This document shows positions 1 through 64,000 of a stretch of DNA of 64,000 nucleotides, piece by piece. Within the stretch, counting starts at the first letter, position 1. Each line of letters begins with the position of its first letter. Location of the stretch: the NCBI GenBank assembly GCA_018333525.1, contig JAGXTF010000089.1, positions 62,001 through 126,000 on the forward strand, given 5' to 3'. The position numbers and the translations under genes were made by a program. A model generated the notes under the pieces. The model had not been told where the DNA came from. It did not search any database and saw only the letters and a program-made list of their open reading frames with translations. This stretch comes from Bacteroidota bacterium (lineage in GTDB: Bacteria > Bacteroidota > Bacteroidia > NS11-12g > UBA955).

Positions 1-1591
1 TTTGTCCCAGTCTGCGGTGAAAACTTTCTACTGTTTGTCCGCCCTGAATTCCCATTAAAGTATCCAAAACATCGGCACAGCGTTTTTCTGCTTCAACAAA
101 AGCTTCGTGATCTGTGGGAATGCTCTTGGTTGCAATTTCTTTACTTAAATAAGTTCCAATGGTATAAGGAATTACAAAATATCCATCTGCCAAACCCTGC
201 ATCAGTGCAGAAGCTCCGAGGCGGTTGGCACCGTGATCGCTGAAATTCGCTTCGCCCAATGCATAAAGCCCGGGAACGGTGGTCATCAATTCATAATCTA
301 CCCACAGCCCACCCATGGTATAATGCACCGCAGGATAAATGCGCATTGGAACCTCGTATGGATCCTCATCGGTAATCTGTTTATACATATCAAAGAGGTT
401 GCCGTATTTTTCCTTTATTACCTCTTTGCCAAGCTTTACCAGAGTTTCATCATCCGGGTTTTCTATCCCCAACTTTGATGCTTCAGCCCGGCCATATTTG
501 TTCATTAAATTAAAACGGAAATCCAGATATACCGCCATTTTACTTGGTCCAACGCCATATCCTGCATCACAGCGTTCTTTTGCTGCGCGGCTGGCCACAT
601 CTCTGGGGACCAGGTTCCCGAAGGCTGGATAACGGCGCTCCAGGTAATAATCCCGCTCTTCTTCCGGAATATCGTTGGGGTTGCGGTTGTCTCCTTTGGC
701 CTTGGGCACCCAAATTCTGCCGTCATTTCTCAAAGATTCGCTCATTAGTGTGAGCTTGCTCTGATAATGTCCGGAAACCGGAATGCAGGTAGGGTGAATT
801 TGCGTAAAACAAGGATTTCCAAAAAATGCCCCTGTTTTATGCGCTTTCCAGGCGGCAGTTACGTTGCTTCCCATGGCATTGGTACTTAAATAAAATACAT
901 TGCCATATCCACCGGTGCAAAGCAAAACTGCATGTCCAAAATGTCTTTCTAACTCGCCTGAAATCAGGTCCCTGGCAATAATACCTCTGGCTTTGCCATC
1001 AATTTTTACCACTTCAAGCATTTCGTGGCGGTTGTACATTTTTACATTGCCAAGTCCAATCTGTCTTTCCAAAGCACTATAAGCACCCAGTAACAGCTGC
1101 TGACCTGTTTGCCCTGCGGCGTAAAAAGTGCGCTGAACCTGGGTTCCGCCAAATGAACGGTTACTAAGTGTTCCGCCATATTCTCTCGCAAAAGGCACTC
1201 CCTGTGCCACACATTGATCAATGATACTTGCGGATACTTCTGCCAGCCTATGCACATTTCCTTCTCTGGCTCGATAATCGCCGCCTTTTATGGTGTCATA
1301 AAATAATCTGTAAACGGAATCGCCATCATTCTGATAGTTTTTCGCGGCATTGATTCCTCCCTGCGCCGCAATACTATGCGCCCGTCGCGGAGAATCCTGA
1401 AAGCAAAATGCTTTAACTTTATAGCCCATTTCAGCCAGCGATGCTGCTGCGCTTGCGCCAGCCAGCCCTGTACCTACTACAATAATTTCCAGATTTCTTT
1501 TATTCGCCGGATTTACCAGAGCAACTGAGCTGCGGTATTTGGTCCACTTTTCTGAGAGTTGTCCTTCCGGAATTTTTGAATCTAAGGTCAT
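1..1591 (-). CDS. sdhA: Succinate dehydrogenase/fumarate reductase flavoprotein subunit, partial (C-terminus off the left edge)
   Basis: Catalytic flavoprotein of complex II: it oxidises succinate to fumarate at the cytoplasmic face of the inner membrane and passes electrons to the iron-sulfur subunit. The frame is open from an ATG at 1591 to the window edge, giving about 530 residues; family members of this type run to roughly 640-670, so the C-terminus is missing. The FAD-binding motif ([18 protein letters not shown]) lies near residues 38-55, followed by the flavin-attachment region with AHSIAAQGG. Active-site signatures QIHPT, the RDVASRA segment and HGANRLG follow in the usual order. It lies 23 bp after sdhC on the same strand; sdhB would be expected further left. 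The order cytochrome b then flavoprotein is the normal Bacteroidota arrangement. Assignment is firm. Confidence 0.96.
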
Positions 1592-1614
1592 CTTTTATTA
1601 ATCTCTTTTCTTAA

Positions 1615-2286
1615 TTATTGAACAATGTTAAAATGCATAGCTACCGGCATTGCAGCAAATAGCACAGAAACAACTATGGCAAATCCGTTTCCTATTTGTT
1701 GAATCAACGGGGTATATAATGGATGGTTAATTCCCAAACTCTGAAAAGCACTTTGAAATCCGTGCATCAAATGGTAAGCGAGTGAAATGCAACCTAAAAC
1801 ATATGCGGCAACAACCCAGGGTTCCGCAAAAACTTCCTTCATCATTTCATAAAGGGTTTGTTCGCCTCCGGTAACCACATCTGTAAATCTGCTGATTACC
1901 CAAAAATGTCTGAGGTGGATAATTAAGAAGAGCAACAACAGGGTTCCCAATAATCCCATACTTCTGGAATACCAGGTACTGTTGGCATTTCCCGCAGTCT
2001 TGCCATATTTTTCCTTTCTCTTTTTTGCATTGTCATTCCAGAGATACAACCCTTGAATGATATGAATGAGCAGAAAAACGAACAGGCCAACTTCTATGGT
2101 TCTGATTAACCAGTTGGTACCCATGAATTCGGCTGCCTCGTTAAAGATTTCGCCGCCGTCATTAAAAAAAATCATGGCATTTACGCCGCAGTGAACCAGT
2201 AAAAAACTGATGAGAAATAATCCCGTCAGCGACATCATAATCTTCTTACCGATACTGGATTGGAACAGGAATCCGAATATTTTCAT
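1615..2286 (-). CDS. sdhC: Succinate dehydrogenase cytochrome b subunit
   Basis: Membrane anchor of succinate dehydrogenase that carries haem b and passes electrons to menaquinone. The 223-residue protein has about five hydrophobic segments, starting with SLTGLFLISFLLVHCGVN and ending near the C-terminus, with histidines in the helices (LVHCG, LLIHIIQ, LIIHLRHF, AYHLMHG) that fit haem ligands. This matches the single-polypeptide, five-helix b558 type used by Bacteroidota and epsilonproteobacteria rather than the SdhC plus SdhD pair. The ATG at 2286 is preceded 28 bp upstream by a TACATTTG -7 element, so it is probably the first gene of sdhCA(B). Confidence 0.95.
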   Translation of the reverse strand: MKIFGFLFQSSIGKKIMMSLTGLFLISFLLVHCGVNAMIFFNDGGEIFNEAAEFMGTNWLIRTIEVGLFVFLLIHIIQGLYLWNDNAKKRKEKYGKTAGNANSTWYSRSMGLLGTLLLLFLIIHLRHFWVISRFTDVVTGGEQTLYEMMKEVFAEPWVVAAYVLGCISLAYHLMHGFQSAFQSLGINHPLYTPLIQQIGNGFAIVVSVLFAAMPVAMHFNIVQ

Positions 2287-2314
2287 TATACTCTAAAGCG
2301 AATTAAATCGCCCG

Positions 2315-2322
2315 CAAATGTA
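2315..2322 (-). promoter_or_regulatory. Bacteroidota -7 promoter element for the sdh operon
   Basis: TACATTTG on the minus strand is an exact match to TAnnTTTG, 28 bp before the sdhC start. No convincing -33 TTG was seen at the expected distance. Confidence 0.55.
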
Positions 2323-2392
2323 ACAAAAATGGGGTAAAGAGGGTTGGCTAATTTGCGTGAATTTCCACTATTTATAACCAATTTAAATACGG

Positions 2393-2983
2393 TCAATTTT
2401 CTTTATTGCGGTTTAATTTTTCTAAATATTTCCCGATTATATCAAATTCAATATTTACCAAATCTCCCGCCAATACTGAGCCTAAATTGGTGTGATCCCT
2501 GGTGTAAGGAATCAGTGCAACTGCAAATGCGCCATCTTTGCTTTCAGCTACCGTTAAGCTAACACCATTAATACAAACAGACCCTTTTTGGACTGTAATT
2601 CCCAATCTATGCTGATATTGAATTTCAATCCATAATTGTCCGTCGGAATTATCCAATCCTGAAATTACTCCTGTACCATCCACATGCCCCTGAACAATAT
2701 GTCCGTCGAATCTTCCGTTTGCCGGCATACTTCGTTCTAAATTCACTTTAGTACCCGTTTCCCAATTTAGAATATTGGTTTTTATGGTGGTTTCATGTAT
2801 TACCTGCACGCGGTGCATTCCTGGTTTTAACCCAACTACAGTTAAACAAATGCCATCATGGCAAATACTCTGGTCTATTTTACATTGTTCGCTAATCTCA
2901 GAGCGTATCCAGTAATTCCAGATATCTTCCAGCTGATACATTTCTTCCACCACACCCATGCATTCCACTATTCCGGTAAACAT
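2393..2983 (-). CDS. ribE: Riboflavin synthase, alpha chain
   Basis: Catalyses dismutation of two 6,7-dimethyl-8-ribityllumazine molecules to riboflavin, the last step of riboflavin synthesis. The 196-residue protein begins with the hallmark MFTGIVE and has two tandem lumazine-binding barrels of about 90 residues. The first contains DGICLTV and the second contains GVSLTVAES, and GHIVQGHVDGTG joins them. Length is normal for the family. A TAAATTTG -7 element ends exactly four bases before the ATG at 2983, so the message is predicted to be leaderless. The gene stands alone, divergent from grpE. Assignment is firm. Confidence 0.96.
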   Translation of the reverse strand: MFTGIVECMGVVEEMYQLEDIWNYWIRSEISEQCKIDQSICHDGICLTVVGLKPGMHRVQVIHETTIKTNILNWETGTKVNLERSMPANGRFDGHIVQGHVDGTGVISGLDNSDGQLWIEIQYQHRLGITVQKGSVCINGVSLTVAESKDGAFAVALIPYTRDHTNLGSVLAGDLVNIEFDIIGKYLEKLNRNKEN

Positions 2984-2987
2984 GCAG

Positions 2988-2995
2988 CAAATTTA
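2988..2995 (-). promoter_or_regulatory. -7 element of ribE, predicting a leaderless mRNA
   Basis: TAAATTTG on the minus strand matches TAnnTTTG exactly and is separated from the ribE ATG by only CTGC. Known Bacteroidota start sites lie a few bases after the element, so transcription should begin at or next to the A of the ATG. Confidence 0.65.
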
Positions 2996-3088
2996 TTTGC
3001 ATTGTACTGCAATTCCGCGTGATTGCTCGGGTTCTGCCACAATGTCACCAATTTGCTTTTGGCAAATTTGTTGATATTGCCACATCTG

Positions 3089-3649
3089 ATGAATCCTGAA
3101 GAACAGAAAAGCGAAGAAATTATTGAAAACACCCAGGAAACGAATGGACAGGAATCTGTAAAGGAAGATGGAGCCGTTACAGAGCACTGGCCTGAAGATG
3201 AATCGGTTTCTGAAAACAATGCAAAGCTGAAAGAAGAACAGGAAAAATACCTGAGACTTTACAGCGAATTCGAAAATTTCCGTCGGCGCACAGCCCGTGA
3301 AAAAATGGACCTGATGATGACGGCTGGAAAGGATGTAATTGTTAGCATGTTGCCAATTTTGGATGATTTTGAAAGAGCACTCAAATCGGTTGAGCCTATG
3401 CGAAAAGAAAATGCAGCGGCTATTGAAGGATTTGAATTGATATTTAAAAAAATGCTATCAGGCATGGAAGCTATGGGCTTGAAGGCAATGGATTGTAAAG
3501 GGAAAGATTTCGATGTGGAATTGCATGAAGCAATCACTAAAATACAGGCCGGACCGGAAAATTCAGGTAAAGTGGTAGATGAAGCAGAAAAAGGTTACAT
3601 GATGCACGATAAGGTAATCCGTTTTGCAAAAGTGGTAGTGGGAGAATAA
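3089..3649 (+). CDS. grpE: GrpE nucleotide exchange factor
   Basis: Cochaperone that releases ADP from DnaK. From the ATG at 3089 ([10 protein letters not shown]) the protein has 186 residues: an acidic disordered N-terminus, a long coiled coil near residues 45-110 containing the family signature [13 protein letters not shown], and a beta-rich C-terminal wing ending [10 protein letters not shown]. An in-frame ATG at 3023 would add 22 hydrophobic residues not expected in GrpE and would reach into the ribE promoter region, so 3089 is chosen. It is followed by dnaJ after 5 bp, forming a chaperone operon without dnaK in view. Confidence 0.95.
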
Positions 3650-3654
3650 TAAAA

Positions 3655-4779
3655 ATGAGCAACAAAAGGGATTTTTATGATATTTTGGGTGTGAGCAGAA
3701 ATGCGAGTGCTGAAGAAATAAAAAAGGCGTACAGAAAACTTGCCATCAAATACCACCCCGATAAAAATCCGGGCGATAAAGAAGCAGAAGAACAGTTTAA
3801 AGAAGCCGCTGAAGCCTATGATGTGTTAAGCACACCAGAAAAAAAACAGCGTTATGACCAATACGGACATGCAGGAATGGGCGGTGCCTCCGGATTCCAG
3901 GGCGGTGGCTTTAGCATGGATGATATTTTCAGCCAGTTTGGTGATATTTTTGGTGATGAAAATTTCTTTGGCTCCTTTTTCGGTGGCGGAAATGGTGGAA
4001 GAGGTGGCAACCGCAGACCAGTTGGCAGTGCCATTCGCATTAAAATCAAACTCACCCTTGCGGAAATGCGCAATGGGGTTGAAAAGAAAGTAAAATACCG
4101 CAGATTAGTAGAAGCCAAAGGTGTTCAGTATACCGATTGTCGCAATTGCGGCGGTTCAGGTACCATGCGCCGCGTTACCAATACTTTTTTGGGTCAAATG
4201 GCTACAACAACCACCTGCAATGTTTGTCAGGGAATGGGAAAAGTAATAAGCAGCAAACCCAAAGAAGCCAACGATTTCGGGCAAATTGCGGAAGATTTTG
4301 AAACTACTATTAAAATTCCGGGTGGTGTTGCAGATGGCATGCAGCTGTCTGTAAACGGAAAAGGGAATTATGGCCCCGGTGGTGGCATTGCAGGGGATCT
4401 TGTAGTTTTAATTGAAGAAGTGGAACATGAAGAGCTCACCCGCGATGGAAAAAATGTAATATATCAATTGTGGCTGAGTTTTCCTGAAGCCGCCATGGGT
4501 GCGCAAGTGGAGGTTCCAACCATTGAAGGAAGAGCGAAAATAAAAATTGATCATGGCACCCAACCAGGTAAAGTTTTGCGTTTAAAAGGCAAAGGTTTTC
4601 CAGATCTTAATGGCTACGGCACAGGGGATCAGCTGATTGTAATCAATGTTTTTATTCCGCATAAATTGACTTCTGAAGAAAGAGAAATGCTTTTGAAATT
4701 ACAGGAAAGCAAACATTTTAAACCCGATGAAAAGAACCATGAGACCGGGTTCTTTGATAAAATGAAGGATTTCTTTTAA
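3655..4779 (+). CDS. dnaJ: Chaperone DnaJ with a reduced zinc-finger region
   Basis: Hsp40 cochaperone that stimulates DnaK ATPase and presents substrates. The 374-residue protein has a J domain (residues 1-70, HPD in [10 protein letters not shown]), a Gly/Phe-rich linker (about 75-125), a cysteine-rich region, and a C-terminal substrate-binding/dimerisation domain with [12 protein letters not shown]. Only two CxxCxGxG motifs are visible (CRNCGGSG and CNVCQGMG) instead of four. The spacing and the linking segment match canonical motifs 2 and 3 (zinc centre II), so zinc centre I (motifs 1 and 4) appears absent. The gene follows grpE by 5 bp and its stop overlaps the convergent Coq4-like gene by 4 bp. 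Confidence 0.94.
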
Positions 4780-5315
4780 ATCGCTACAGAATTTAATTCC
4801 AGATTTCTTTCATCTTGAATCAAAGGGTTTTTTGGAGTGATGCGATACAGGTTTTCAAAATCACTCAAAATCAATTTTTTTAATTGTAATTTTCTAAAAG
4901 ATTTATTTTTTTTCCCTTCCCTGAAATCTTCAATCATTTGTGGCCAAAGATCCATGGCAATTGGAATGCCCAATAAAAATACAGAAAGGGTCATAAAACT
5001 CCGGTTTCCCGTGCCAAATTCAAAGGCACTCAGGCGGATTTCACCGGGTACTGAAACTGCATATCCCAACAGGAGATGTTTCATGTCGTGCTCTTCAAAT
5101 CCGGGAATAAAATCCAGTTTATAATTTCGCATATGTTCTCCGAGCTTATGGCCAAAGGTGTGTTCCGGTAGTTGCAAAAGCCCGTCAACCGTAATTTGTC
5201 CGGGTGATTTTTTTTGAATAACTCCTGCTACAGGGAATAATAGTTTCACTGCAATCCATTCCACATACCGGTTGCGAAATTGGATTGAAATTTTCCAAAG
5301 TACTTTGAAAATCAA
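4776..5315 (-). CDS. Coq4-family protein
   Basis: A 179-residue protein with the Coq4 family metal-binding signature HDxxH followed by eleven residues and a glutamate (HDMKH...GE, near residues 77-93). In ubiquinone producers Coq4 takes part in processing the ring and organising the biosynthetic complex. Here the organism makes menaquinone (menB at 9601-10422), so a ubiquinone role is unlikely and the actual substrate is unknown. The N-terminus is amphipathic and may touch the membrane. It sits 25 bp before the winged-helix gene on the same strand and may be read from the same message. Start at 5315 is the first ATG in frame. The family call rests on the motif and overall pattern only. Confidence 0.72.
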
Positions 5316-5340
5316 AGTGAAAGGATAAAAAAATGGTGTC

Positions 5341-5649
5341 TCATATTTTATTGTTTTTAATGATGGTTTGCAAAATATTTAAGTGGTGCAAAAATGCTTT
5401 TCTGCCCAAATTGGTTGCGCGGTAACTGCTGTTAGGTTTTTTACCGATAAACGCTTTTCTCACTTCTATATAATCTATTTCTTCCAGGGATTTTAAATGC
5501 GAAGCCAAATTCCCATCAGTTAATCCGAGGTTTTCCTTGAGCATGCTGAAATCGCACCATTCCGTTGCCAACAGCATAGTCATAATGCCCAAACGCACGC
5601 GGTTATCGAATGCCTTATTTAGTTCTTCAATATGAAATTTCTTACTCAA
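5341..5649 (-). CDS. Winged-helix transcriptional regulator (HTH_34/MarR-like), TTG start
   Basis: A small 102-residue DNA-binding protein. It carries the pattern of dimeric winged-helix repressors: FDNRVRLGIMTMLL, then the recognition helix GLTDGNLASHLKSLEEIDYIEV, then a wing (IGKKPNSSYRATNLGRKAF) and a C-terminal helix. The frame stays open far upstream but overlaps the membrane-protein gene. The only sensible start is TTG at 5649, which overlaps the TGA of the upstream gene (TTGA), implying translational coupling. Members of this family usually regulate their own operon with a membrane protein. The palindrome at 6282-6300 in front of the pair is a good candidate operator. Confidence 0.83.
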   Translation of the reverse strand: MSKKFHIEELNKAFDNRVRLGIMTMLLATEWCDFSMLKENLGLTDGNLASHLKSLEEIDYIEVRKAFIGKKPNSSYRATNLGRKAFLHHLNILQTIIKNNKI

Positions 5650-6275
5650 TTTCCGGAGCGAATTAATACATAAATTCCCATGAGTATATGGCCCGGTCCA
5701 AAACCAACCATCCAAAAAAACCAGCCAAGGGATGGAACCAACATACCTATTATGCCACATAGTAAGATCCATACACCCAAGAATTTCAATGAAGGCAAAC
5801 TCACATGTGAAGCATGAAATTGCGCCAGGCCATACATCATGCACATAAGCGGAGGAATAAATTGCAATATTCCCATGGTGGGCTCTGTTGCCTGAAATAA
5901 TAAATTGAAGGCGATAAAGCCACCGGTGAGGATATACAAAGCGTAGGTTCCTATCAGTCGCAATAAATTTCTCCAGGCATATTTGGTAAGATCTTTCGGA
6001 AGGCTCATTAAAATGATGGATCCACAAACCACCGCCGCAATTACAAACAAAGCAACAATTGCAACAATAAATTGCCAAACCGATGCCGAAGTTACTATTG
6101 CATTCGGATCCGCATGGTCCACCAGCCAGGGGGTATCATAAAATATGCCCAATGCTGCATAGGCAATTAAGCTCAGAATTCCTGCCACCACTGCGGCCCA
6201 TCCGTTCAGGTGCCTGAATCTGGTTAGTCTGTCCAGTACGCTTTGTACTTCGATGATTTGTTCAACAGGTTCCAT
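5646..6275 (-). CDS. Polytopic membrane protein paired with the winged-helix regulator
   Basis: A 209-residue protein with about six hydrophobic segments (for example WAAVVAGILSLIAYAALGIF, WQFIVAIVALFVIAAVVCG, LGVWILLCGIIGMLVP). It has no motif that I recognise. Its stop overlaps the TTG start of the regulator, and a 19-bp palindrome lies 7 bp before its ATG, so the two proteins probably form one regulatory unit. Such regulator/membrane pairs are common in Bacteroidota and often sense cell-envelope or drug stress, but nothing here identifies the signal. Confidence 0.8.
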   Translation of the reverse strand: MEPVEQIIEVQSVLDRLTRFRHLNGWAAVVAGILSLIAYAALGIFYDTPWLVDHADPNAIVTSASVWQFIVAIVALFVIAAVVCGSIILMSLPKDLTKYAWRNLLRLIGTYALYILTGGFIAFNLLFQATEPTMGILQFIPPLMCMMYGLAQFHASHVSLPSLKFLGVWILLCGIIGMLVPSLGWFFWMVGFGPGHILMGIYVLIRSGN

Positions 6276-6281
6276 TGTTTA

Positions 6282-6300
6282 TACTTTGAAATACAAAGTA
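6282..6300. promoter_or_regulatory. 19-bp palindrome, candidate operator of the winged-helix operon
   Basis: TACTTTGAAATACAAAGTA is a perfect inverted repeat with 7-bp arms and a 5-bp spacer, lying 7 bp before the start of the membrane-protein/regulator operon, where a repressor would block RNA polymerase. The winged-helix protein encoded downstream is the obvious candidate ligand (inference). Confidence 0.6.
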
Positions 6301-6399
6301 ATTTGAAATATTTTGAATTGTCAAATTTATTTTTATACCTGTGGAAAGGAAGCCCTTTTTCATCGTCGCACATTTAGTAATATTGAATCCTAGAATTGT

Positions 6400-8076
6400 A
6401 TGATGAAAAAAATCTGCCTAGCATTGGCCATTAGCGGTTTATTCTCTATTTCCAATGCGTTTGCCCAATCCCTGATTTCCTACGAAGATTTAAGTTATTA
6501 TGAACGCTTGTCTCTGGAAGATGCTTTGGCCTCTGATGAGCCCGACAGCGTTTTTGCCATCCAAATATGGGGCGAAAATTATGATGCCACGTATATCTCA
6601 GATTCCACTCAGGTTTCAGAAGAAATCTTGAAATTCCACAACTTGCAAATACTGGAGATCAATGATCAACTCGCAACTTTGATCGCCCCAAATCTGGATA
6701 AATTTCCGCTATTGCAGGTTCTTACTTTAAGAAATGTGGGTTTAGCTGAATTCCCTGAATCTGTTTATTCCCTGAAAAATTTAAAGAGACTGTATTTGCA
6801 GGATTTGGGCAGTTGGGAAATGAATGCAGAAAAGCTGGCCGGCAATCAGATAGTTGCGTTAGATCTTAGCCGGGTAGGCAGCTCATGCGATGATGATACT
6901 CTAGATTGTGAACACGATATAGAGAATTTCCCGCACTTACAGGAACTTACCATGAACGGGAATGTATACAACGTTCCACATGGTGTATATGGCTTAAAGG
7001 AACTTAGATACCTGGATATTTCCAATTGCAACATTAAAAGTATTTCACCGGAAATTGGAAATCTGAGTTCTCTGGAATCGCTCACCATCGGTTCGCTGTC
7101 TGAACTGGAATCCTTACCCGATGAAATCGGCAATTTAAAATCGCTGATAACCCTCGATGCCTCGGGTTGTGGATTTACGGAATTGCCAAAAGGAATTCAA
7201 GGTTGCACAAACCTTGAATCCTTAATATTAAACAATACAGCTGTTCTGGAAGTTCCGGATTGGATAGGGGAACTTACAGAATTGAGAACTCTGAATGTTG
7301 CAAGTGCATTTGTTTCCACTGTTTCAGAAAATATTTCAAATTGTACGCAATTGAGTTCCATTTATTTGTGGAACAATACACTTACTGAATTTCCGAAAGT
7401 GTTATTTCAGATTCCTGCATTGGAAACAATTGATCTCGCGGGAAATTCTATTTCTGAAATACCAGCAGGAATGGACGCATTACCTGCACTGAATAGTTTG
7501 GATATGAGCAATAATCCTATCCGTAAAATTGCACCGGATGCATTTATAAGCACTAGCCTAAATTTTTTATCTCTTAGTGGTTGCAACCTTCATACACTGC
7601 CTGATATGAGCGGGCTTTCCAATTTAAACTCATTGGATTTAACGGATGACAGCCTCAGCGAATTCCCTGTATCTGTTCTAAAATTAATCAATTTAAATCA
7701 ATTGAATTTGAATTACAATCAAATCAAAATCCTTCCTGCATCTGGATGGGGATATTTGTCATCATTGGGAAGCCTTTCGCTTTCACAAAATAATATAACT
7801 GTATTTCCAAGTGATATTTATTCCCTCATGAGCTTATATAGTTTGGATATTTCCAACAATCAAATCAAGAAACTGCCCAAGGGAATTGGTAAAATGTCGA
7901 ATTTAGGTTGGGTGCGTGTGTATGGAAATAAAGGAATTTTACTTCCAAAAGATTTAAAAAATTTAAATGAACATTTGGTAACTTTTCAAATAAGTACCAA
8001 AGATATTACACCTAAAAATCTGGCGAAACTTCGCAAAATGATACCCGAAGATAAACTGGAATTGTACGAATATTAA
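6400..8076 (+). CDS. Exported leucine-rich-repeat protein
   Basis: A 558-residue protein with a signal peptide (residues 1-22, ending NAFAQ). From about residue 60 to 540 it is almost entirely leucine-rich repeats of 22-24 residues. Their pattern is LxxLxLxxNxIxxLPxxIxxL, best seen in the last third (LNQLNLNYNQIKILP, LYSLDISNNQIKKLP). This is the kind of LRR that forms a solenoid for protein-protein contact. I see no T9SS tail, lipobox or membrane anchor, so a periplasmic or released location is likely. Two ATGs lie in tandem (6400 and 6403). A TAATATTG sequence (one mismatch to TAnnTTTG) is 14 bp upstream. A bidirectional terminator follows. Partner unknown. Confidence 0.86.
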   Translation: MMKKICLALAISGLFSISNAFAQSLISYEDLSYYERLSLEDALASDEPDSVFAIQIWGENYDATYISDSTQVSEEILKFHNLQILEINDQLATLIAPNLDKFPLLQVLTLRNVGLAEFPESVYSLKNLKRLYLQDLGSWEMNAEKLAGNQIVALDLSRVGSSCDDDTLDCEHDIENFPHLQELTMNGNVYNVPHGVYGLKELRYLDISNCNIKSISPEIGNLSSLESLTIGSLSELESLPDEIGNLKSLITLDASGCGFTELPKGIQGCTNLESLILNNTAVLEVPDWIGELTELRTLNVASAFVSTVSENISNCTQLSSIYLWNNTLTEFPKVLFQIPALETIDLAGNSISEIPAGMDALPALNSLDMSNNPIRKIAPDAFISTSLNFLSLSGCNLHTLPDMSGLSNLNSLDLTDDSLSEFPVSVLKLINLNQLNLNYNQIKILPASGWGYLSSLGSLSLSQNNITVFPSDIYSLMSLYSLDISNNQIKKLPKGIGKMSNLGWVRVYGNKGILLPKDLKNLNEHLVTFQISTKDITPKNLAKLRKMIPEDKLELYEY

Positions 8077-8093
8077 ATTAAAAAATCAGGCAT

Positions 8094-8122
8094 AAAAAAA
8101 CCGGCAATTTGCCGGTTTTTTT
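8094..8122. terminator. Bidirectional terminator between the LRR gene and icd
   Basis: A-run, then CCGGCAATTTGCCGG, then a T-run: a 6-bp GC-rich stem with U-tracts on both strands, placed between two convergent genes. Confidence 0.85.
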
Positions 8123-8137
8123 ATAATTAAATATGCT

Positions 8138-9373
8138 TTAGGCAGTTGCCTTGCCCAATCTGGAAGCGAGTTCCTGATTTAGTGTTTCCAGAAATTCTTC
8201 GGTATGCAAATATTGATCTTCTGATACTTTATTTCCATAAATACATACTGCAAGATCTTTGGTCATTTTCCCGCTTTCAACTGTATCTACACAAACTTTT
8301 TCCAGGGTATGGCAAAAATGAATCAAATCATTATTGCCATCTAATTTCCCGCGATGTTCCAGTCCTCTGGTCCAGGCAAAAATGCTTGCTATAGGATTGG
8401 TGCTGGTTTTTTTACCCTGCTGGTGCATGCGATAATGTCTGGTAACTGTACCATGCGCAGCTTCAGCTTCAACAGTTTTACCATCTGGTGTAACCAACAC
8501 ACTGGTCATCAAACCAAGAGAACCAAAACCCTGAGCAACTGTATCACTTTGCACATCTCCGTCATAATTCTTACAAGCCCAAACAAAATTGCCATTCCAT
8601 TTTAAGGCACTTGCAACCATATCGTCTATCAAACGGTGCTCATATGTAAGGCCTTTTGCATCCATTTGCGATTTGAATTCTGATTGATAAATATTTTCAA
8701 AAATATCTTTAAAACGACCGTCGTATTTTTTAAGTATGGTATTCTTGGTGCTCAAATATAGAGGCCAGCCTTTGGTGAGTGCAACGTTAAAACAGCTGCG
8801 CGCAAATCCTCGGATACTTTCATCGGTGTTATACATGGCGAGCGCAACCCCGTCTCCTTTGAAATTATAAACTTCAAACTCCTGGGTGGTACCATCTTCT
8901 CCTTCAAATTTTATGGTGAGTTTTCCTTTGCCCTTGGTTACAAAATCTGTTGCGCGGTATTGATCCCCGAATGCATGCCTGCCAATACAAATTGGGGCTG
9001 TCCAGTTTGGAACCAATCTGGGAACATTGCTGCAAACAATGGGTTCGCGAAAAACTGTACCATCTAAAATGTTACGAATAGTGCCATTGGGGCTTTTCCA
9101 CATTTGTTTTAAGCCGAATTCTTCCACCCTGGCTTCGTCAGGCGTAATGGTGGCACATTTGATTCCAACGTGGTATTGTTTAACCGCCTCAGCCGCGTCA
9201 ATGGTCACCTGATCGTTGGTTGCATCGCGGTGCTCCATGCCCAGATCGTAATATTTAATGTCTACATCCAAATAGGGGAGGATGAGCTTGTCTTTAATAA
9301 ATTTCCAGATGATACGGGTCATTTCATCCCCGTCCATTTCCACCACCGGATTTGCCACTTTAATTTTGGTCAT
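8138..9373 (-). CDS. icd: NADP-dependent isocitrate dehydrogenase (homodimeric, eukaryote-like type)
   Basis: TCA-cycle enzyme converting isocitrate and NADP+ to 2-oxoglutarate, CO2 and NADPH in the cytoplasm. The 411-residue protein starts [20 protein letters not shown] and contains [19 protein letters not shown] (substrate-binding Ser and Arg residues), YDGRFKDIF, the metal-site segment [20 protein letters not shown] and GTVTRHYR for NADP. Length and sequence match the IDH subfamily shared with eukaryotic cytosolic and mitochondrial enzymes, not the E. coli type. A TACCTTTG element lies 32 bp before the ATG. Monocistronic. Confidence 0.97.
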
Positions 9374-9405
9374 GCTTGCTTGAAATAAGATTGTTTTTCG
9401 GGGTG

Positions 9406-9413
9406 CAAAGGTA
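9406..9413 (-). promoter_or_regulatory. -7 promoter element of icd
   Basis: TACCTTTG on the minus strand is an exact TAnnTTTG match, 32 bp before the icd start codon. The remainder of the 9374-9600 spacer shows no other gene or clear signal. Confidence 0.55.
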
Positions 9414-9600
9414 GTGAAATCAAAGGGATTTCAGCGAAGGAGGATGGTCCATTCATTCGCTTACTTCTTCTGGAATTTTATCCGGTTATTATCCTGGAAT
9501 TACCTATTACTAAAATGGATTTTCAAGTGTAAAAATTTAAGAACCAATTTCTATTCGGTATGAATTGGAATAAATAATTCCAACAAACTGCTTTATGAAT

Positions 9601-10422
9601 TCAGGGGAATTTCGGAAATTTTTGAAAATCTGGTTTCCGTTTTTCCAAAAAGGCATTCTTGCCCTCCTGCGCTTCTTCCGTCAAATAATAAAGCAATGTG
9701 GCATCCCCCGCAAGTTCCATCAAACCATGTTGCCCGTCAAGTTCGGCATTGAATGCGCGTTTTAACATGCGAATGGCCAACGGACTTCGCTCCAAAATGG
9801 TGTTACACCAATCCACCGTTTCATCCTCCAGCATTTCAAATGGTACTACTTTATTTACCAGACCCATGTCTTCGCATTCTGCCGCCGTGTATTGCCGACA
9901 CAAAAACCAAATTTCCCTGGCTTTTTTTTGACCCACATGCCTTGCCAGATAACTGCTGCCAAATCCACCATCGAAGCTTCCAACCTTCGGACCGGTTTGA
10001 CCGAAAATGGCATTTTCGCTGGCAATGGTAAGGTCGCAAACTACATGTAAAACATGGCCTCCGCCAATGGCATAGCCATTCACCATGGCAATTACCGGTT
10101 TGGGAAGACTTCTGATTTTTTTATGCAGGTCTAATACATTCAACCTCGGTATTCCGTTGTTATCCACATATCCGCCAATGCCTTTCACATTTTGATCGCC
10201 ACCGCTGCAAAATGCCTTATCTCCAATTCCGGTTAAAATTACCACACCAATTTCCTGCGATTCCCTGCAAATTTCAAACGCATCCAGCATGTCCATTACC
10301 GTTTGTGGTCGAAATGCATTGTAAACCTCCGGACGGTTGATGGTAATTTTTGCAATTCCTTCAATAGATTCGAAAAGTATATCGGAATAAGGTTTTATGG
10401 TCTTCCAGTTTCTTTGGCTCAT
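9601..10422 (-). CDS. menB: 1,4-dihydroxy-2-naphthoyl-CoA synthase
   Basis: Ring-closing step of menaquinone synthesis: converts o-succinylbenzoyl-CoA to 1,4-dihydroxy-2-naphthoyl-CoA. The 273-residue crotonase-fold protein has the MenB signatures CSGGDQ (about residue 83), the oxyanion-hole segment [21 protein letters not shown], the long [18 protein letters not shown] loop that separates MenB from other crotonases, and a C-terminal [14 protein letters not shown]. It shows that the respiratory quinone is menaquinone. An exact TAATTTTG element lies 13 bp before the ATG, giving a very short leader. No other men gene is adjacent. Confidence 0.96.
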
Positions 10423-10435
10423 CGTTTACCGGACG

Positions 10436-10443
10436 CAAAATTA
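10436..10443 (-). promoter_or_regulatory. -7 promoter element of menB
   Basis: TAATTTTG on the minus strand, 13 bp before the menB ATG; exact match to TAnnTTTG. Confidence 0.55.
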
Positions 10444-10463
10444 GGGCTAATCTATTTGAAATG

Positions 10464-10487
10464 AAAAAGGGGATCCGAAGACCCCCC
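10464..10487 (-). terminator. Terminator of the ECF sigma/anti-sigma/OMP operon with a UUCG-type loop
   Basis: Read on the minus strand: GGGGGGTC, TTCG, GA, a bulged T, CCCC, then TTTTT. The CUUCGG loop is an unusually stable tetraloop. It lies between the end of the outer-membrane gene and the menB promoter. Confidence 0.7.
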
Positions 10488-10523
10488 AATTTTATGAAAA
10501 GAAATTAAAAGGAATTTGTTTTT

Positions 10524-11372
10524 TTATTGCATAATAATTCCGAATTGAACTGCATATGCCTCTTCCCCCTGGCCTTCCTTGAAAACAGGAGTGGTGGTGT
10601 ATCTCGCATAAAATCCAAGTGAATTATATCCAATATAAACGAATGGTGTAATGGCCAGATCATTGAAATTGAAATCATCAAATACTTTGTCTTTATTGTC
10701 ATTCTCAAATTTTACCTTGGAATGCGTTCTCACGCGATAGCCTCCATTAACTCCGGCACGTATAAAGAAACCGTCTTCAACCTGGTTGGGATTACTCTGA
10801 TAGCCAATAGAAACAGGAATTCCAATATAGTTCACAACTACCTTGCTTTTTATGGAGCTGGAGCTGGAATCGACAGTGGTGGTGAAGTAAGATTTATCTC
10901 CCAACAAGCGTATATCAGGATTGTTAAATCTGTAACTCATGATGTCGTATCGTAAACCCATCCAAAACCTTAATTTCCCTTTGATCATATTAAATCCCCA
11001 ATTATTTTCCAATCCTACATGCATACTGTTTCCGTTTTTTAATTCTGGAAATGCACTGTACATATAGGCTCCCTGAGTGTAGTTACCGGGTTTGTATACA
11101 TTGGCGAAACCCAAATTCATATTTCCGGAGGAAATAATTCCACGGGGTTTTTTGTCATAAATTTGAACAAAAGAGTCATTATTCCAGCGGATTTCCACAG
11201 TATCTCTGTCACTCATTTCCGCACTGTCATGTGTTTTGTGGATGATTACTATTTTCTTTTCTTTTCGATTTACGATAGTGGTATCATTCTGTGCCTTTGC
11301 AGAATTGGATAGCATCATACCTGTGAGAATCACAGCGAATTTTATATAGTTCGTGTATTTCATTTTTGTCAT
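10524..11372 (-). CDS. Outer-membrane beta-barrel protein of the ECF sigma operon
   Basis: A 282-residue protein with a signal peptide (cleavage near NSAKAQ, residue 27). From about residue 85 it shows alternating amphipathic strands with aromatic ends (WGFNMIKGKLRFWMGLRYDI, PFVYIGYNSLGFYARYTT), typical of the small outer-membrane barrel families of Bacteroidota. The start overlaps the stop of the anti-sigma gene as ATGA, so the three genes are translationally coupled. It probably is a structural or sensing barrel whose expression or state is tied to the ECF system; the signal is not visible. Confidence 0.8.
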   Translation of the reverse strand: MTKMKYTNYIKFAVILTGMMLSNSAKAQNDTTIVNRKEKKIVIIHKTHDSAEMSDRDTVEIRWNNDSFVQIYDKKPRGIISSGNMNLGFANVYKPGNYTQGAYMYSAFPELKNGNSMHVGLENNWGFNMIKGKLRFWMGLRYDIMSYRFNNPDIRLLGDKSYFTTTVDSSSSSIKSKVVVNYIGIPVSIGYQSNPNQVEDGFFIRAGVNGGYRVRTHSKVKFENDNKDKVFDDFNFNDLAITPFVYIGYNSLGFYARYTTTPVFKEGQGEEAYAVQFGIIMQ

Positions 11373-12196
11373 TCTATTAATGTTGCGATTACGTCTGTTT
11401 TGTATGTCTTAATTTCCATTTTAATGGTAGGAATATTCCTATTATTGTTTTTTTCTGCTTTGAATTTGATATTCGGTAATTGCAGGTTAGCCAGCATTTC
11501 TCTGCTATTGTGAAGCAGCTTGTAGCTTAGTGAGCGTTTTTTACTGATGCGTACCGGTCCTTGCTGGGTGTTGGTTGCAGTTGCAGTGCTGTCAGGTACA
11601 TTTCCATTTTCAATTGCATCTGCAATAATTTCAGCGTCTGTATTTTTCACTTCTTCATCCAATTTTACCACCGGAATGGTCATTTGTTTCTGGTCCGGTT
11701 GAATTGTTTTTTGTGTATTTAATTCTGTTTTATCGGATGGCGCAATTCTCTTTTTGGTTGCGACAAAATTTTCGCTGTTCTCATTAGAATTTAGTTCCAA
11801 TTTCTGCTGTGAAGAATTGTTTTTTGGCGATAATTCTATTTTATTGGTTTGCGGAATTTGTTTGCCAATATTCTCATTTTGTGCACCATTGTTTCCACGC
11901 ATAAAGTACCAGCCGGAATAAGCGCATGCTGCTATTACAACCGATGCTGCCGCATATCGGACAATTGGATTCCAGGAGAAAAATAAACCTGGTTTGCGAT
12001 ATAATTTATTCTTGTTTGGAAATACAACATGATCATCCTCAGGAATAAAATATGTCTTGGAAAGTAATTGATATTCTTTTTGCAATTCTGCAGAAGCGGA
12101 TATCATGTTCAGCACTTCTGCCTTCTCTTTGTCTGAAAGATTTCCCTCCAGCAAATCAAAGATTTTCATTTGCAATTCTTCTGTTATTTTTGTCAT
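11369..12196 (-). CDS. Anti-sigma factor-like membrane protein
   Basis: A 275-residue protein with a cytoplasmic N-terminal helical region (residues 1-70, including LLEGNLSDKEKAEVLNMI, the part expected to hold the sigma factor), a single membrane helix near residues 80-98 (YAAASVVIAACAYSGWYF), and a long low-complexity Asn/Lys/Thr-rich outer segment. It has no HxxxCxxC zinc motif. Both ends overlap neighbours by ATGA with the sigma gene upstream and the barrel gene downstream, which is the classic arrangement for an anti-sigma factor. Function is inferred mainly from context. Confidence 0.78.
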   Translation of the reverse strand: MTKITEELQMKIFDLLEGNLSDKEKAEVLNMISASAELQKEYQLLSKTYFIPEDDHVVFPNKNKLYRKPGLFFSWNPIVRYAAASVVIAACAYSGWYFMRGNNGAQNENIGKQIPQTNKIELSPKNNSSQQKLELNSNENSENFVATKKRIAPSDKTELNTQKTIQPDQKQMTIPVVKLDEEVKNTDAEIIADAIENGNVPDSTATATNTQQGPVRISKKRSLSYKLLHNSREMLANLQLPNIKFKAEKNNNRNIPTIKMEIKTYKTDVIATLIE

Positions 12197-12681
12197 AGTA
12201 CTGCCTCCAGACTACCTAATATGTTTCTCAATGTTTGTCTTGCCCTAAAAATGTAAACTTTTACCTGACTTTCATTTAAATTGGTGATTTCACCAATTTC
12301 TTCATAGGAATAACCCTCGTAATCGCGCAAGAGAATAACGGTTTTTTGTACCTCGGGCAATTGGCTCAAAGCTCTTTCTAATATGGCTTTTAAACCTTTG
12401 TACTCCGCTACCGGAGCGCTCATTCTGTTTTCTGTTTCTTCACTGATCTGTGTCATTCGTTTTGCCTTTCTCCAATAGTCGACCATGGCGTGATAAGCGG
12501 CGGTGTACAGGTAGCTTTTGGCTCTTTCAAAATCCACATCTTCCCTGCGCACCCACATTTTTTCAAATGTGCTTTGCACTATTTCCTTTGCCTCGTCTTC
12601 ATCTTTCAGGTTTTTCAGCGCGAATCGGAACAGGCCATCACTATGCATGTCAACACATGTATTGTATTGCTCCGAGTTCAT
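12193..12681 (-). CDS. ECF-family RNA polymerase sigma factor
   Basis: A 162-residue alternative sigma factor of group IV. Region 2 covers residues 8-75 (FRFALKNLKDEDEAKEIVQSTF, AYHAMVDYWRKAKR) and region 4 residues 100-155 with the helix-turn-helix YEEIGEITNLNESQVKVYIFRARQTL. It is the first gene of a tightly overlapping sigma/anti-sigma/outer-membrane operon. No recognisable housekeeping -7 element was found directly upstream; autoregulation by the ECF factor itself would be normal. Confidence 0.92.
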   Translation of the reverse strand: MNSEQYNTCVDMHSDGLFRFALKNLKDEDEAKEIVQSTFEKMWVRREDVDFERAKSYLYTAAYHAMVDYWRKAKRMTQISEETENRMSAPVAEYKGLKAILERALSQLPEVQKTVILLRDYEGYSYEEIGEITNLNESQVKVYIFRARQTLRNILGSLEAVL

Positions 12682-12722
12682 TCTGTTTGGCTAATACGAA
12701 ATGGGATTGATGCAAGTTACAA

Positions 12723-12730
12723 TATCTTTG
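12723..12730 (+). promoter_or_regulatory. -7 element before the methyltransferase/PAP2 pair
   Basis: TATCTTTG matches TAnnTTTG exactly and ends 16 bp before the TTG start at 12747. Confidence 0.5.
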
Positions 12731-12746
12731 AAAAAAATTTCCGGCA

Positions 12747-13487
12747 TTGAAAAAAACGGGATGGTTCTCAGAGTGGTTTGATACGGAGTATTACCATATG
12801 CTCTATCGGCGCAGAGATGATGCCGAAGCAGCCGCTTTTGTGCGAACCATAACCGCTTTCCTTCAATTAAACCCTGGTTCCAGGGTTGCTGATATTGCCT
12901 GTGGCAAAGGCCGTCATTCTCGGGTTTTAGCCGGAATGGGCTTTGAAGTGCATGGTTTCGACCTCAGTAAAAACAATATCGAATATGCCACGAAACATGC
13001 TTCCGGAAAGGAACAATTTACAGTACAGGATATTCGCGAACCATATCCGGACAACAATTATCACGCTGCTTTTAATTTGTTTACCAGTTTTGGATATTTC
13101 GAAACACGTGCTGAAGATCTTCTGGCTTTATCTAACATCTTCCAAATGCTGAATCCGGGAGGGTATTTTGTGCAGGATTATATCAATGCACCCCCGGTGC
13201 TTAGAAAATTACCGCATAAAAGCACAGAGTCGTGTAGCGGTGTTAAGTTTTTTATTGAGAAATCGTGGAATCCACCTTTCATCACCAAAAAAATTACTGT
13301 AGAAAAGGCCGGTGCTTCCAGCGAATATCAGGAAAAAGTAAAACTCTATGAGGCAGATGAATTAAAGGAAATGCACGTACAGTGCGGATTTGAGGTTCTT
13401 AATATTTTTGGCGACTACCAATTACAACCTGTTCAAAGAGATATTTCACCCAGATTGATTGTAATATCGCGTAAACCCGATGTTTGA
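12747..13487 (+). CDS. Class I SAM-dependent methyltransferase
   Basis: A 246-residue Rossmann-fold methyltransferase. Motif I is VADIACGKGRHSRVLAGMGF (about residues 42-61), followed by the acidic motif HGFDLSKNNIEYA and a motif IV region NLFTSFGYF. The acceptor cannot be told from sequence. The start is TTG at 12747; no in-frame ATG gives a complete N-terminus, and the -7 element at 12723 fits this start. The 3' end overlaps the PAP2 gene by 8 bp, so the two are one operon. Confidence 0.87.
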   Translation: MKKTGWFSEWFDTEYYHMLYRRRDDAEAAAFVRTITAFLQLNPGSRVADIACGKGRHSRVLAGMGFEVHGFDLSKNNIEYATKHASGKEQFTVQDIREPYPDNNYHAAFNLFTSFGYFETRAEDLLALSNIFQMLNPGGYFVQDYINAPPVLRKLPHKSTESCSGVKFFIEKSWNPPFITKKITVEKAGASSEYQEKVKLYEADELKEMHVQCGFEVLNIFGDYQLQPVQRDISPRLIVISRKPDV

Positions 13488-14124
13488 CCTGTTCCGAAAT
13501 ATCGACCATGCATTGTTCCATTTTATAAATGTTACAGCGGCCGGTGAAAGCCTTGATGGTTTTATGATTTTGATGAGCAACAAATCCATTTGGATTCCTT
13601 TGTATATATGGTTGGCAATTTTGCTATACAGAAAATACAAAACCGTGTTTTGGGTTCCGCTGGTTTTGATTTTTGCATTGGTATCTGTCTCTGATCTGTT
13701 ATGTTCTAAAGTAATAAAACCGTTAGCAGAAAGAACCAGGCCCAACCATTCCCTGGGTTTGGAAGTTAGAATGCCGAGAATTCAAATGGATGTTTCAGTT
13801 CGCAATGGTTCTGGTGTTGTAGAGTCCGTTCACACCCAGAAACTTACTGATGGAAACGGAAAATATGGATTCGTAAGCAGCCATGCAGCAAATGCATTTG
13901 TGGTTTTTCTCTCATTTGGGTTGTTATTGGCCAGAACAAGACGTCAATTTTGGTTTTACTTAATCATTCCGGTTTTAGTATCTTATTCCAGAATTTATTT
14001 AGGTGTGCATTATCCTGCCGATGTGTTGGGCGGTGCGGTGTTGGGTATGGGTCTTGCTTTTGGTGGATATAAGATTCTGAAGAAATCAGGTTTTTTACCT
14101 TCCTATCCCAGGCGGGGGAAATGA
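13480..14124 (+). CDS. PAP2-family membrane phosphatase
   Basis: A 214-residue integral membrane phosphatase. The three PAP2 motifs are visible: KPLAERTRPNHS (C1, near residue 75-86), GKYGFVSSHAANAF (C2 with catalytic-site SSH, near 125-138) and YSRIYLGVHYPADVLGG (C3 with catalytic His, near 170-186), separated by hydrophobic helices. Substrates of such proteins include undecaprenyl pyrophosphate and phosphatidate; the sequence does not decide. It overlaps the methyltransferase gene by 8 bp. An insert of about 30 residues between C1 and C2 is longer than in minimal family members. Confidence 0.9.
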   Translation: MFDLFRNIDHALFHFINVTAAGESLDGFMILMSNKSIWIPLYIWLAILLYRKYKTVFWVPLVLIFALVSVSDLLCSKVIKPLAERTRPNHSLGLEVRMPRIQMDVSVRNGSGVVESVHTQKLTDGNGKYGFVSSHAANAFVVFLSFGLLLARTRRQFWFYLIIPVLVSYSRIYLGVHYPADVLGGAVLGMGLAFGGYKILKKSGFLPSYPRRGK

Positions 14125-14134
14125 GCACATTTCC

Positions 14135-14142
14135 TACTTTTG
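14135..14142 (+). promoter_or_regulatory. -7 element of the enoyl-CoA hydratase gene, predicting a leaderless mRNA
   Basis: TACTTTTG ends four bases (CCGG) before the ATG at 14147; exact TAnnTTTG match. Confidence 0.65.
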
Positions 14143-14146
14143 CCGG

Positions 14147-14926
14147 ATGGATTACGAATTCATTCAGGTAGAACCGCGGTTTGCTCCTTTTGTAGCGCTA
14201 TTGCGCCTTAACCGGCCCAAGGAATTAAATGCCCTCAATTTGGGTTTAATGGGCGAAATCCGCGATGCCCTTGGAATTTTGGATAATGATGAAGAAGTAC
14301 GTGTTATCATTTTGACCGGAAATGATCGCGCTTTTGCTGCTGGTGCGGATATCAAGCAAATGGCCGGCAAAGGGGCAATAGACATGCTCAAAATAGATCA
14401 GTTCAGCACCTGGGATGCCATTCGTAAAACAAAAAAACCAATAATAGCAGCAGTTTCAGGTTTTGCCCTCGGCGGAGGCTGTGAACTTTGTATGCATTGC
14501 GATATCATTATTGCTTCTGAAACTGCCCAATTTGGCCAACCTGAAATTAATATCGGGGTAATGCCCGGAGCCGGGGGAACCCAGCGATTGACCCGTGCTG
14601 TTGGTAAAGTTAAAGCAATGGAAATGGTTCTCACAGGATCTTTTATTTCTGCCCAGGAAGCACTGCAATGGGGGCTCATCAATAAGGTAGTACCGGTAGA
14701 GTTATATCTGGATGAAGCATTGAAAATGGCGGTGGAGATAGCATCTAAATCTCCTATTGCAGTGCAGCTTGCTAAAGAATCCGTTTTGAAATCTTTCGAC
14801 AGCCATTTACAGGAAGGGTTGTACTTCGAAAGAAAGAATTTCTATATGCTGTTTGCAACCGAGGATCAGAAAGAAGGTATGAATGCATTTATCGAGAAAC
14901 GGAAAGCCGCTTTCAGTGGAAAATAA
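14147..14926 (+). CDS. Enoyl-CoA hydratase
   Basis: A 259-residue crotonase-fold enzyme that hydrates 2-enoyl-CoA in fatty-acid or amino-acid oxidation. Visible signatures: FAAGADIKQM (oxyanion/substrate loop, about residues 64-73), SGFALGGGCELCMHCDIIIAS, and the two catalytic glutamates in the region PEINIGVMPGAGGTQRL. The C-terminus EGMNAFIEKRKAAF is typical. Its paralogue menB lies 4 kb away on the other strand, but the loops clearly differ. It stands alone with its own four-base-spaced -7 element and terminator. Confidence 0.94.
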   Translation: MDYEFIQVEPRFAPFVALLRLNRPKELNALNLGLMGEIRDALGILDNDEEVRVIILTGNDRAFAAGADIKQMAGKGAIDMLKIDQFSTWDAIRKTKKPIIAAVSGFALGGGCELCMHCDIIIASETAQFGQPEINIGVMPGAGGTQRLTRAVGKVKAMEMVLTGSFISAQEALQWGLINKVVPVELYLDEALKMAVEIASKSPIAVQLAKESVLKSFDSHLQEGLYFERKNFYMLFATEDQKEGMNAFIEKRKAAFSGK

Positions 14927-14943
14927 AATATAAAATAGGACAT

Positions 14944-14978
14944 AAAAAAAGCCCCCGCCATTGGCGGGGGCTTTTTTT
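14944..14978. terminator. Strong bidirectional terminator
   Basis: A-run, GCCCCCGCCA, T, TGGCGGGGGC, T-run: a 10-bp GC-rich stem with U-tracts on both strands, between convergent genes ech and the Omp28-like gene. Confidence 0.9.
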
Positions 14979-15002
14979 ATAATGATTTACTAACTCTTCA
15001 AA

Positions 15003-15875
15003 TTAATCGAATGCCTGAGCAGCATCGAATTCAACTTTCTGTACGTTGAGGATCTGAGGAGATACGCCGCCAACACCAACGAAAGCGAGGATGAAATATT
15101 CATCAGCAGCACCGTTAGTGATAGATACGTCGTAAGTATACTCAGACAAAGCGCCTGCTTTTACATTGTCAGCAACAATGGTAGAACCTAAAGCCGGAGT
15201 CAGAGCATCCAAAAATACATGTGGATGATCATAAGGATCGATACGGCTGTATGTTTTGCCGGAGATCAGGGTACCTTTTTGGTAGTAAGGATGTCCTGAA
15301 GTTCCATAGTAGTAGTTGATCTGTCCGTCAACAGAACCTACGCCAATGTTGGATTTTTTTACCAGGAAAACGTTCATTTTGTAAGTAGCGCTTGGCAAGT
15401 CTGCACCAGCAATACCCAATTTCACTTTAACCTTGTAATCCAATCCTGTATGTGTGGTTGCGTCGATAGACAAACCGCATTTAGCAGGCTCATCCAGTGC
15501 AACTGCAACTTTACCGCCCCAAGATCCACGGTTGATAGGTGCTCCGCCAAGGCGGTTAACCATACCGGTTGGGTAAGCGCTTACGCCAAATGAACCCATG
15601 ATGTCCATTCCGTCCTGATTCTGCATGTTATCACCATAGTGGAAGGTAACATAGTAGAACTTGTCCGCACCATATTGCTTAGTAAGGTTTTCAGCATACA
15701 CACGACCATCTGGGCAGTAACCGCACCATGCTCCGGTGTAGTACTCCAATAAAGCCTTGGATGTGTAGGAGGTTGGCGCTTTAGTTCCGCCGCCATTGTC
15801 TCCGGTGGTTTTTTTCTTACAGGCAACTGCAAATGTCAATGCGGCGGCTGTAACTACGAGTAATAACTTTTTCAT
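15003..15875 (-). CDS. Omp28-related lipoprotein with thioredoxin-like CxxC
   Basis: A 290-residue surface or outer-membrane lipoprotein. The start at 15875 gives a lipoprotein signal peptide MKKLLLVVTAAALTFAVAC with the lipid cysteine at residue 19; a longer frame to 15971 adds non-signal sequence and is rejected. After the linker there is a thioredoxin-like segment with AWCGYCP (CGYC redox pair near residue 45) and TFHYGDNMQ, followed by a beta-rich domain, as in the Omp28-related family of Bacteroidota. Codon choice in this gene looks more GC-rich and selective than its neighbours, suggesting high expression. The spacer 15876-16058 shows no gene. Confidence 0.86.
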   Translation of the reverse strand: MKKLLLVVTAAALTFAVACKKKTTGDNGGGTKAPTSYTSKALLEYYTGAWCGYCPDGRVYAENLTKQYGADKFYYVTFHYGDNMQNQDGMDIMGSFGVSAYPTGMVNRLGGAPINRGSWGGKVAVALDEPAKCGLSIDATTHTGLDYKVKVKLGIAGADLPSATYKMNVFLVKKSNIGVGSVDGQINYYYGTSGHPYYQKGTLISGKTYSRIDPYDHPHVFLDALTPALGSTIVADNVKAGALSEYTYDVSITNGAADEYFILAFVGVGGVSPQILNVQKVEFDAAQAFD

Positions 15876-16058
15876 ATTGTTCTTTTTCTGAATATGTCTA
15901 GGAATGCGAATTACGGGAATGTTAAAGCCATATACAAACAGTTCGGCTCCTTTTTTTGCCAAATATTCCATTTAAATTACAAAAGACTGATAGAAGACGT
16001 TGAATGGTTCTGTATCGGCCACTTATGTAAATTTAATCGAAAATTCGAACAAACATTC

Positions 16059-17555
16059 TTAATTCGATTTTTTCAGCATTTTCAACCCTTTGTCCAGTAG
16101 TTTGTTGAAATCCTCAGAAATCTTCCATTTATAGCAGATCCACAGAAAAGGAATACCGAGTACCACCGTACGCACAATCCCATCCAGAAAAGGATTTTCC
16201 AGCCATTTGCCAAAATATGTCGGGATTAGAAAAACTGATAGCACCAGCATAATTTTCAAATGGTTGCTGCTGAATGGATGAAAACCCTCCTTTATATAAA
16301 TGATCCAAATAAGGGTGCCATTGGATAGTAAAAAGGTAAAAACCGTAGCCAAAGCTGCGCCATTAATACCCAAAATTGGTATTAACAATAGGTTTGCACC
16401 TATTGCAACCACCAGGGAAATCAGGAAATTGATGAGGCTGAAATAATAATATTTGGAATTGGCAATAATAGGTCCACCGGCAGACCCGACCATATCGAGT
16501 AATCTGCCCAGACCCATTATGAAAATTACCATTTTGCCAGCTTTAAAAATTTCACCTTTGGGCATAATTTGGAACAGGTTATCAATATTCAACCATATAA
16601 AGAAAAAAATCAGGGATGCAGCAAGCAGTTGATTCAGAGTAATGCTCCGGTAAATATGATGTACTTCTTTTTTGTTTCCATCTTTCATTTTTTGCGAAAT
16701 TATAGGTGCAGCTACCTGAAGTATGGTGCGTTTGGGGATTTCGATCATAATAGCCAGATAATATCCCACGCTATAAATTGCTGTGTCAGTAAGCCCTTTT
16801 TTTGCAGAAATCATCAGGAAATCAATTTTCCCTACTACCAGAGTAGTTACTCCACCAATAAATAGAAACGCAGTAAAGCGCAGAGCATCTTTCCCGAGCT
16901 CTTTGTTTTTGCGCATAAAATTGAAATCCGGAATAAGATGAATATCCGTGAGGGTTCTCAGATATATAAAGTTGAAAATTACGATTATACCATAGGCGCA
17001 AACCATGATCCATACCGAGGTGATAAAATCGATATAATTTAAAAAAAACAGAGTACCTGCGGCCAGAATAATACATCTTAAAACCACCTCGCGCAGAAAG
17101 TTGCTTACTGCAATTCTGCCGTGGTTGGAGTTACACGTTTCCAAAACCACCTGAAACAAGGAAAAGAATACCAGCAACAACAAAGGCGGATATAAACTTT
17201 CAAGAATGCTTGCATCCTTTCCAAACAGCGCCAGCAAGGGTTTTTCGAACCAAATCAATCCTGTAAAAACCAAGGCAAATCCCACGAGGGGAATCATAAA
17301 TGCCCAGAAGAAAAATCCGTTGTGCCTTTTATCTTCGGTTTTGAAATAGGGGAAAAACCGGTTAATGCTGTAATTCGTACCCAGCAATGCAAAACTGCTT
17401 AATACAGCCCCTGTTTCCAGTAAAAGCCTGATTGCACCTAAATCATGCGGGGTGTAAAACTTGGGGAAAAGCAAAAACAGGCTGAGAAAACCCAGTAAAA
17501 TACCCAGATAATTGCTGATGGAAGCCTTAAAGCTTTGTCTGGCAATGATTCCCAT
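16059..17555 (-). CDS. Polysaccharide flippase, Wzx/MATE-type
   Basis: A 498-residue polytopic protein with about 14 membrane helices, starting KASISNYLGILLGFLSLFLLFP, the usual N-terminal pattern of oligosaccharide flippases that move undecaprenyl-linked sugar repeats across the inner membrane. The C-terminal portion shows the paired-helix pattern LLIPILGINGAALATVFTFLLSN common to the family. It lies at the end of a glycan gene block (methyltransferase, glycosyltransferase, flippase), all on the minus strand. An exact TATTTTTG element ends five bases before the ATG, so it may be transcribed on its own without a leader. Confidence 0.9.
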   Translation of the reverse strand: MGIIARQSFKASISNYLGILLGFLSLFLLFPKFYTPHDLGAIRLLLETGAVLSSFALLGTNYSINRFFPYFKTEDKRHNGFFFWAFMIPLVGFALVFTGLIWFEKPLLALFGKDASILESLYPPLLLLVFFSLFQVVLETCNSNHGRIAVSNFLREVVLRCIILAAGTLFFLNYIDFITSVWIMVCAYGIIVIFNFIYLRTLTDIHLIPDFNFMRKNKELGKDALRFTAFLFIGGVTTLVVGKIDFLMISAKKGLTDTAIYSVGYYLAIMIEIPKRTILQVAAPIISQKMKDGNKKEVHHIYRSITLNQLLAASLIFFFIWLNIDNLFQIMPKGEIFKAGKMVIFIMGLGRLLDMVGSAGGPIIANSKYYYFSLINFLISLVVAIGANLLLIPILGINGAALATVFTFLLSNGTLIWIIYIKEGFHPFSSNHLKIMLVLSVFLIPTYFGKWLENPFLDGIVRTVVLGIPFLWICYKWKISEDFNKLLDKGLKMLKKSN

Positions 17556-17560
17556 TGTGG

Positions 17561-17568
17561 CAAAAATA
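17561..17568 (-). promoter_or_regulatory. -7 element of the flippase gene
   Basis: TATTTTTG on the minus strand is separated from the flippase ATG by CCACA only; predicted leaderless or one-base leader. Confidence 0.55.
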
Positions 17569-17632
17569 GGGTTGAATTGGTTGGGGAGGAATTATTGCAT
17601 CTGTTTTGTGCGAATGTTGGGCGAAAAATGGT

Positions 17633-18802
17633 TCAGATTTGCAAGTGTTCCAGAGTTTCAGGACTATGATATAAATTCATGAATTTATCCGCGATAACTT
17701 TATCCGAAAACCTGCTTTCAATATATGCCTTCATTGCATCAGGATTGTAAATGGAATAGTTGGAAATGGCTTCTTTCACTGCGGATTCAATGCTTGAATT
17801 CAAAGGAGAAAATAAAATACCGCATGAATCATTTACAAATTCTTTTAAGGGTGGTAAATCTGTGCTTATTACAGGTAACCCGCAAGATATTGCCTCTGCC
17901 GCTACCACACAAAAAGTTTCAAAACCACTATTGAGTACAAATAAATCCGAATTTGACATGGTTTCATAAATAAAATCTGCACTCTTCCATCCATGAAAAG
18001 TCAATGACTTAACATCCTTATTCCTGCCATATGTTTTCCAATGCTCAATCTGATCAGTGTTTCCACCTATGATATTCAAATTGATTGTAAACCCTTCCAT
18101 TTCAAGATTCCTTACTGCATCGATAATCCCCTGAATGCCTTTAACCGGAGCGAGTGTGCTCACATGGCAAATTTGAATGGTATCACCTGGTGGTTTTTTC
18201 AATCGCAGAAATTTATGTGATGGAATGATATTCGTTAGGATGTAAATTTTTTTGTTAAAACCCAACCGGAGAATTTCTTTCGCATGAAAACACGTTACAG
18301 CTGTTACTGCTTTGGCATTTTTGATAATTTTACCAATAATAAATCTTTTTATAAGCGGTTCTTTTTTGAAATTATCGTAAATAAGATTGGTGCTGTGTTC
18401 CGTCAAATAATATTCCCTGTTAAATATATATTTGTGAACCAGGGCAATGATTCCAATAGGGAATGCACATTCCAAATGCCTGATATCAAAAGAACCATTT
18501 TTTTTTTCTGCTAATTTAATCGCCTTTAATATACCAAAATAGAATGCAAAAAAGGAGAGTAAATTCTTTAGCAGCGGAATTCTGATTATGGAATTATTAT
18601 AATAAACTATGAATTCATTTAAATTTCCGTTGGTGTTTTCTGTTATTTCATACCAAATTCTTCCCAAGGCCGCATCCGCTTCTGCACTTACTACACTTAC
18701 CACTTCACGCTCTGAAAGAGCCAAGGCATGCCTCTGGATAAATGGACCTTTCGCATTGTTTTTCCTATTTGGATAGTAACTGCAAAGAAACAATATGTGC
18801 AT
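17633..18802 (-). CDS. Glycosyltransferase, family 4-like
   Basis: A 389-residue GT-B fold enzyme. N-terminal domain begins MHILFLCSYYPNRKNNAKGPF, the acceptor-binding loop typical of GT4. The C-terminal domain has HVSTLAPVKGIQGIIDAV (donor-site Lys), the GW/S segment SLTFHGWKS, and the ExxxxxxE region EAISCGLPVISTDLPPLKEFV that binds the nucleotide sugar. It transfers a sugar to a lipid- or glycan-linked acceptor in surface polysaccharide assembly; donor unknown. The ATG overlaps the TGA of the upstream methyltransferase by one base. Confidence 0.9.
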   Translation of the reverse strand: MHILFLCSYYPNRKNNAKGPFIQRHALALSEREVVSVVSAEADAALGRIWYEITENTNGNLNEFIVYYNNSIIRIPLLKNLLSFFAFYFGILKAIKLAEKKNGSFDIRHLECAFPIGIIALVHKYIFNREYYLTEHSTNLIYDNFKKEPLIKRFIIGKIIKNAKAVTAVTCFHAKEILRLGFNKKIYILTNIIPSHKFLRLKKPPGDTIQICHVSTLAPVKGIQGIIDAVRNLEMEGFTINLNIIGGNTDQIEHWKTYGRNKDVKSLTFHGWKSADFIYETMSNSDLFVLNSGFETFCVVAAEAISCGLPVISTDLPPLKEFVNDSCGILFSPLNSSIESAVKEAISNYSIYNPDAMKAYIESRFSDKVIADKFMNLYHSPETLEHLQI

Positions 18803-19806
18803 CAGTCTTTAATTTTTTGAATCCAAAATGATCCCGGGTTATTTTTAATTTTTGCAAGCATTGGAAATGCTTTTGAAATATGCTCCATTTTGTTCATTCG
18901 CAAATAGTACAAAGCTCCAACCACTGCATATTTGTCTGAATTGCAAAGTATGGATTCCAGGATGAATTGTTCATTCCAGAAGTAATCCCCTTTATTGATC
19001 CAGTCCTTGGGGAAGAAATAAGGGGTGAAAATATCATGAATGTGAATGAAAACACCCTTTTTAAGTAATGGTAATATTTCCATCAATTCAAACAAAACAT
19101 CCCCTTCAGGGCGCACCATATGCGAGCTGTCAATAAACAAAATATCATTTTCATTCAGTTGAAGAAATGTTTCTTTTGGGATACATTCCACACGTTCTTT
19201 TATTAATTCTATGGATTTAACTTCAGGGAGCCAATAATTGGGATAGGGCTCAATACAGATTTGTCGCGTAATGTCTTCAGGGTTTTGAGCGATGTTTTTT
19301 TGAATGGCTTTTTGTGCGATTAAAGTGGAATTTCCTGAACCTATTTCAATAATAATTTTTGGCTTTTTACTGCGAATTAAACTGTATAAAAATTCTGCAT
19401 CACCCGCTTCAAAACTGGAGTTGGAATAAAAATAATCGTTGGTGTATACCCTGTTCACGGGAATTTCCAAAAGCTCCTCACCAAACTGAAAGGACTGAAT
19501 TAACTGAAGCTGCGCTTCCAGATTTAAATCAAATCCGGTAATATTTCTGGGGGTTTCCCAGTTTTTAATTTGTTTGTTGTAATTAAATGTGGGGTCATAA
19601 TAATGATCCATTATGGGATATACCCCGACTTTCTGCAGTATACCCCTGGTTAACCTAAATTTACCTGAAATAGTCTGCTTTCTAATGGTTTTAAACCAAT
19701 ATGCATATACCCAGGTAAAGGGAATCATCAGGATTTCAATTGCCGGTAAAGATTTTTGCAGGAATATTTTCCATATTTTCCGTGCATTCAATGGGGCCTT
19801 CCTCAT
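18802..19806 (-). CDS. SAM-dependent methyltransferase of the glycan cluster (Methyltransf_24 type)
   Basis: A 334-residue protein with a methyltransferase domain in its second half: IIIEIGSGNSTLIAQKAIQ (motif I, about residues 155-175) and LFIDSSHMVRPEGDVLFEL (motif IV region). The N-terminal 120 residues contain one hydrophobic stretch and no motif I know. It may methylate a sugar or a small acceptor. The start at 19806 (MRKAPLN) is chosen because an exact TATATTTG -7 element lies seven bases upstream of it; the alternative ATG at 19842 would lie upstream of that element. Confidence 0.82.
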   Translation of the reverse strand: MRKAPLNARKIWKIFLQKSLPAIEILMIPFTWVYAYWFKTIRKQTISGKFRLTRGILQKVGVYPIMDHYYDPTFNYNKQIKNWETPRNITGFDLNLEAQLQLIQSFQFGEELLEIPVNRVYTNDYFYSNSSFEAGDAEFLYSLIRSKKPKIIIEIGSGNSTLIAQKAIQKNIAQNPEDITRQICIEPYPNYWLPEVKSIELIKERVECIPKETFLQLNENDILFIDSSHMVRPEGDVLFELMEILPLLKKGVFIHIHDIFTPYFFPKDWINKGDYFWNEQFILESILCNSDKYAVVGALYYLRMNKMEHISKAFPMLAKIKNNPGSFWIQKIKD

Positions 19807-19813
19807 TTTGCAG

Positions 19814-19821
19814 CAAATATA
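19814..19821 (-). promoter_or_regulatory. -7 element of the methyltransferase-glycosyltransferase pair
   Basis: TATATTTG on the minus strand, seven bases before the ATG at 19806; it decides the choice of start. Confidence 0.55.
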
Positions 19822-19978
19822 CCTTTTGTATTTAGGAGCCATAATTTTACAACTGAAATTTTATAAACCACCGGATATTTTGGCCGTTTCAACATATGGG
19901 ATTCGCTTGTCGGTAAGGTTATGGCATTTGGAAAATCGATTTCTTCCCCTATATTCGATTTTAAATTTACCTTGAATT

Positions 19979-20725
19979 ATGAAAAATTATATTTTGAATT
20001 CGGCTTTGGTACTTGTTCTTCTTGTATTAGGCGCATCCTGTAAAAAAACCACCAAAGATCCCAAATCAGGCACCTGCATGCCGGACCCGATAAATCTCAA
20101 CGCAAGCTATTTGTTTGACAACTCCTTAACTGAAGGGTCAGGAAAAAGCGCTGCAGGAACAGCGTATGGGACATCCTATGGATTGGGCAGAGACGGGAGT
20201 GCCAATGGAGCCTTATTGTTCAATGGTACAAACGCTTATGCCACCCTTCCAAATGTTATGGATGTGCAACAGAAATCGATTTCGCTATGGTTTAATGTGA
20301 AAACTTTTCCAACCGGATCTGCACCTAGTAATGATTTGGGTTATATTTTAACATTAGACCATAAATATTTAAATTTTGGTTATGTTACAGCCTATGTTTC
20401 TGGTGCAGGTGGTTCTAAAATTCTTACCATTGGTATTGGATCTACAGATGCTGAACTGAAAGTGAGTCTGGCCAGTGAAAATGTTTGGAATCATTTGGTA
20501 TTCACCCAAAATGGATATAATGTCAATATTTATTTAAATAACACCAAGATACTTAGCAAGACAGTTACCAGCTATTATAAATCAACGGATGCCACTACAA
20601 ATGCATTTATATTGGGAACAAATCGCAATTTGTTAAACAGATATTTAGATGGCAGAATAGACGATTTTAAATTCTATAATGTTGCGTTAAGCGATTGCCA
20701 GGTGGATTATCTTTATAAAAACTAA
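19979..20725 (+). CDS. LamG/concanavalin A-like lipoprotein
   Basis: A 248-residue lipoprotein with signal peptide and lipobox LGASC (Cys at residue 21). The mature part has a LamG-like jelly roll: LNASYLFDNSLTEGSGKSAAG, LFNGTNAYATLPN, the strand KSISLWFNVKTFP, WNHLVFTQNGYNVNIYLN and DGRIDDFKFYNVALS near the end. These are the canonical LamG-3 strands. Such domains bind carbohydrate or mediate adhesion at the cell surface. First gene of a three-gene unit with the next two. Confidence 0.87.
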   Translation: MKNYILNSALVLVLLVLGASCKKTTKDPKSGTCMPDPINLNASYLFDNSLTEGSGKSAAGTAYGTSYGLGRDGSANGALLFNGTNAYATLPNVMDVQQKSISLWFNVKTFPTGSAPSNDLGYILTLDHKYLNFGYVTAYVSGAGGSKILTIGIGSTDAELKVSLASENVWNHLVFTQNGYNVNIYLNNTKILSKTVTSYYKSTDATTNAFILGTNRNLLNRYLDGRIDDFKFYNVALSDCQVDYLYKN

Positions 20726-20749
20726 ACTCCGATTAAATATTTATTGTAA

Positions 20750-21112
20750 ATGAATTCCATTTACGTTCGCTTTTACAAAATAAAGTTAGTAATTCCTGGC
20801 ATATTAATAGGGTTTTTTCTAATTGGCTGTGGTGATTCGGGTAAATCACAGATTGTCAAATTGGATAAAAAAGACAGTGTCAATTTCACCCTCCAAACCT
20901 TTCAAAATCCAGATAGTTCATACGGTTACGATATTTATCAGGATTCTGTGAAAATGATTCACCAGCCGCATATTCCTGTTTTGCAAGGGAACAGGGGCTT
21001 TGTATCTGAAATAGATGCGAAAAGGGTTGGGGATTTGGTTATTCGTAAACTAAATAAGGGTGAAATACCACCAACAATAGACTCAGCAGAAATAATAACA
21101 ATTATTAAATAA
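20750..21112 (+). CDS. Small hypothetical lipoprotein
   Basis: A 120-residue protein with a lipoprotein signal (GFFLIGC, lipid cysteine near residue 27) and a short mature domain rich in charged and beta-prone sequence (QTFQNPDSSYGYDIYQDS). It contains RGFVSEIDAKRVGDLVI, resembling the DUF4907 pattern seen in small Bacteroidota lipoproteins that accompany Kelch proteins, but I hold that only loosely. It lies 24 bp after the LamG gene and 5 bp before the Kelch gene. Confidence 0.75.
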   Translation: MNSIYVRFYKIKLVIPGILIGFFLIGCGDSGKSQIVKLDKKDSVNFTLQTFQNPDSSYGYDIYQDSVKMIHQPHIPVLQGNRGFVSEIDAKRVGDLVIRKLNKGEIPPTIDSAEIITIIK

Positions 21113-21117
21113 TTCAT

Positions 21118-22323
21118 ATGAAAAATTATATCATTTTACTTTTAATTATCTCCTGTACATTTCGGGTAAATGGACAGTTGGATTGGACTGCCAAAAAGAA
21201 CTTTGGCGGGGGAAACCGTTATAGCACGGTAAGTTTTGCATTAAACGACAAAGGTTATACCGGTATGGGATTGGTAAATTCCGTAGAGAAGAAAGACCTT
21301 TGGGAATATGATCCGGTGAACAATACCTGGACACAGAAAGCGGATCTCCCCGGTGCTGCAAGAAAAGAAGCTTCCAGTTTTGCTATAAATGGGAGGGGCT
21401 ATGTGGGACTTGGCTGGAGTTCCAGTAGTGGCACTAATTTTTATCCGGATTTTTACAGATATAATCCGGACTCGAATATCTGGACAAAAGTGGCTTCTTT
21501 TCCCAATAACAGATATTCAGCTACAGGATTTTCAATCGGATCCAAAGGTTATATTACATGTGGTATTGTTTCGGGCACTCCTCGTGAAAAGGATCTCTGG
21601 GAATATGATCCGTCTACCAACAAATGGACACAAAAGGCAAGTCTTCCCACTGCTGCGCCAGCCAGAAGTTATCCGGTATGTCTTTCAGATGAGAATTACG
21701 GGTATTTGGCTACCGGCTTTAATGGCACAGGGCATGAAAATGATTTTTACAAATATGATCCATCCAACAACACCTGGACACAACTTGCCGGATTCCCGGG
21801 AGCTAAAAGAGCAAATGCATCAGGTTTTAGAATTGAAAACCGGTTATATATAGGTAGTGGTTATGACGGTAAACTTTACAGAGATTGGTATTATTACCAC
21901 ACGGATTCGGCTAAATGGGTGAAGTTCGACAGCCATCCATCGAAATATGCATTTTCCATGACAGCTTTCGCATTGTTAGGTAAGGGATATACCATTTCCG
22001 GATACGATATTTCCAATGCAACCGATCTGGTATATTCATTTGACGCAACACCATGGGCTTCTGTAAAGAAGGTAAATCAAGTTGAAAAAATGAGTGCTCC
22101 TTTTTATCAGGAAATGCTATCCAATATTCTTGTAGCAAAATCGGATTATAAAAACTTAATTTTGGAAGTAATGGATAATTCCGGAAAACGATGTGTGCAT
22201 CTGGAAATAAAACAGATTCGAAAGGGAGAGAAAGTGAATTTGCCTTTGCCCGCCGCAGGAATATACTTTCTGCGGGTGATGAAAGATTCAAAAACATCCA
22301 CTACTAAAATGTGGATACAATAA
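21118..22323 (+). CDS. Kelch-repeat protein with T9SS type-A sorting domain
   Basis: A 401-residue exported protein with a signal peptide (VNGQ, cleavage near residue 20), about six Kelch blades of some 50 residues (signature repeats LWEYDPVNNTWTQKADLPG and FYKYDPSNNTWTQLAGFPG, with GYVGLG/GYITCG turns), and a C-terminal sorting domain (last ~75 residues, ending ...AAGIYFLRVMKDSKTSTTKMWIQ pattern) that directs export through the type IX system. The beta-propeller probably binds a protein or glycan outside the cell. Five base pairs separate it from the small lipoprotein gene upstream. Confidence 0.88.
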   Translation: MKNYIILLLIISCTFRVNGQLDWTAKKNFGGGNRYSTVSFALNDKGYTGMGLVNSVEKKDLWEYDPVNNTWTQKADLPGAARKEASSFAINGRGYVGLGWSSSSGTNFYPDFYRYNPDSNIWTKVASFPNNRYSATGFSIGSKGYITCGIVSGTPREKDLWEYDPSTNKWTQKASLPTAAPARSYPVCLSDENYGYLATGFNGTGHENDFYKYDPSNNTWTQLAGFPGAKRANASGFRIENRLYIGSGYDGKLYRDWYYYHTDSAKWVKFDSHPSKYAFSMTAFALLGKGYTISGYDISNATDLVYSFDATPWASVKKVNQVEKMSAPFYQEMLSNILVAKSDYKNLILEVMDNSGKRCVHLEIKQIRKGEKVNLPLPAAGIYFLRVMKDSKTSTTKMWIQ

Positions 22324-22344
22324 GGTTTTAACTGCTTTTATTTT

Positions 22345-22376
22345 AACCCGAAATCAGAAATGGTTTCGGGTTTTTT
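22345..22376. terminator. Terminator after the Kelch gene, overlapping the end of the convergent glycosyltransferase
   Basis: AACCCGAAA, a loop of about ten bases, TTTCGGGTT followed by TTTT. The T-run runs into the stop codon of the glycosyltransferase on the other strand. Confidence 0.75.
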
Positions 22377-23487
22377 ATAGATTTTTGGTAACAGTTTCCC
22401 AAAAACGCACAACATGTTGTTCAAAATTATGGTCCTTCAAAACTCTTTGCTGTCCGGCTTTGCCTATGCTTTCTGCAATAGCAGGATTTAATATTAAATA
22501 CGATACCTTATCCAATAACTCTTCCTTTGATTTGAAAAATATAGCTTCCGTATCTGGTTCAAAATAGTCTTTAGCGTTGGGCTTATAATCTATCAATTGG
22601 CATGTTCCGCTTCCTGCTGCTTCCGAAAGTCTCATGTTTCCAATTTGATCTACAAAATCGCCATGGGTATTTAATGTCATAGAATAATTTGCCATGGTTT
22701 GATACATCTCCAGTCCAAATAACAAACCCCGATTGTGTCTCTCAAACGCGAAATTATCCGCCAATCCTCTGAAGTTAAAATATAACAATTCCCTCAATTT
22801 TGATTTCGTAAAAAAACCTGTTCCGATGTTTCCAATCCACCAATCCAACGCGTTTTTCTTACGCAAACCATGCAATATTTGATTCCGGTAATTGTGTTGG
22901 TTGCTGGATAAACTTCCAATAAAACAAACTTTGTTTTCTTTCCGGCCAAATTGAATTTTATGAAGAATACTGCGTTCAAAACCAAATTTATTCAAAATGC
23001 AGTTTTGACCAGCAGCTCTGTATTGATCCTCGATTTTTTTCACACATGTGAAATACAGATCATACCCCAAACTCCCGTCTGCCGGGCTGCTTGCCCAACA
23101 GTCCCAAGTGGAAATCTGGCGAACAAATGGGAATTTATTTTTGATTTCACGAACCGATCCTTTTAAAATCTGAGAATGGTCAAATACAATATCCGGTTTA
23201 TGAAAGTCAATTAAATCCAATGCAAATTCCTTTGCCGTATTTTTTACTTCTTTTTGTTTTTGTAAATACCAAGCGTTTCTCAGGTCCGTAATATTTACCA
23301 GTGCCTCTGTAACTTCACACAGTTGCAAAGCTTCCAGATTCAATTTATAAAAATTTGAAAAATCGATACACTTTGAATGCACTGCATTCAGTTTCGAATC
23401 GTAATCACTGTTGTCAATTGTATTCAATTCCGATTGCAGAGCTTCATGGTATTGGTGATTTACGTTTGAGAGTTTCAGCAGCTTCAT
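22375..23487 (-). CDS. Glycosyltransferase of the CgeB/GT1-like type
   Basis: A 370-residue GT-B-like protein. The N-terminal half has the Rossmann pattern of CgeB-type proteins (DIVFDHSQILKG; WDCWASSPADGSLGYDLYFTC), and the C-terminal half has RLSEAAGSGTCQLIDY and the motif NAKDYFEPDTEAIFF, which in these families contacts the nucleotide sugar. It probably modifies a surface glycan. It is isolated from the glycan block at 16-19.8 kb. An exact TATTTTTG element lies 19 bp before the ATG. Confidence 0.83.
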   Translation of the reverse strand: MKLLKLSNVNHQYHEALQSELNTIDNSDYDSKLNAVHSKCIDFSNFYKLNLEALQLCEVTEALVNITDLRNAWYLQKQKEVKNTAKEFALDLIDFHKPDIVFDHSQILKGSVREIKNKFPFVRQISTWDCWASSPADGSLGYDLYFTCVKKIEDQYRAAGQNCILNKFGFERSILHKIQFGRKENKVCFIGSLSSNQHNYRNQILHGLRKKNALDWWIGNIGTGFFTKSKLRELLYFNFRGLADNFAFERHNRGLLFGLEMYQTMANYSMTLNTHGDFVDQIGNMRLSEAAGSGTCQLIDYKPNAKDYFEPDTEAIFFKSKEELLDKVSYLILNPAIAESIGKAGQQRVLKDHNFEQHVVRFWETVTKNL

Positions 23488-23506
23488 CAGAATGGAAATT
23501 GGGCTC

Positions 23507-23514
23507 CAAAAATA
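23507..23514 (-). promoter_or_regulatory. -7 element of the CgeB-like gene
   Basis: TATTTTTG on the minus strand, 19 bp before the ATG at 23487. Confidence 0.45.
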
Positions 23515-23651
23515 GGATTTAATTGACTTTGGGAAAATGGGTGTGAGTGTCCTGCTTTGCTATTTTGAAAAATTCTGCCAAAATCTTCGATGTGTTTTCC
23601 CAATTGCATTGCATTTATTCCATCAAACCATATTTCTTTGCATCTCCAACC

Positions 23652-24239
23652 ATGCTCAATATTGTAATTTTTGGCCCTCCGGGAGCAGGCAAAGGCACGC
23701 AGAGCGAGAAAATCCTCAGGCACTACAACCTGGCACACATTTCCACCGGTGATCTGCTGCGCGCAGAACGTGCTGCCGGTTCCGAACTCGGTAAAGCTGC
23801 CGAAGCCTATATCAATCAGGGCCAGCTTGTGCCGGATGAAGTGGTAATTGGCATGGTGCATAATTTTATTGCCCATAACCAGGGTAAAGCAGGATTTATT
23901 TTCGACGGATTCCCCAGAACAGTGAAACAGGCTGAATCCCTCGATGAAATGTTGCTTGGTTTTCAAACCACCATTCAGGTAGTACTTGGATTGGAGGTAG
24001 AAGAAGATGAACTGGTGAAACGCCTGCTTCTCCGAGGTAAAACTTCCGGTAGGGTGGATGACCAGGACGAATCCACCATTCGCAACCGCTTCCGTGAATA
24101 TCAGGCCAAAACGATGCCGCTCAGCGATTTTTATAAGGCTCAGGGTAAATACCGGGATATTATGGGGATTGGGGAAGTAGAAGATATATTCTCTGCCCTT
24201 TGCACAGAAATTGATCAGGTAAAAGTGGCCGGAGTCTGA
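23652..24239 (+). CDS. adk: Adenylate kinase
   Basis: Interconverts ATP + AMP and 2 ADP. The 195-residue protein has the P-loop GPPGAGKGTQ at residues 8-17, the AMP-site segment HISTGDLLRAE, the DGFPR motif (FIFDGFPRTVKQAE) and the LID-region RGKTSGRVDDQDESTIRNR. The LID is short, without zinc cysteines, as in the short-form bacterial enzymes. The frame is open 35 codons further upstream, but MLNIVIFGPPGAGKG at 23652 is the family N-terminus. A HAD-phosphatase gene follows after 12 bp. Confidence 0.96.
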   Translation: MLNIVIFGPPGAGKGTQSEKILRHYNLAHISTGDLLRAERAAGSELGKAAEAYINQGQLVPDEVVIGMVHNFIAHNQGKAGFIFDGFPRTVKQAESLDEMLLGFQTTIQVVLGLEVEEDELVKRLLLRGKTSGRVDDQDESTIRNRFREYQAKTMPLSDFYKAQGKYRDIMGIGEVEDIFSALCTEIDQVKVAGV

Positions 24240-24251
24240 TTGAGCCAGACG

Positions 24252-24992
24252 ATGAGCCCAATGAACCTGAAATGGATTTTCCTGGATTTGGATAATACCA
24301 TTTGGGATTTTGAAGCGAATGCTGCGGATGCCCTTGCCGAACTTTTTCACCGACATCATCTCCATTTGAAGTCGGATTATGATGTTCACCGGTTTATTGA
24401 TTTGTATAAATCTATCAATCAGGAATTCTGGCGAATGTATGAAAAAGGCCATATCCAAAAAGAATTCTTGCGAACGCAACGCTTTACCAGAACCTTTATG
24501 GAAATGGGAATTCCTGAAACAGAACACCCTGAAAATGCCTGGGAAGAGTATTTAACTATTTGTCCCACCCTAAAGAAATTGGTACCCGGAGCCAGAGAAT
24601 TTCTGGAAAATGCAATTAAGAAATTTTCGCTTGCCCTGATAACCAATGGATTTCATCAGACCCAAAAAGGGAAATTGTCAGCTTCGGAGCTTTCTCATTT
24701 TTTTCAGTTTGTATTGGATAGCGAAGCTTCTGGTTTTGCAAAACCCAATAAGGAAATATTTCATCTCGCCTTACAAAAAGCGGATATCCAACCCAATGAA
24801 GCAATATATGTTGGAGATACCCTGGAAACAGATGTGAAAGGCAGTATAAATTCCGGAATTCCGGTAATTTGGTTCAACCCTGACCAGTTGGAAATACCTT
24901 CTGACATTTGTGATAACGAACTTTTTATGGGCAGTTTTGCCAGTCTGGATGCCATTTGGCATTTTTTTGAAGAGAATATTCTTTCAGATTGA
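24252..24992 (+). CDS. HAD-superfamily hydrolase, YjjG-like nucleotidase
   Basis: A 246-residue HAD phosphatase. Motif I is FLDLDNTIWDFE (catalytic Asp pair near residues 10-12), motif II LALITNGF, motif III around FAKPNKEIF (Lys) and motif IV IYVGDTLETDVKGS. The N-terminal cap is helical. The WDFEANAADAL pattern and TNGFHQTQKGKL fit the YjjG/noncanonical pyrimidine nucleotidase branch, which clears damaged nucleotides, in keeping with adk just upstream. ATG at 24252 or 24261 are both possible; a TTG at 24240 is also in frame. Confidence 0.87.
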   Translation: MSPMNLKWIFLDLDNTIWDFEANAADALAELFHRHHLHLKSDYDVHRFIDLYKSINQEFWRMYEKGHIQKEFLRTQRFTRTFMEMGIPETEHPENAWEEYLTICPTLKKLVPGAREFLENAIKKFSLALITNGFHQTQKGKLSASELSHFFQFVLDSEASGFAKPNKEIFHLALQKADIQPNEAIYVGDTLETDVKGSINSGIPVIWFNPDQLEIPSDICDNELFMGSFASLDAIWHFFEENILSD

Positions 24993-25025
24993 CATTCCTG
25001 TTACGCTTGGAAATGCCGAAAAAGC

Positions 25026-25033
25026 TATATTTG
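25026..25033 (+). promoter_or_regulatory. -7 element predicting a leaderless mRNA
   Basis: TATATTTG ends four bases (CAGC) before the ATG at 25038. A TTG at 25007-25009, 16 bp upstream, is a possible -33 element. Confidence 0.65.
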
Positions 25034-25037
25034 CAGC

Positions 25038-25712
25038 ATGTTGAGACAAATATTTTCCATTCTGTTGGTTGCGGGAATTTCTCAAATTGCTACCGCACAA
25101 AGTGTGGAGTTTGAAGGTGGTAAAACACATACCTATGTAATGGGCCACAGTGGCAGCACAGACTGTTACCTGATTTTTAGAAATCACATGGGCAAGTCCG
25201 CGAAATTTGTATATAATAAAATTCAGGATGATTATCCGAGCGCATGGTGGGTTTCCTTTTGCGATAATGTGAATTGCTTCGCAAATCTGGTGGCAAATGA
25301 CACATTCGCTACCATTGCGGACAGTGCTGAAGCGGAGTTTAAAATTACTGTAACTCCAAACGGTAAAGCAGATACAGCAACTGTAAAATATGAGTTTTAT
25401 GAAGAAGCAACCCCAAATGTAAAAGACACTTTGACTTTTATTTTTGTAGTTCAGTGGGGCGCCGGATCACAGGATTTGGTAACTTCTACTTACAGGGTTT
25501 ACCCCAATCCGGTTTCCGATCAGTTACATGTTCCCTTTGCAACTCCGGGTACAAAAGTGTATATCACCTCCCTTACCGGCGACTATGTGAAAGAAATAAC
25601 AGCTGCGGATACCAAAACCAATATCATGGTTTCCGATCTGCAGGCGGGTTTTTATTTTGTGAGTTATATGAACAACGGCGTACCCGTAAAGCTGAGATTT
25701 TTGAAGAACTAA
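25038..25712 (+). CDS. Exported protein with T9SS type-A sorting domain
   Basis: A 224-residue protein with a signal peptide (cleavage after IATAQ, residue 21), a middle beta-sandwich region of about 120 residues with two cysteines (SFCDNVNCF) that I do not recognise, and a C-terminal type-A sorting domain from about residue 154 (YPNPVSDQLHVPF, KVYITSLTGDYV, LQAGFYFVSY). The protein is therefore exported by the type IX system and likely anchored at the surface. A terminator directly follows. Function unknown. Confidence 0.84.
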   Translation: MLRQIFSILLVAGISQIATAQSVEFEGGKTHTYVMGHSGSTDCYLIFRNHMGKSAKFVYNKIQDDYPSAWWVSFCDNVNCFANLVANDTFATIADSAEAEFKITVTPNGKADTATVKYEFYEEATPNVKDTLTFIFVVQWGAGSQDLVTSTYRVYPNPVSDQLHVPFATPGTKVYITSLTGDYVKEITAADTKTNIMVSDLQAGFYFVSYMNNGVPVKLRFLKN

Positions 25713-25735
25713 ACCCAAAAGAAAAGAGAATATCT

Positions 25736-25766
25736 AAAAAGGCTTGCTTTGGCAGGCCTTTTTTTT
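25736..25766 (+). terminator. Terminator after the T9SS cargo gene
   Basis: AAAAAGGCTTGC, loop TTTG, GCAGGCCTTTTTTTT: a 12-bp stem with one G-T pair and a U-tract. Confidence 0.85.
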
Positions 25767-25789
25767 GAGATTGCAATAAATTAGAAAAA

Positions 25790-27847
25790 TTGAATTTTGA
25801 AATCATTACGGTAGCCCCGTTATATTTTATTCTTGTTTGTATTCTCGCAGCCGCATTATTCACCTGGTTGTTGTACAACCGCGCTGCATTCGAAAATAAA
25901 AAAGAGAAGTATGCTATGGGCATTCTGCGTTTCCTGGGGTTATTTTTTGTGTTTGTTTTATTGCTTTCCCCATTTGTTAAATTAAAGGTACATCATGAAA
26001 TAAAACCGGAATTGCTGGTGTTTACGGATGTAAGTAACTCATTGGATTCTGTCGAAATTCGAAACAACGAAAAAAGAGTCGAAGCAATACAGGAGGCGTT
26101 GGGGAATAAGTTGAATATCAAAAATTTTTATTTCGCAGGGGATATTCAAAATCATACCGATTCAGTACTGGATAAGGATGCCACGCAGCTGAGCGCAGTA
26201 TTTGACTATACCAATGATTATTTTGAGGGTGGAAATACAGCCGGAATTGTAATTCTTTCAGATGGGATTTATAACCGGGGAATGAATCCGCTGTATAAAT
26301 CCCTGAATAAAAAAAATCCTGTATATTTTCTGGGATCAGGTGACACAACCATGCATCCTGATATCTGGATTTCACAGGTAAATGCAAATTCCACCGTATT
26401 TCTGGGAAATGAATTTACCATTAACGCCAATCTTCGTTCCAGCGGGCTTAAAGGGAAAAATGCAGCAGTAAATTTATTGGAAAATGGGAAGGTAATTCAA
26501 TCGAAAAACATAACCATTGGTGACGATATTTATTTTGCCAATCTGGAATTTAATTTACGACCAAATACACCAGGAACTCAGCGATATACCATACAAATTA
26601 ATGCTGTTGCCGGAGAGCATAATTTGTTTAATAACAGCAAAAATATTTTTGTAAAAATTACCGATACAAGAAGAAAAATCTGTATTTGTTATCATGCGCC
26701 GCATCCGGATATTGGCGCCCTGTATCGTTCTTTGGAGGAATTCGGGCAATATGAAATTGTAAGAATCCCCGCTGCAAACCTTCCAAATCATTTGGATGCA
26801 GATGTATATGTTTTGCATGGTTTTTCTGCGAATGCACAAGAACAGAAATGGATAGATCAGTTAATTTCGTCCAAAAAACCCATTTGGAATATTTTAACTG
26901 CACAAAGTGAGTCTGCATTCTGCAATTACACAGAAGCAGGTATAGACCTGCGTTTCCAATCCGGAAATCTGACTGACGCACAAGCTGTTGCGGATAAAAA
27001 CTTTTCAGACTTTTTACTGGATGATGAATTTGTTCAATCCCTTAAAAATTGGCCACCACTTAAGGTACCTTTTGGGAAGTATGATTTACCCAGGCTGTTT
27101 AAAACGGTTTTTATTCAAAAAATTGGAGCGGTAGAGTCATCATTTCCATTAATGGGTTATACTTCCGTAAATGGAATCCGGCAGTCCTGGTTGTTTGGAG
27201 AAGGGCTGTGGCGATGGAGAATGAGTGATATGCAAATACATGGACAGGCAGACATTTTTGATGCATGGGTTGCAAAAAATATTCAATATTTAAGTACAGA
27301 TGCTATCAGGGAAAAGTTTCGTGTTTTCGCAGAAGCCACCCAATTTTCACAAGAGGAAAATGCAATCATTTTTGGAGAATATTTAGAAGAGGGAATGACA
27401 TTTTCCAACCAACCGGATGCAGAAATAAAAATTACGGGCCCTAATGGGTATAACCGGAATTCGCCATTCGCAAGATCAGGCAACCGATACAGGCTGGAAT
27501 TGGGTAAACTACCGGAAGGGGATTATCAGTTTTCCGCAAAACTCGCATTAAAGAATCCGATTCAATATCAGGGAAAATTTGTGGTTTTACCAACCCATTT
27601 GGAATTGGAAAATACCAGGGCGGATTTTGATTTAATGCGGAAAATAGCAGCCAGAAATAAAGGGAAATTCTTTCCGGCTTCCCAATATGAAAAATTAATT
27701 GCTGAACTAAAATCTACCAACCATAAATCCATGATTAGCGAAGAGGTGAAAGCCATGGAATTTATTCGTTTGAAATGGGTTTTTGCACTCATACTCATCC
27801 TTTTTTCAGCAGAATGGTTTTTGCGCAAACGCGCGGGTAGTTATTGA
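25790..27847 (+). CDS. Membrane-anchored VWA protein, TTG start
   Basis: A 685-residue protein with two N-terminal membrane helices (LYFILVCILAAALFTWLLY near residues 10-28 and FLGLFFVFVLLLSPFV near 46-61) and one at the C-terminus (WVFALILILFSAEWFL). Between them is a VWA-like domain with a MIDAS motif (FTDVSNSLDS, DxSxS) and ILSDGIYNRG. A later segment resembles a class-I glutamine amidotransferase fold (CYHAPHPDIGALYRSLEEFG) without an obvious catalytic Cys. Such proteins are common and uncharacterised in Bacteroidota. The start is TTG at 25790; no upstream ATG exists before an in-frame stop at 25766, and a later ATG would lose the first helix. MnmA follows after 30 bp. Confidence 0.8.
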   Translation: MNFEIITVAPLYFILVCILAAALFTWLLYNRAAFENKKEKYAMGILRFLGLFFVFVLLLSPFVKLKVHHEIKPELLVFTDVSNSLDSVEIRNNEKRVEAIQEALGNKLNIKNFYFAGDIQNHTDSVLDKDATQLSAVFDYTNDYFEGGNTAGIVILSDGIYNRGMNPLYKSLNKKNPVYFLGSGDTTMHPDIWISQVNANSTVFLGNEFTINANLRSSGLKGKNAAVNLLENGKVIQSKNITIGDDIYFANLEFNLRPNTPGTQRYTIQINAVAGEHNLFNNSKNIFVKITDTRRKICICYHAPHPDIGALYRSLEEFGQYEIVRIPAANLPNHLDADVYVLHGFSANAQEQKWIDQLISSKKPIWNILTAQSESAFCNYTEAGIDLRFQSGNLTDAQAVADKNFSDFLLDDEFVQSLKNWPPLKVPFGKYDLPRLFKTVFIQKIGAVESSFPLMGYTSVNGIRQSWLFGEGLWRWRMSDMQIHGQADIFDAWVAKNIQYLSTDAIREKFRVFAEATQFSQEENAIIFGEYLEEGMTFSNQPDAEIKITGPNGYNRNSPFARSGNRYRLELGKLPEGDYQFSAKLALKNPIQYQGKFVVLPTHLELENTRADFDLMRKIAARNKGKFFPASQYEKLIAELKSTNHKSMISEEVKAMEFIRLKWVFALILILFSAEWFLRKRAGSY

Positions 27848-27877
27848 TTTAAATTCACGAAATTTGCACCACATTTT

Positions 27878-29065
27878 ATGGCTAGAATAGTTGTTGGGAT
27901 GAGTGGGGGAGTGGATAGTTCAGTAGTGGCATTGCTATTGAAACAACAAGGTCATGAAGTTATCGGACTTTTCATGCGCAACTGGAACGAGGCATCTGTT
28001 ACTCTGGAAGATGAATGTCCATGGATCGACGACAGCCGCGATGCCATGATGGTAGCGGAGCAATTGGGTATCCCTTTTCAGGTACTTGATTTGTCTGAAG
28101 AATATAAAGAACGTATTGTGGACTATATGTTCCGAGAATACGAAAAGGGCAAAACACCCAATCCGGATGTGTTGTGCAACAGAGAAATAAAATTCGACAG
28201 TTTTCTAAAAGCGGCTTTAAAACTGGGTGCGGATTATGTTGCAACCGGGCATTATGTGCAAAAAGCGGAAACAGAAACTCCCAAAGGAAAAATGTATCGA
28301 CTATTGGCGGGAGCGGATCCCAATAAGGATCAAAGTTATTTTTTATGTCAGCTAAATCAGTTTCAATTGTCTAAGGCCCTTTTCCCTATCGGTCATTTAC
28401 TAAAACCGGAAGTCAGAAAAATTGCTGAGGAAAATAATCTGGTTACAGCAGCTAAAAGGGATAGTCAGGGATTGTGTTTTATAGGTCACATCAGTTTGCC
28501 GGAATTTTTACAGCAACAACTAAAGCCGAAAAAGGGGGATGTCATTGAAATACCTATGGATCATCCCAAAATTGTGGAATATAGGACCGGAGTAAATTAC
28601 CCAACCATGGATCTTGCAGCAGTTTCAACTCCTCCGAGATTTAGCGCGGAAGATGGTGTTAAAGTTGGTGAGCATAATGGGGCCCATTATTTTACTATCG
28701 GACAGAGAAAAGGACTTCAGATTGGTGGTACCGAGGAACCGTTGTTTGTTATTCAGACCGATGTAACAAAAAACATAATTTACGTTGGTCGTGGTAGTGA
28801 GCATCCGGGATTATTCCAAAAAGCTGCGGCTTTTGAGGAAGGAAAGTTGCACTGGATAAGGCCTGATATGGAACTTGAAGTTGGGGAATCTCGCGATTTT
28901 TTAATCCGCATCCGTTATCGGCAACAGTTATTTTCTGGCAAAATTTATAGAACAAGCTCGGAATATTTTGCAGTTTTTAACGAATTGCAGAAATCCGTAA
29001 CCCCGGGTCAATTTCTGGCTCTATATGTTGAAAATGAATTGGTTGCCAGTGGTGTAATAGCCTAA
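27878..29065 (+). CDS. mnmA: tRNA-specific 2-thiouridylase MnmA
   Basis: Thiolates uridine 34 of tRNA-Lys, -Glu and -Gln using ATP and a persulfide. The 395-residue protein has the PP-loop MSGGVDSSVVA (residues 8-18), the catalytic cysteine in PNPDVLCNREIKF (about residue 102) and its partner in SQGLCFIGHI (about residue 201), followed by YFTIGQRKGL and the C-terminal beta barrel. Length is close to the usual 360-380 with a small insert around residues 235-255. It follows the VWA gene by 30 bp and may be co-transcribed. Confidence 0.96.
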   Translation: MARIVVGMSGGVDSSVVALLLKQQGHEVIGLFMRNWNEASVTLEDECPWIDDSRDAMMVAEQLGIPFQVLDLSEEYKERIVDYMFREYEKGKTPNPDVLCNREIKFDSFLKAALKLGADYVATGHYVQKAETETPKGKMYRLLAGADPNKDQSYFLCQLNQFQLSKALFPIGHLLKPEVRKIAEENNLVTAAKRDSQGLCFIGHISLPEFLQQQLKPKKGDVIEIPMDHPKIVEYRTGVNYPTMDLAAVSTPPRFSAEDGVKVGEHNGAHYFTIGQRKGLQIGGTEEPLFVIQTDVTKNIIYVGRGSEHPGLFQKAAAFEEGKLHWIRPDMELEVGESRDFLIRIRYRQQLFSGKIYRTSSEYFAVFNELQKSVTPGQFLALYVENELVASGVIA

Positions 29066-29181
29066 TTGTTGTGTCGCCGCTCTGTCATGGGATTGTCATA
29101 TCCCGAGCATGTGGAAATACTCTTTAGTTATAATAACAAAACTGAACTTTTGTTCGGTCGCTTTGGTTAATTTCGCATTAT

Positions 29182-32100
29182 ATGAAGTTCATAGTCAGGC
29201 TGTTTGCTCTGTTCGTCTTTTGCCTTACAGGGGCGCGACTGTCTGCACAAATCTCATCTACAGGTAAAACATTCTTTCTAAGTTTTATGGAGATGGAGGC
29301 GCGCACCGGAGGTTACCCGGATTCTTTGCTGATTTACATTACATCGGAGGTAAATACCACTATTGTAATTGATAATCCGAGAATCGGTGGTACAAGTCAA
29401 ACCATTAATATTACGGCCGGAAAGGTAAATCGCTATTCTGCGGATCCTGGTTTTTATTATCCGCAGGGATATGAGAAAACATCCGGAAATATTGAAAGCA
29501 AAAGAAGTCTGCGCATAGTTGCTAAAGATCCGATTAACGTTTACACGTTGAATCTGGAATTGAACCGGTCTGATGGAACATTTGTTCTACCTTATGAATC
29601 TATACCGCTTGCACCGGAATTCAGGATTGCGGCTTTTACTCCCACCCAAACAGCAGGTGGTGGAAAATACCAACCCAGTGAATTTGTGGTGGTGGGTATG
29701 GACAATAATGTGGAAGTGGAAATTACACCAACCACCAAGTTGGCTTCCGGAACTGCGGCCGGATCTACGTTTAGCGTAACTTTAACCAAAGGTCAGGTAT
29801 ATCAGGTACAAAGTGATCCCAGTGATGGAAATACAGGTGGAAATTCAACAACAGGAGACCTTACAGGTACCAGAGTTCGGGTAATTAATGGTTGCGGAAA
29901 GATCAACGTGTTTTCCGGAATGAAATCTGTGAGAATTCCAGGTGCAACCTGTGGTGTTGCAGTGGATCATTTATATACGCAGGTATTTCCCACAAAAATT
30001 CTTGGAACCAAACACGTGTTGATGCCCTTTATGTCGCAAACCAAGGGCTATATCTACCGGGTAATTGCTACCAAACCGAATACAAAAGTTTATATCAATG
30101 GTACACTTACTTCAACACTAGCAACTGCCGGCAAATATTATCAAGGGGATATTACCACTTCGGTGGCTACCTGTATTACTTCAGATAGCCAAATTTATGT
30201 GGTACAATACATGAAAAATGGCGGTACATGTGCAGGTACTTCCGGAAATAACGGAGACCCGGCAATTCTGATTATGCCGGATCAAAACCAAAAAATGCTT
30301 AAAGCGTTGGTTGGAACAGCTACTACCAATAATATGAATTTGCATTATGTAAACATTATGGTAAACAGCAATTCTACCAATGCTGTTAAATTGAATGGTT
30401 CATATGTTTCGAGTTCTTCTTTTACCAATGTAGCATGCGCCGGGCAGGCTTATGTCCAAATCAAAGTAAATAATCCATCTACCAATTTAATTGAGTGTGA
30501 TTCGGGATTGATAGTGGTTGCTTATGGCATGGGACAATATGAAAGTTATAGTTATTGTTCCGGTGCATTATTTGAAAATCTGGATTACGATTTTACCATT
30601 CAGAGAAAAGGAAAATGTCCGGGTGAAAATGTAAAACTTACGGCAATTACTACCAACCCGAAAGTAAAAGGATATATCTGGAATTTTGGTGATGGTTTTA
30701 CTGATACAGGTAAGATTGTGAACCACAGATTTCAGCGGGCAGGTTCATTTTATGTTGTATTGAAAGTACTGGCCCCGGGCCCGTGTGGGTCTACAGATAC
30801 CATCAGCAGAAGTAAAATTATTAATATACTTCCCGGTCCGATTTTCAATATTCCCGATACCGTATTTCAGTGTAGAGATACATTGAATTATGTGTTTACA
30901 GGACCAGTGAACAAAAGCTTTTTCTATACCTGGAGAGATTCATCCAAATCCAATGTTTTTGTAGCAAAAACTCCTGGAAAAGTTTGGTTCAAAATCAATG
31001 ATACGGCTTCCAAGTGTACTTTATACGATAGCAGTTGGGTAAAACAATTCAGCCCGGTAAAGGTGAAGTTTTCAGCCGATACCGCAAACATGTGTTTGCC
31101 AACAAACTTCTTTAGTCTGGCAGATAATTCCGGGTACACGAATGACTCATTTAAAAGTGCAAAATGGCGGATTACCAGGCCTTATATAGCTAATGTTTCC
31201 AAGCGGGATACTTTCAGTATTCTGAACAGATTCAGAATTAATTTTGATACTACAGGAGTTTTTCCCGTAAAATATTGGGTTTTTTCTAAAAATGGATGTG
31301 TGGATTCTTTAACCTCCAGCGTATCAGTTTACCATATGCCAACTGCGGTATATAATGCTTCTGATTCGGAATTTTGTGTGAAAGAGTCTGCGAGATTTGT
31401 AGACTCCAGTTTTGGTGAAGGAGGTATTGCAAAATCATTCTGGTATTTTGGAGATGGGGCTTCCACCACTGGCACTCCGGCATTCCATTCATTTTTAACT
31501 TTTGATACATTCTCAGTAAGATTAATAACAGAAACCACCTACGGTTGCCGGGATACTGCGGATTCCAGTGTGATTGTGCATCCTCTGCCAAAAATGGTAA
31601 TGGCAGTTACGGTAAATAATGTATGTAAAAAAGCAAACAGTTTTAATTTTAACGACAATAGCACACTTCCATACGGAACCATGATAAATAAATGGAAGTA
31701 TGAAAAAGTGGTGGTCAATAACCAGTTGATTTTGAATAATATTAAATTTAGCGATACAGGAAACTTCAAGGTTACACTATACAATACAACCGAGAAAGGG
31801 TGTATGGATTCTACCAATAAAACGGTATATGTTGCACCCGAACCCAAGGCAATAATTTCATTGCTCGACTCATCCAAATGCTTGGATGTAAATTATTTTA
31901 CATTCGATGATGTGAGTACATTATCCAAAGGAACAATTGCTTCCAGGATGTGGTATTTTGGCGATGGTAATACAGCTACAACCAAAACAGTTACCAAGAA
32001 AAATTACAACGCGTACGGCATTTATACTGTGAAATTGGTAGTAAATACCACAACCTATAATTGCAAAGACAGTATCACAAGAAAAGTACAGGTATTTGCA

Positions 32101-33645
32101 TCTCCATTGGCTCCATTTGATGTAAATGATTCTACCCAATGTTTGCCAAATAATAAATTTGATTTTACGCCTAAAACAGTATTTAGTGTATCCGGGGTAA
32201 CTGCAACCCATAACTGGGATTTCGGCGATGGTAATTATGATATTGTGTCAGCTCCAAGCCATGGATTTAACACTGTTGGAAATTATTCCGTACGGTATAT
32301 TATCAAAACCGATCAGGGTTGTGCAGATACAGCTAATAGAATTATGCAGGTATTTGCAAATCCGGTGGCAAATTTCACTATGAGTAAAGACAGCTCCTGT
32401 CTTGGATCCTATAAGTATGATTTCATTAATACCACCACATTTGGATCCGGTTTTAACAACAAATGGACATTAGGAGATGGCAATACAGCTACAACAAAAG
32501 ATGTGTTGCAAAAGAGCTATAATTTTGCCAATACCTATAATATTAAGTTGGTTGTTGGTTCCGCTCAGGGTTGCAATGACAGTATTGTAAAAAGTGTGCA
32601 TGTATTGCCTGTTCCACAGGCTTCATTCCTGATTAATAAAAAAACCCAGTGTTTGGTTGGAAACGATTTTCAGTTTACCAACAACACCAATACCAATGGT
32701 GCATCTCCAATGAATTACCAATGGACATTTACACCGGGTTCTACTTTCAATACCCAATTTATTGCAAATCAAAACATGCCGGATACCGGAAGTTATGATA
32801 TTGAATTAATAGCTTTTTCCGGATTTGGTTGTTCAACATCCATCAAAGACAAGATTTACGTAGCTGAAAACCCGCAGGTACAAATTACAGGCGGCAATGC
32901 ATGTGTAGGAGATCCTATTCAATTTAATGCAACTGCAACAGTTAATTCAGGTAGTATTACCAACTACAGTTGGGATTTTGGCGACGGTAAAACCGATGTG
33001 TCTGAAGATCCTTTGCACACCTATGCTACTGCCAACACCTATAATGTAAAACTAACGGTTACTTCAGATAAAGGTTGCACGGCAACTGCCGGTCCAATTG
33101 CAGCCAATGCATATGTTTTACCGGTTGCAGATTTCTCATGGCAACAAACGGAAACCCGCGGAATGGAAACCGATCATGTATTTGAATTTACAGGTAGTGG
33201 AGCCAACCAATATTTCTGGACATTCCACGATGGGCAAACCAACACTGTAGGTGGTCCATTTACGATGACTTTCCTTCAACAAGGTCAGAAAACCGAAGAA
33301 CTTCTGGTAATAAGTGCCAATGGTTGTCGGGATTCCATTAAGAAAATCATTATGCTGAATCCGGCATTGCAAATGTGGATTGTATCTTCTTTCTCTCCGA
33401 ATGACGATGGTCTTAATGAGAAATTTGGTCCATCCACCGCATTTGGATTAACCAATTATTCCATGATGATTTATGATCGCTGGGGAGCAAAAATGTTTGA
33501 AACCAAAGACCCTGCTGTATCCTGGACGGGCAACGATGACCAGAACGAACCTGCGCCTGAAGGCGTTTATGTATACCGTATTGTTTTCCGCTATGTAGAT
33601 GGAAAAATTTATGTATTCAAAGGATCGCTAACTTTAATTCGATAA
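29182..33645 (+). CDS. Giant surface protein: IgGFc-binding-like N-terminus, PKD repeats and T9SS type-B (gliding motility-associated) C-terminus
   Basis: A 1487-residue exported protein with a signal peptide (ARLSAQ, about residue 23). Residues 25-470 resemble the IgGFc-binding N-terminal domain (GKTFFLSFMEME, LLIYITSE, FVLPYESIPLAPEF, VVAYGMGQYES). Six clear PKD domains follow, marked by W(N/Y/D/T)(F/L)GDG near residues 499, 754, 923, 1012, 1094 and 1263, with further degenerate ones. The last 90 residues are a type-B sorting domain (SSFSPNDDGLNEKF, IYDRWGAKMFE, WTGNDDQNEPAPEGVYVYRI) that directs T9SS export. Two repeats share near-identical DNA (GATGGTAATACAGCTACAAC at 31963 and a close copy at 32476), a sign of recent internal duplication. 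It has its own strong terminator. Likely adhesin or matrix protein. Confidence 0.9.
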   Translation: MKFIVRLFALFVFCLTGARLSAQISSTGKTFFLSFMEMEARTGGYPDSLLIYITSEVNTTIVIDNPRIGGTSQTINITAGKVNRYSADPGFYYPQGYEKTSGNIESKRSLRIVAKDPINVYTLNLELNRSDGTFVLPYESIPLAPEFRIAAFTPTQTAGGGKYQPSEFVVVGMDNNVEVEITPTTKLASGTAAGSTFSVTLTKGQVYQVQSDPSDGNTGGNSTTGDLTGTRVRVINGCGKINVFSGMKSVRIPGATCGVAVDHLYTQVFPTKILGTKHVLMPFMSQTKGYIYRVIATKPNTKVYINGTLTSTLATAGKYYQGDITTSVATCITSDSQIYVVQYMKNGGTCAGTSGNNGDPAILIMPDQNQKMLKALVGTATTNNMNLHYVNIMVNSNSTNAVKLNGSYVSSSSFTNVACAGQAYVQIKVNNPSTNLIECDSGLIVVAYGMGQYESYSYCSGALFENLDYDFTIQRKGKCPGENVKLTAITTNPKVKGYIWNFGDGFTDTGKIVNHRFQRAGSFYVVLKVLAPGPCGSTDTISRSKIINILPGPIFNIPDTVFQCRDTLNYVFTGPVNKSFFYTWRDSSKSNVFVAKTPGKVWFKINDTASKCTLYDSSWVKQFSPVKVKFSADTANMCLPTNFFSLADNSGYTNDSFKSAKWRITRPYIANVSKRDTFSILNRFRINFDTTGVFPVKYWVFSKNGCVDSLTSSVSVYHMPTAVYNASDSEFCVKESARFVDSSFGEGGIAKSFWYFGDGASTTGTPAFHSFLTFDTFSVRLITETTYGCRDTADSSVIVHPLPKMVMAVTVNNVCKKANSFNFNDNSTLPYGTMINKWKYEKVVVNNQLILNNIKFSDTGNFKVTLYNTTEKGCMDSTNKTVYVAPEPKAIISLLDSSKCLDVNYFTFDDVSTLSKGTIASRMWYFGDGNTATTKTVTKKNYNAYGIYTVKLVVNTTTYNCKDSITRKVQVFASPLAPFDVNDSTQCLPNNKFDFTPKTVFSVSGVTATHNWDFGDGNYDIVSAPSHGFNTVGNYSVRYIIKTDQGCADTANRIMQVFANPVANFTMSKDSSCLGSYKYDFINTTTFGSGFNNKWTLGDGNTATTKDVLQKSYNFANTYNIKLVVGSAQGCNDSIVKSVHVLPVPQASFLINKKTQCLVGNDFQFTNNTNTNGASPMNYQWTFTPGSTFNTQFIANQNMPDTGSYDIELIAFSGFGCSTSIKDKIYVAENPQVQITGGNACVGDPIQFNATATVNSGSITNYSWDFGDGKTDVSEDPLHTYATANTYNVKLTVTSDKGCTATAGPIAANAYVLPVADFSWQQTETRGMETDHVFEFTGSGANQYFWTFHDGQTNTVGGPFTMTFLQQGQKTEELLVISANGCRDSIKKIIMLNPALQMWIVSSFSPNDDGLNEKFGPSTAFGLTNYSMMIYDRWGAKMFETKDPAVSWTGNDDQNEPAPEGVYVYRIVFRYVDGKIYVFKGSLTLIR

Positions 33646-33670
33646 ATCAGATTCAATCTTAGTACATAGA

Positions 33671-33694
33671 AAAAGCCCCGGAAACGGGGCTTTT
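33671..33694 (+). terminator. Terminator of the PKD-protein gene
   Basis: AAAAGCCCCG-GAAA-CGGGGCTTTT: a 10-bp perfect stem with a GNRA tetraloop and a T-run. Confidence 0.9.
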
Positions 33695-33771
33695 CTTTTA
33701 ACGGTTATGAATGAATTTAATTCAACAAATTGGTACAAAAAAATGCCGGATATTCCCGCATTTTATTCCAT

Positions 33772-33798
33772 AAAAAAAGCCCCGTTTCCGGGGCCTTT
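33772..33798 (-). terminator. Terminator of the primary sigma factor gene
   Basis: On the minus strand: GCCCCG-GAAA-CGGGGC followed by TTTTTTT. The GC arms and GAAA loop are identical to the terminator at 33671-33694. A third weaker hairpin (AAATGC...GCATTT) lies between them at about 33740-33763. Confidence 0.88.
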
Positions 33799-33810
33799 TG
33801 TGGAATATGT

Positions 33811-34674
33811 TTATCCCAAATAGGATTTAAGTACTTTGCTCTTGCTGGATTTTCTCAATCTTCGTAGGGCCTTTTCTTTTATCTGCCTCACTCTTTCGCG
33901 TGTAAGTCCAACTTTCTCTGAAATATCTTCCAGGGTGTGGGCGGGGTTTCCATCCAGGCCAAAGTAATATTTCAAAACATCTCTTTCTTTATCGCTCAGG
34001 GTGCTGATTACTCTGTTAATCTCATTTTGCAATGATTCATTAATCAGCGGCATATCGGGATTTGGTTCGTCGTTTTGATCCAATACCCCCAGAAGTGTAT
34101 TGTCTTCACCATCTGCCAAAGGCGCATCAATGCTCAAATGCCTTCCGCTACTGCGCAATGCATTTTCTACTTCGGTAATTGGAATTTGGAGTGCTTCAGC
34201 AATTTCCTCGGGAGTTGCTTCGCGTTCCAGTTCCTGCTCCAAACGGGCAGCCATTTGGGTAATTCTGCCCAAACTTCCTACCTTATTTAAAGGAAGTCGC
34301 ACAATACGGCTTTGGTCTGCCAAAGCTTGCAAAATGCTCTGGCGAATCCACCATACTGCATAGGAAATGAATTTAAATCCGCGGGTTTCATCAAAGCGTT
34401 TTGCTGCTTTAATCAAACCCATATTGCCTTCGTTAATCAAATCACCAAGGGTTAAACCCTGGTTTTGGTACTGTTTGGAAACAGATACCACAAAGCGTAG
34501 GTTGGCGTTTACCAGCTTTTCTAATGCTGCCTGATCACCTTCGCGAATTCTGCGCGCGAGTTCAACTTCCTCCTGCGCATCAATCATTGAAACCTTGGAA
34601 ATTTCATTCAGGTATTTATCGAGAGACTTATTCTCTCTGTTTGTAAACTGCTTACTTATTTTAAGCTGTCTCAT
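33811..34674 (-). CDS. rpoD: Primary RNA polymerase sigma factor, Bacteroidota type
   Basis: A 287-residue sigma-70 factor. It lacks region 1.1 and the non-conserved insert, as is normal in Bacteroidota. Region 1.2 is at residues 15-50, region 2 at 55-125 ([54 protein letters not shown]), region 3 at 135-200, and region 4 at 215-280 with the helix-turn-helix [24 protein letters not shown]. This is the factor expected to read the TAnnTTTG promoters seen throughout the window. An exact TAATTTTG element is 37 bp before its own ATG. Confidence 0.95.
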
Positions 34675-34711
34675 GTATGTCTGTGAACTGGGATTTTAAA
34701 AAATGAAGGTG

Positions 34712-34719
34712 CAAAATTA
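34712..34719 (-). promoter_or_regulatory. -7 element of rpoD
   Basis: TAATTTTG on the minus strand, 37 bp before the ATG at 34674; exact TAnnTTTG match. Confidence 0.5.
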
Positions 34720-34811
34720 GCGTTTTTCTCGCAGAAATGGGATTTTTCATGCTGAATTCGCAATTTTTCTCCGGTCCTCTATAGCATCAAAAACCGCGCC
34801 AATATTGTATT

Positions 34812-36782
34812 TTACAAAATCAGGCTGAGCTGAAATATGCCAAATGCAGCGACATAGGCAATTGCACCAAAAATAATAAATTGCAATACCGGCAATTTCC
34901 ACGAACCGGTTTCTCTACGCATTACCGCAAGTGTACTCATGCATTGTAAGGCAAACGCATAAAACAGTATTAAACTATAAGCATACGGCGCTCCGTATAA
35001 CAATTTACCGCTTTCCGGATCTCTGGCTTTGGCCATTTTTGCACGGATTCCCTCTACTTGTTGCGCATCTGAACTCTGAAACAAGGTACTCATGGTTCCT
35101 ACAAAAACTTCACGGGCAGCAAATGAGGATATCAAAGCTATCCCCGTTTTCCAATCATAACCCAAAGGACTTATTGCAGGTTCTATCCATTTTCCCATTT
35201 TGCCGGCATAACTGGATTCCAGACGCACTGCCATTACTTTGGTTTCCATTTCGGCACTGCTCAGGTTTTTTTCACTTCTCACTTTCGCTTCGGCTTTTTC
35301 CATTTCATTCCCCGGCCCATAGCTGGCTAAAAACCACAATACCAGCGAAATTACCATAATTACTTTTCCTGCTTCTTTTACAAATGACATGCTTTTGTAC
35401 CGTACGTTGGACCATGCGGTTTGCATGCGCGGAATCTGATATGGCGGCATTTCCATTATAAACTCGGAAGGTGCTGTTGATTTTTTAAATATTTTAATTA
35501 ATCTGGCCAGGATTACAGCTACAATAATTCCGGAAAAATATGCCAAAGTCATTACCAGACTTTGAACACCTATTGGTCCAATTCTGGTTCCCGCAGGTAC
35601 TGCTAAACTCACCAATAACACATAAACCGGCAATCTTGCACTACAACTCATCAATGGAATTACAAACATGGTAGCATACCGCTCTGATCTGTTTTTTATG
35701 GAACGGGTTGCCATAATACTGGGAATTGCGCATGCAAAACCACCGATTAACGGAATTACTGATCTTCCGTTGAGACCTATTTTGCGCATCAGTTTATCCG
35801 TAATAAAACTGGCGCGTACCATATATCCACTGTCTTCCAGCAGCGAAATAAAGAAAAATAAAATTGCAATTTGCGGCAGAAAAACCAGTACCCCGCTCAA
35901 GCCCGGAATTACGCCACCCGTAAGCAATCGGGTTAAAAAATGATCCGGTAGGGAATTGCGCAGAAAATTGGCTAGTTGCCCAAAACCATTTTCTATCCAT
36001 GTCATTGGATAATCTGCCAATGTAAATACTCCCTGAAAGATAGTGAGCATGATGCTGGCGAAAATGAAAAATCCCAAAAATGGATGCGTGAAAATTTTAT
36101 CCATCCGCTTTGTAAGCGAAATTCTTTCTGTTTCCTTTTTAACAACAGTCTCTTTAACTATTGCTTCGATTTTTTTATACCTGCCAAGGGTTTCAGCACT
36201 GATACCCGGAATTTTTTCACCCTTTCTAAATGCAAGTAATTTATTCCGGGCTTCAGAAGAATCCATTCTTTTAGAAGGTAATTCCAACAAATTATTTTCT
36301 AATTTATCAATTCCAAATCCTTTTCTGGGATTGATAACGCAAACTTTGCAATTCAACTGAGCTGCAAGTTTTTCTTCCTGAATTTCTATTCCGCGGCGGA
36401 TAGCAGTGTCTGCCATGGTGAGCGCAACCACCATTGGGAATCCAAGTTCACTTACCTGATCAAATAACAACAGGTTGCGTCGCAGGTTGGATGCATCCAA
36501 TAAAAAAATGATATATCCGGGTTCCGCATATTTGCCATTGCCCAATAAATGATCTACCACCACTGCTTCATCTTCTGAATGGGTATACAGAGAATAAATT
36601 CCGGGTAAATCTTTAATGGCGCGGGATTCAGAGCCGAATTTCCAAATACCCGATTTCTGTTCCACTGTTGTGCCCGGAAGATTGCTGGTACTCTGCCTCA
36701 TGCCTGTGAGCCGGTTGAACAAAGTGGATTTACCACAATTGGGATTTCCTAACAGGGCGATATATGATTCCTTAGGCAACAC
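34812..36782 (-). CDS. feoB: Ferrous iron transporter FeoB, GTG start
   Basis: A 656-residue inner-membrane Fe(II) transporter with an N-terminal G domain. G1 is GNPNCGKSTLFN (residues 12-23), G2 NLPGTTVE, G3 DLPGIYSL; the G4 motif, normally NxxD, reads ALTMADTA, with Thr in place of Asn. The membrane part has two Gate motifs (VRASFITDKLMRKIGLNGRSVIP; FAAREVFVGTMSTLFQ) and about ten helices. The start is GTG at 36782, immediately after the FeoA TAA. The organism thus takes up ferrous iron, typical of low-oxygen or reduced niches. Confidence 0.94.
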   Translation of the reverse strand: MLPKESYIALLGNPNCGKSTLFNRLTGMRQSTSNLPGTTVEQKSGIWKFGSESRAIKDLPGIYSLYTHSEDEAVVVDHLLGNGKYAEPGYIIFLLDASNLRRNLLLFDQVSELGFPMVVALTMADTAIRRGIEIQEEKLAAQLNCKVCVINPRKGFGIDKLENNLLELPSKRMDSSEARNKLLAFRKGEKIPGISAETLGRYKKIEAIVKETVVKKETERISLTKRMDKIFTHPFLGFFIFASIMLTIFQGVFTLADYPMTWIENGFGQLANFLRNSLPDHFLTRLLTGGVIPGLSGVLVFLPQIAILFFFISLLEDSGYMVRASFITDKLMRKIGLNGRSVIPLIGGFACAIPSIMATRSIKNRSERYATMFVIPLMSCSARLPVYVLLVSLAVPAGTRIGPIGVQSLVMTLAYFSGIIVAVILARLIKIFKKSTAPSEFIMEMPPYQIPRMQTAWSNVRYKSMSFVKEAGKVIMVISLVLWFLASYGPGNEMEKAEAKVRSEKNLSSAEMETKVMAVRLESSYAGKMGKWIEPAISPLGYDWKTGIALISSFAAREVFVGTMSTLFQSSDAQQVEGIRAKMAKARDPESGKLLYGAPYAYSLILFYAFALQCMSTLAVMRRETGSWKLPVLQFIIFGAIAYVAAFGIFQLSLIL

Positions 36783-37004
36783 TTATTCCATTTCCACAAT
36801 AATATTCTCCGCCTCAGAAATACGAAGTCCCAGAACATAACCATCAATATTAAATGCAAGCGGATCCCCCCCCGGTGAGCGGAATTCCAACTTTAAGGGA
36901 GTTCCGGGAATACAACCCATTTCCATTAATTTCTTAGAACTATAACCTTCAATAATTTCAACGATCCTGGCAGTTTGTCCTATTTGAAGTTCCGATGCTT
37001 TCAA
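36783..37004 (-). CDS. feoA: FeoA SH3-like protein, TTG start
   Basis: A 73-residue cytosolic partner of FeoB with the small SH3-like beta barrel: ASELQIGQTARIVEI, then LMEMGCIPGTPLKLEFRSPGGDPLAFNIDGYVLGLR, the family core. The start is TTG at 37004; no ATG lies in frame upstream within a reasonable distance. Its stop codon directly abuts the GTG start of feoB, so the two are coupled. Confidence 0.92.
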   Translation of the reverse strand: MKASELQIGQTARIVEIIEGYSSKKLMEMGCIPGTPLKLEFRSPGGDPLAFNIDGYVLGLRISEAENIIVEME

Positions 37005-37063
37005 AATGCTGCTGCGAAATTACATCGCTTCCGCTTTGCAATCAAGGTGAATCGGCATTACGT

Positions 37064-39742
37064 TTAAATGCCATTGTAAATTTGCTGATACAATTGCAAA
37101 AGTTCTCTGGTATTCTCTGTATCGCCATCCTGATCCGAATCTGCCTGATCCAACTGTTGTTGTTTCCGCCCTATTTCTTTGTATAACCTGCTTTTTATAA
37201 CCTGAACCTGCATTTGCCTTCCATTTTTCTTTAATTTTTCAAGCAACAATCCAAATTGTTCCTGCATGAGGCTATGCGAGCTTTCGTAAAAAAGGATGTT
37301 CAATGCTCTATCAAAATTTTCAGCATCCACACGCGGATTATTAGCCAGCAACATCAAAGCATCTCCGGTTTGGTATTCATTGTTCCAAACCAATTTATTC
37401 ATCCATGCTATTGCAATGTCTGCATAAGCTTTTTCCGTTTGCACTTTTGCAACAGGAACCCAGGATAATTTATCTTTTAATCTGCCAATGATAAATGTGC
37501 TGGCTGTAAGAGCAGAATCGGAAATATAATGCATGAGTTTTTCATCAGAATATTCCGAATAATACAATAGATTTAATGCTGCAATTCTGGTGTCAGACAT
37601 GTATCTTTTATTTTCCAGAATATACTCTACGTCAGGCAGGCTGCGACTTTCGGTAAATTGCAAATACCAGGGATGATTTACGCCAAATTGAAATGCTTTT
37701 TGCAATATTGGATCAAAACCGGAATGAATGGCTTTTTTGTAAATTGGCATAAGTGCAATTCTCAAATCTTCGTTAGGTTTTCCTTCATCCAATTCTTCCG
37801 CAATTTTGCAGGCCATTAAAAACATTCGGTATTTTACCCCGTCTGAAAGCGGTTGATCCCAGGCCTGATGGATAATTTGCAGTTGTTTTAAAGCTTCACC
37901 AAGGTTGGAATAAATAATTTTTTCTTCACACAAAAGCGAATTTTCAGTATCAAAAACAAACCATTCCGGTTTTTCATTTCCAAAATCAAAAACAAAATTT
38001 CGGGTTCCAATAAATAATTTTTTGTTAAAAATACCTCTGCTGTTTTTCCAACGAACTACTGCCGGAAATACATAACAATTGCGGTTATCCTGGGTTTGTT
38101 CAATCTGCAACTTGTAAATAGAATCTGTTTTCTCCGTTACGGTATTGTACAATCCGGTTTCTGAATATATCAATTGTATTTTAGGATGGTTATCGTCTAA
38201 ATACCACTGGTTAAAAAACCAGTTTAAGTCTTTTCCTGTAACCTCTTCAAATGCCATTCTCAGGTTTGCAACTTCCGCAGATTGAAATCTGTATATATTG
38301 AGGTATAATTTTAAGCTTTCACGAAAAGCATCATCGCCAACTGTGTTGCGAAGCATATGCAGTATGCAGCCACCTTTTTGATAGCTGATATTGTCAAACA
38401 ATTCTCCCTCATCTTCATATTCATAACGCACCAGTTTTTTGCCTTCTCCGCTGCCCGCAAAATCATATTGATTGCGCAAATCCACCAATAGAGATTCTGC
38501 ATTGGATTTTCCGTAATAAAATTCTCTCCATAAATATTCTCCATAGGTTGCAAAGCTCTCATTTAAAGTAATATTGCTCCAGCTCTCCGTGGTTACCAGA
38601 TCTCCGAACCACTGGTGAAATAATTCATGTGAAATATAATCCTCGTAGGAATTGTCCAAATGTTGCAGGGAATCGTGTTGCAACGCTTCCATATGAACAG
38701 TTGCGCTGGTATTTTCCATTGCGCCGCTCACAAAATCGCGCACTACAACCTGGCTGTATTTATCCCATACAAAATCTACACCCAGATAATTGCTGAAAAA
38801 TTCCATCATTTTTGGTGTGTTTCCAAAAATCATAGGTGCATATTTTGCATATTTTTTTTCAACCAGATAATTCACTTCTTTTCCCCGCCATTGGTCTTTT
38901 GTTACGCTCCAATTGCCAATGGCAATCATAGTCAGATATGGAGCATGTGGCTGTGTTTGTTCCCATTGATCTACTCTTAACCCAGGTGAATCCGAAGGAT
39001 AAGAGCGAATGAGCTTCCCATTGCTCAGACTCACCATGGTATCCGGAACATGGAGTTTAATATTCAGTGTGGTTTTTTGATTTGGTGCGTCTAATGTGGG
39101 AAACCATTTGCTGTTGCTTTCTGTTTCTCCTTGTGACCATATCTGGCGTGGTTTTGTAAATTGTTCCAGATCATGGTTGATGAAATACAATCCGCGATCT
39201 TCAGTAATAGCATCATTCCCTTTGGCTGCAATTCCATAACTGTTGGATGCGTAATAAATTACCAGATGTAAACTTTCGTTTCTTTTGTATTTTCTGTGCA
39301 GGTAAACAATGAGTTCTTTGGAATTTCGATGTTTCCAAATAAGGTGGTAAGCAGTTGGTGATTTGGATTTTATCTGGTTGGAATCCAATGCAGTAACATC
39401 GCCAATCATTAAGGCTTTGGCATCGAGCACGAGTGAGTCCTGATCCAGGTAATGGGGATGAAGAAAAAGTTCAGCTTTGCCCATTGCCATCCTTTTGGAA
39501 AAATTGAAATGCAATTCAAGCGCAGTATGCTCCAAATCCCATATTTTTTCTTTGGTACCGCGGTACGATGAAAATAGAATTTCATTTGAACCGTGCCATT
39601 CCTCTCCACCGGAATGCAATACCGATGGATCCTCAAAATTCCATTCAATAGGTTCAGGATTTTGTTGTTTGTGTTTGAACCATTTGCAGGAAACTGCGGA
39701 GATGCAGATTACTGAAATTACAAGAATGGATTTCAGAGACAT
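37064..39742 (-). CDS. M1-family aminopeptidase lipoprotein
   Basis: An 892-residue zinc aminopeptidase anchored as a lipoprotein (signal ISVICISAVSC, lipid cysteine near residue 19). The catalytic domain contains the GAMEN motif (SGAMENTSATVHME) and the zinc site HELFHQWFGD...NESFATYGEY (HExxH-18-E, near residues 360-385), with a C-terminal helical domain. It trims N-terminal residues from peptides in the periplasm or on the cell surface. Monocistronic. A TATTCTTG element (one mismatch) lies 13 bp before the ATG. Confidence 0.93.
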   Translation of the reverse strand: MSLKSILVISVICISAVSCKWFKHKQQNPEPIEWNFEDPSVLHSGGEEWHGSNEILFSSYRGTKEKIWDLEHTALELHFNFSKRMAMGKAELFLHPHYLDQDSLVLDAKALMIGDVTALDSNQIKSKSPTAYHLIWKHRNSKELIVYLHRKYKRNESLHLVIYYASNSYGIAAKGNDAITEDRGLYFINHDLEQFTKPRQIWSQGETESNSKWFPTLDAPNQKTTLNIKLHVPDTMVSLSNGKLIRSYPSDSPGLRVDQWEQTQPHAPYLTMIAIGNWSVTKDQWRGKEVNYLVEKKYAKYAPMIFGNTPKMMEFFSNYLGVDFVWDKYSQVVVRDFVSGAMENTSATVHMEALQHDSLQHLDNSYEDYISHELFHQWFGDLVTTESWSNITLNESFATYGEYLWREFYYGKSNAESLLVDLRNQYDFAGSGEGKKLVRYEYEDEGELFDNISYQKGGCILHMLRNTVGDDAFRESLKLYLNIYRFQSAEVANLRMAFEEVTGKDLNWFFNQWYLDDNHPKIQLIYSETGLYNTVTEKTDSIYKLQIEQTQDNRNCYVFPAVVRWKNSRGIFNKKLFIGTRNFVFDFGNEKPEWFVFDTENSLLCEEKIIYSNLGEALKQLQIIHQAWDQPLSDGVKYRMFLMACKIAEELDEGKPNEDLRIALMPIYKKAIHSGFDPILQKAFQFGVNHPWYLQFTESRSLPDVEYILENKRYMSDTRIAALNLLYYSEYSDEKLMHYISDSALTASTFIIGRLKDKLSWVPVAKVQTEKAYADIAIAWMNKLVWNNEYQTGDALMLLANNPRVDAENFDRALNILFYESSHSLMQEQFGLLLEKLKKNGRQMQVQVIKSRLYKEIGRKQQQLDQADSDQDGDTENTRELLQLYQQIYNGI

Positions 39743-39788
39743 ATTGGATTACTTGCAAGAATAATGCTGGAAAATGAAATGGCTTTTT

Positions 39789-40550
39789 TTATTCGACCGG
39801 AAATGTGCTTTCATCCTTGAAAATTTCCCATGCTGCTTCTGCTTGATATTGTAACATCTTTAATCCATTTGTTATCAGCGCGCCTTGTGCTTTACATGTT
39901 TTTAAAAATACAGTTTCAGCAGGGGAGTAGATTAAGTCCATGCAACAATGATCAGGTCCTATAAATTCATATGGAATATCCGGAATTTCACTTTCATTTG
40001 GATGCATTCCCAACGGTGTGGTTTGGATAATCAATTTATGACTTTCCAAAAGGTTTTTATGGAGGTCAGAATATTTTAAATAACCTTCTTCATTTCTGCT
40101 GACTTTTTGAAAAACAATACCGATGTTTTTTAAGGATGTTGCAACAGCTTCTGATGCACCACCGGTGCCCAGTATAAGGGCATGCGATGGCAGAATAGGA
40201 AAGGTTTCCAACAAGGATTTTTGAAATCCGAAAATATCCGTATTAAATCCAATTAAACGTACAGAATTGGTTTCACGTAAAACTTTTACAGTGTTCACTG
40301 CACCGGTTTTTTGCGCATCCGGGTGCAGCTGATTCAGATAGGGAATAATTTGTTTTTTAAACGGAATGGTTACATTAAAACCGACGAGATTCGGATGTTT
40401 CATTATCCATTCCGGTAATTCGGAAATGTTATTTAATGGAAACAAACCATAAGTAAAATCATTTCGGTTTTCCTCCTGGAAAAATTCCCGAAAAATGCGC
40501 GGAGACTGGCTATGGGAGACAGGGTTGCCAATCAGCCCCAACAATTTCAT
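39789..40550 (-). CDS. aroE: Shikimate dehydrogenase
   Basis: Reduces 3-dehydroshikimate to shikimate with NADPH in aromatic amino acid synthesis. From the ATG at 40550 the protein has 253 residues, starting MKLLGLIGNPVSHSQSPRIF (shikimate-binding SxS), with GFNVTIPFKK (catalytic Lys), GAVNTV, the NADP loop ILGTGGASEAVA and NGLKMLQYQA. An open frame continues 56 codons upstream, but it overlaps the DedA gene and lacks similarity, so 40550 is chosen; this ATG overlaps the TAA of the DedA gene by one base. Confidence 0.95.
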   Translation of the reverse strand: MKLLGLIGNPVSHSQSPRIFREFFQEENRNDFTYGLFPLNNISELPEWIMKHPNLVGFNVTIPFKKQIIPYLNQLHPDAQKTGAVNTVKVLRETNSVRLIGFNTDIFGFQKSLLETFPILPSHALILGTGGASEAVATSLKNIGIVFQKVSRNEEGYLKYSDLHKNLLESHKLIIQTTPLGMHPNESEIPDIPYEFIGPDHCCMDLIYSPAETVFLKTCKAQGALITNGLKMLQYQAEAAWEIFKDESTFPVE

Positions 40551-41200
40551 TATTTCGCCATTTTGTGTTTTATCCATTGAAAAGCAATGGGCAATAAGGA
40601 GATGGCAATAATTCCGAAAACCACAAATTCGAAATTTTTCTGCACCCAGGGGTGGGATCCAAGGGTATAACCTGCAAGGCTTATCAGGCTTACCCAAAGT
40701 ACCGCACCTGCGATACAAAATCCAATGAATTTTCGGTACGTCATGGTTCCAATGCCTGCTGCAAAAGGAGCAAAAGTTCTGATAATGGGAATGAAACGCG
40801 CAATAATGAGCGCTTTTCCACCATGTTTTTCATAAAATGCATGGGTTCTATCCAGGTATTCGCGTTTTAACAATTTCCATTTCAAATCGAAAATGCGTAC
40901 CCCAATTTTACTACCAATCAAATAATTTGTGTTGTCTCCAAGCAATGCAGCAACAATAAGCAGCGGAATTAAAATAAAAATGCTGAAATCGTTTTCGGGA
41001 TTTGCAGCCAGTGCGCCAGCTGCAAATAACAAAGAATCTCCGGGCAATAATGGCATTACTACCAGGCCGGTCTCTACAAAGATGATCAGGAAAAGAATTC
41101 CATAAAGCCAGTTGCCATATTCCTGCATCCAGTCTTTGAGATAGTCGTTTAGGTGGGTAATAAAATGCAGCCCGTCTGCGAAAATGTTGAGAATGGTCAT
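40550..41200 (-). CDS. DedA/VTT-domain membrane protein
   Basis: A 216-residue integral membrane protein of the DedA (SNARE-associated) family. Seen are the N-terminal re-entrant segment FVETGLVVMPLLPGDSLLFAAGALA, the GDNTNYLIGSKIG signature and the conserved ALIIARFIPIIRTFAPFAAGIGTM with paired arginines and prolines. Members are linked to undecaprenyl-phosphate and phosphatidylethanolamine flipping. Its stop overlaps the aroE start. Divergent from the small lipoprotein gene. Confidence 0.92.
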   Translation of the reverse strand: MTILNIFADGLHFITHLNDYLKDWMQEYGNWLYGILFLIIFVETGLVVMPLLPGDSLLFAAGALAANPENDFSIFILIPLLIVAALLGDNTNYLIGSKIGVRIFDLKWKLLKREYLDRTHAFYEKHGGKALIIARFIPIIRTFAPFAAGIGTMTYRKFIGFCIAGAVLWVSLISLAGYTLGSHPWVQKNFEFVVFGIIAISLLPIAFQWIKHKMAK

Positions 41201-41227
41201 TTTTGAGTTCGCAATATTAGCACAGTA

Positions 41228-41256
41228 TTTGCGTTATCTCTATTGAATTATATTTG
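41228..41256 (+). promoter_or_regulatory. Complete promoter of the 40-residue lipoprotein gene
   Basis: TTTG at 41228-41231, a 17-bp spacer and TATATTTG at 41249-41256; the element ends four bases (CACC) before the ATG at 41261, predicting a leaderless message. Confidence 0.7.
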
Positions 41257-41260
41257 CACC

Positions 41261-41383
41261 ATGCGCCGAATTGTGTTTGTTATCTTCGCCACACTTATTA
41301 TGTTCAGTGTCGTTTCCTGCGGCACACAACGCTCCGCTGTTGGCCATGGAGGCCAGAAAAAAGGCTGCAACTGCGGCTTCTGA
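41261..41383 (+). CDS. 40-residue lipoprotein with a C-terminal CNCGF motif
   Basis: A very short gene encoding a lipoprotein precursor. The N-terminus MRRIVFVIFATLIMFSVVSC is a complete lipoprotein signal with the lipid cysteine at residue 20, leaving a mature peptide of only 21 residues that ends GGQKKGCNCGF, so it has a Cys-x-Cys pair, two adjacent lysines and a histidine. Support for it being real: a full TTTG-N17-TATATTTG promoter four bases upstream, a proper lipobox, and clean position between dedA and ahcY. Tiny lipoproteins with a Cys-rich end recur in Bacteroidota, but I cannot name this one. Metal or thiol chemistry is possible, not shown. Confidence 0.74.
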   Translation: MRRIVFVIFATLIMFSVVSCGTQRSAVGHGGQKKGCNCGF

Positions 41384-41510
41384 GATATCTCTACTTTATC
41401 TGGTTTTATTTACATTTGATGGATGTACCATTATTGAATGAATTACATAAAGTAGTTGATGTTTGGGCCATGAATTCTTGAACAATACGGCCTATTTCGC
41501 TATTTTTAAT

Positions 41511-41518
41511 TAATTTTG
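41511..41518 (+). promoter_or_regulatory. -7 element of ahcY
   Basis: TAATTTTG, exact TAnnTTTG match, 16 bp before the ahcY ATG at 41535. The rest of the spacer from 41384 holds no clear feature. Confidence 0.5.
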
Positions 41519-41534
41519 CAGCCCGAAAAATAAC

Positions 41535-42851
41535 ATGAGTACCGATACAATGACTTATATCCCCTACAAGGTAAAAGACATATCCCTGGCCGAATGGGGC
41601 CGCAAAGAAATCAAACTTGCCGAAGCAGAAATGCCGGGCCTGATGGCCATCCGCAATGAGTACCGCAGCCAGCAGCCTCTAAAAGGTGCCAGGATTGCAG
41701 GTTGTCTTCACATGACCATTCAAACCGCAGTGTTGATCGAAACCCTGAAGGAACTTGGCGCCGATGTGACCTGGAGTTCCTGTAACATTTTCTCTACCCA
41801 GGATCATGCTGCAGCAGCAATTGCTGCTGCAGGAATTCCGGTTTATGCGTGGAAGGGAATGACCGAAGAAGAATACGAATGGTGCATTGAACAAACTCTG
41901 TTTTTTGGAAATGACCGCCAGCCATTGAATATGATTCTGGATGATGGGGGAGACCTCACCAATGTGGTTTTGGATAAATATCCCGAACTGGCAGCTTCTA
42001 TCAAGGGTATCAGCGAAGAAACCACCACAGGTGTGCACAGATTATACGAAAGAGTAACGCATGGCACATTGCCGGTTCCTGCTATTAATGTGAACGACAG
42101 TGTTACCAAAAGCAAATTCGATAACAAATACGGTTGCAAAGAGAGTTTGGTGGATGCCATTCGCCGTGCAACGGATATTATGATGGCAGGTAAAGTAGCA
42201 GTAGTAGCTGGTTACGGGGATGTTGGAAAAGGAAGTGCAGAAAGTCTTCGCGGTGCCGGAGCACGCGTAATGGTTACCGAAATAGATCCGATATGTGCTT
42301 TACAAGCCGCTATGGATGGATTTGAGGTAAAGCGCCTGGAGAATGCCATTCCATTGGCGAATATTGTGGTTACTGCAACAGGAAACTGCAATATTGTTAC
42401 CAAAGAACATTTCAAATTGATGAAAGACAAAACCGTAGTTTGCAACATCGGTCACTTTGACAATGAAATTGACGTGGCGTTTTTGAACAGTAATTATGGT
42501 TCTACCAAATACACTGTTAAACCACAAGTAGATGTTTACAATGTGGATGGAAAAGAAATTATTCTTTTGGCAGAAGGGCGTTTGGTTAATCTTGGTTGTG
42601 CGATGGGCCACCCGAGTTTTGTAATGAGCAACAGCTTTACCAACCAGACTTTGGCACAAATTGAATTGTGGAAGAACCACAGCAATTACGACAACAAAGT
42701 GTATGTGTTACCCAAACACCTGGATGAAAAAGTTGCAACTTTACATCTGGCACATGTGGGAGCTGAGCTTACTGTTTTAACCAAGGAACAAGCCGATTAT
42801 ATTGGCGTTCCGGTAACTGGTCCATTTAAGAAGGACCATTATAGGTATTAA
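41535..42851 (+). CDS. ahcY: S-adenosyl-L-homocysteine hydrolase
   Basis: Splits SAH to adenosine and homocysteine, keeping methyltransferases active. The 438-residue protein has the substrate-side segments [15 protein letters not shown] and [15 protein letters not shown], the NAD loop [19 protein letters not shown] (about residue 225-243), [11 protein letters not shown] and the C-terminal KKDHYRY, whose Lys and Tyr reach the neighbouring subunit's NAD. Length fits the family. The 3' end overlaps the convergent membrane-protein gene by 4 bp. Confidence 0.97.
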
Positions 42852-44530
42852 TTCTGTAGCAAACTTTTATTCATTTTTATTTGAATAAAATGAATAATAA
42901 TCAAAATAATTATTCCAATAATTCCAAACAAAAATCCCTGCATCACGTAGGGATTTTTGTATTTTAATACAATCTCCTTCCCGGGTTTTTCCACACTCAA
43001 CAAACCACTATAGAATTTGATTTTACCTTCTCCATGTAATTGCCAGTATTTGCTGTAACGCAGGTTAAATACCAGCAAATCCCCTGAAGTGCTGATGTTC
43101 ATTTTGCCTGGAGTAAAGTGAATCTTTTCTGCGCCTGAAACGAATGAACGCATGGTGTCAAAAACCGGTGGGAGATTCAAGGGTTGGTAGGCATTCAATA
43201 CCAATTCATTTTGCAACAAATGAATAAACCCCCTCTTTTTTTCTGCATCCGGAATCCGAACGGTTACCAGTTTTGGATCCGGATGTTGGGATACAACATT
43301 CTTCACTTCCATCATTGGCGAATCCTGCACAAAGCTGCAGTCGGCGCGGAAAGACAGGGATTGCGCAATTGCGGCAAATAAAAGAATCGCATAAGCAAAA
43401 CCCTTTTCCTTCGTGTTTTTTAACACAAAAACCACTGCAACTGCAATTGCAAACAGAACAATAAAACCGAATCGGGAAGGGGCGCGCAAACTGCTGAAAA
43501 CGGGAAGGTATTTGTTCATCCAATACCATGGATTTACCATTTCAGGAGTATTTCCCAAACAAATCCAAATTACAGGAATCGCCAGAACAAGCCATTTCCA
43601 CCAGGATTTTATTTCGTTTTTATAATAAAAAATAATGCCCAATAAAATGATATTAAAACCAAGTGTATATTCCCACCAGCCATGCCAGGTACCCATCCTG
43701 CTCTCATAACCACCCAGGGATTGCAGCCATTGAAATAATGAAATTCCACTTTCGTCTTTCATCAACCTTGGCGTTTCTTCCCATAATTTTAAACCAGGTA
43801 ATATTTTCCAAAATCCAAAACAAATGGAAATAATAAGAATGGCAGGAAAAAGCAAAATACCTTGTCGGTTTCCATAAATCCACCAGTCTGCAATCAGCCA
43901 TAAAAGCATGAGTGCAACGGCAATCAGAAACACGATAGGGGCGCCACCGATAATCATTTGAAGCAATACGAGAACGGCACCAATGGTATATTTCAGGGTA
44001 TATTTTTCTTTTAGTTTTACCAAGAAATAAAACAACCAGGGAACCAAATATAAATAAAGCACATTGGAATGTCCAGCCCGAAAAATATGGGCGCTGAAAT
44101 AATTAGCAGCACATAAAATCAAAGAGAGAAACAGCGATATTTTTTCGTCTTTTTGGATGCTTTTAAAGAGTTTGAAACTCCCTATTGCGCCCAAAACCAT
44201 GGCTAGAAGTATGCTCAATTTATATCCGTAAAAAGTACCGAAAACCAGAATGGGAATAAAGAAAATACTGAATTGACCCGCCTGCGGATCGGCAACAAAA
44301 TCATAGCCAAAAGAGACAAATGGATTGTACAATGGCACACTTCCATATTCCACAACAGCCTTTCTGGCAGATTCAAACATGGTATAAGTCAGATCCCAGT
44401 CTTCACCTCCATAAAAACTCCAATTGCGAGGCAGCCACAGGTTGGTTACGAACAATGCCCAAAGAAAATAAAATACCCATTTCCCATATTTGGAGGTGCT
44501 AAATTTCCATATACGTTCAGAATATTTCAT
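42848..44530 (-). CDS. Large polytopic membrane protein, YfhO/GT-C-like
   Basis: A 560-residue protein with about twelve membrane helices and a C-terminal outside domain of about 130 residues before a final helix. The first loop has [46 protein letters not shown], which follows the YfhO/GT-C pattern (acidic residue after helix 1, then WNP-like and ADPQ motifs). YfhO proteins glycosylate wall polymers in Firmicutes. Here the substrate is unknown. Its ATG overlaps the stop of the next gene upstream (44527-45927) by ATGA, so the two are a coupled pair. Confidence 0.76.
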
Positions 44531-45927
44531 TTTTCTTTTTCAAATGTAACCAATCGGTATTGTGAATTTTGGGTGAATTTAAAGTATTGCGTATTTAATG
44601 TATCGGTTTTAATTGGATATGCAAATGAGGCACCATAGAACAATCCCCTGGAATTCAATACGGTGGTATCCGGTTTGCCGGTAAACGGTTTCAGCGTAAC
44701 GGATTTTCCGGAATTGGATTCGCTTCTCATAGCGGATTCATATGGCAAGGCCCAGGTTACCCGCCATTCTTCCGGATTTAAAATAGAATCTGAAAAATAC
44801 AATTTTTCATGCCCCCGGATGGCTGTGTGCTGAAGCAATGCATCCAGTCGCTGCAATCGCTCCGTATAAAATTTACCGGAATTCCACCTTTCGCGTATGC
44901 CGTTTCCAAAAAGACAAATCACCACAAATAAATACACCTTATACGCCCCCGGATTAGACAATGGAATGAACAATGCCGGTATCACAAAAATGAGAGCAAT
45001 GGGTGCGAAATTTTTTTCCATCATTAAATTGCTATCGCCTATACTGAAGATGGCAATTACAGAAAATATGCAGGCCAGAATGGTGAAAAATAACAGTATA
45101 TTTTGTTTCAGATTTAAGGTAGTACTTAGAAATAAAATTGAAATTACAAAAATAAAAAAAGGCAGAAGAATTCGACCTGGTATGGATTGTAAGAAATATT
45201 TCCAGGCGTAGGATTCAAAAATTGCAAATACGTTTTGCATATCCGTAGCTCTGGAAAGTACTTCATTTTCATACCCTGTATTTGGCAATAAAAAGCGTTT
45301 GCCAATTACCATTATACCCAATACCAGCAATACAACCCATCCGGTTTTGTTACCTGTAAAAATCAAATAAAATACCGCGCCAAAAAACAAAAAGGGCAGC
45401 ACACCTGGATGTGTAAAAAATGCAAGTATCATAACCAGAATTGCCATATAAACAGCAATTCCTTTTGCACCTTCCGATTTCATCAGATATGCCAGGTATA
45501 AAACAGCAAAACACAGAGCCGGAGCCATTTCCGCAACGGAAAGATAAAACCATTCCGGACCGGTTAAGATGTAAATCAACAGGGGTAAAATATATATTTG
45601 ATTGTCATTGCTGATTCGCCAACACCAATATGAAATGCCTGCTGCCAATGCAATTGGCGCTGCACTAATAATGGCTGTTATTACCACTACAGGTGCGTGC
45701 AGCCATGCGGCAAACCAGGCAGGTGCCAAAACCGGAACCATTCCCCATCTTCCATGTTCCACAGGAAATTGCAAATCGCAAATCCGAAACAATGCATAAG
45801 CGCTGTCCTGGTACAAACAACGTTCCTGTCCCATCCACAAGGAAAATCCTAACAGAACAATCCAAAGAATCCAAATAAGACTTGGATATCCGGTACTGCT
45901 TGTTTTATTGATTTTTCTGGCAGACAA
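44527..45927 (-). CDS. Polytopic membrane protein, GT-C-like, TTG start
   Basis: A 466-residue protein with about ten helices and a soluble C-terminal domain (residues 350-466). The first outside loop contains ERCLYQDSAYALFRICDLQFPVEHGRWG, placing acidic residues after helix 1 as in GT-C glycosyltransferases; otherwise I recognise no motif. The start is TTG at 45927; the first in-frame ATG lies after helix 1. It is translationally coupled to the YfhO-like gene, which suggests that they act together, possibly on a surface glycan or lipoprotein. Confidence 0.72.
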   Translation of the reverse strand: MSARKINKTSSTGYPSLIWILWIVLLGFSLWMGQERCLYQDSAYALFRICDLQFPVEHGRWGMVPVLAPAWFAAWLHAPVVVITAIISAAPIALAAGISYWCWRISNDNQIYILPLLIYILTGPEWFYLSVAEMAPALCFAVLYLAYLMKSEGAKGIAVYMAILVMILAFFTHPGVLPFLFFGAVFYLIFTGNKTGWVVLLVLGIMVIGKRFLLPNTGYENEVLSRATDMQNVFAIFESYAWKYFLQSIPGRILLPFFIFVISILFLSTTLNLKQNILLFFTILACIFSVIAIFSIGDSNLMMEKNFAPIALIFVIPALFIPLSNPGAYKVYLFVVICLFGNGIRERWNSGKFYTERLQRLDALLQHTAIRGHEKLYFSDSILNPEEWRVTWALPYESAMRSESNSGKSVTLKPFTGKPDTTVLNSRGLFYGASFAYPIKTDTLNTQYFKFTQNSQYRLVTFEKEK

Positions 45928-45968
45928 TCCGGAAATATTTTAAATGAATTTGGTGTAGAATGATAAAA

Positions 45969-47843
45969 TTATTCGACTTCCACAGGAATCGCTTCTTCTT
46001 CCACAACATCTTTTTCTACCACCAGATTATCAATTATAAATTCTTGTCTTTCCGGTGTGTTTTTGCCCATGTAATAACTCAATATTTGTTCAATACTGGC
46101 TTCCTTGCGCAAGATTACGGGTTCCAGTCTGATGTCTGTTCCAATAAATTTACCAAACTCTTCCGGGCTAATTTCACCAAGTCCTTTGAACCTGGTAATC
46201 TCCGGTTTGGAGCCCAACTTGATTACTGCGCGTTGTTTTTCTTCCCCACTATAGCAATAAATGGTTTCTTTTTTATTGCGAACCCGGAATAATGGAGTTT
46301 GTAAAATATACAAATGTCCGTTTCTCACCAGGTCCGGGAAAAACTGCAGAAAAAATGTCATCATCAGCAGGCGTATGTGCATGCCATCCACATCGGCGTC
46401 TGTAGCCAAAACTATTTTATTGTATCGCAAATTGTCCAGGCTTTCCTCGATATCCAGAGCATGTTGCAGCAAATTGAATTCTTCGTTTTCATAAACAATT
46501 TTTTTGCGCAAACCATAACAATTTAATGGTTTTCCCCGAAGGCTGAATACCGCCTGCAGCTCCGGATTCCTACTTTTGGTTATACTGCCGCTTGCACTAT
46601 CTCCTTCGGTAATAAACAATGTGGAATCAAATCGATTTTCCTGTTTTACATCCTGAAAATGTACACGGCAATCTCGCAATTTTTTGTTGTGTAAATTTGC
46701 TTTTTTCGCGCGTTCTCTGGCAAGTTTTTGTATTCCTGCCATGTCCTTTCTTTCGCGCTCATTTTGCAATATTTTCTTTAATAATGCCTCAGCAGTTTGT
46801 GAATTTTTATGTAAAAAATCATCCACTTCTTTTTTTACAAAATCCAGAACCGCACTTTTTATGCCGGGGCCATCCGGTCCCATATCTGCACTGCCAAGTT
46901 TGGTTTTGGTCTGGCTTTCAAATACAGGTTCCTGCACACGAACGCTGATTGCGGCACTAATACTTCCACGTATATCGGTGGCGTCAAATTCTTTTTTATA
47001 GAAATCGCGTATGGTTTTTACAATTGCTTCACGAAATGCCATTAAATGTGTTCCACCCTGGGTCGTAAATTGCCCGTTTACAAAGGAATAATATTCCTCT
47101 CCGTAACTCTGGGTATGGCTGAAAGCAATTTCAAGATCTCCTCCTTTTGCGTGAATGATTGGATACAACAATTCTTCTGTATTGACCTTGTTTTCCAGCA
47201 AATCCAGCAGCCCGCGCTTGGAAGCATAACTTTCCCCGTTATATCGGATGGTTAGGCCACTATTGAGGTAGGTATAATTTTGTACCTGCTCCCGCAAATA
47301 CTCATCAATAAACCTGTAATTCTTGAAAACCGTATTGTCAGGTTCAAAACTGATCAGGGTACCATTGGTTTCTTTGCTTTCGGCTTCTTTGTGGTCTTTA
47401 ATCAGTTCTCCGCGTTCAAAATCGGCGCGTTTGGTTTTACCATCCCTGAAACTTTGCACCACGAAGCTGGCGGATAAGGCATTTACAGCCTTGGTTCCAA
47501 CCCCGTTTAAACCAACTGATTTTTGAAATGCCCTGCTGTCATATTTGCCACCTGTGTTGATTTTGGAAACACAATCAATCACTTTTCCCAAGGGAATTCC
47601 ACGTCCGAAATCCCGGATTTTTACAAATTTATCGTCTACTGTAATTTCAATTTTTTTGCCATGGCCCATTACATGTTCATCGATGCTGTTGTCCATGATT
47701 TCCTTAACCAGTACATAAATTCCGTCATCTGCCGCTGTGCCGTCTCCGAGCTTTCCGATGTACATCCCCGGGCGCATGCGTATATGTTCTTTCCAATCCA
47801 GACTCCTTATCTCGTCTTCCGTATACCTTGCTGTCTCGCTCAT
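45969..47843 (-). CDS. parE: DNA topoisomerase IV subunit B
   Basis: ATPase subunit of the type II topoisomerase that decatenates chromosomes. The 624-residue protein has the GHKL ATP site ([17 protein letters not shown]; the GRGIPLG and [17 protein letters not shown] loops), the transducer domain, and the TOPRIM domain with [21 protein letters not shown] and [13 protein letters not shown]. The C-terminus is short and acidic. Starting at 47843 ([17 protein letters not shown]) fits the family; a frame to 47879 adds 12 residues with no support, and a TATTATTG near-consensus -7 element lies five bases before 47843. parC is not adjacent. Confidence 0.94.
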
Positions 47844-47944
47844 GGATGCAATAATAATTCTATTTTTTGCCATTGGCAATTGCCAGTTTATGGGAATTTT
47901 ACAATACTCTTATACCGGAACTATAGAAAAACCGAAGGGCTTCT

Positions 47945-47952
47945 TAATTTCG
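47945..47952 (+). promoter_or_regulatory. Variant -7 element of the TPR lipoprotein gene
   Basis: TAATTTCG, one mismatch to TAnnTTTG, ends four bases (CGGC) before the ATG at 47957, the same spacing as the exact elements elsewhere in the window. Confidence 0.4.
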
Positions 47953-47956
47953 CGGC

Positions 47957-48475
47957 ATGATCAGAACCCTGATATTGGCAATGTTGGTTTGTTTGGTTGG
48001 ATGTACCAATCGTGAAAATAAATTGTTGGAAGAGTTGAAACCGGTGGATAAGTATATCGCCGAAAATAACATTCAACTCAAGAATATCCACGACTCTTTT
48101 TCCCTTCGCCTGCATGCATTTGCTACCACTTATCCCGCCAATCCCAAAAGCCAGGATTATTTATATACTGCAACGCTTTTGTCAGAAAAAAGCGGTAGAA
48201 AATTTGAAACCGCAAAATGGTGTGAAGAGTACCTCAACCTATTTCCCACCGGCCATTACCAAAAAGACGCGATGATGCGCGCCGCATTTAATTTTGAACA
48301 ATGTGGCACTCTCGATAAGGCCATTCAATATTACGAAATGGTGGCTCAGAAATATCCCAAAACCTATGACGGTAGTAGTGCGGCACAAACCGCAAAATAT
48401 TTAAAAATGGGATTAACTACTCCGGAAGCGCAATTTGAATACATTCAAAAGCACAAAGATTCCGGCACCCAATAA
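47957..48475 (+). CDS. TPR-type lipoprotein
   Basis: A 172-residue lipoprotein with lipobox LVGC (Cys near residue 16) and a helical mature domain that contains tetratricopeptide-like repeats (YLYTATLLSEKSGRKFETAKWCEEYLNLFPTGHYQKDAMMRAAFNFEQCGTLDKAIQYYEMVAQKYP is the core pattern, residues 69-135, here described by its NLFP and KYP ends). This recalls YbgF/BamD-type periplasmic TPR proteins, but it is shorter. Divergent from parE. Partner unknown. Confidence 0.8.
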   Translation: MIRTLILAMLVCLVGCTNRENKLLEELKPVDKYIAENNIQLKNIHDSFSLRLHAFATTYPANPKSQDYLYTATLLSEKSGRKFETAKWCEEYLNLFPTGHYQKDAMMRAAFNFEQCGTLDKAIQYYEMVAQKYPKTYDGSSAAQTAKYLKMGLTTPEAQFEYIQKHKDSGTQ

Positions 48476-48477
48476 AA

Positions 48478-49140
48478 TTATTTCTTATTCTTCTTTTTGA
48501 AGTCGCCCCGTTTCCAGGCTTCAATAAATTGTGCCCAAACCAAAGGACTCAGATAGTTCTGCGGAGGTGCCTGTTTGTAATAATAAAGCTGGTTTGCGCG
48601 GGTTTGAGCCAACAATTGCTGGCTTTCCTTGGCGTCCGCAGGTTTCAGTTTCATGTTCTCCTTCAACACCTCCGATTCCATGTTTTTATTCGCCCTGGTT
48701 TCCATGTCATCCGCAATGTCAGCATTTACAAAATCATGGTCGAACATGGTTTTTAGGGGCAAAGCACGAATGAAAATCACTGGCAGGTCTATAGTATCCT
48801 GGGCCATCAACTTAATGACATGATATTTGTTAGCGGTAAGCGTATCCGGTATTACATGCCATTCGGAAATTTTTTCCGCTTGTGTAAACCAAATGGTATC
48901 GCCTTTTTTAACCACCACATCAAAATGTCCTACTTCGTTTGTATATCCAATCAAACCGCGGCGGTTATTTTTAATGGCTACATAGGGAAGAGCGCGAAGG
49001 CTGTCATCAGCAGTAAGCACCAATCCGGTAAATAAAATGTACGGATTTTCGGCAAGTTTTTTTGCCTGAGCATGACTGAGTATTGGGCTTAGCGCCAGAA
49101 CTCCCAACAATAACGATCTAAAGAATTTCAACTTCGGCAT
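48478..49140 (-). CDS. Exported protein with carboxypeptidase-regulatory-like domain
   Basis: A 220-residue protein with a signal peptide (ILSHAQ, cleavage near residue 25). Residues 35-110 look like the CarboxypepD_reg-like beta sandwich common in Bacteroidota envelope proteins (FTGLVLTADDSLRALPYVAIKNNRRGLIGYTNEVGHFDVVVKKGD pattern, with turn GYTNEVGHF). The C-terminal 100 residues are helical and charged, ending in a run of lysines. It may interact with an outer-membrane partner. A TACCTTTG element 29 bp upstream overlaps the end of chrA. Confidence 0.77.
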   Translation of the reverse strand: MPKLKFFRSLLLGVLALSPILSHAQAKKLAENPYILFTGLVLTADDSLRALPYVAIKNNRRGLIGYTNEVGHFDVVVKKGDTIWFTQAEKISEWHVIPDTLTANKYHVIKLMAQDTIDLPVIFIRALPLKTMFDHDFVNADIADDMETRANKNMESEVLKENMKLKPADAKESQQLLAQTRANQLYYYKQAPPQNYLSPLVWAQFIEAWKRGDFKKKNKK

Positions 49141-49166
49141 TATAGACGTTTACCCAATGTGGTATG

Positions 49167-50420
49167 TTACAAAGGTATTATTACTCCGGCAAGAATGGTG
49201 CCGATTACCAAAATGGGAGACGAGATTTTTCTGCTGAACAGAGCGCCCAGGGTTATGGCAAAAATTGCGTAATCCCAGGGATAATCAGCAGGGGAGGGGT
49301 GCGAATTCCAGAAATAGAAATTGAGTATCAGCGCCGCACTTAAGATAAAACCGACGGATGCAGCAAAAATTCCGTCCATGGAACGTTGAACAATGGGATA
49401 TGTCTTAAGCCTGTTCCATACCGGATAAGCGAAGAATATCAAGAGTGTACCGGGAAGAAATATACCTATTAACCCAATAAGACAACCCAATAATTGTCCC
49501 GGGAAATTGTACCCGTAGTTTTTCATAGCAATACCATTGAGGTACACTGCAAAATTGAAATTGGGCCCCGGCATTGCCTGAACCAGACCGAATCCGATAT
49601 TCAGTTCATCCAGTGACATTCTGTGACGCGGGGAATGTGGTTTTGGATTTGCATATTGGTCTACAGCCATAGCTGCCATAGAATTGCCCCCACCAAAGGC
49701 GAGACTGCCCATCCGGTAAGTATTTTCAAAAAGCAAAACAGGTTTGCCAATTCGCATCAGTTTTTCATTTTTATTCAAAATCAAACCCACAGTTCCAATT
49801 ATCATAAAAATGCTCAGATACAGAGTAAGATTTGCCCAACGAATGGGGCCGAATGGCTTTTCATTGGGTACAAATTTTCTGTTTCCAAAATTGGCGCTTA
49901 TAACAGCACCTCCAATTATTCCAATTGGAAATATCCATGGTGTATGAACTACGAATCCCAGTATCCCAACCATCAGAAAAATCAGATAATTCAGATACCC
50001 GCGTTGTATGAGACCAGACATGCTTATCACCGCATAACAGAGAAATGCAGAAACCATCGCCGGAAGGAACCGCAAATGACTGTTACCGAGGAATTTCGGT
50101 GAAATGGTAAGGATGGTGAGGATTAATGCTCCAGGTAATAACCAGGCAAGCAGAGAAAGAAATGCCAGTCTGGGTCCTCCCAATTTGAATCCAAGTGCTG
50201 TGATGGTCTGTGTGGTGCTTGGCCCAGGCAACATGCTGCAAAAGGTATTTATGTCCAGCAGGGTTTGTTTGTCGCAGAATTTTTTTTGCTCCACCAGTTT
50301 GCGTATGAAATAGGGAATATGCATCTGGGGCCCACCAAATGCAGTGCATCCGAGGAAAAACACGGTTTTTAAAAAAGACCATCTTTTCCATTTCCCTATT
50401 TTTGTATTTCCATGCTGCAA
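49167..50420 (-). CDS. chrA: Chromate transporter family protein (two CHR domains)
   Basis: A 417-residue membrane protein of the CHR family, which exports chromate or related anions. The first CHR domain shows FLGCTAFGGPQMHIPYF and MLPGPSTTQ (residues about 22-75); the second shows GSLAFGGGNSMAAMA and QAMPGPNFNF (about 230-290), the paired motifs that define long CHR proteins. About ten to twelve helices. No ATG fits: the best start is TTG at 50420, 16 residues before the first conserved segment. It lies inside the first codons of the divergent lipoprotein gene. An open frame continues to 50552 but has no family similarity. Start uncertain. Confidence 0.85.
   Translation of the reverse strand: MQHGNTKIGKWKRWSFLKTVFFLGCTAFGGPQMHIPYFIRKLVEQKKFCDKQTLLDINTFCSMLPGPSTTQTITALGFKLGGPRLAFLSLLAWLLPGALILTILTISPKFLGNSHLRFLPAMVSAFLCYAVISMSGLIQRGYLNYLIFLMVGILGFVVHTPWIFPIGIIGGAVISANFGNRKFVPNEKPFGPIRWANLTLYLSIFMIIGTVGLILNKNEKLMRIGKPVLLFENTYRMGSLAFGGGNSMAAMAVDQYANPKPHSPRHRMSLDELNIGFGLVQAMPGPNFNFAVYLNGIAMKNYGYNFPGQLLGCLIGLIGIFLPGTLLIFFAYPVWNRLKTYPIVQRSMDGIFAASVGFILSAALILNFYFWNSHPSPADYPWDYAIFAITLGALFSRKISSPILVIGTILAGVIIPL
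49170..49177 (-). promoter_or_regulatory. -7 element inside the end of chrA
   Basis: TACCTTTG on the minus strand overlaps the last codons of the chromate-transporter gene and lies 29 bp before the downstream ATG at 49140. Confidence 0.45.
50397..50404 (+). promoter_or_regulatory. -7 element of the lipoprotein gene at 50412
   Basis: TATTTTTG, exact match, seven bases before the ATG at 50412; it lies within the 5' end of the divergent chrA gene. Confidence 0.5.
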
Positions 50421-51005
50421 GCGAATCGGTTTACTCGGCAAATAACAGGAAAAATTGTATTTATTATTCTTCCATTTACACTCATTTTTATACTCAGCCA
50501 GTGCGGAAATCAAAGAGAAAAGGAGGAAGAACTGCGACAGTGGTGTGCACAAAAAACGGATACGCTTTGGAATATCCTTTCAGATACCCGAAAGAATTTT
50601 ACCTATGAGATGGATGAAATCGCCGAAAGAAAAATGGTCATAGACAGCAACCTGATACTGATACATAAAGCATATCCGGCAGGGTTAAAAGGGGAGGCAG
50701 CTTCCTATATCCCGCAGTACAAATCTATTCTTGCAGTCTATAACCCTGTTGCTTCGGAATATAAAAGTATGATTTTGGAAACAGAGGATTTGTTTTTTCA
50801 GGTGAAAACTCTGGATGCAGATGTAGAAAGGGGGAGTTACGACAAGGATGTTTCTGCATTTAAGTCTACCTATGCAGAATTGGTTTCCAGGCTTTCTGCC
50901 AATTACAAAAGGTCCGTTGATGTGAGCGAAAAACTGAAAACCGTCGAACCTATGTATATCCGGTTATCACCAAAAATAGACGATATTATTTCGAATTTGC
51001 CTTAA
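50412..51005 (+). CDS. Hypothetical lipoprotein, coiled-coil
   Basis: A 197-residue protein with an N-terminal signal of lipoprotein type (LIFILSQC, lipid cysteine near residue 31) and a helical mature domain rich in Lys/Glu (YTMEMDE-like region, EYKSMILETEDLFFQVKTLDADVERG, SEKLKTVEP). No family recognised. It overlaps the convergent GSCFA gene by 20 bp and the divergent chrA start by 9 bp. Confidence 0.76.
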   Translation: MLQANRFTRQITGKIVFIILPFTLIFILSQCGNQREKEEELRQWCAQKTDTLWNILSDTRKNFTYEMDEIAERKMVIDSNLILIHKAYPAGLKGEAASYIPQYKSILAVYNPVASEYKSMILETEDLFFQVKTLDADVERGSYDKDVSAFKSTYAELVSRLSANYKRSVDVSEKLKTVEPMYIRLSPKIDDIISNLP

Positions 51006-51978
51006 AATAAGGCTTTTTAATTTCGGGAAATTCTTCCTGAATTTTTTGGAGTGTCAGGTTTTTCTTCTCGGCCCAGGCCATGAGTTCGGTATTGTCCGTG
51101 CTTATGGGTCTGTGTTGTTCCATCTTCAAAAATTTGGAATATTTTTCAATAAAATCCCGGCTTCGAATATCCATTCTGCTCTCTACAAATCGTTCAAAAA
51201 TATAACGAACAGTCCATTCAGAAGGGTGTGCAAGATCTTCGCCATAGAAGCGGTGATCGCGCAATTCTTCTGTTACAATTTCATAAGCAGGAAAATAATC
51301 GGATTTAAAATTACCCGTTTGCAGGAATAGAAATAAACTACTCAAAAGACGCGCTTTCGAAATGGCATTTTCCTGCAAGCCATCACGTAAATGTTTTACG
51401 GGACTTATGGTGTAGGAGATTTTGGCATTGGGATTTAATTCGAAAATACTTTCTTCCAAAATTCGCAAATGGGTAATAATTTCATTTTCAGATAGTAAAA
51501 TTTTGTCGAATTCGGTTCCGGGTATTTTATGACAATTGGCCACAAATTTGTTGGATTTTTTATGGTAGTATGCATATGCAGTTCCCAATGTAATAAAAAT
51601 TACATTTGCCTGCTTTAAAAAAGCATTGGCATCCTGAATATTCTGGTTGATCTGTTGAAGCAAATTTCCGGGGGTGGAATTGCAATAACTGCCATGGTGG
51701 TCCAGGCTGTGGTATTTCTCTTGATGCAGAATTAATTCTGTTTCTGTAAATACAGTATTATTGGCAATTTTTTCCATGCAATTCGCCATTGAAACAGGAT
51801 TATACATAATACCAAAAGGGTTGCAAAAAACATCAAATTGCAATTCGCCGAGTGCTTTAAAAATATTCTCCGAAAAACAGGAACCCAAAAAAAATATTTT
51901 GCTGTTTAATCCAATGAATGGGTTATCGGAAATTTGAAAATCTGTAGTGAGTTTGTCTCTGAGTGCGCTGCTGCTCAT
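50986..51978 (-). CDS. GSCFA-domain protein
   Basis: A 330-residue protein of the GSCFA family, named after its motif: FFLGSCFSENIFKAL near residues 32-46, followed by NPFGIMYNPVSM and the later VITLGTAYAYYH-type segment (FITLGTAYAY). The fold is thought to be SGNH-hydrolase-like, so the Ser in GSCFSEN and the segment TISPVKHLRDG may be catalytic, but the reaction is not known. Start at 51978 (MSSSALRDKL) is preferred over 52017. Convergent with the lipoprotein gene, which it overlaps by 20 bp. Confidence 0.88.
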   Translation of the reverse strand: MSSSALRDKLTTDFQISDNPFIGLNSKIFFLGSCFSENIFKALGELQFDVFCNPFGIMYNPVSMANCMEKIANNTVFTETELILHQEKYHSLDHHGSYCNSTPGNLLQQINQNIQDANAFLKQANVIFITLGTAYAYYHKKSNKFVANCHKIPGTEFDKILLSENEIITHLRILEESIFELNPNAKISYTISPVKHLRDGLQENAISKARLLSSLFLFLQTGNFKSDYFPAYEIVTEELRDHRFYGEDLAHPSEWTVRYIFERFVESRMDIRSRDFIEKYSKFLKMEQHRPISTDNTELMAWAEKKNLTLQKIQEEFPEIKKPYFKANSK

Positions 51979-52029
51979 GGAGTGCAATTTACTGCCAACA
52001 CCCGGGAATTTGACCACTTTTGTGGATTG

Positions 52030-52062
52030 TTTGTAGTCAATCCCTATCCAAACTTAACTTTG
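52030..52062 (+). promoter_or_regulatory. Complete promoter deciding a GTG start
   Basis: TTTG at 52030-52033, a 21-bp spacer, and TAACTTTG at 52055-52062, ending four bases (CACT) before the GTG at 52067. The message is predicted to start at or next to the GTG. Confidence 0.65.
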
Positions 52063-52066
52063 CACT

Positions 52067-52420
52067 GTGACTCCCGATTTAAGAAAAAAAGAAAATTTGC
52101 ATATCGTTTTTTGGTTGATCAAGGATTTTGCCTGGATCATGGACTTTCACACTTTGGGTGTATCTATGGCAATCCCAACCATTTTGCTTTCTGTATGGCT
52201 CACCTATAAAAGCTTTTCAGTGAAATCGGATTTTTTTCACAATCTGGCTGTAACTTGTTGGATTGCGGGAAATAGTATTTGGATGTGGGGTGAATTTTTC
52301 TATAATGATGGCACCAGGGCATATGCTATTCCGGCATTTGTAGCAGGTTTATCGGTATTGGGAATATATTATATCAGTGATTTTTTTAAATCAAAACCAA
52401 TAAAAAAGCCGCACCAATAA
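52067..52420 (+). CDS. Small membrane protein, GTG start
   Basis: A 117-residue protein with three likely membrane helices (HTLGVSMAIPTILLSVWLTY, FFHNLAVTCWIAGNSIWMWG, AYAIPAFVAGLSVLGIYYI) and a basic tail. No family recognised. The start is GTG at 52067, supported by the exact -7 element four bases upstream. The last codons and the stop lie inside the hairpin of the terminator of the convergent gene. Confidence 0.78.
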   Translation: MTPDLRKKENLHIVFWLIKDFAWIMDFHTLGVSMAIPTILLSVWLTYKSFSVKSDFFHNLAVTCWIAGNSIWMWGEFFYNDGTRAYAIPAFVAGLSVLGIYYISDFFKSKPIKKPHQ

Positions 52421-52430
52421 TGGTGCGGCT
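52400..52430 (-). terminator. Terminator of the Spy-like lipoprotein gene, embedded in the end of the convergent gene
   Basis: Perfect 10-bp arms AGCCGCACCA and TGGTGCGGCT with a 4-base loop. Read on the minus strand it is followed by TTTTTTA. On the plus strand the next bases are CTCCCC, so it acts mainly for the minus strand. Confidence 0.85.
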
Positions 52431-52453
52431 CTCCCCTCGAACCAATTCCTGCC

Positions 52454-53146
52454 TTAACGTTTGTGGCAGGCTACAAAAGCTTTCCACTGTCTTTCAGTGA
52501 GTATGCTATGGATGTTCTCCAGAAAACCTCTATAGCATTTTTTGAAAGCCTCATCCAGTTTTTCTTTCAGTTGTAAGCTGCGCAATTCCTGGTGAAATGC
52601 TTTGCGCAATTCTTTCATGGCAGCTTCAAATTTATCCTTGCTGATTTCTCCATTGCGATATGCTTTTACCAATCTTTGGGCTTTTTCCTGATAGGCATCG
52701 TGCAATTTTTGATAAATGGCACGGGCTCTTTTCACAGCGCTTTCTTTACATTGCTCATAAGCGCGCATTGCTTTTTTCACTGCTTCCACTTGTCTGTCGC
52801 TCAAATCCAGTTTGCGCAAACATGCAACGAATGAATGATTACGGGCATAATTCCTTAAGTTGTCAGTGCTGCCAGCAGGTGCAGCAGCTGCTTCGTCCAT
52901 GTCCGCTTCTTCGGCAAGAAAATCGGCAGAAATGCCTTCGTTTACCATGAATACGCCCATTTCCGGGTTTTCAGCTGTTGCTTCTGTGTTCAACATGTCG
53001 TTGCCTGCCTGATCCACTAATGCTGTCATTTCAGTATCGGTGCCGGTTGCTGCCACAACATTTTGTACGTTTTCTTTTCTACATGCGGTGATTGCGATGA
53101 GTGCCACTCCCAGCACTATTGTCGCTTTTTGAATTGCATTTTTCAT
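52454..53146 (-). CDS. Helical lipoprotein with Spy/LTxxQ-like region
   Basis: A 230-residue lipoprotein (lipobox IAITAC, Cys near residue 22). Residues 25-90 are acidic and probably disordered; residues 105-230 form a long, highly charged helical region (KKAMRAYEQCKESAVKRARAI, EKAQRLVKAYRNGEISKDKF) ending ILTERQWKAFVACHKR. LTERQ resembles the LTxxQ motif of Spy/CpxP periplasmic chaperones and metal-resistance proteins. Four cysteines lie in the helical part. A stress-related periplasmic role is plausible but not shown. No clear -7 element close to the start. Confidence 0.74.
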   Translation of the reverse strand: MKNAIQKATIVLGVALIAITACRKENVQNVVAATGTDTEMTALVDQAGNDMLNTEATAENPEMGVFMVNEGISADFLAEEADMDEAAAAPAGSTDNLRNYARNHSFVACLRKLDLSDRQVEAVKKAMRAYEQCKESAVKRARAIYQKLHDAYQEKAQRLVKAYRNGEISKDKFEAAMKELRKAFHQELRSLQLKEKLDEAFKKCYRGFLENIHSILTERQWKAFVACHKR

Positions 53147-53569
53147 AACCTGTTCTTTTTAAGTTGGTGTTGCTTTTTTGTCGACCATTTGATGGTGTGG
53201 TTGCATGCCGGTTTAAAAAAATAAAATATATTTTTTTTGATGCAACCATTTGAAATTTTAACAGACAAACTAGCTTCATATTTATTTTTTGTTATTTTGT
53301 AATGAATTGAAATACAGTAGTATATGGTATTTTTACAAATGAAAATGAGAATGTCTTTTTAGAATCAAAATCGCAATTATTTTTTTATTGAAGTATCGTT
53401 TTTTTAATATTTCGGAGTGAAAAATCGAATTTTTACTTATTTGTGGGAACAAATAATAGAATTTTAGAAATCCGTTTTCGGACTGTAGAATGACAAAAAA
53501 ATCCGCAAATCATTGGTTTTTAGGTGATTTGTATATTAAAATTGTGATTAACAACTAATTAATGAAGCC
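53147..53569. other. AT-rich divergent intergenic region
   Basis: A 423-bp spacer between two divergent genes. It is strongly AT-rich with many T and A runs; I see no open frame, hairpin with a T-run, RNA gene or exact TAnnTTTG close to either start. It may hold regulatory sites for the two flanking genes. Confidence 0.5.
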
Positions 53570-54199
53570 ATGGACAACAACAATTCAAATGCAGGTATGG
53601 TACCTGTCAAACTGGTTAAGCGCCGGTCTGTTATCATGTTTATTCTGGGTATTCTCGTAGGAATGGCCATCATGTGGTTCCTTTATACGAAATGTCTTTT
53701 ACCAAAAAGCGGTTACATGAAATGCTGCACTACAACTACAGATACTATTGGTGGAAATGATTATATCACCAATCATGTTGCATATAGTGCAGATTCCAGC
53801 TATGTAAATTGTACCGGATGTGATTCCTTTTTGATGAGCAGTTCCGAAATGGGTTACTTGTTGAGCAATACCCAGTATTTAAGCAATTCAGACATGTTTT
53901 ATTCCCTGCGCAACAGTTTTCCCAGATTTGACAGCAAAGGCGTAAGAATGCATCGCTGTGTTTTAGAAACCCTGTTAAAGACACTGAGTACAGAAAAACC
54001 CGATGAACAATATATTTATTTCCGATACGGAATTGAAAATGTTGCAGGAGTGAACAAGATATTCCTGATGGCCAGGGGAGGGAACAACTGGATGGCTGCA
54101 AGTCCACCGGCGGGAACAACCTTCGGGCCCGAAATGCTGCCTGTAACTTACCGAAGCGGAACACATGTAGACACCTATTGTCCTATGATGTGCAGATAA
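53570..54199 (+). CDS. Hypothetical single-pass membrane protein
   Basis: A 209-residue protein with a short basic N-terminus, one membrane helix (VIMFILGILVGMAIMWFLY, about residues 22-40) and an outside domain with several cysteines (MKCCTTTT, NCTGCDS, CPMMCR). The C-terminal half (YFRYGIENVAGVNKIFLMARGG) resembles no family I can name. It converges on the cyclase gene with only the stop codons adjacent. Function unknown. Confidence 0.74.
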   Translation: MDNNNSNAGMVPVKLVKRRSVIMFILGILVGMAIMWFLYTKCLLPKSGYMKCCTTTTDTIGGNDYITNHVAYSADSSYVNCTGCDSFLMSSSEMGYLLSNTQYLSNSDMFYSLRNSFPRFDSKGVRMHRCVLETLLKTLSTEKPDEQYIYFRYGIENVAGVNKIFLMARGGNNWMAASPPAGTTFGPEMLPVTYRSGTHVDTYCPMMCR

Positions 54200-55966
54200 T
54201 TATTCGGGTGGCATTACAAAATACATATCCAATTCACCTTTGTTTTTGGCATGTATTTTTCCGCGATGCACCACCTTGAATTTATCATTTAAAAGCGCCT
54301 TTGTTTTACTGCTGATATTGATGCGGCCCGGTTCGGAATTCTGTTCCATCCGGGCCGCAACGTTTACAGTATCTCCCCAAATGTCGTAAGCATATTTATT
54401 ATAGCCTACCACCCCGGAAACCACATCCCCGCTATGCACTCCAACCCGAAATTGAAACACAACCCCATATTGTTCGTTCATCGCAATGATGGAATTGCGG
54501 ACATATTCCAGTATCTTCAATGCGGCCTGCACCGCTAAAATCGCATGTTCCGGATTAGGAGAAGTAAGTCCTGAAGCGAACATATAGGAATCTCCTATGG
54601 TTTTAATTTTCTCTAATCCAAGATCCGCTACAATTTTATCAAATCCACTGAAATAATGGTCCAGCATGTTAACCAACCGTTCTGCACTTAATTTTTCTGA
54701 AATGGTGGTAAATGCTTCAACGTCACAAAAAATGATGGAAACAGACTCATGATGTTTCGGAACTGCGTGCCCATATAGTTTTAATTCCCGTGCTGTACTT
54801 TCCGGCAAAATATTCAACAATAATTTTTCTGACTTTTTTCGTTCTTTTCGAACAGAGAAGAAACCAATTGCGCCAATAGCCAGAACAATGCAGAGTATAA
54901 TCAGAACAAGATTCGAGCGCCGTTTCTTTTTTTGATTTTCAAGCAATTTTTGGTTGATGGTATTTTCCGTTTTTTGAAATTCAAACTTTGCTTTGGTAAC
55001 AGCAATTTGTGCAATAATGTCTAATCCCAATAATGTATCCCTGTAATCTGTGTATTCTTTTAAATACTTTAAGGCCTTTTCTGTATCTCCAATTTTTTTG
55101 TAAATGGCATACAAAGTTTTCGGAATTTCCAGAAGAATGGTTTGTTTATGGACTTTTTGGGCATATTCCTCTGCTTTGATTGCATGTTTTAACGCATCAG
55201 TAGTATTGTTTTGATGAAATAATAGACGCGCTCTTTCCAGTTCAATTAAAGCCAACGGTTCATATTCAAGATTAATTAAATAAAAGGATTCTGCTTTGTC
55301 CAGATATGGAAATGCCTTAGAACTCATGCCCATTCTGGCGTACGCTTTTCCCAGAGACAGAAAAATTTCATGCATTCTTAGAGAATCTTTTTCAACTCTG
55401 GCATATTGATAGGATTTTTCGAAACGTTTTATAGCCTCTGCGAACCTCGAAAGTTCCAGTAAACTTACCCCGGTTAAGTAAACGGGAGTGCTTCGCTTGA
55501 TAGATTCCCTGGATTGTTCATAGGATTTTTCCGCTTGCTGAAAATAGTCTAATGACTCGAACCAGCGCCGTTGTGAATAATAAATAAGTCCGATGCCAAA
55601 GTAAGAACTTCCCTGATAGTATTTTTCATTTGCAAGTTCTGCATATTTTAAAACAATAAAATGATATTCCAATGCTTTCGCATTGTTATTTAAATACACA
55701 TAATTTCCGGCTAATAAAGATGCTGTTTTTAATATTCCGGAAGTATAATCTGCTTTCTGTGCAAGGGTAAAAGCCTTGCTTAGGAAAACATTGGATGCCA
55801 CTATGGAATCCGAATATGGTGAATAGTATTTATCATATATATCCAGGCATTTTCTTACTTTTACACTATCTTCCAAATTAGATTGCAGCACTTGCCAAGG
55901 TGATTCCCGGGCCGCCAGTTGGCAACTTATAATGAGAAAAAAAATAGAAATTATATGGCGTTTCAT
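54200..55966 (-). CDS. Membrane-bound class III adenylate cyclase with periplasmic TPR domain
   Basis: A 588-residue protein with a signal peptide (CQLAA, residue 19), an N-terminal array of TPR repeats (residues 35-330), one membrane helix (LVLIILCIVLAIGAIGFFSV, about 352-371), and a C-terminal class III cyclase domain (about 400-588). Metal-binding aspartates are in SIIFCDVEAFTTIS and KTIGDSYMFASG; the adenine-selecting Lys (KIKTIGD) and Asp (YDIWGDTVNVAARM), and the transition-state Asn and Arg in the same NVAARM motif, are all present. So an active ATP cyclase is expected, sensing a periplasmic protein or peptide through TPRs. No cyclic-nucleotide receptor gene is nearby. Confidence 0.92.
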   Translation of the reverse strand: MKRHIISIFFLIISCQLAARESPWQVLQSNLEDSVKVRKCLDIYDKYYSPYSDSIVASNVFLSKAFTLAQKADYTSGILKTASLLAGNYVYLNNNAKALEYHFIVLKYAELANEKYYQGSSYFGIGLIYYSQRRWFESLDYFQQAEKSYEQSRESIKRSTPVYLTGVSLLELSRFAEAIKRFEKSYQYARVEKDSLRMHEIFLSLGKAYARMGMSSKAFPYLDKAESFYLINLEYEPLALIELERARLLFHQNNTTDALKHAIKAEEYAQKVHKQTILLEIPKTLYAIYKKIGDTEKALKYLKEYTDYRDTLLGLDIIAQIAVTKAKFEFQKTENTINQKLLENQKKKRRSNLVLIILCIVLAIGAIGFFSVRKERKKSEKLLLNILPESTARELKLYGHAVPKHHESVSIIFCDVEAFTTISEKLSAERLVNMLDHYFSGFDKIVADLGLEKIKTIGDSYMFASGLTSPNPEHAILAVQAALKILEYVRNSIIAMNEQYGVVFQFRVGVHSGDVVSGVVGYNKYAYDIWGDTVNVAARMEQNSEPGRINISSKTKALLNDKFKVVHRGKIHAKNKGELDMYFVMPPE

Positions 55967-56054
55967 ACCATAGCAGCGTTTTCAGGCAAGTAACCGCAAG
56001 CTAAAGATTTTGTGTGTATTACCCAAAAGCGGAAGGCAATTTGTTGAACTGTAT

Positions 56055-56062
56055 TATTTTTG
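56055..56062 (+). promoter_or_regulatory. -7 element of the split isobutyryl-CoA mutase operon
   Basis: TATTTTTG, exact match, seven bases before the ATG at 56070; it rejects the longer frame that starts at 56010. Confidence 0.55.
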
Positions 56063-56069
56063 CCGTAAC

Positions 56070-57491
56070 ATGAAGGATGTTCCTGTTTACCAGCCAAAGC
56101 ACAATGTTAGAATTGTTACCGCCGCATCATTATTTGATGGGCATGATGCCGCCATTAATGTAATGCGCAGAATCATTCAGAGTACTGGTTGTGAGGTAAT
56201 ACATCTGGGGCACGACCGCAGTGTGCAGGAAGTGGTACAAACCGCCGTTCAGGAAGACGCCAATGCCATTGCCATGACCAGTTATCAGGGAGGGCATATG
56301 GAATATTTTAAATACATGTACGACCTGTTGCAGGAAGCCGGAGCAGGGCACATCCGCATTTTTGCAGGAGGTGGAGGAGTAATTCTGCCTCATGAAATTG
56401 ATGAATTGCAGGCTTATGGTATTACCAGAATCTATAGCCCTGATGATGGTCGTGAACTCGGCCTGCAGGGAATGATTAATGATTTGGTTGAAAAAAGCGA
56501 TTTCCCTACCGGAGAAACCCTGAACCATGAGCCGGTTAAAATGATTGAAAAAGATTCCGTTGCTATTGCAAGGATTATTAGTGCAGCGGAGAATTTTCCG
56601 GAGAAGCATGTAACTGTGTTGCAAGAAATTCGGGAAAAAGCGAAAACTGCAAAAGTGCCCGTGCTGGGAATAACCGGCACCGGAGGAGCGGGGAAAAGCA
56701 GTTTGGTGGATGAATTGGTTCGCAGGTTCTTATTGGAATTTCCGGATAAAAAGCTCGGAATCATTTCCATTGACCCAAGCAAACGCAAAACAGGAGGAGC
56801 TTTGTTGGGGGATAGAATTCGAATGAACAGCATCAACAATTCCAGGGTATTTATGCGTTCACTGGCCACACGACAAGCGAATCTTGCAATGAGCCCGCAT
56901 GTAGATGATGCGATTGCAATTTTAAAAGTATCCGGATTTGATTTGGTGATTGTGGAGACTTCAGGAATAGGACAAAGCGATACAGAGATTACAGCACATT
57001 GCGATGTTTCATTGTATGTGATGACTCCGGAATATGGTGCGGCTTCGCAATTGGAAAAAATAGATATGCTGGATTTTGCAGATTTGGTAGCGTTGAATAA
57101 ATTCGATAAACGCGGCGCCTTGGATGCGCTTAGAGATGTTCAAAAACAATTTCAGAGGAACCACAAAATGTTCGATAAAAAACCGGAACAAATGCCAGTT
57201 TTTGGCACCATTGCAAGCCAGTTCAATGATCCCGGTATGAATCGTTTGTACACAGCAGTGATGAATACCATTGCAGAAAAAACCAACTCGGATTTGAAAA
57301 GTGATTTTCATGCAGGGGAAGAAATGAGTGAAAAAATTTATGTAATTCCACCAAATCGAACCAGATATTTGAGTGAAATTTCAGAAAATAACCGCCGTTA
57401 TGATGAGTGGGCTGCCAAGCAGAGCGAGGTAGCGCGTAAGCTTTACCAATTGGATGGTGCAGTAAAACAAATGGAAAATTTGGGAGAATAA
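56070..57491 (+). CDS. B12-binding plus MeaB-like G-protein subunit of an IcmF-type acyl-CoA mutase
   Basis: A 473-residue protein with an adenosylcobalamin-binding domain (residues 8-140: [13 protein letters not shown] with the DxH...G base-off motif, [20 protein letters not shown]) and then a G-protein domain of the MeaB family (P-loop [17 protein letters not shown] about residue 200; [40 protein letters not shown]). In fused IcmF these two domains are joined to the mutase domain. Here the polypeptide stops at 57491, and the mutase follows as a separate gene after 11 bp. The G protein protects and reloads the cofactor. Start at 56070 ([13 protein letters not shown]) fits the family. Confidence 0.9.
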
Positions 57492-57502
57492 TTGAATATA
57501 AA

Positions 57503-59482
57503 ATGTCGGTAAAAGAAAAAATATCCAATGCGGAAGTAATTTCAGAATTGAAAAATCAATTCGAAAAAATGAAACGCCAATTGGATGCGGAATGTTTGGA
57601 ACTAATAGAAAATTGGCATGCAAAAAAACAAAATTATGCAGGGGAATTTTTTACTTACCATGTTCGTGGAAAGGATATAAAAGTTGAGAACCATACAGAG
57701 AGTTTAAGTCATACCCAGATTACTAAAATCGGCTTACCACGCTATGAAAGCTGGGGAGATTTATTGCAATGGCAATTACAGGAAAATGTTCCCGGAGAAT
57801 TTCCATATACTGCCGGTATTTATCCTTTCAAAAGAGAAGGGGAAGACCCAACAAGAATGTTTGCCGGCGAAGGTGGACCTGAGCGGACCAACAAGCGTTT
57901 TCACTATGTAAGTTTGGGCATGCCTGCTAAGCGGCTTTCCACGGCATTCGACAGCGTTACGCTTTATGGCCGAGATCCGCATATTCGTCCGGATATTTAT
58001 GGGAAAATAGGTAATTCCGGAGTGAGCATTTGCTGTTTGGATGATGCCAAAAAATTATATAGCGGATTTAATTTGGCAGATTCAAAAACTTCCGTTTCCA
58101 TGACCATCAACGGGCCGGCACCAATGCTGCTTTCATTTTTTATGAATGCCGCCATTGACCAGCAATGTGAATTGTATATACACAAACATGGATTAGACAA
58201 AGAAATCAATCAAAAAATTGATAAAATTTTTGCAGATAAAAACCTTCCAAGACCAACCTATAATGGCGAATTGCCTGAGGGAAATGACGGACTGGGTTTG
58301 ATGTTGCTGGGAGTAACAGGAGATCAGGTTCTGCCTGCGGAAGTTTACCAGGAAATAAAAGATCATACATTAAGCCAGGTACGGGGTACTGTTCAGGCAG
58401 ATATTTTGAAGGAAGACCAGGCACAAAATACCTGTATTTTTTCTACAGAATTTGCATTGCGTTTGATGGGCGATGTACAACAATATTTTATTCAGAAAAA
58501 AGTTCGAAATTTTTATAGCGTTTCAATTAGTGGATATCACATAGCGGAAGCCGGCGCAAACCCGATTTCACAACTCGCTTTTACACTTTCAAACGGATTT
58601 ACATTTGTAGAATATTACCTGAGCAGGGGTATGCATATCAATGATTTTGCTCCAAATTTATCTTTCTTTTTTTCCAATGGTACAGATCCTGAATATGCGG
58701 TAATTGGACGGGTAGCAAGACGCATTTGGGCTAAAGCCATGAAGCACAAATACGGTGCAAATGCACGCTCTCAAATGTTGAAATATCACATACAAACCAG
58801 CGGTCGAAGTTTGCATGCACAGGAAATTGATTTTAATGATATTCGAACCACATTACAGGCATTATATGCAATTTATGACAACTGCAATAGCCTGCATACC
58901 AATGCGTATGATGAAGCAATCACAACCCCTACCGAAGAGAGTGTGCGCCGTGCAATGGCAATTCAATTAATTATCAATAGAGAATTGGGATTGGCCAAAA
59001 ATGAAAATCCAATTCAGGGATCTTTTATTATTGAAGAATTAACGGATTTGGTCGAAGAGGCAGTATTGGTGGAATTCGACAGAATAACGGAACGCGGAGG
59101 AGTTTTAGGTGCCATGGAAACCATGTACCAACGCAGTAAAATACAGGAAGAGAGTTTGTATTATGAGACTTTAAAACACAGTGGAGAATTGCCAATTATT
59201 GGAGTAAATACATTTCTAAGCAGCAAAGGATCTCCCACAAGTATTCCCCAGGAAGTAATTCGCGCAACAGAGGAAGAGAAACAATTTCAAATAAATATGC
59301 TCGCGAATTTGCACCAAAAAAATTCAGTAGAATGTGCAGAATCGTTAAAAAATCTACAAGCCGCTGCAATCCATAACGAGAATATGTTTGAAAAAATGAT
59401 GGAGGCCGGGAAATATTGTTCGCTTGGACAAATAACCGAGGCTTTGTTTCAGGTAGGTGGGCAGTATAGAAGGAATATGTGA
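57503..59482 (+). CDS. Mutase (catalytic) subunit of an IcmF-type acyl-CoA mutase
   Basis: A 659-residue TIM-barrel acyl-CoA mutase domain that rearranges isobutyryl-CoA and n-butyryl-CoA (or a related substrate) with adenosylcobalamin bound on the partner protein. Signatures: [85 protein letters not shown] and [24 protein letters not shown]. The FPYTAG...[14 protein letters not shown] form is that of IcmF, not methylmalonyl-CoA mutase. With the previous gene the total (1132 residues) equals a complete fused IcmF. The reading frame differs from the previous gene and is open back to 57440, so a sequencing or natural frameshift should be considered. Confidence 0.92.
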
Positions 59483-59490
59483 GGGGAGGA

Positions 59491-59640
59491 TTAGCGGGAT
59501 AGCAAGAAATAGCAAGAAATAGCAAGAAATAGCAAGAAATAGCAAGAATGGCAAGGGATAGCAAGGGATAGCAAGAAATAGCAGGGGAAAGCTAGGGAAG
59601 GCTGGGGATAATTGAATAGCAGTGGGGATAACTGAATAGC
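59491..59640. repeat. Degenerate 10-bp tandem array (left array)
   Basis: Directly behind the mutase stop, AGCAAGAAAT is repeated four times without change from 59511, preceded by one diverged unit and followed by diverged units (GCAAGGGATA twice, GCAAGAAATA, GCAGGGGAAA, GCTAGGGAAG), and then by two copies of a 20-bp unit GGGGATAAyTGAATAGC plus three bases (59604 and 59624). There are no spacers, so it is not CRISPR. The reading frames through it are low-complexity and not genes. Confidence 0.9.
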
Positions 59641-59742
59641 GAAGAGCTTCAGAAAAGTTGGGATTTGCAAGTGGAATTTTTCCTGCGAAAAATATCATTT
59701 TCGTTCATAATTAAGTAGATAATTATTAATAAGGAAATTTAT

Positions 59743-59775
59743 TTTATCCTAAAAGGATAAACTTAAAAGGATAAA
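59743..59775. repeat. Inverted and direct repeat with two TATCCTTTTA motifs
   Basis: TTTATCC-TAAAA-GGATAAA forms a 7-bp hairpin (59743-59761), and TAAAAGGATAAA occurs twice (59750-59761 and 59764-59775). Each copy contains the decamer TATCCTTTTA on the minus strand. It lies 5 bp beyond the stop codon of the four-helix-bundle gene. Confidence 0.75.
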
Positions 59776-59779
59776 AAAA

Positions 59780-60151
59780 TTATAGTTTATTATTCAAGGA
59801 TTTTTTGAGATTTGTGAGCATTCGCTGTATTTGATTTACCTCGGATATTATTTGCTTTATTTTTTCGGAATTTCCATAATTTAATCTTTGACAAATCAAT
59901 GCAAGTGTTTCGACTTCGGAGGCAGATCCTGATGAATAGAATAAAAAAAGTTTAAATTGTCCAATGGTTTTTCGCGAATGGCCTTCAGCAATATTTGCGA
60001 CAATGCTCACCGCCGCTCTGGTTTTTTGAGATATAATTCCATATTTTTCTTCCTTTGGTAAATCTGCACAAAACTCATAAATCAATACAACAAGGTCCAT
60101 GGATTTTTGCCACACCTTCAAATCTTTGAAATTCTCAATTCTTTTTTCCAT
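59780..60151 (-). CDS. Four-helix-bundle protein of the 23S rRNA intervening-sequence (S23/IVP) family
   Basis: A 123-residue helical protein with the family signatures FKDLKVWQKSMDLVVLIY, KYGIISQKTRAAVSIVANIAEG, and SSGSASEVETLALICQRL (the conserved ANIAEG and GSxxEVET blocks). Members were first found inside intervening sequences of 23S rRNA genes; others occur alone, and the fold is shared with Avd proteins of diversity-generating retroelements. The biochemical function is not known. The gene is orphan here, in no operon, flanked by two tandem arrays in opposite orientation. Start is the ATG at 60151; an in-frame TTG at 60163 is the alternative. A TAGTATTG near-consensus element lies nine bases before the ATG. 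Confidence 0.88.
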   Translation of the reverse strand: MEKRIENFKDLKVWQKSMDLVVLIYEFCADLPKEEKYGIISQKTRAAVSIVANIAEGHSRKTIGQFKLFLFYSSGSASEVETLALICQRLNYGNSEKIKQIISEVNQIQRMLTNLKKSLNNKL

Positions 60152-60204
60152 AATGAAATGCAATACTATATTATAAATATTTCGCAGTCGTTTTTAAACA
60201 TTTA

Positions 60205-60223
60205 TATCCGTTTAAATCGGATA
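60205..60223. repeat. Inverted repeat carrying TATCCGTTTA
   Basis: TATCCG-TTTAAAT-CGGATA, 6-bp arms, about 55 bp before the four-helix-bundle gene. The left arm and loop form TATCCGTTTA, the same decamer as at 61829. Confidence 0.6.
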
Positions 60224-60354
60224 ATGTATTACATTTTGAAATAGAATTTCTACTTCCAGCAATAGAATTCAACCTAAATTTAATCTGATTTATTTTATTA
60301 AAAGGCCCCAATGCATTTTACAAACCTTTACACCATCAATCCGAAATGCACATA

Positions 60355-60475
60355 TTATTCCTTGCTATTCTTGCTTGTCGCCTCCCTTACCATCCAAGCT
60401 ATTCTTGCTATCCTCGCTAACCAGCTATCCTTGCCATCCGTGCTAACCAGCTATCCTTGCTATTCTCGCTCACCC
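60355..60475. repeat. Degenerate 9-bp tandem array (right array), inverted relative to the left array
   Basis: Units such as TATTCTTGC, TATCCTCGC, TATCCTTGC, CATCCGTGC and TATTCTCGC, with two TAACCAGC units between them. These are the reverse complement of the left array theme (GCAAGAATA / GCAAGGGATA). The unit length is nine rather than ten. No open frame of note. The remaining part of the 60152-60622 spacer is AT-rich and holds the promoter at 60563-60591. Confidence 0.85.
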
Positions 60476-60562
60476 AAAAACAATCCTTGTCTCACATTCT
60501 CATTTTGACAATCCAACCCACATCCAGCCATATTTAAACCCGCATAAACCCTCACACCTGTA

Positions 60563-60591
60563 TTGGATTTTAATAGAATTGACTAACTTTG
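60563..60591 (+). promoter_or_regulatory. Complete promoter of the Gly-rich lipoprotein gene
   Basis: TTG at 60563-60565, an 18-bp spacer and TAACTTTG at 60584-60591, 31 bp before the ATG at 60623; both Bacteroidota elements fit. Confidence 0.65.
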
Positions 60592-60622
60592 GCAAGCTCC
60601 TTGTAAAAACCTTACAAATACC

Positions 60623-61753
60623 ATGAAAAAACATATCGGAATATCCTTAGTCGTATGTGTTGTATTTGCATTTCAATTTTCTTCCTGCAACAGCGGAGAA
60701 GCTGAAATTGATCTTGCAGACAGCACTGGAATGCCCGGTGATAATTTCAGTCTTGCCGGTGCATTAAATTTGCTCAAAGAATCAAATAATCTGGAAGAAT
60801 TCGAGAAAGGGCTGAATACAAAAAAAGGGGAAGTAAACAATTTAGACCTCAACGGTGACGGGAAAATTGATTATATCCGTGTTATTGACAATTTAAAAGA
60901 AAATTCACATGCTATTGTTTTGCAAATTCCTGTAAATAAGGATGAAGCCCAGGATGTTGCAATTATTTCCATCAAAAAAACAGGAGATAAAAAAGCATTC
61001 ATTCAAATCAAGGGAAATGAAATGTTGTATGGAGACAGTGCAGTACTGGCTCCTGAAAGCGGAGATGGCAAAATAGCTAACGCGTCCATGACACCGGAAA
61101 TTTTTAAATTTACAGCAGTGGATTTGTATGTGAACGTTTGGGGATGGCCTGTGGTGCCGGTGTTATACAGTCCTGCATATGTTGTATATGAATCACCCGT
61201 GGTACTTTGGAACGTTTATCCAACCTGGTATGAGCCGTGGCCTCCATATCCATATGGCTGGTACAGAAGAGAAGTGGCACACCGACATAAGAAATATTAT
61301 ACTCCGGTTTATTTTCTTGCCCCAACACCTGCTTTAGTAATGTATGGACCTACCATGCGCAACTCCGTATTTGTGGTCAACAGGTATCAGAGTATTTATG
61401 TGAAAAACGGTTGGCCTAAAGCCCGTGGTCGTGCTTATTACGGGCCTTCGGGTCCGGTATATATGCATGGTCCCGCACATATGGATCATGGAAATGGTGC
61501 ACCTATGAAAATGAAAGGTGGAGGCCCCGGTAAAGGGGCTCACGGAATGAAAGGAAGTCCGTCCGGAAGTGGTGGAATGAAAGTGGGCGCTCCAAATAGT
61601 GGAGGAAATAAAGGTGGCGGTCACAAAATGAATGCACCCGGTCCAAAAGGCGGTGGAGGTGCTCCGAAATCTAGCGGTGGTGGTGGCAAAGGTGGAGGAG
61701 GCAATTCCAAAGGCGGAAGTGGTGGTGGCCATGGTGGTGGAGGAAAAAAATAA
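60623..61753 (+). CDS. Lipoprotein with EF-hand-like loop, aromatic region and Gly-rich basic tail
   Basis: A 376-residue lipoprotein (lipobox QFSSC, Cys near residue 22). Residues 40-140 form a domain with an EF-hand-like calcium loop DLNGDGKIDYI. Residues 165-235 are very rich in Trp, Tyr and Pro (WGWPVVPVLYSPAYVVYESP; WYEPWPPYPYGWYRRE). From about residue 280 to the end the chain is glycine-, serine-, lysine- and histidine-rich and surely disordered. No family recognised. A soluble, sticky surface or matrix protein is likely. Preceded by a full promoter; followed by an AT-rich spacer with repeated TATCCNTTTA. Confidence 0.82.
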   Translation: MKKHIGISLVVCVVFAFQFSSCNSGEAEIDLADSTGMPGDNFSLAGALNLLKESNNLEEFEKGLNTKKGEVNNLDLNGDGKIDYIRVIDNLKENSHAIVLQIPVNKDEAQDVAIISIKKTGDKKAFIQIKGNEMLYGDSAVLAPESGDGKIANASMTPEIFKFTAVDLYVNVWGWPVVPVLYSPAYVVYESPVVLWNVYPTWYEPWPPYPYGWYRREVAHRHKKYYTPVYFLAPTPALVMYGPTMRNSVFVVNRYQSIYVKNGWPKARGRAYYGPSGPVYMHGPAHMDHGNGAPMKMKGGGPGKGAHGMKGSPSGSGGMKVGAPNSGGNKGGGHKMNAPGPKGGGGAPKSSGGGGKGGGGNSKGGSGGGHGGGGKK

Positions 61754-61828
61754 TTTCTTTTTATTCCATTTTAACCATAACATTTATTCCGTTAGAACTT
61801 CATTAAATAGGTTTCCATTATTGTCCGA

Positions 61829-61888
61829 TATCCGTTTATACACGATTAAAAACGGGTATATCCATTTATTTCCGTAATTATCCATTTA
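61829..61888 (+). repeat. Phased TATCC(G/A)TTTA motifs before the Pif1-like helicase gene
   Basis: TATCCGTTTA at 61829, TATCCATTTA at 61859 and 61879, that is 30 and 20 bp apart, so on the same face of the helix. TATCCGTT recurs on the minus strand at 61930-61937. The array lies 30-140 bp before the helicase start and could be an operator region. Confidence 0.6.
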
Positions 61889-61966
61889 TAATCTTGTAAC
61901 GGAATTTTAAGTGCTAAATTTGTTTATCAGAACGGATAAAATATTTGACATTTAGAAAGAGGCGTT

Positions 61967-64000
61967 ATGGAAAACTACGAATTTGAATTAGCAGAACAAT
62001 TTGTCAATCTTACGAATACACCCATATTTTTAACAGGTAAAGCAGGTACCGGAAAAACTACATTTTTAAGAGAGGTAATAAAGCGAAGTGAGAAAAAATC
62101 GGTAATTGTTGCACCTACCGGCGTTGCAGCAATTAATGCTGGGGGCGTTACCATTCATTCTATGTTTGGTTTGCCTACCAAAAGCTATGTGCCTTCCAAT
62201 GACAATGTGGATCCCAATGTGGCAAATAACCAACAAATGTTGAGTAACCATTTCCATTATACCAAAGAAAAACTGGAAGTATTGCTGGAGATGGAATTGC
62301 TGGTAATTGATGAAGTGAGTATGGTGCGTGCGGATATTATGGATGCAGTGGATTTTGCACTTCGGTATGTACGCCGCATTGACAAGCCATTTGGCGGTGT
62401 ACAGGTATTGTGTATCGGTGATATGTACCAGTTGCCTCCGGTAATTAAGGATGAGGAATGGCCGCTGCTTTCCCGCTATTACGACAGTCCGTATTTTTTT
62501 GATTCCAAATCCTTTAAAAAACTGGATCCCATTTATATCGAATTGCGAAAAATTTATCGCCAAAGCGATAATTATTTTATTCGAATTCTGAATAATATTC
62601 GCAATCAGGACTTTCAGGAAGAGGATTTTGAAGCATTAAAAATTCATTACAATCCTGAATTTGAAACCAGCGAACCCGGTTATATAACGCTTACCACACA
62701 CAATAAAAAAGCAGACGCTATCAATGAAAAGGAATTGCAAAAACTGGATGGAGAAGCCTTGTTTTTTGATGCGGAAGTAAATGGAGATTTTGGAGACAAT
62801 ATGTTTCCAACGGAGCGGCTGCTTCGTCTTAAAATCGGTGCCCAGGTAATGTTTGTAAAAAATGATACCAGTGGTGAAAGAAAATATTTCAACGGAAAAA
62901 TTGGAATTATTGAGGAATATGATAAAGAAAGTGGTTTGAGAATATTATTTCCCGACGAAGGGAATAAAATATTTGTAAAGCAGGAAACCTGGGAAAATAT
63001 TCGATATTCTTTAAATTCGGAAGACGACAAACTGGAGCAAAATAAAATCGGCAGTTTTAAACAATTTCCATTGCGTTTGGCATGGGCGATAACCATCCAC
63101 AAAAGCCAGGGACTTACATTTGAAAAGGCAGTAATAGATGCCGGCGAAAGCTTTGCACCCGGTCAGGTTTACGTAGCTCTTAGCCGCTGTACTTCCATGG
63201 ACAACATGGTTTTGAAGTCTTTAATTACAGGTAGGAATATTTTCTCAGATCCGAGAATCGTGGATTTTTCAGGACGCATTATGAAAGATGTGGTTTTGGA
63301 AAACCGTTTGGTTACAGGTAAACGGAAGTATGAACTGGATTCTATCATGGAAAAATTCGACTTTCAAAAATTAGAAAAATTCATTTTTAATTGGGATAAA
63401 AATGTTTCTAAATTGAAATCTGTGGATCGAAAAATTACTGCTGCACTCACGGCAGAGAGTATTCATGCAATAAAAGCATTGCAACCCGTTGCACAAAAAT
63501 TTGTAAGACAACTAAATCTGATTTTAGATAAGGACATGCCTGAAATGGAGCGTGCCGAATGGCTGCAGGAGAGATTGGAAAAGGCAATTGGTTATTTTGG
63601 AAAAGAGATGTTTGAGAAGATAGTACAACCCTGGGAAAAACATTATGAAGTATACCGCGTGATGGCCAAATTGAGGAAATACCAGCGGGAAACACTGGCT
63701 ATGGTATATTTCCTGCAGGCGAAACTAGAGCAGTTGTACGAATTAACTCTGGATGGGAAAATGATTTATCCGGAAGAACTTCGAATGAAACAGGAAAAAC
63801 CGAAAAAGGAAGAATCCAAAAAGGAAAAATCCAAAGGGGAAACATATGATATTACACTGGAATTATTCCGAAGCGGAAAAACATTGCCTGAAATTGCAGA
63901 TTCCAGAGGAATGGCTTTGAGCACCATTGAAGGACATATTTCCAAGTGGGTTTCTGCAGGAAAAATAGCTTTAAATGAACTCATGGATGAAAATAAAATA
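61967..64000 (+). CDS. Pif1-like superfamily 1B DNA helicase with C-terminal HTH domain, partial
   Basis: An ATP-driven 5'-3' DNA helicase, 678 residues to the window edge with no stop. Walker A is FLTGKAGTGKTTFL (about residues 21-34), motif Ia IVAPTGVAAINAGGVTIHSMFG, Walker B LLVIDEVSMVRADIMD, motif III VLCIGDMYQLPPV, and the C-terminal motifs AWAITIHKSQGLTFEKAVID and QVYVALSRC. Beyond the motor the chain is helical and charged, then carries an HTH_40-type domain (TLELFRSGKTLPEIADSRGMALSTIEGHISKW). An AGAAAGAGG ribosome-binding-like stretch precedes the ATG at 61967. It may act in replication-fork or G-quadruplex maintenance. Confidence 0.93.
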   Translation, partial: MENYEFELAEQFVNLTNTPIFLTGKAGTGKTTFLREVIKRSEKKSVIVAPTGVAAINAGGVTIHSMFGLPTKSYVPSNDNVDPNVANNQQMLSNHFHYTKEKLEVLLEMELLVIDEVSMVRADIMDAVDFALRYVRRIDKPFGGVQVLCIGDMYQLPPVIKDEEWPLLSRYYDSPYFFDSKSFKKLDPIYIELRKIYRQSDNYFIRILNNIRNQDFQEEDFEALKIHYNPEFETSEPGYITLTTHNKKADAINEKELQKLDGEALFFDAEVNGDFGDNMFPTERLLRLKIGAQVMFVKNDTSGERKYFNGKIGIIEEYDKESGLRILFPDEGNKIFVKQETWENIRYSLNSEDDKLEQNKIGSFKQFPLRLAWAITIHKSQGLTFEKAVIDAGESFAPGQVYVALSRCTSMDNMVLKSLITGRNIFSDPRIVDFSGRIMKDVVLENRLVTGKRKYELDSIMEKFDFQKLEKFIFNWDKNVSKLKSVDRKITAALTAESIHAIKALQPVAQKFVRQLNLILDKDMPEMERAEWLQERLEKAIGYFGKEMFEKIVQPWEKHYEVYRVMAKLRKYQRETLAMVYFLQAKLEQLYELTLDGKMIYPEELRMKQEKPKKEESKKEKSKGETYDITLELFRSGKTLPEIADSRGMALSTIEGHISKWVSAGKIALNELMDENKI

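Follow-up and report, generated by a model that had tools for sequence, protein, structure and literature searches.

In the 23S rRNA intervening sequence (IVS) of Coxiella, an S23 ORF lies in a stem-loop whose stem is cut by RNase III, and tandem heptamers (GACAGAT), the copy number of which varies between strains, are found just upstream of the ORF; the ORF itself has been reported as decaying and probably not expressed (PMC4990558). The cyanobacterial STRR heptanucleotide repeats and other heptamer arrays are known as well (TAACTGA; PMC4679880). In the open-access literature, the Coxiella heptamers were the only case found in which S23/IVP genes are linked to arrays beside them and, as far as could be searched, cassettes made of an S23 gene and inverted arms are undescribed as a class.

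The locus examined here lies in a window of 64 kb, i.e. the whole stretch of DNA that was analysed. A sequence-only reading had pointed to a 123-residue S23 gene standing between two arrays of 10-bp (left) and 9-bp (right) units, each the reverse complement of the other, the whole being placed between two ordinary operons, and the observation was confirmed (Table 1). Indeed, the only families matched by the gene are those of S23, both in Pfam (PF05635, E = 9.9e-35) and as TIGR02436 'four helix bundle protein' (E = 2.5e-32). The left array shows a period of 10 with 8.6 copies (ATAGCAAGAA) at 59499-59583, followed by degenerate units, and the right array a period of 9 with 7.6 copies or, alternatively, 26 bp repeated three times; these units of 9-10 bp are longer than the usual 7-8 bp. 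On the S23 sense strand, the upstream arm reads AGCAAGGATAGC... and counts 44 G vs 14 C, and the downstream arm, approximately the reverse complement of the upstream one, reads TTTCTTGCTAT... The best ungapped piece of this inverted match is 20 nt long at 90%, and the loose local score of one arm against the other reaches 51, compared to a maximum of 31 in 1,000 dinucleotide-model shuffles and to at most 28 at 1,921 random positions of the same geometry in the window. No second inverted array pair of this kind was found elsewhere in the 64 kb, nor any long array of this unit elsewhere in the same genome. When the 986-nt sense RNA of the cassette was folded, a check that the sequence-only reading had proposed, one long imperfect stem was predicted (MFE -259.5 kcal/mol, z = -6.65).

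Table 1. Features of the S23 locus in the window (positions in the window).
Feature	Position	Strand	Basis
S23/IVP gene (23S rRNA-intervening sequence protein, four helix bundle), 123 aa	59780..60151	-	PF05635, TIGR02436
Upstream arm (5' of S23 on the sense strand; right array), G-rich units, e.g. AGCAAGGAT / AGCTGGTT	60356..60474	-	Tandem repeats, composition
Downstream arm (left array), C/T-rich complementary units TTTCTTGCTA, degenerate to 59640	59499..59640	-	Repeats, arm comparison
Whole cassette; arms = stem, S23 ORF = loop	59495..60480	-	Predicted sense-RNA fold
Flanking mutase subunit gene	57503..59482	+	ORF; kept in 57/59 family genomes
Flanking lipoprotein-like gene, without Pfam or NCBIfam match	60623..61753	+	ORF, profile searches

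The first array unit stands 16 bp after the end of the mutase gene, presumably of the IcmF/methylmalonyl-CoA mutase type, and the S23 gene is antisense to both of its neighbours. Within the cassette there is no further long ORF except those overlapping S23 or the arrays and, in agreement with what had been noticed before, neither a transposase nor a reverse transcriptase is seen in the list of ORFs adjoining the gene. Gene order after the mutase differs in the relatives and the window insertion cannot be dated, because its junction is not conserved among them. The mutase of the window is made of two ORFs (493 and 659 aa, 56010-59482), and many relatives display a single frame of ~1,130-1,180 aa at the homologous place. 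In one other genome (L231, G006:C339), a period-7 array (GATTTCTGATTTCT...) follows right after the stop of the orthologous mutase, with no S23 within the 1.5 kb examined.

In its build, the window element resembles the long IVS class, since terminal inverted repeats forming a predicted stem are combined with an S23/IVP ORF. In Coxiella and Leptospira as well, the S23 ORF occupies the loop of a terminal inverted-repeat stem, and the total size is comparable (~0.4-0.5 kb). However, the window element is located between protein genes, outside the 23S rRNA gene, and for this reason it is not classed as an IVS although it is built like one. Furthermore, intergenic S23 elements differ from the IVS by having tandem arrays as both arms and many unlike copies per genome. 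The window cassette also differs from DDE or Y1 transposons, as it has no transposase gene and its arm units vary from locus to locus without any fixed terminal sequence. Avd of diversity-generating retroelements has a four-helix-bundle pentamer fold related to S23, but neither a reverse transcriptase nor a template/variable repeat pair was noticed among the ORFs around the window locus.

S23 genes are present in 41 of the 57 genomes sampled near the window, and no S23 match was found in phages. The genome of the window itself has six of them, and the four loci that were inspected by eye all display mirrored arms, each with a unit of its own: TAGCAAG(AAA) in the window, CACAAGCTTCAGG, AGTACCTAGTGCC and TGAAGGAA at the others. 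At the level of the order, 90 S23 loci of relatives were set against 327 control genes, drawn from 464 kb of three of the relatives' genomes and the window, using the inverted local score between the 400-bp flanks with strict cut-offs of at least 14 and at least 18. Inverted arms were observed in 58/90 S23 loci vs 3/327 controls at the lower cut-off and in 33/90 vs 0/327 at the higher one, the S23 loci coming from related genomes and being not fully independent. Tandem arrays occupy 107 of the 180 flanks of these loci. With one strict detector, period-7/8 arrays amount to 74-77 per 100 kb of S23 flank vs 5 in 800 kb sampled at random in S23-bearing genomes, i.e. a density ~120 times higher beside S23 genes; S23-free genomes show 1 such array in 384 kb vs these 5 in 800 kb, both being small counts. 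Hence the co-occurrence of arrays and S23 genes in relatives, which the sequence-only reading had suggested to look for, is observed at most of the loci. GTDB genomes were also scanned, which yielded 80 named S23 loci, 75 of them usable, and inverted arms were found in 37 of these 75. The armed loci include Clostridia, Muribaculaceae, Acidobacteriota, Planctomycetota, Gemmatimonadota, Poribacteria, Cyanobacteria and candidate-phylum genomes, as well as Beta-, Gamma-, Delta- and Alphaproteobacteria, and none of the seven conserved 23S rRNA motifs searched for occurs in any of the 80 named loci. At the thresholds used, ~40-50% of S23 loci are without arms.

Period 7 is the commonest in the arms (48 upstream and 54 downstream flanks), followed by period 8 (18 and 16 respectively). 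The unit differs by locus and the only constant is inverted complementarity; a universal heptad consensus is weak (an RG core), barely above column-permuted controls. Indeed, in 75 of 164 loci the upstream arm finds its best partner, out of 164, in the downstream arm of the same locus, the chance expectation being 1 in 164, and the G-rich strand lies upstream of S23 in 67 of 73 loci. Between S23 pairs of 50-60% identity, the own-arm score is 20.4 and the cross-arm score 8.8, which equals the background. Since own arms still match while those of different loci are unlike, the arms change quickly and jointly. In MFE structures the arms pair with each other in 69 of 77 cassettes. A sense-RNA wobble test between arms showed no excess of G:U over A:C (141 vs 170, p = 0.11), such as selection on the RNA stem should leave, so nothing favours RNA over DNA pairing, and it may be at the DNA level that arm pairing matters or simply arises.

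S23 proteins have no known catalytic activity and no assigned function. The window protein is basic, with a pI of 9.4 (family median 8.7), and its nearest solved structure is 2gsc (XCC0516, E = 4.5e-19), a toroidal pentamer (PMC4990558). In 12 of the 13 pairs for which it could be computed, dN/dS of S23 is 0.05-0.35; the protein is therefore maintained under purifying selection, in contrast with the Coxiella ORF. At one locus (L084:3827-4207, minus strand) the array extends into the S23 coding end and the repeat units give the protein a PQPQPQP tail. The same locus (G047:C15, 980-5240) displays several GGTTGAGGTTAAGG arrays around two tandem S23 copies of 93% identity and around further genes that by eye resemble RhuM and AlbA, hence arrays can bracket genes other than S23.

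At orthologous junctions, the cassette as a whole is either there or missing. One genome (L065) carries it between a thiolase gene and the gene that follows, where its relative (L076) has 55 bp; at L065 4160-4260, the 3' arm is bracketed by a direct duplication of 21 bp (AAAATGAAAATAACTCTCAA) that includes the start of the following gene and is not seen at the empty site. At the sdhB-sdhA junction of one genus, an S23 cassette is found in G021 and G012, and a related cassette whose arms differ in G061; in G068 both the S23 gene and the heptads are unlike these, and G028 has a solo array without S23, the empty sites being plain spacers of 15 bp in G074 and of 39-45 bp in G065, G057 and G032. 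A further junction (L075) is occupied in G044 and G047 and measures 64 bp in G050 and 73 bp, with another short array, in G042. In G044 (L077, 1935-2027) a remnant made of the first codons of S23 was also seen at a place where G047 has intact copies, which indicates that cassettes decay.

Cyanobacterial plasmids display the same alternation. Their heptads are TAGGGAG units between nrdB and nrdA, AGGTGAC/AGGGAAC between cas6 and cas4, and AGGGAAC after traM. Anabaena sp. 90 has cas6-S23-cas4 vs cas6-cas4 in Dolichospermum, with flanks 98.8% identical, and Nostoc C052 has traM-S23 vs no S23 in C057 (flanks 94.6% identical). At traM, the ATCC 53789 plasmid has both arms without the S23 gene, and no S23 cassette is present at nrdB-nrdA in Calothrix NIES-4105. 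S23 genes with heptad arms were observed within CRISPR operons of type I-D (cas6-S23-cas4) and type III-B (cmr2-S23-cmr3), at L395 (NC_019429.1, 1134-1911), L396 and L402 (NZ_CP016476.1), and they have the look of insertions rather than of Cas accessory genes. At the plasmid (traM, nrdB-nrdA) and sdhB-sdhA junctions the spacer is replaced, and no duplication of the target was noticed. Since one species can carry the cassette where a relative lacks it, the cassette looks like a small inserting DNA element; mobility is strongly suggested by these occupied and empty sites, and the presence/absence pattern could in part be due to loss. The earlier proposal of a small undescribed cassette with the arrays as its ends is thus supported, as arms accompany S23 across phyla and the cassette is found or missing as a whole; it needs correcting in that the arrays are no fixed end sequence, their unit varying by locus.

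Arrays also occur without S23. In G021, which has three S23 genes, the unit of one S23 cassette (L057) has dozens of further matches in the genome, some of them gene-less hairpins, and in the genome of the window the unit family of the second S23 locus (L002) has 154 pattern matches vs 0 for the reversed pattern, mostly short intergenic arrays without S23; the unit of the window has no such gene-less copies. In that same genome (G000), short RGCYNSM heptad arrays (AGCCACAAGCTTCAGGC and similar) are spread genome-wide, mostly in intergenic DNA (e.g. L335, L338, L339, L340). The S23-array association had been expected to break down if arrays were as frequent away from S23 genes, or if S23 genes in relatives consistently lacked them; neither is observed, even though in some genomes S23-less arrays exist in large numbers. 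RAYT belongs to the Y1 transposases, and REPs are palindromes of fixed sequence, the relation of REPINs and RAYT being reportedly treated by Bertels and Rainey in 2011. S23 cassettes share with REPIN/RAYT a single gene between inverted short repeats and, for the units of L057 and L002, gene-less repeat copies dispersed in the genome, but they are without transposase and their arms are variable heptad arrays instead of a fixed repeat. With the cyanobacterial STRR they share degenerate 7-bp tandem units in intergenic DNA, and such arrays serve as arms of the cyanobacterial plasmid S23 genes; in contrast, the STRR on record are direct arrays to which no gene is coupled, and S23 arms are paired, inverted and attached to a gene.

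The S23-less arrays may derive from cassettes, either as remnants or as forms that lack the gene; alternatively, it may be the arrays that come first. In the latter case, heptad arrays would be what moves or expands, as with REP/BIME or STRR, and S23 a passenger without any role in the spread, which settles or survives best in array hairpins. The numerous matches of the L057 and L002 units, the solo array at sdhB-sdhA and the S23-less arms at traM, where relatives carry S23, all speak for this possibility, which we nonetheless regard as doubtful: arrays are rare in random sequence, and their concentration at S23, inverted pairing and fixed polarity are not explained by a passenger role. Polymerase slippage at recombination-prone junctions, which S23 insertion and arrays would both mark while being functionally unconnected, is very unlikely. 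In many prokaryotes heptamers are indeed the most frequent of the long simple repeats, and slippage has been proposed for them, as stated in a passage of PMC4679880 citing Mrazek 2007, but slippage does not yield inverted, gene-polarised pairs whose complementarity is locus-specific and which accompany one protein family across many phyla.

The cassette could also act as an RNA element, the arm stem within an operon mRNA being cut by RNase III, as occurs in the Coxiella IVS, or bound by S23, so that expression of the neighbours is uncoupled. In 113 of 150 loci S23 runs in the same direction as the genes on both sides, vs 11 in which it is opposite, and the predicted pairing of the arms is in line with such a role. 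We consider it unlikely, in view of the negative wobble test and of the window and nrdB-nrdA copies, both antisense to their two neighbours. As for a chance association at the window locus alone, its unusual 9-10 bp unit is the only point in favour, and the probability is close to nil given the excess of arms over controls, their recurrence in the named loci, the own-arm matches and the score of the window against its shuffles.

We therefore favour the reading in which the window locus is one copy of a widespread kind of small intergenic insertion element, an IVS-like hairpin with S23, and consider it probable, its proposed origin and renewal included. In such an element, of ~0.45-1 kb, a single S23/IVP gene would be enclosed by two inverted arms, the tandem units of which are degenerate and for the most part 7-8 bp long, and because the arms are inverted the element can fold on itself with the S23 gene in the loop. 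We infer that it is the intergenic counterpart of the S23-bearing 23S rRNA IVS. It would reach new intergenic sites without evident target duplication, a short spacer being replaced, probably by using host replication or repair, and S23, possibly as the toroidal pentamer of its solved homologue, would bind the hairpin. Renewal of the arms would combine slippage of their units with template switching at the quasi-palindrome, by which one arm is copied onto the other, and S23-less arrays at cassette sites would be remnants or non-autonomous forms. Against mobility, it has to be noted that no mobility enzyme is encoded in the cassette.

More tentatively, and with somewhat less than even confidence, orphan S23/IVP genes as a whole may represent undescribed autonomous small mobile elements that span phyla, insert between genes and carry self-complementary heptad arms rewritten at each locus, and may be the source of rRNA intervening sequences as well as of many dispersed heptanucleotide (STRR-like) arrays. 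The link of S23 with paired heptad arms and with occupied and empty junctions also brings together two old puzzles, the rRNA intervening sequences and the cyanobacterial heptanucleotide repeats. For annotation, S23 genes that lie in operons of cas, nrd and tra genes should probably be taken as insertions and not as parts of these systems. PF05635/S23 proteins being widespread, the same link makes of the 'orphan four helix bundle protein' an element that can be tested, as it has ends and sites as well as derivatives without the gene.
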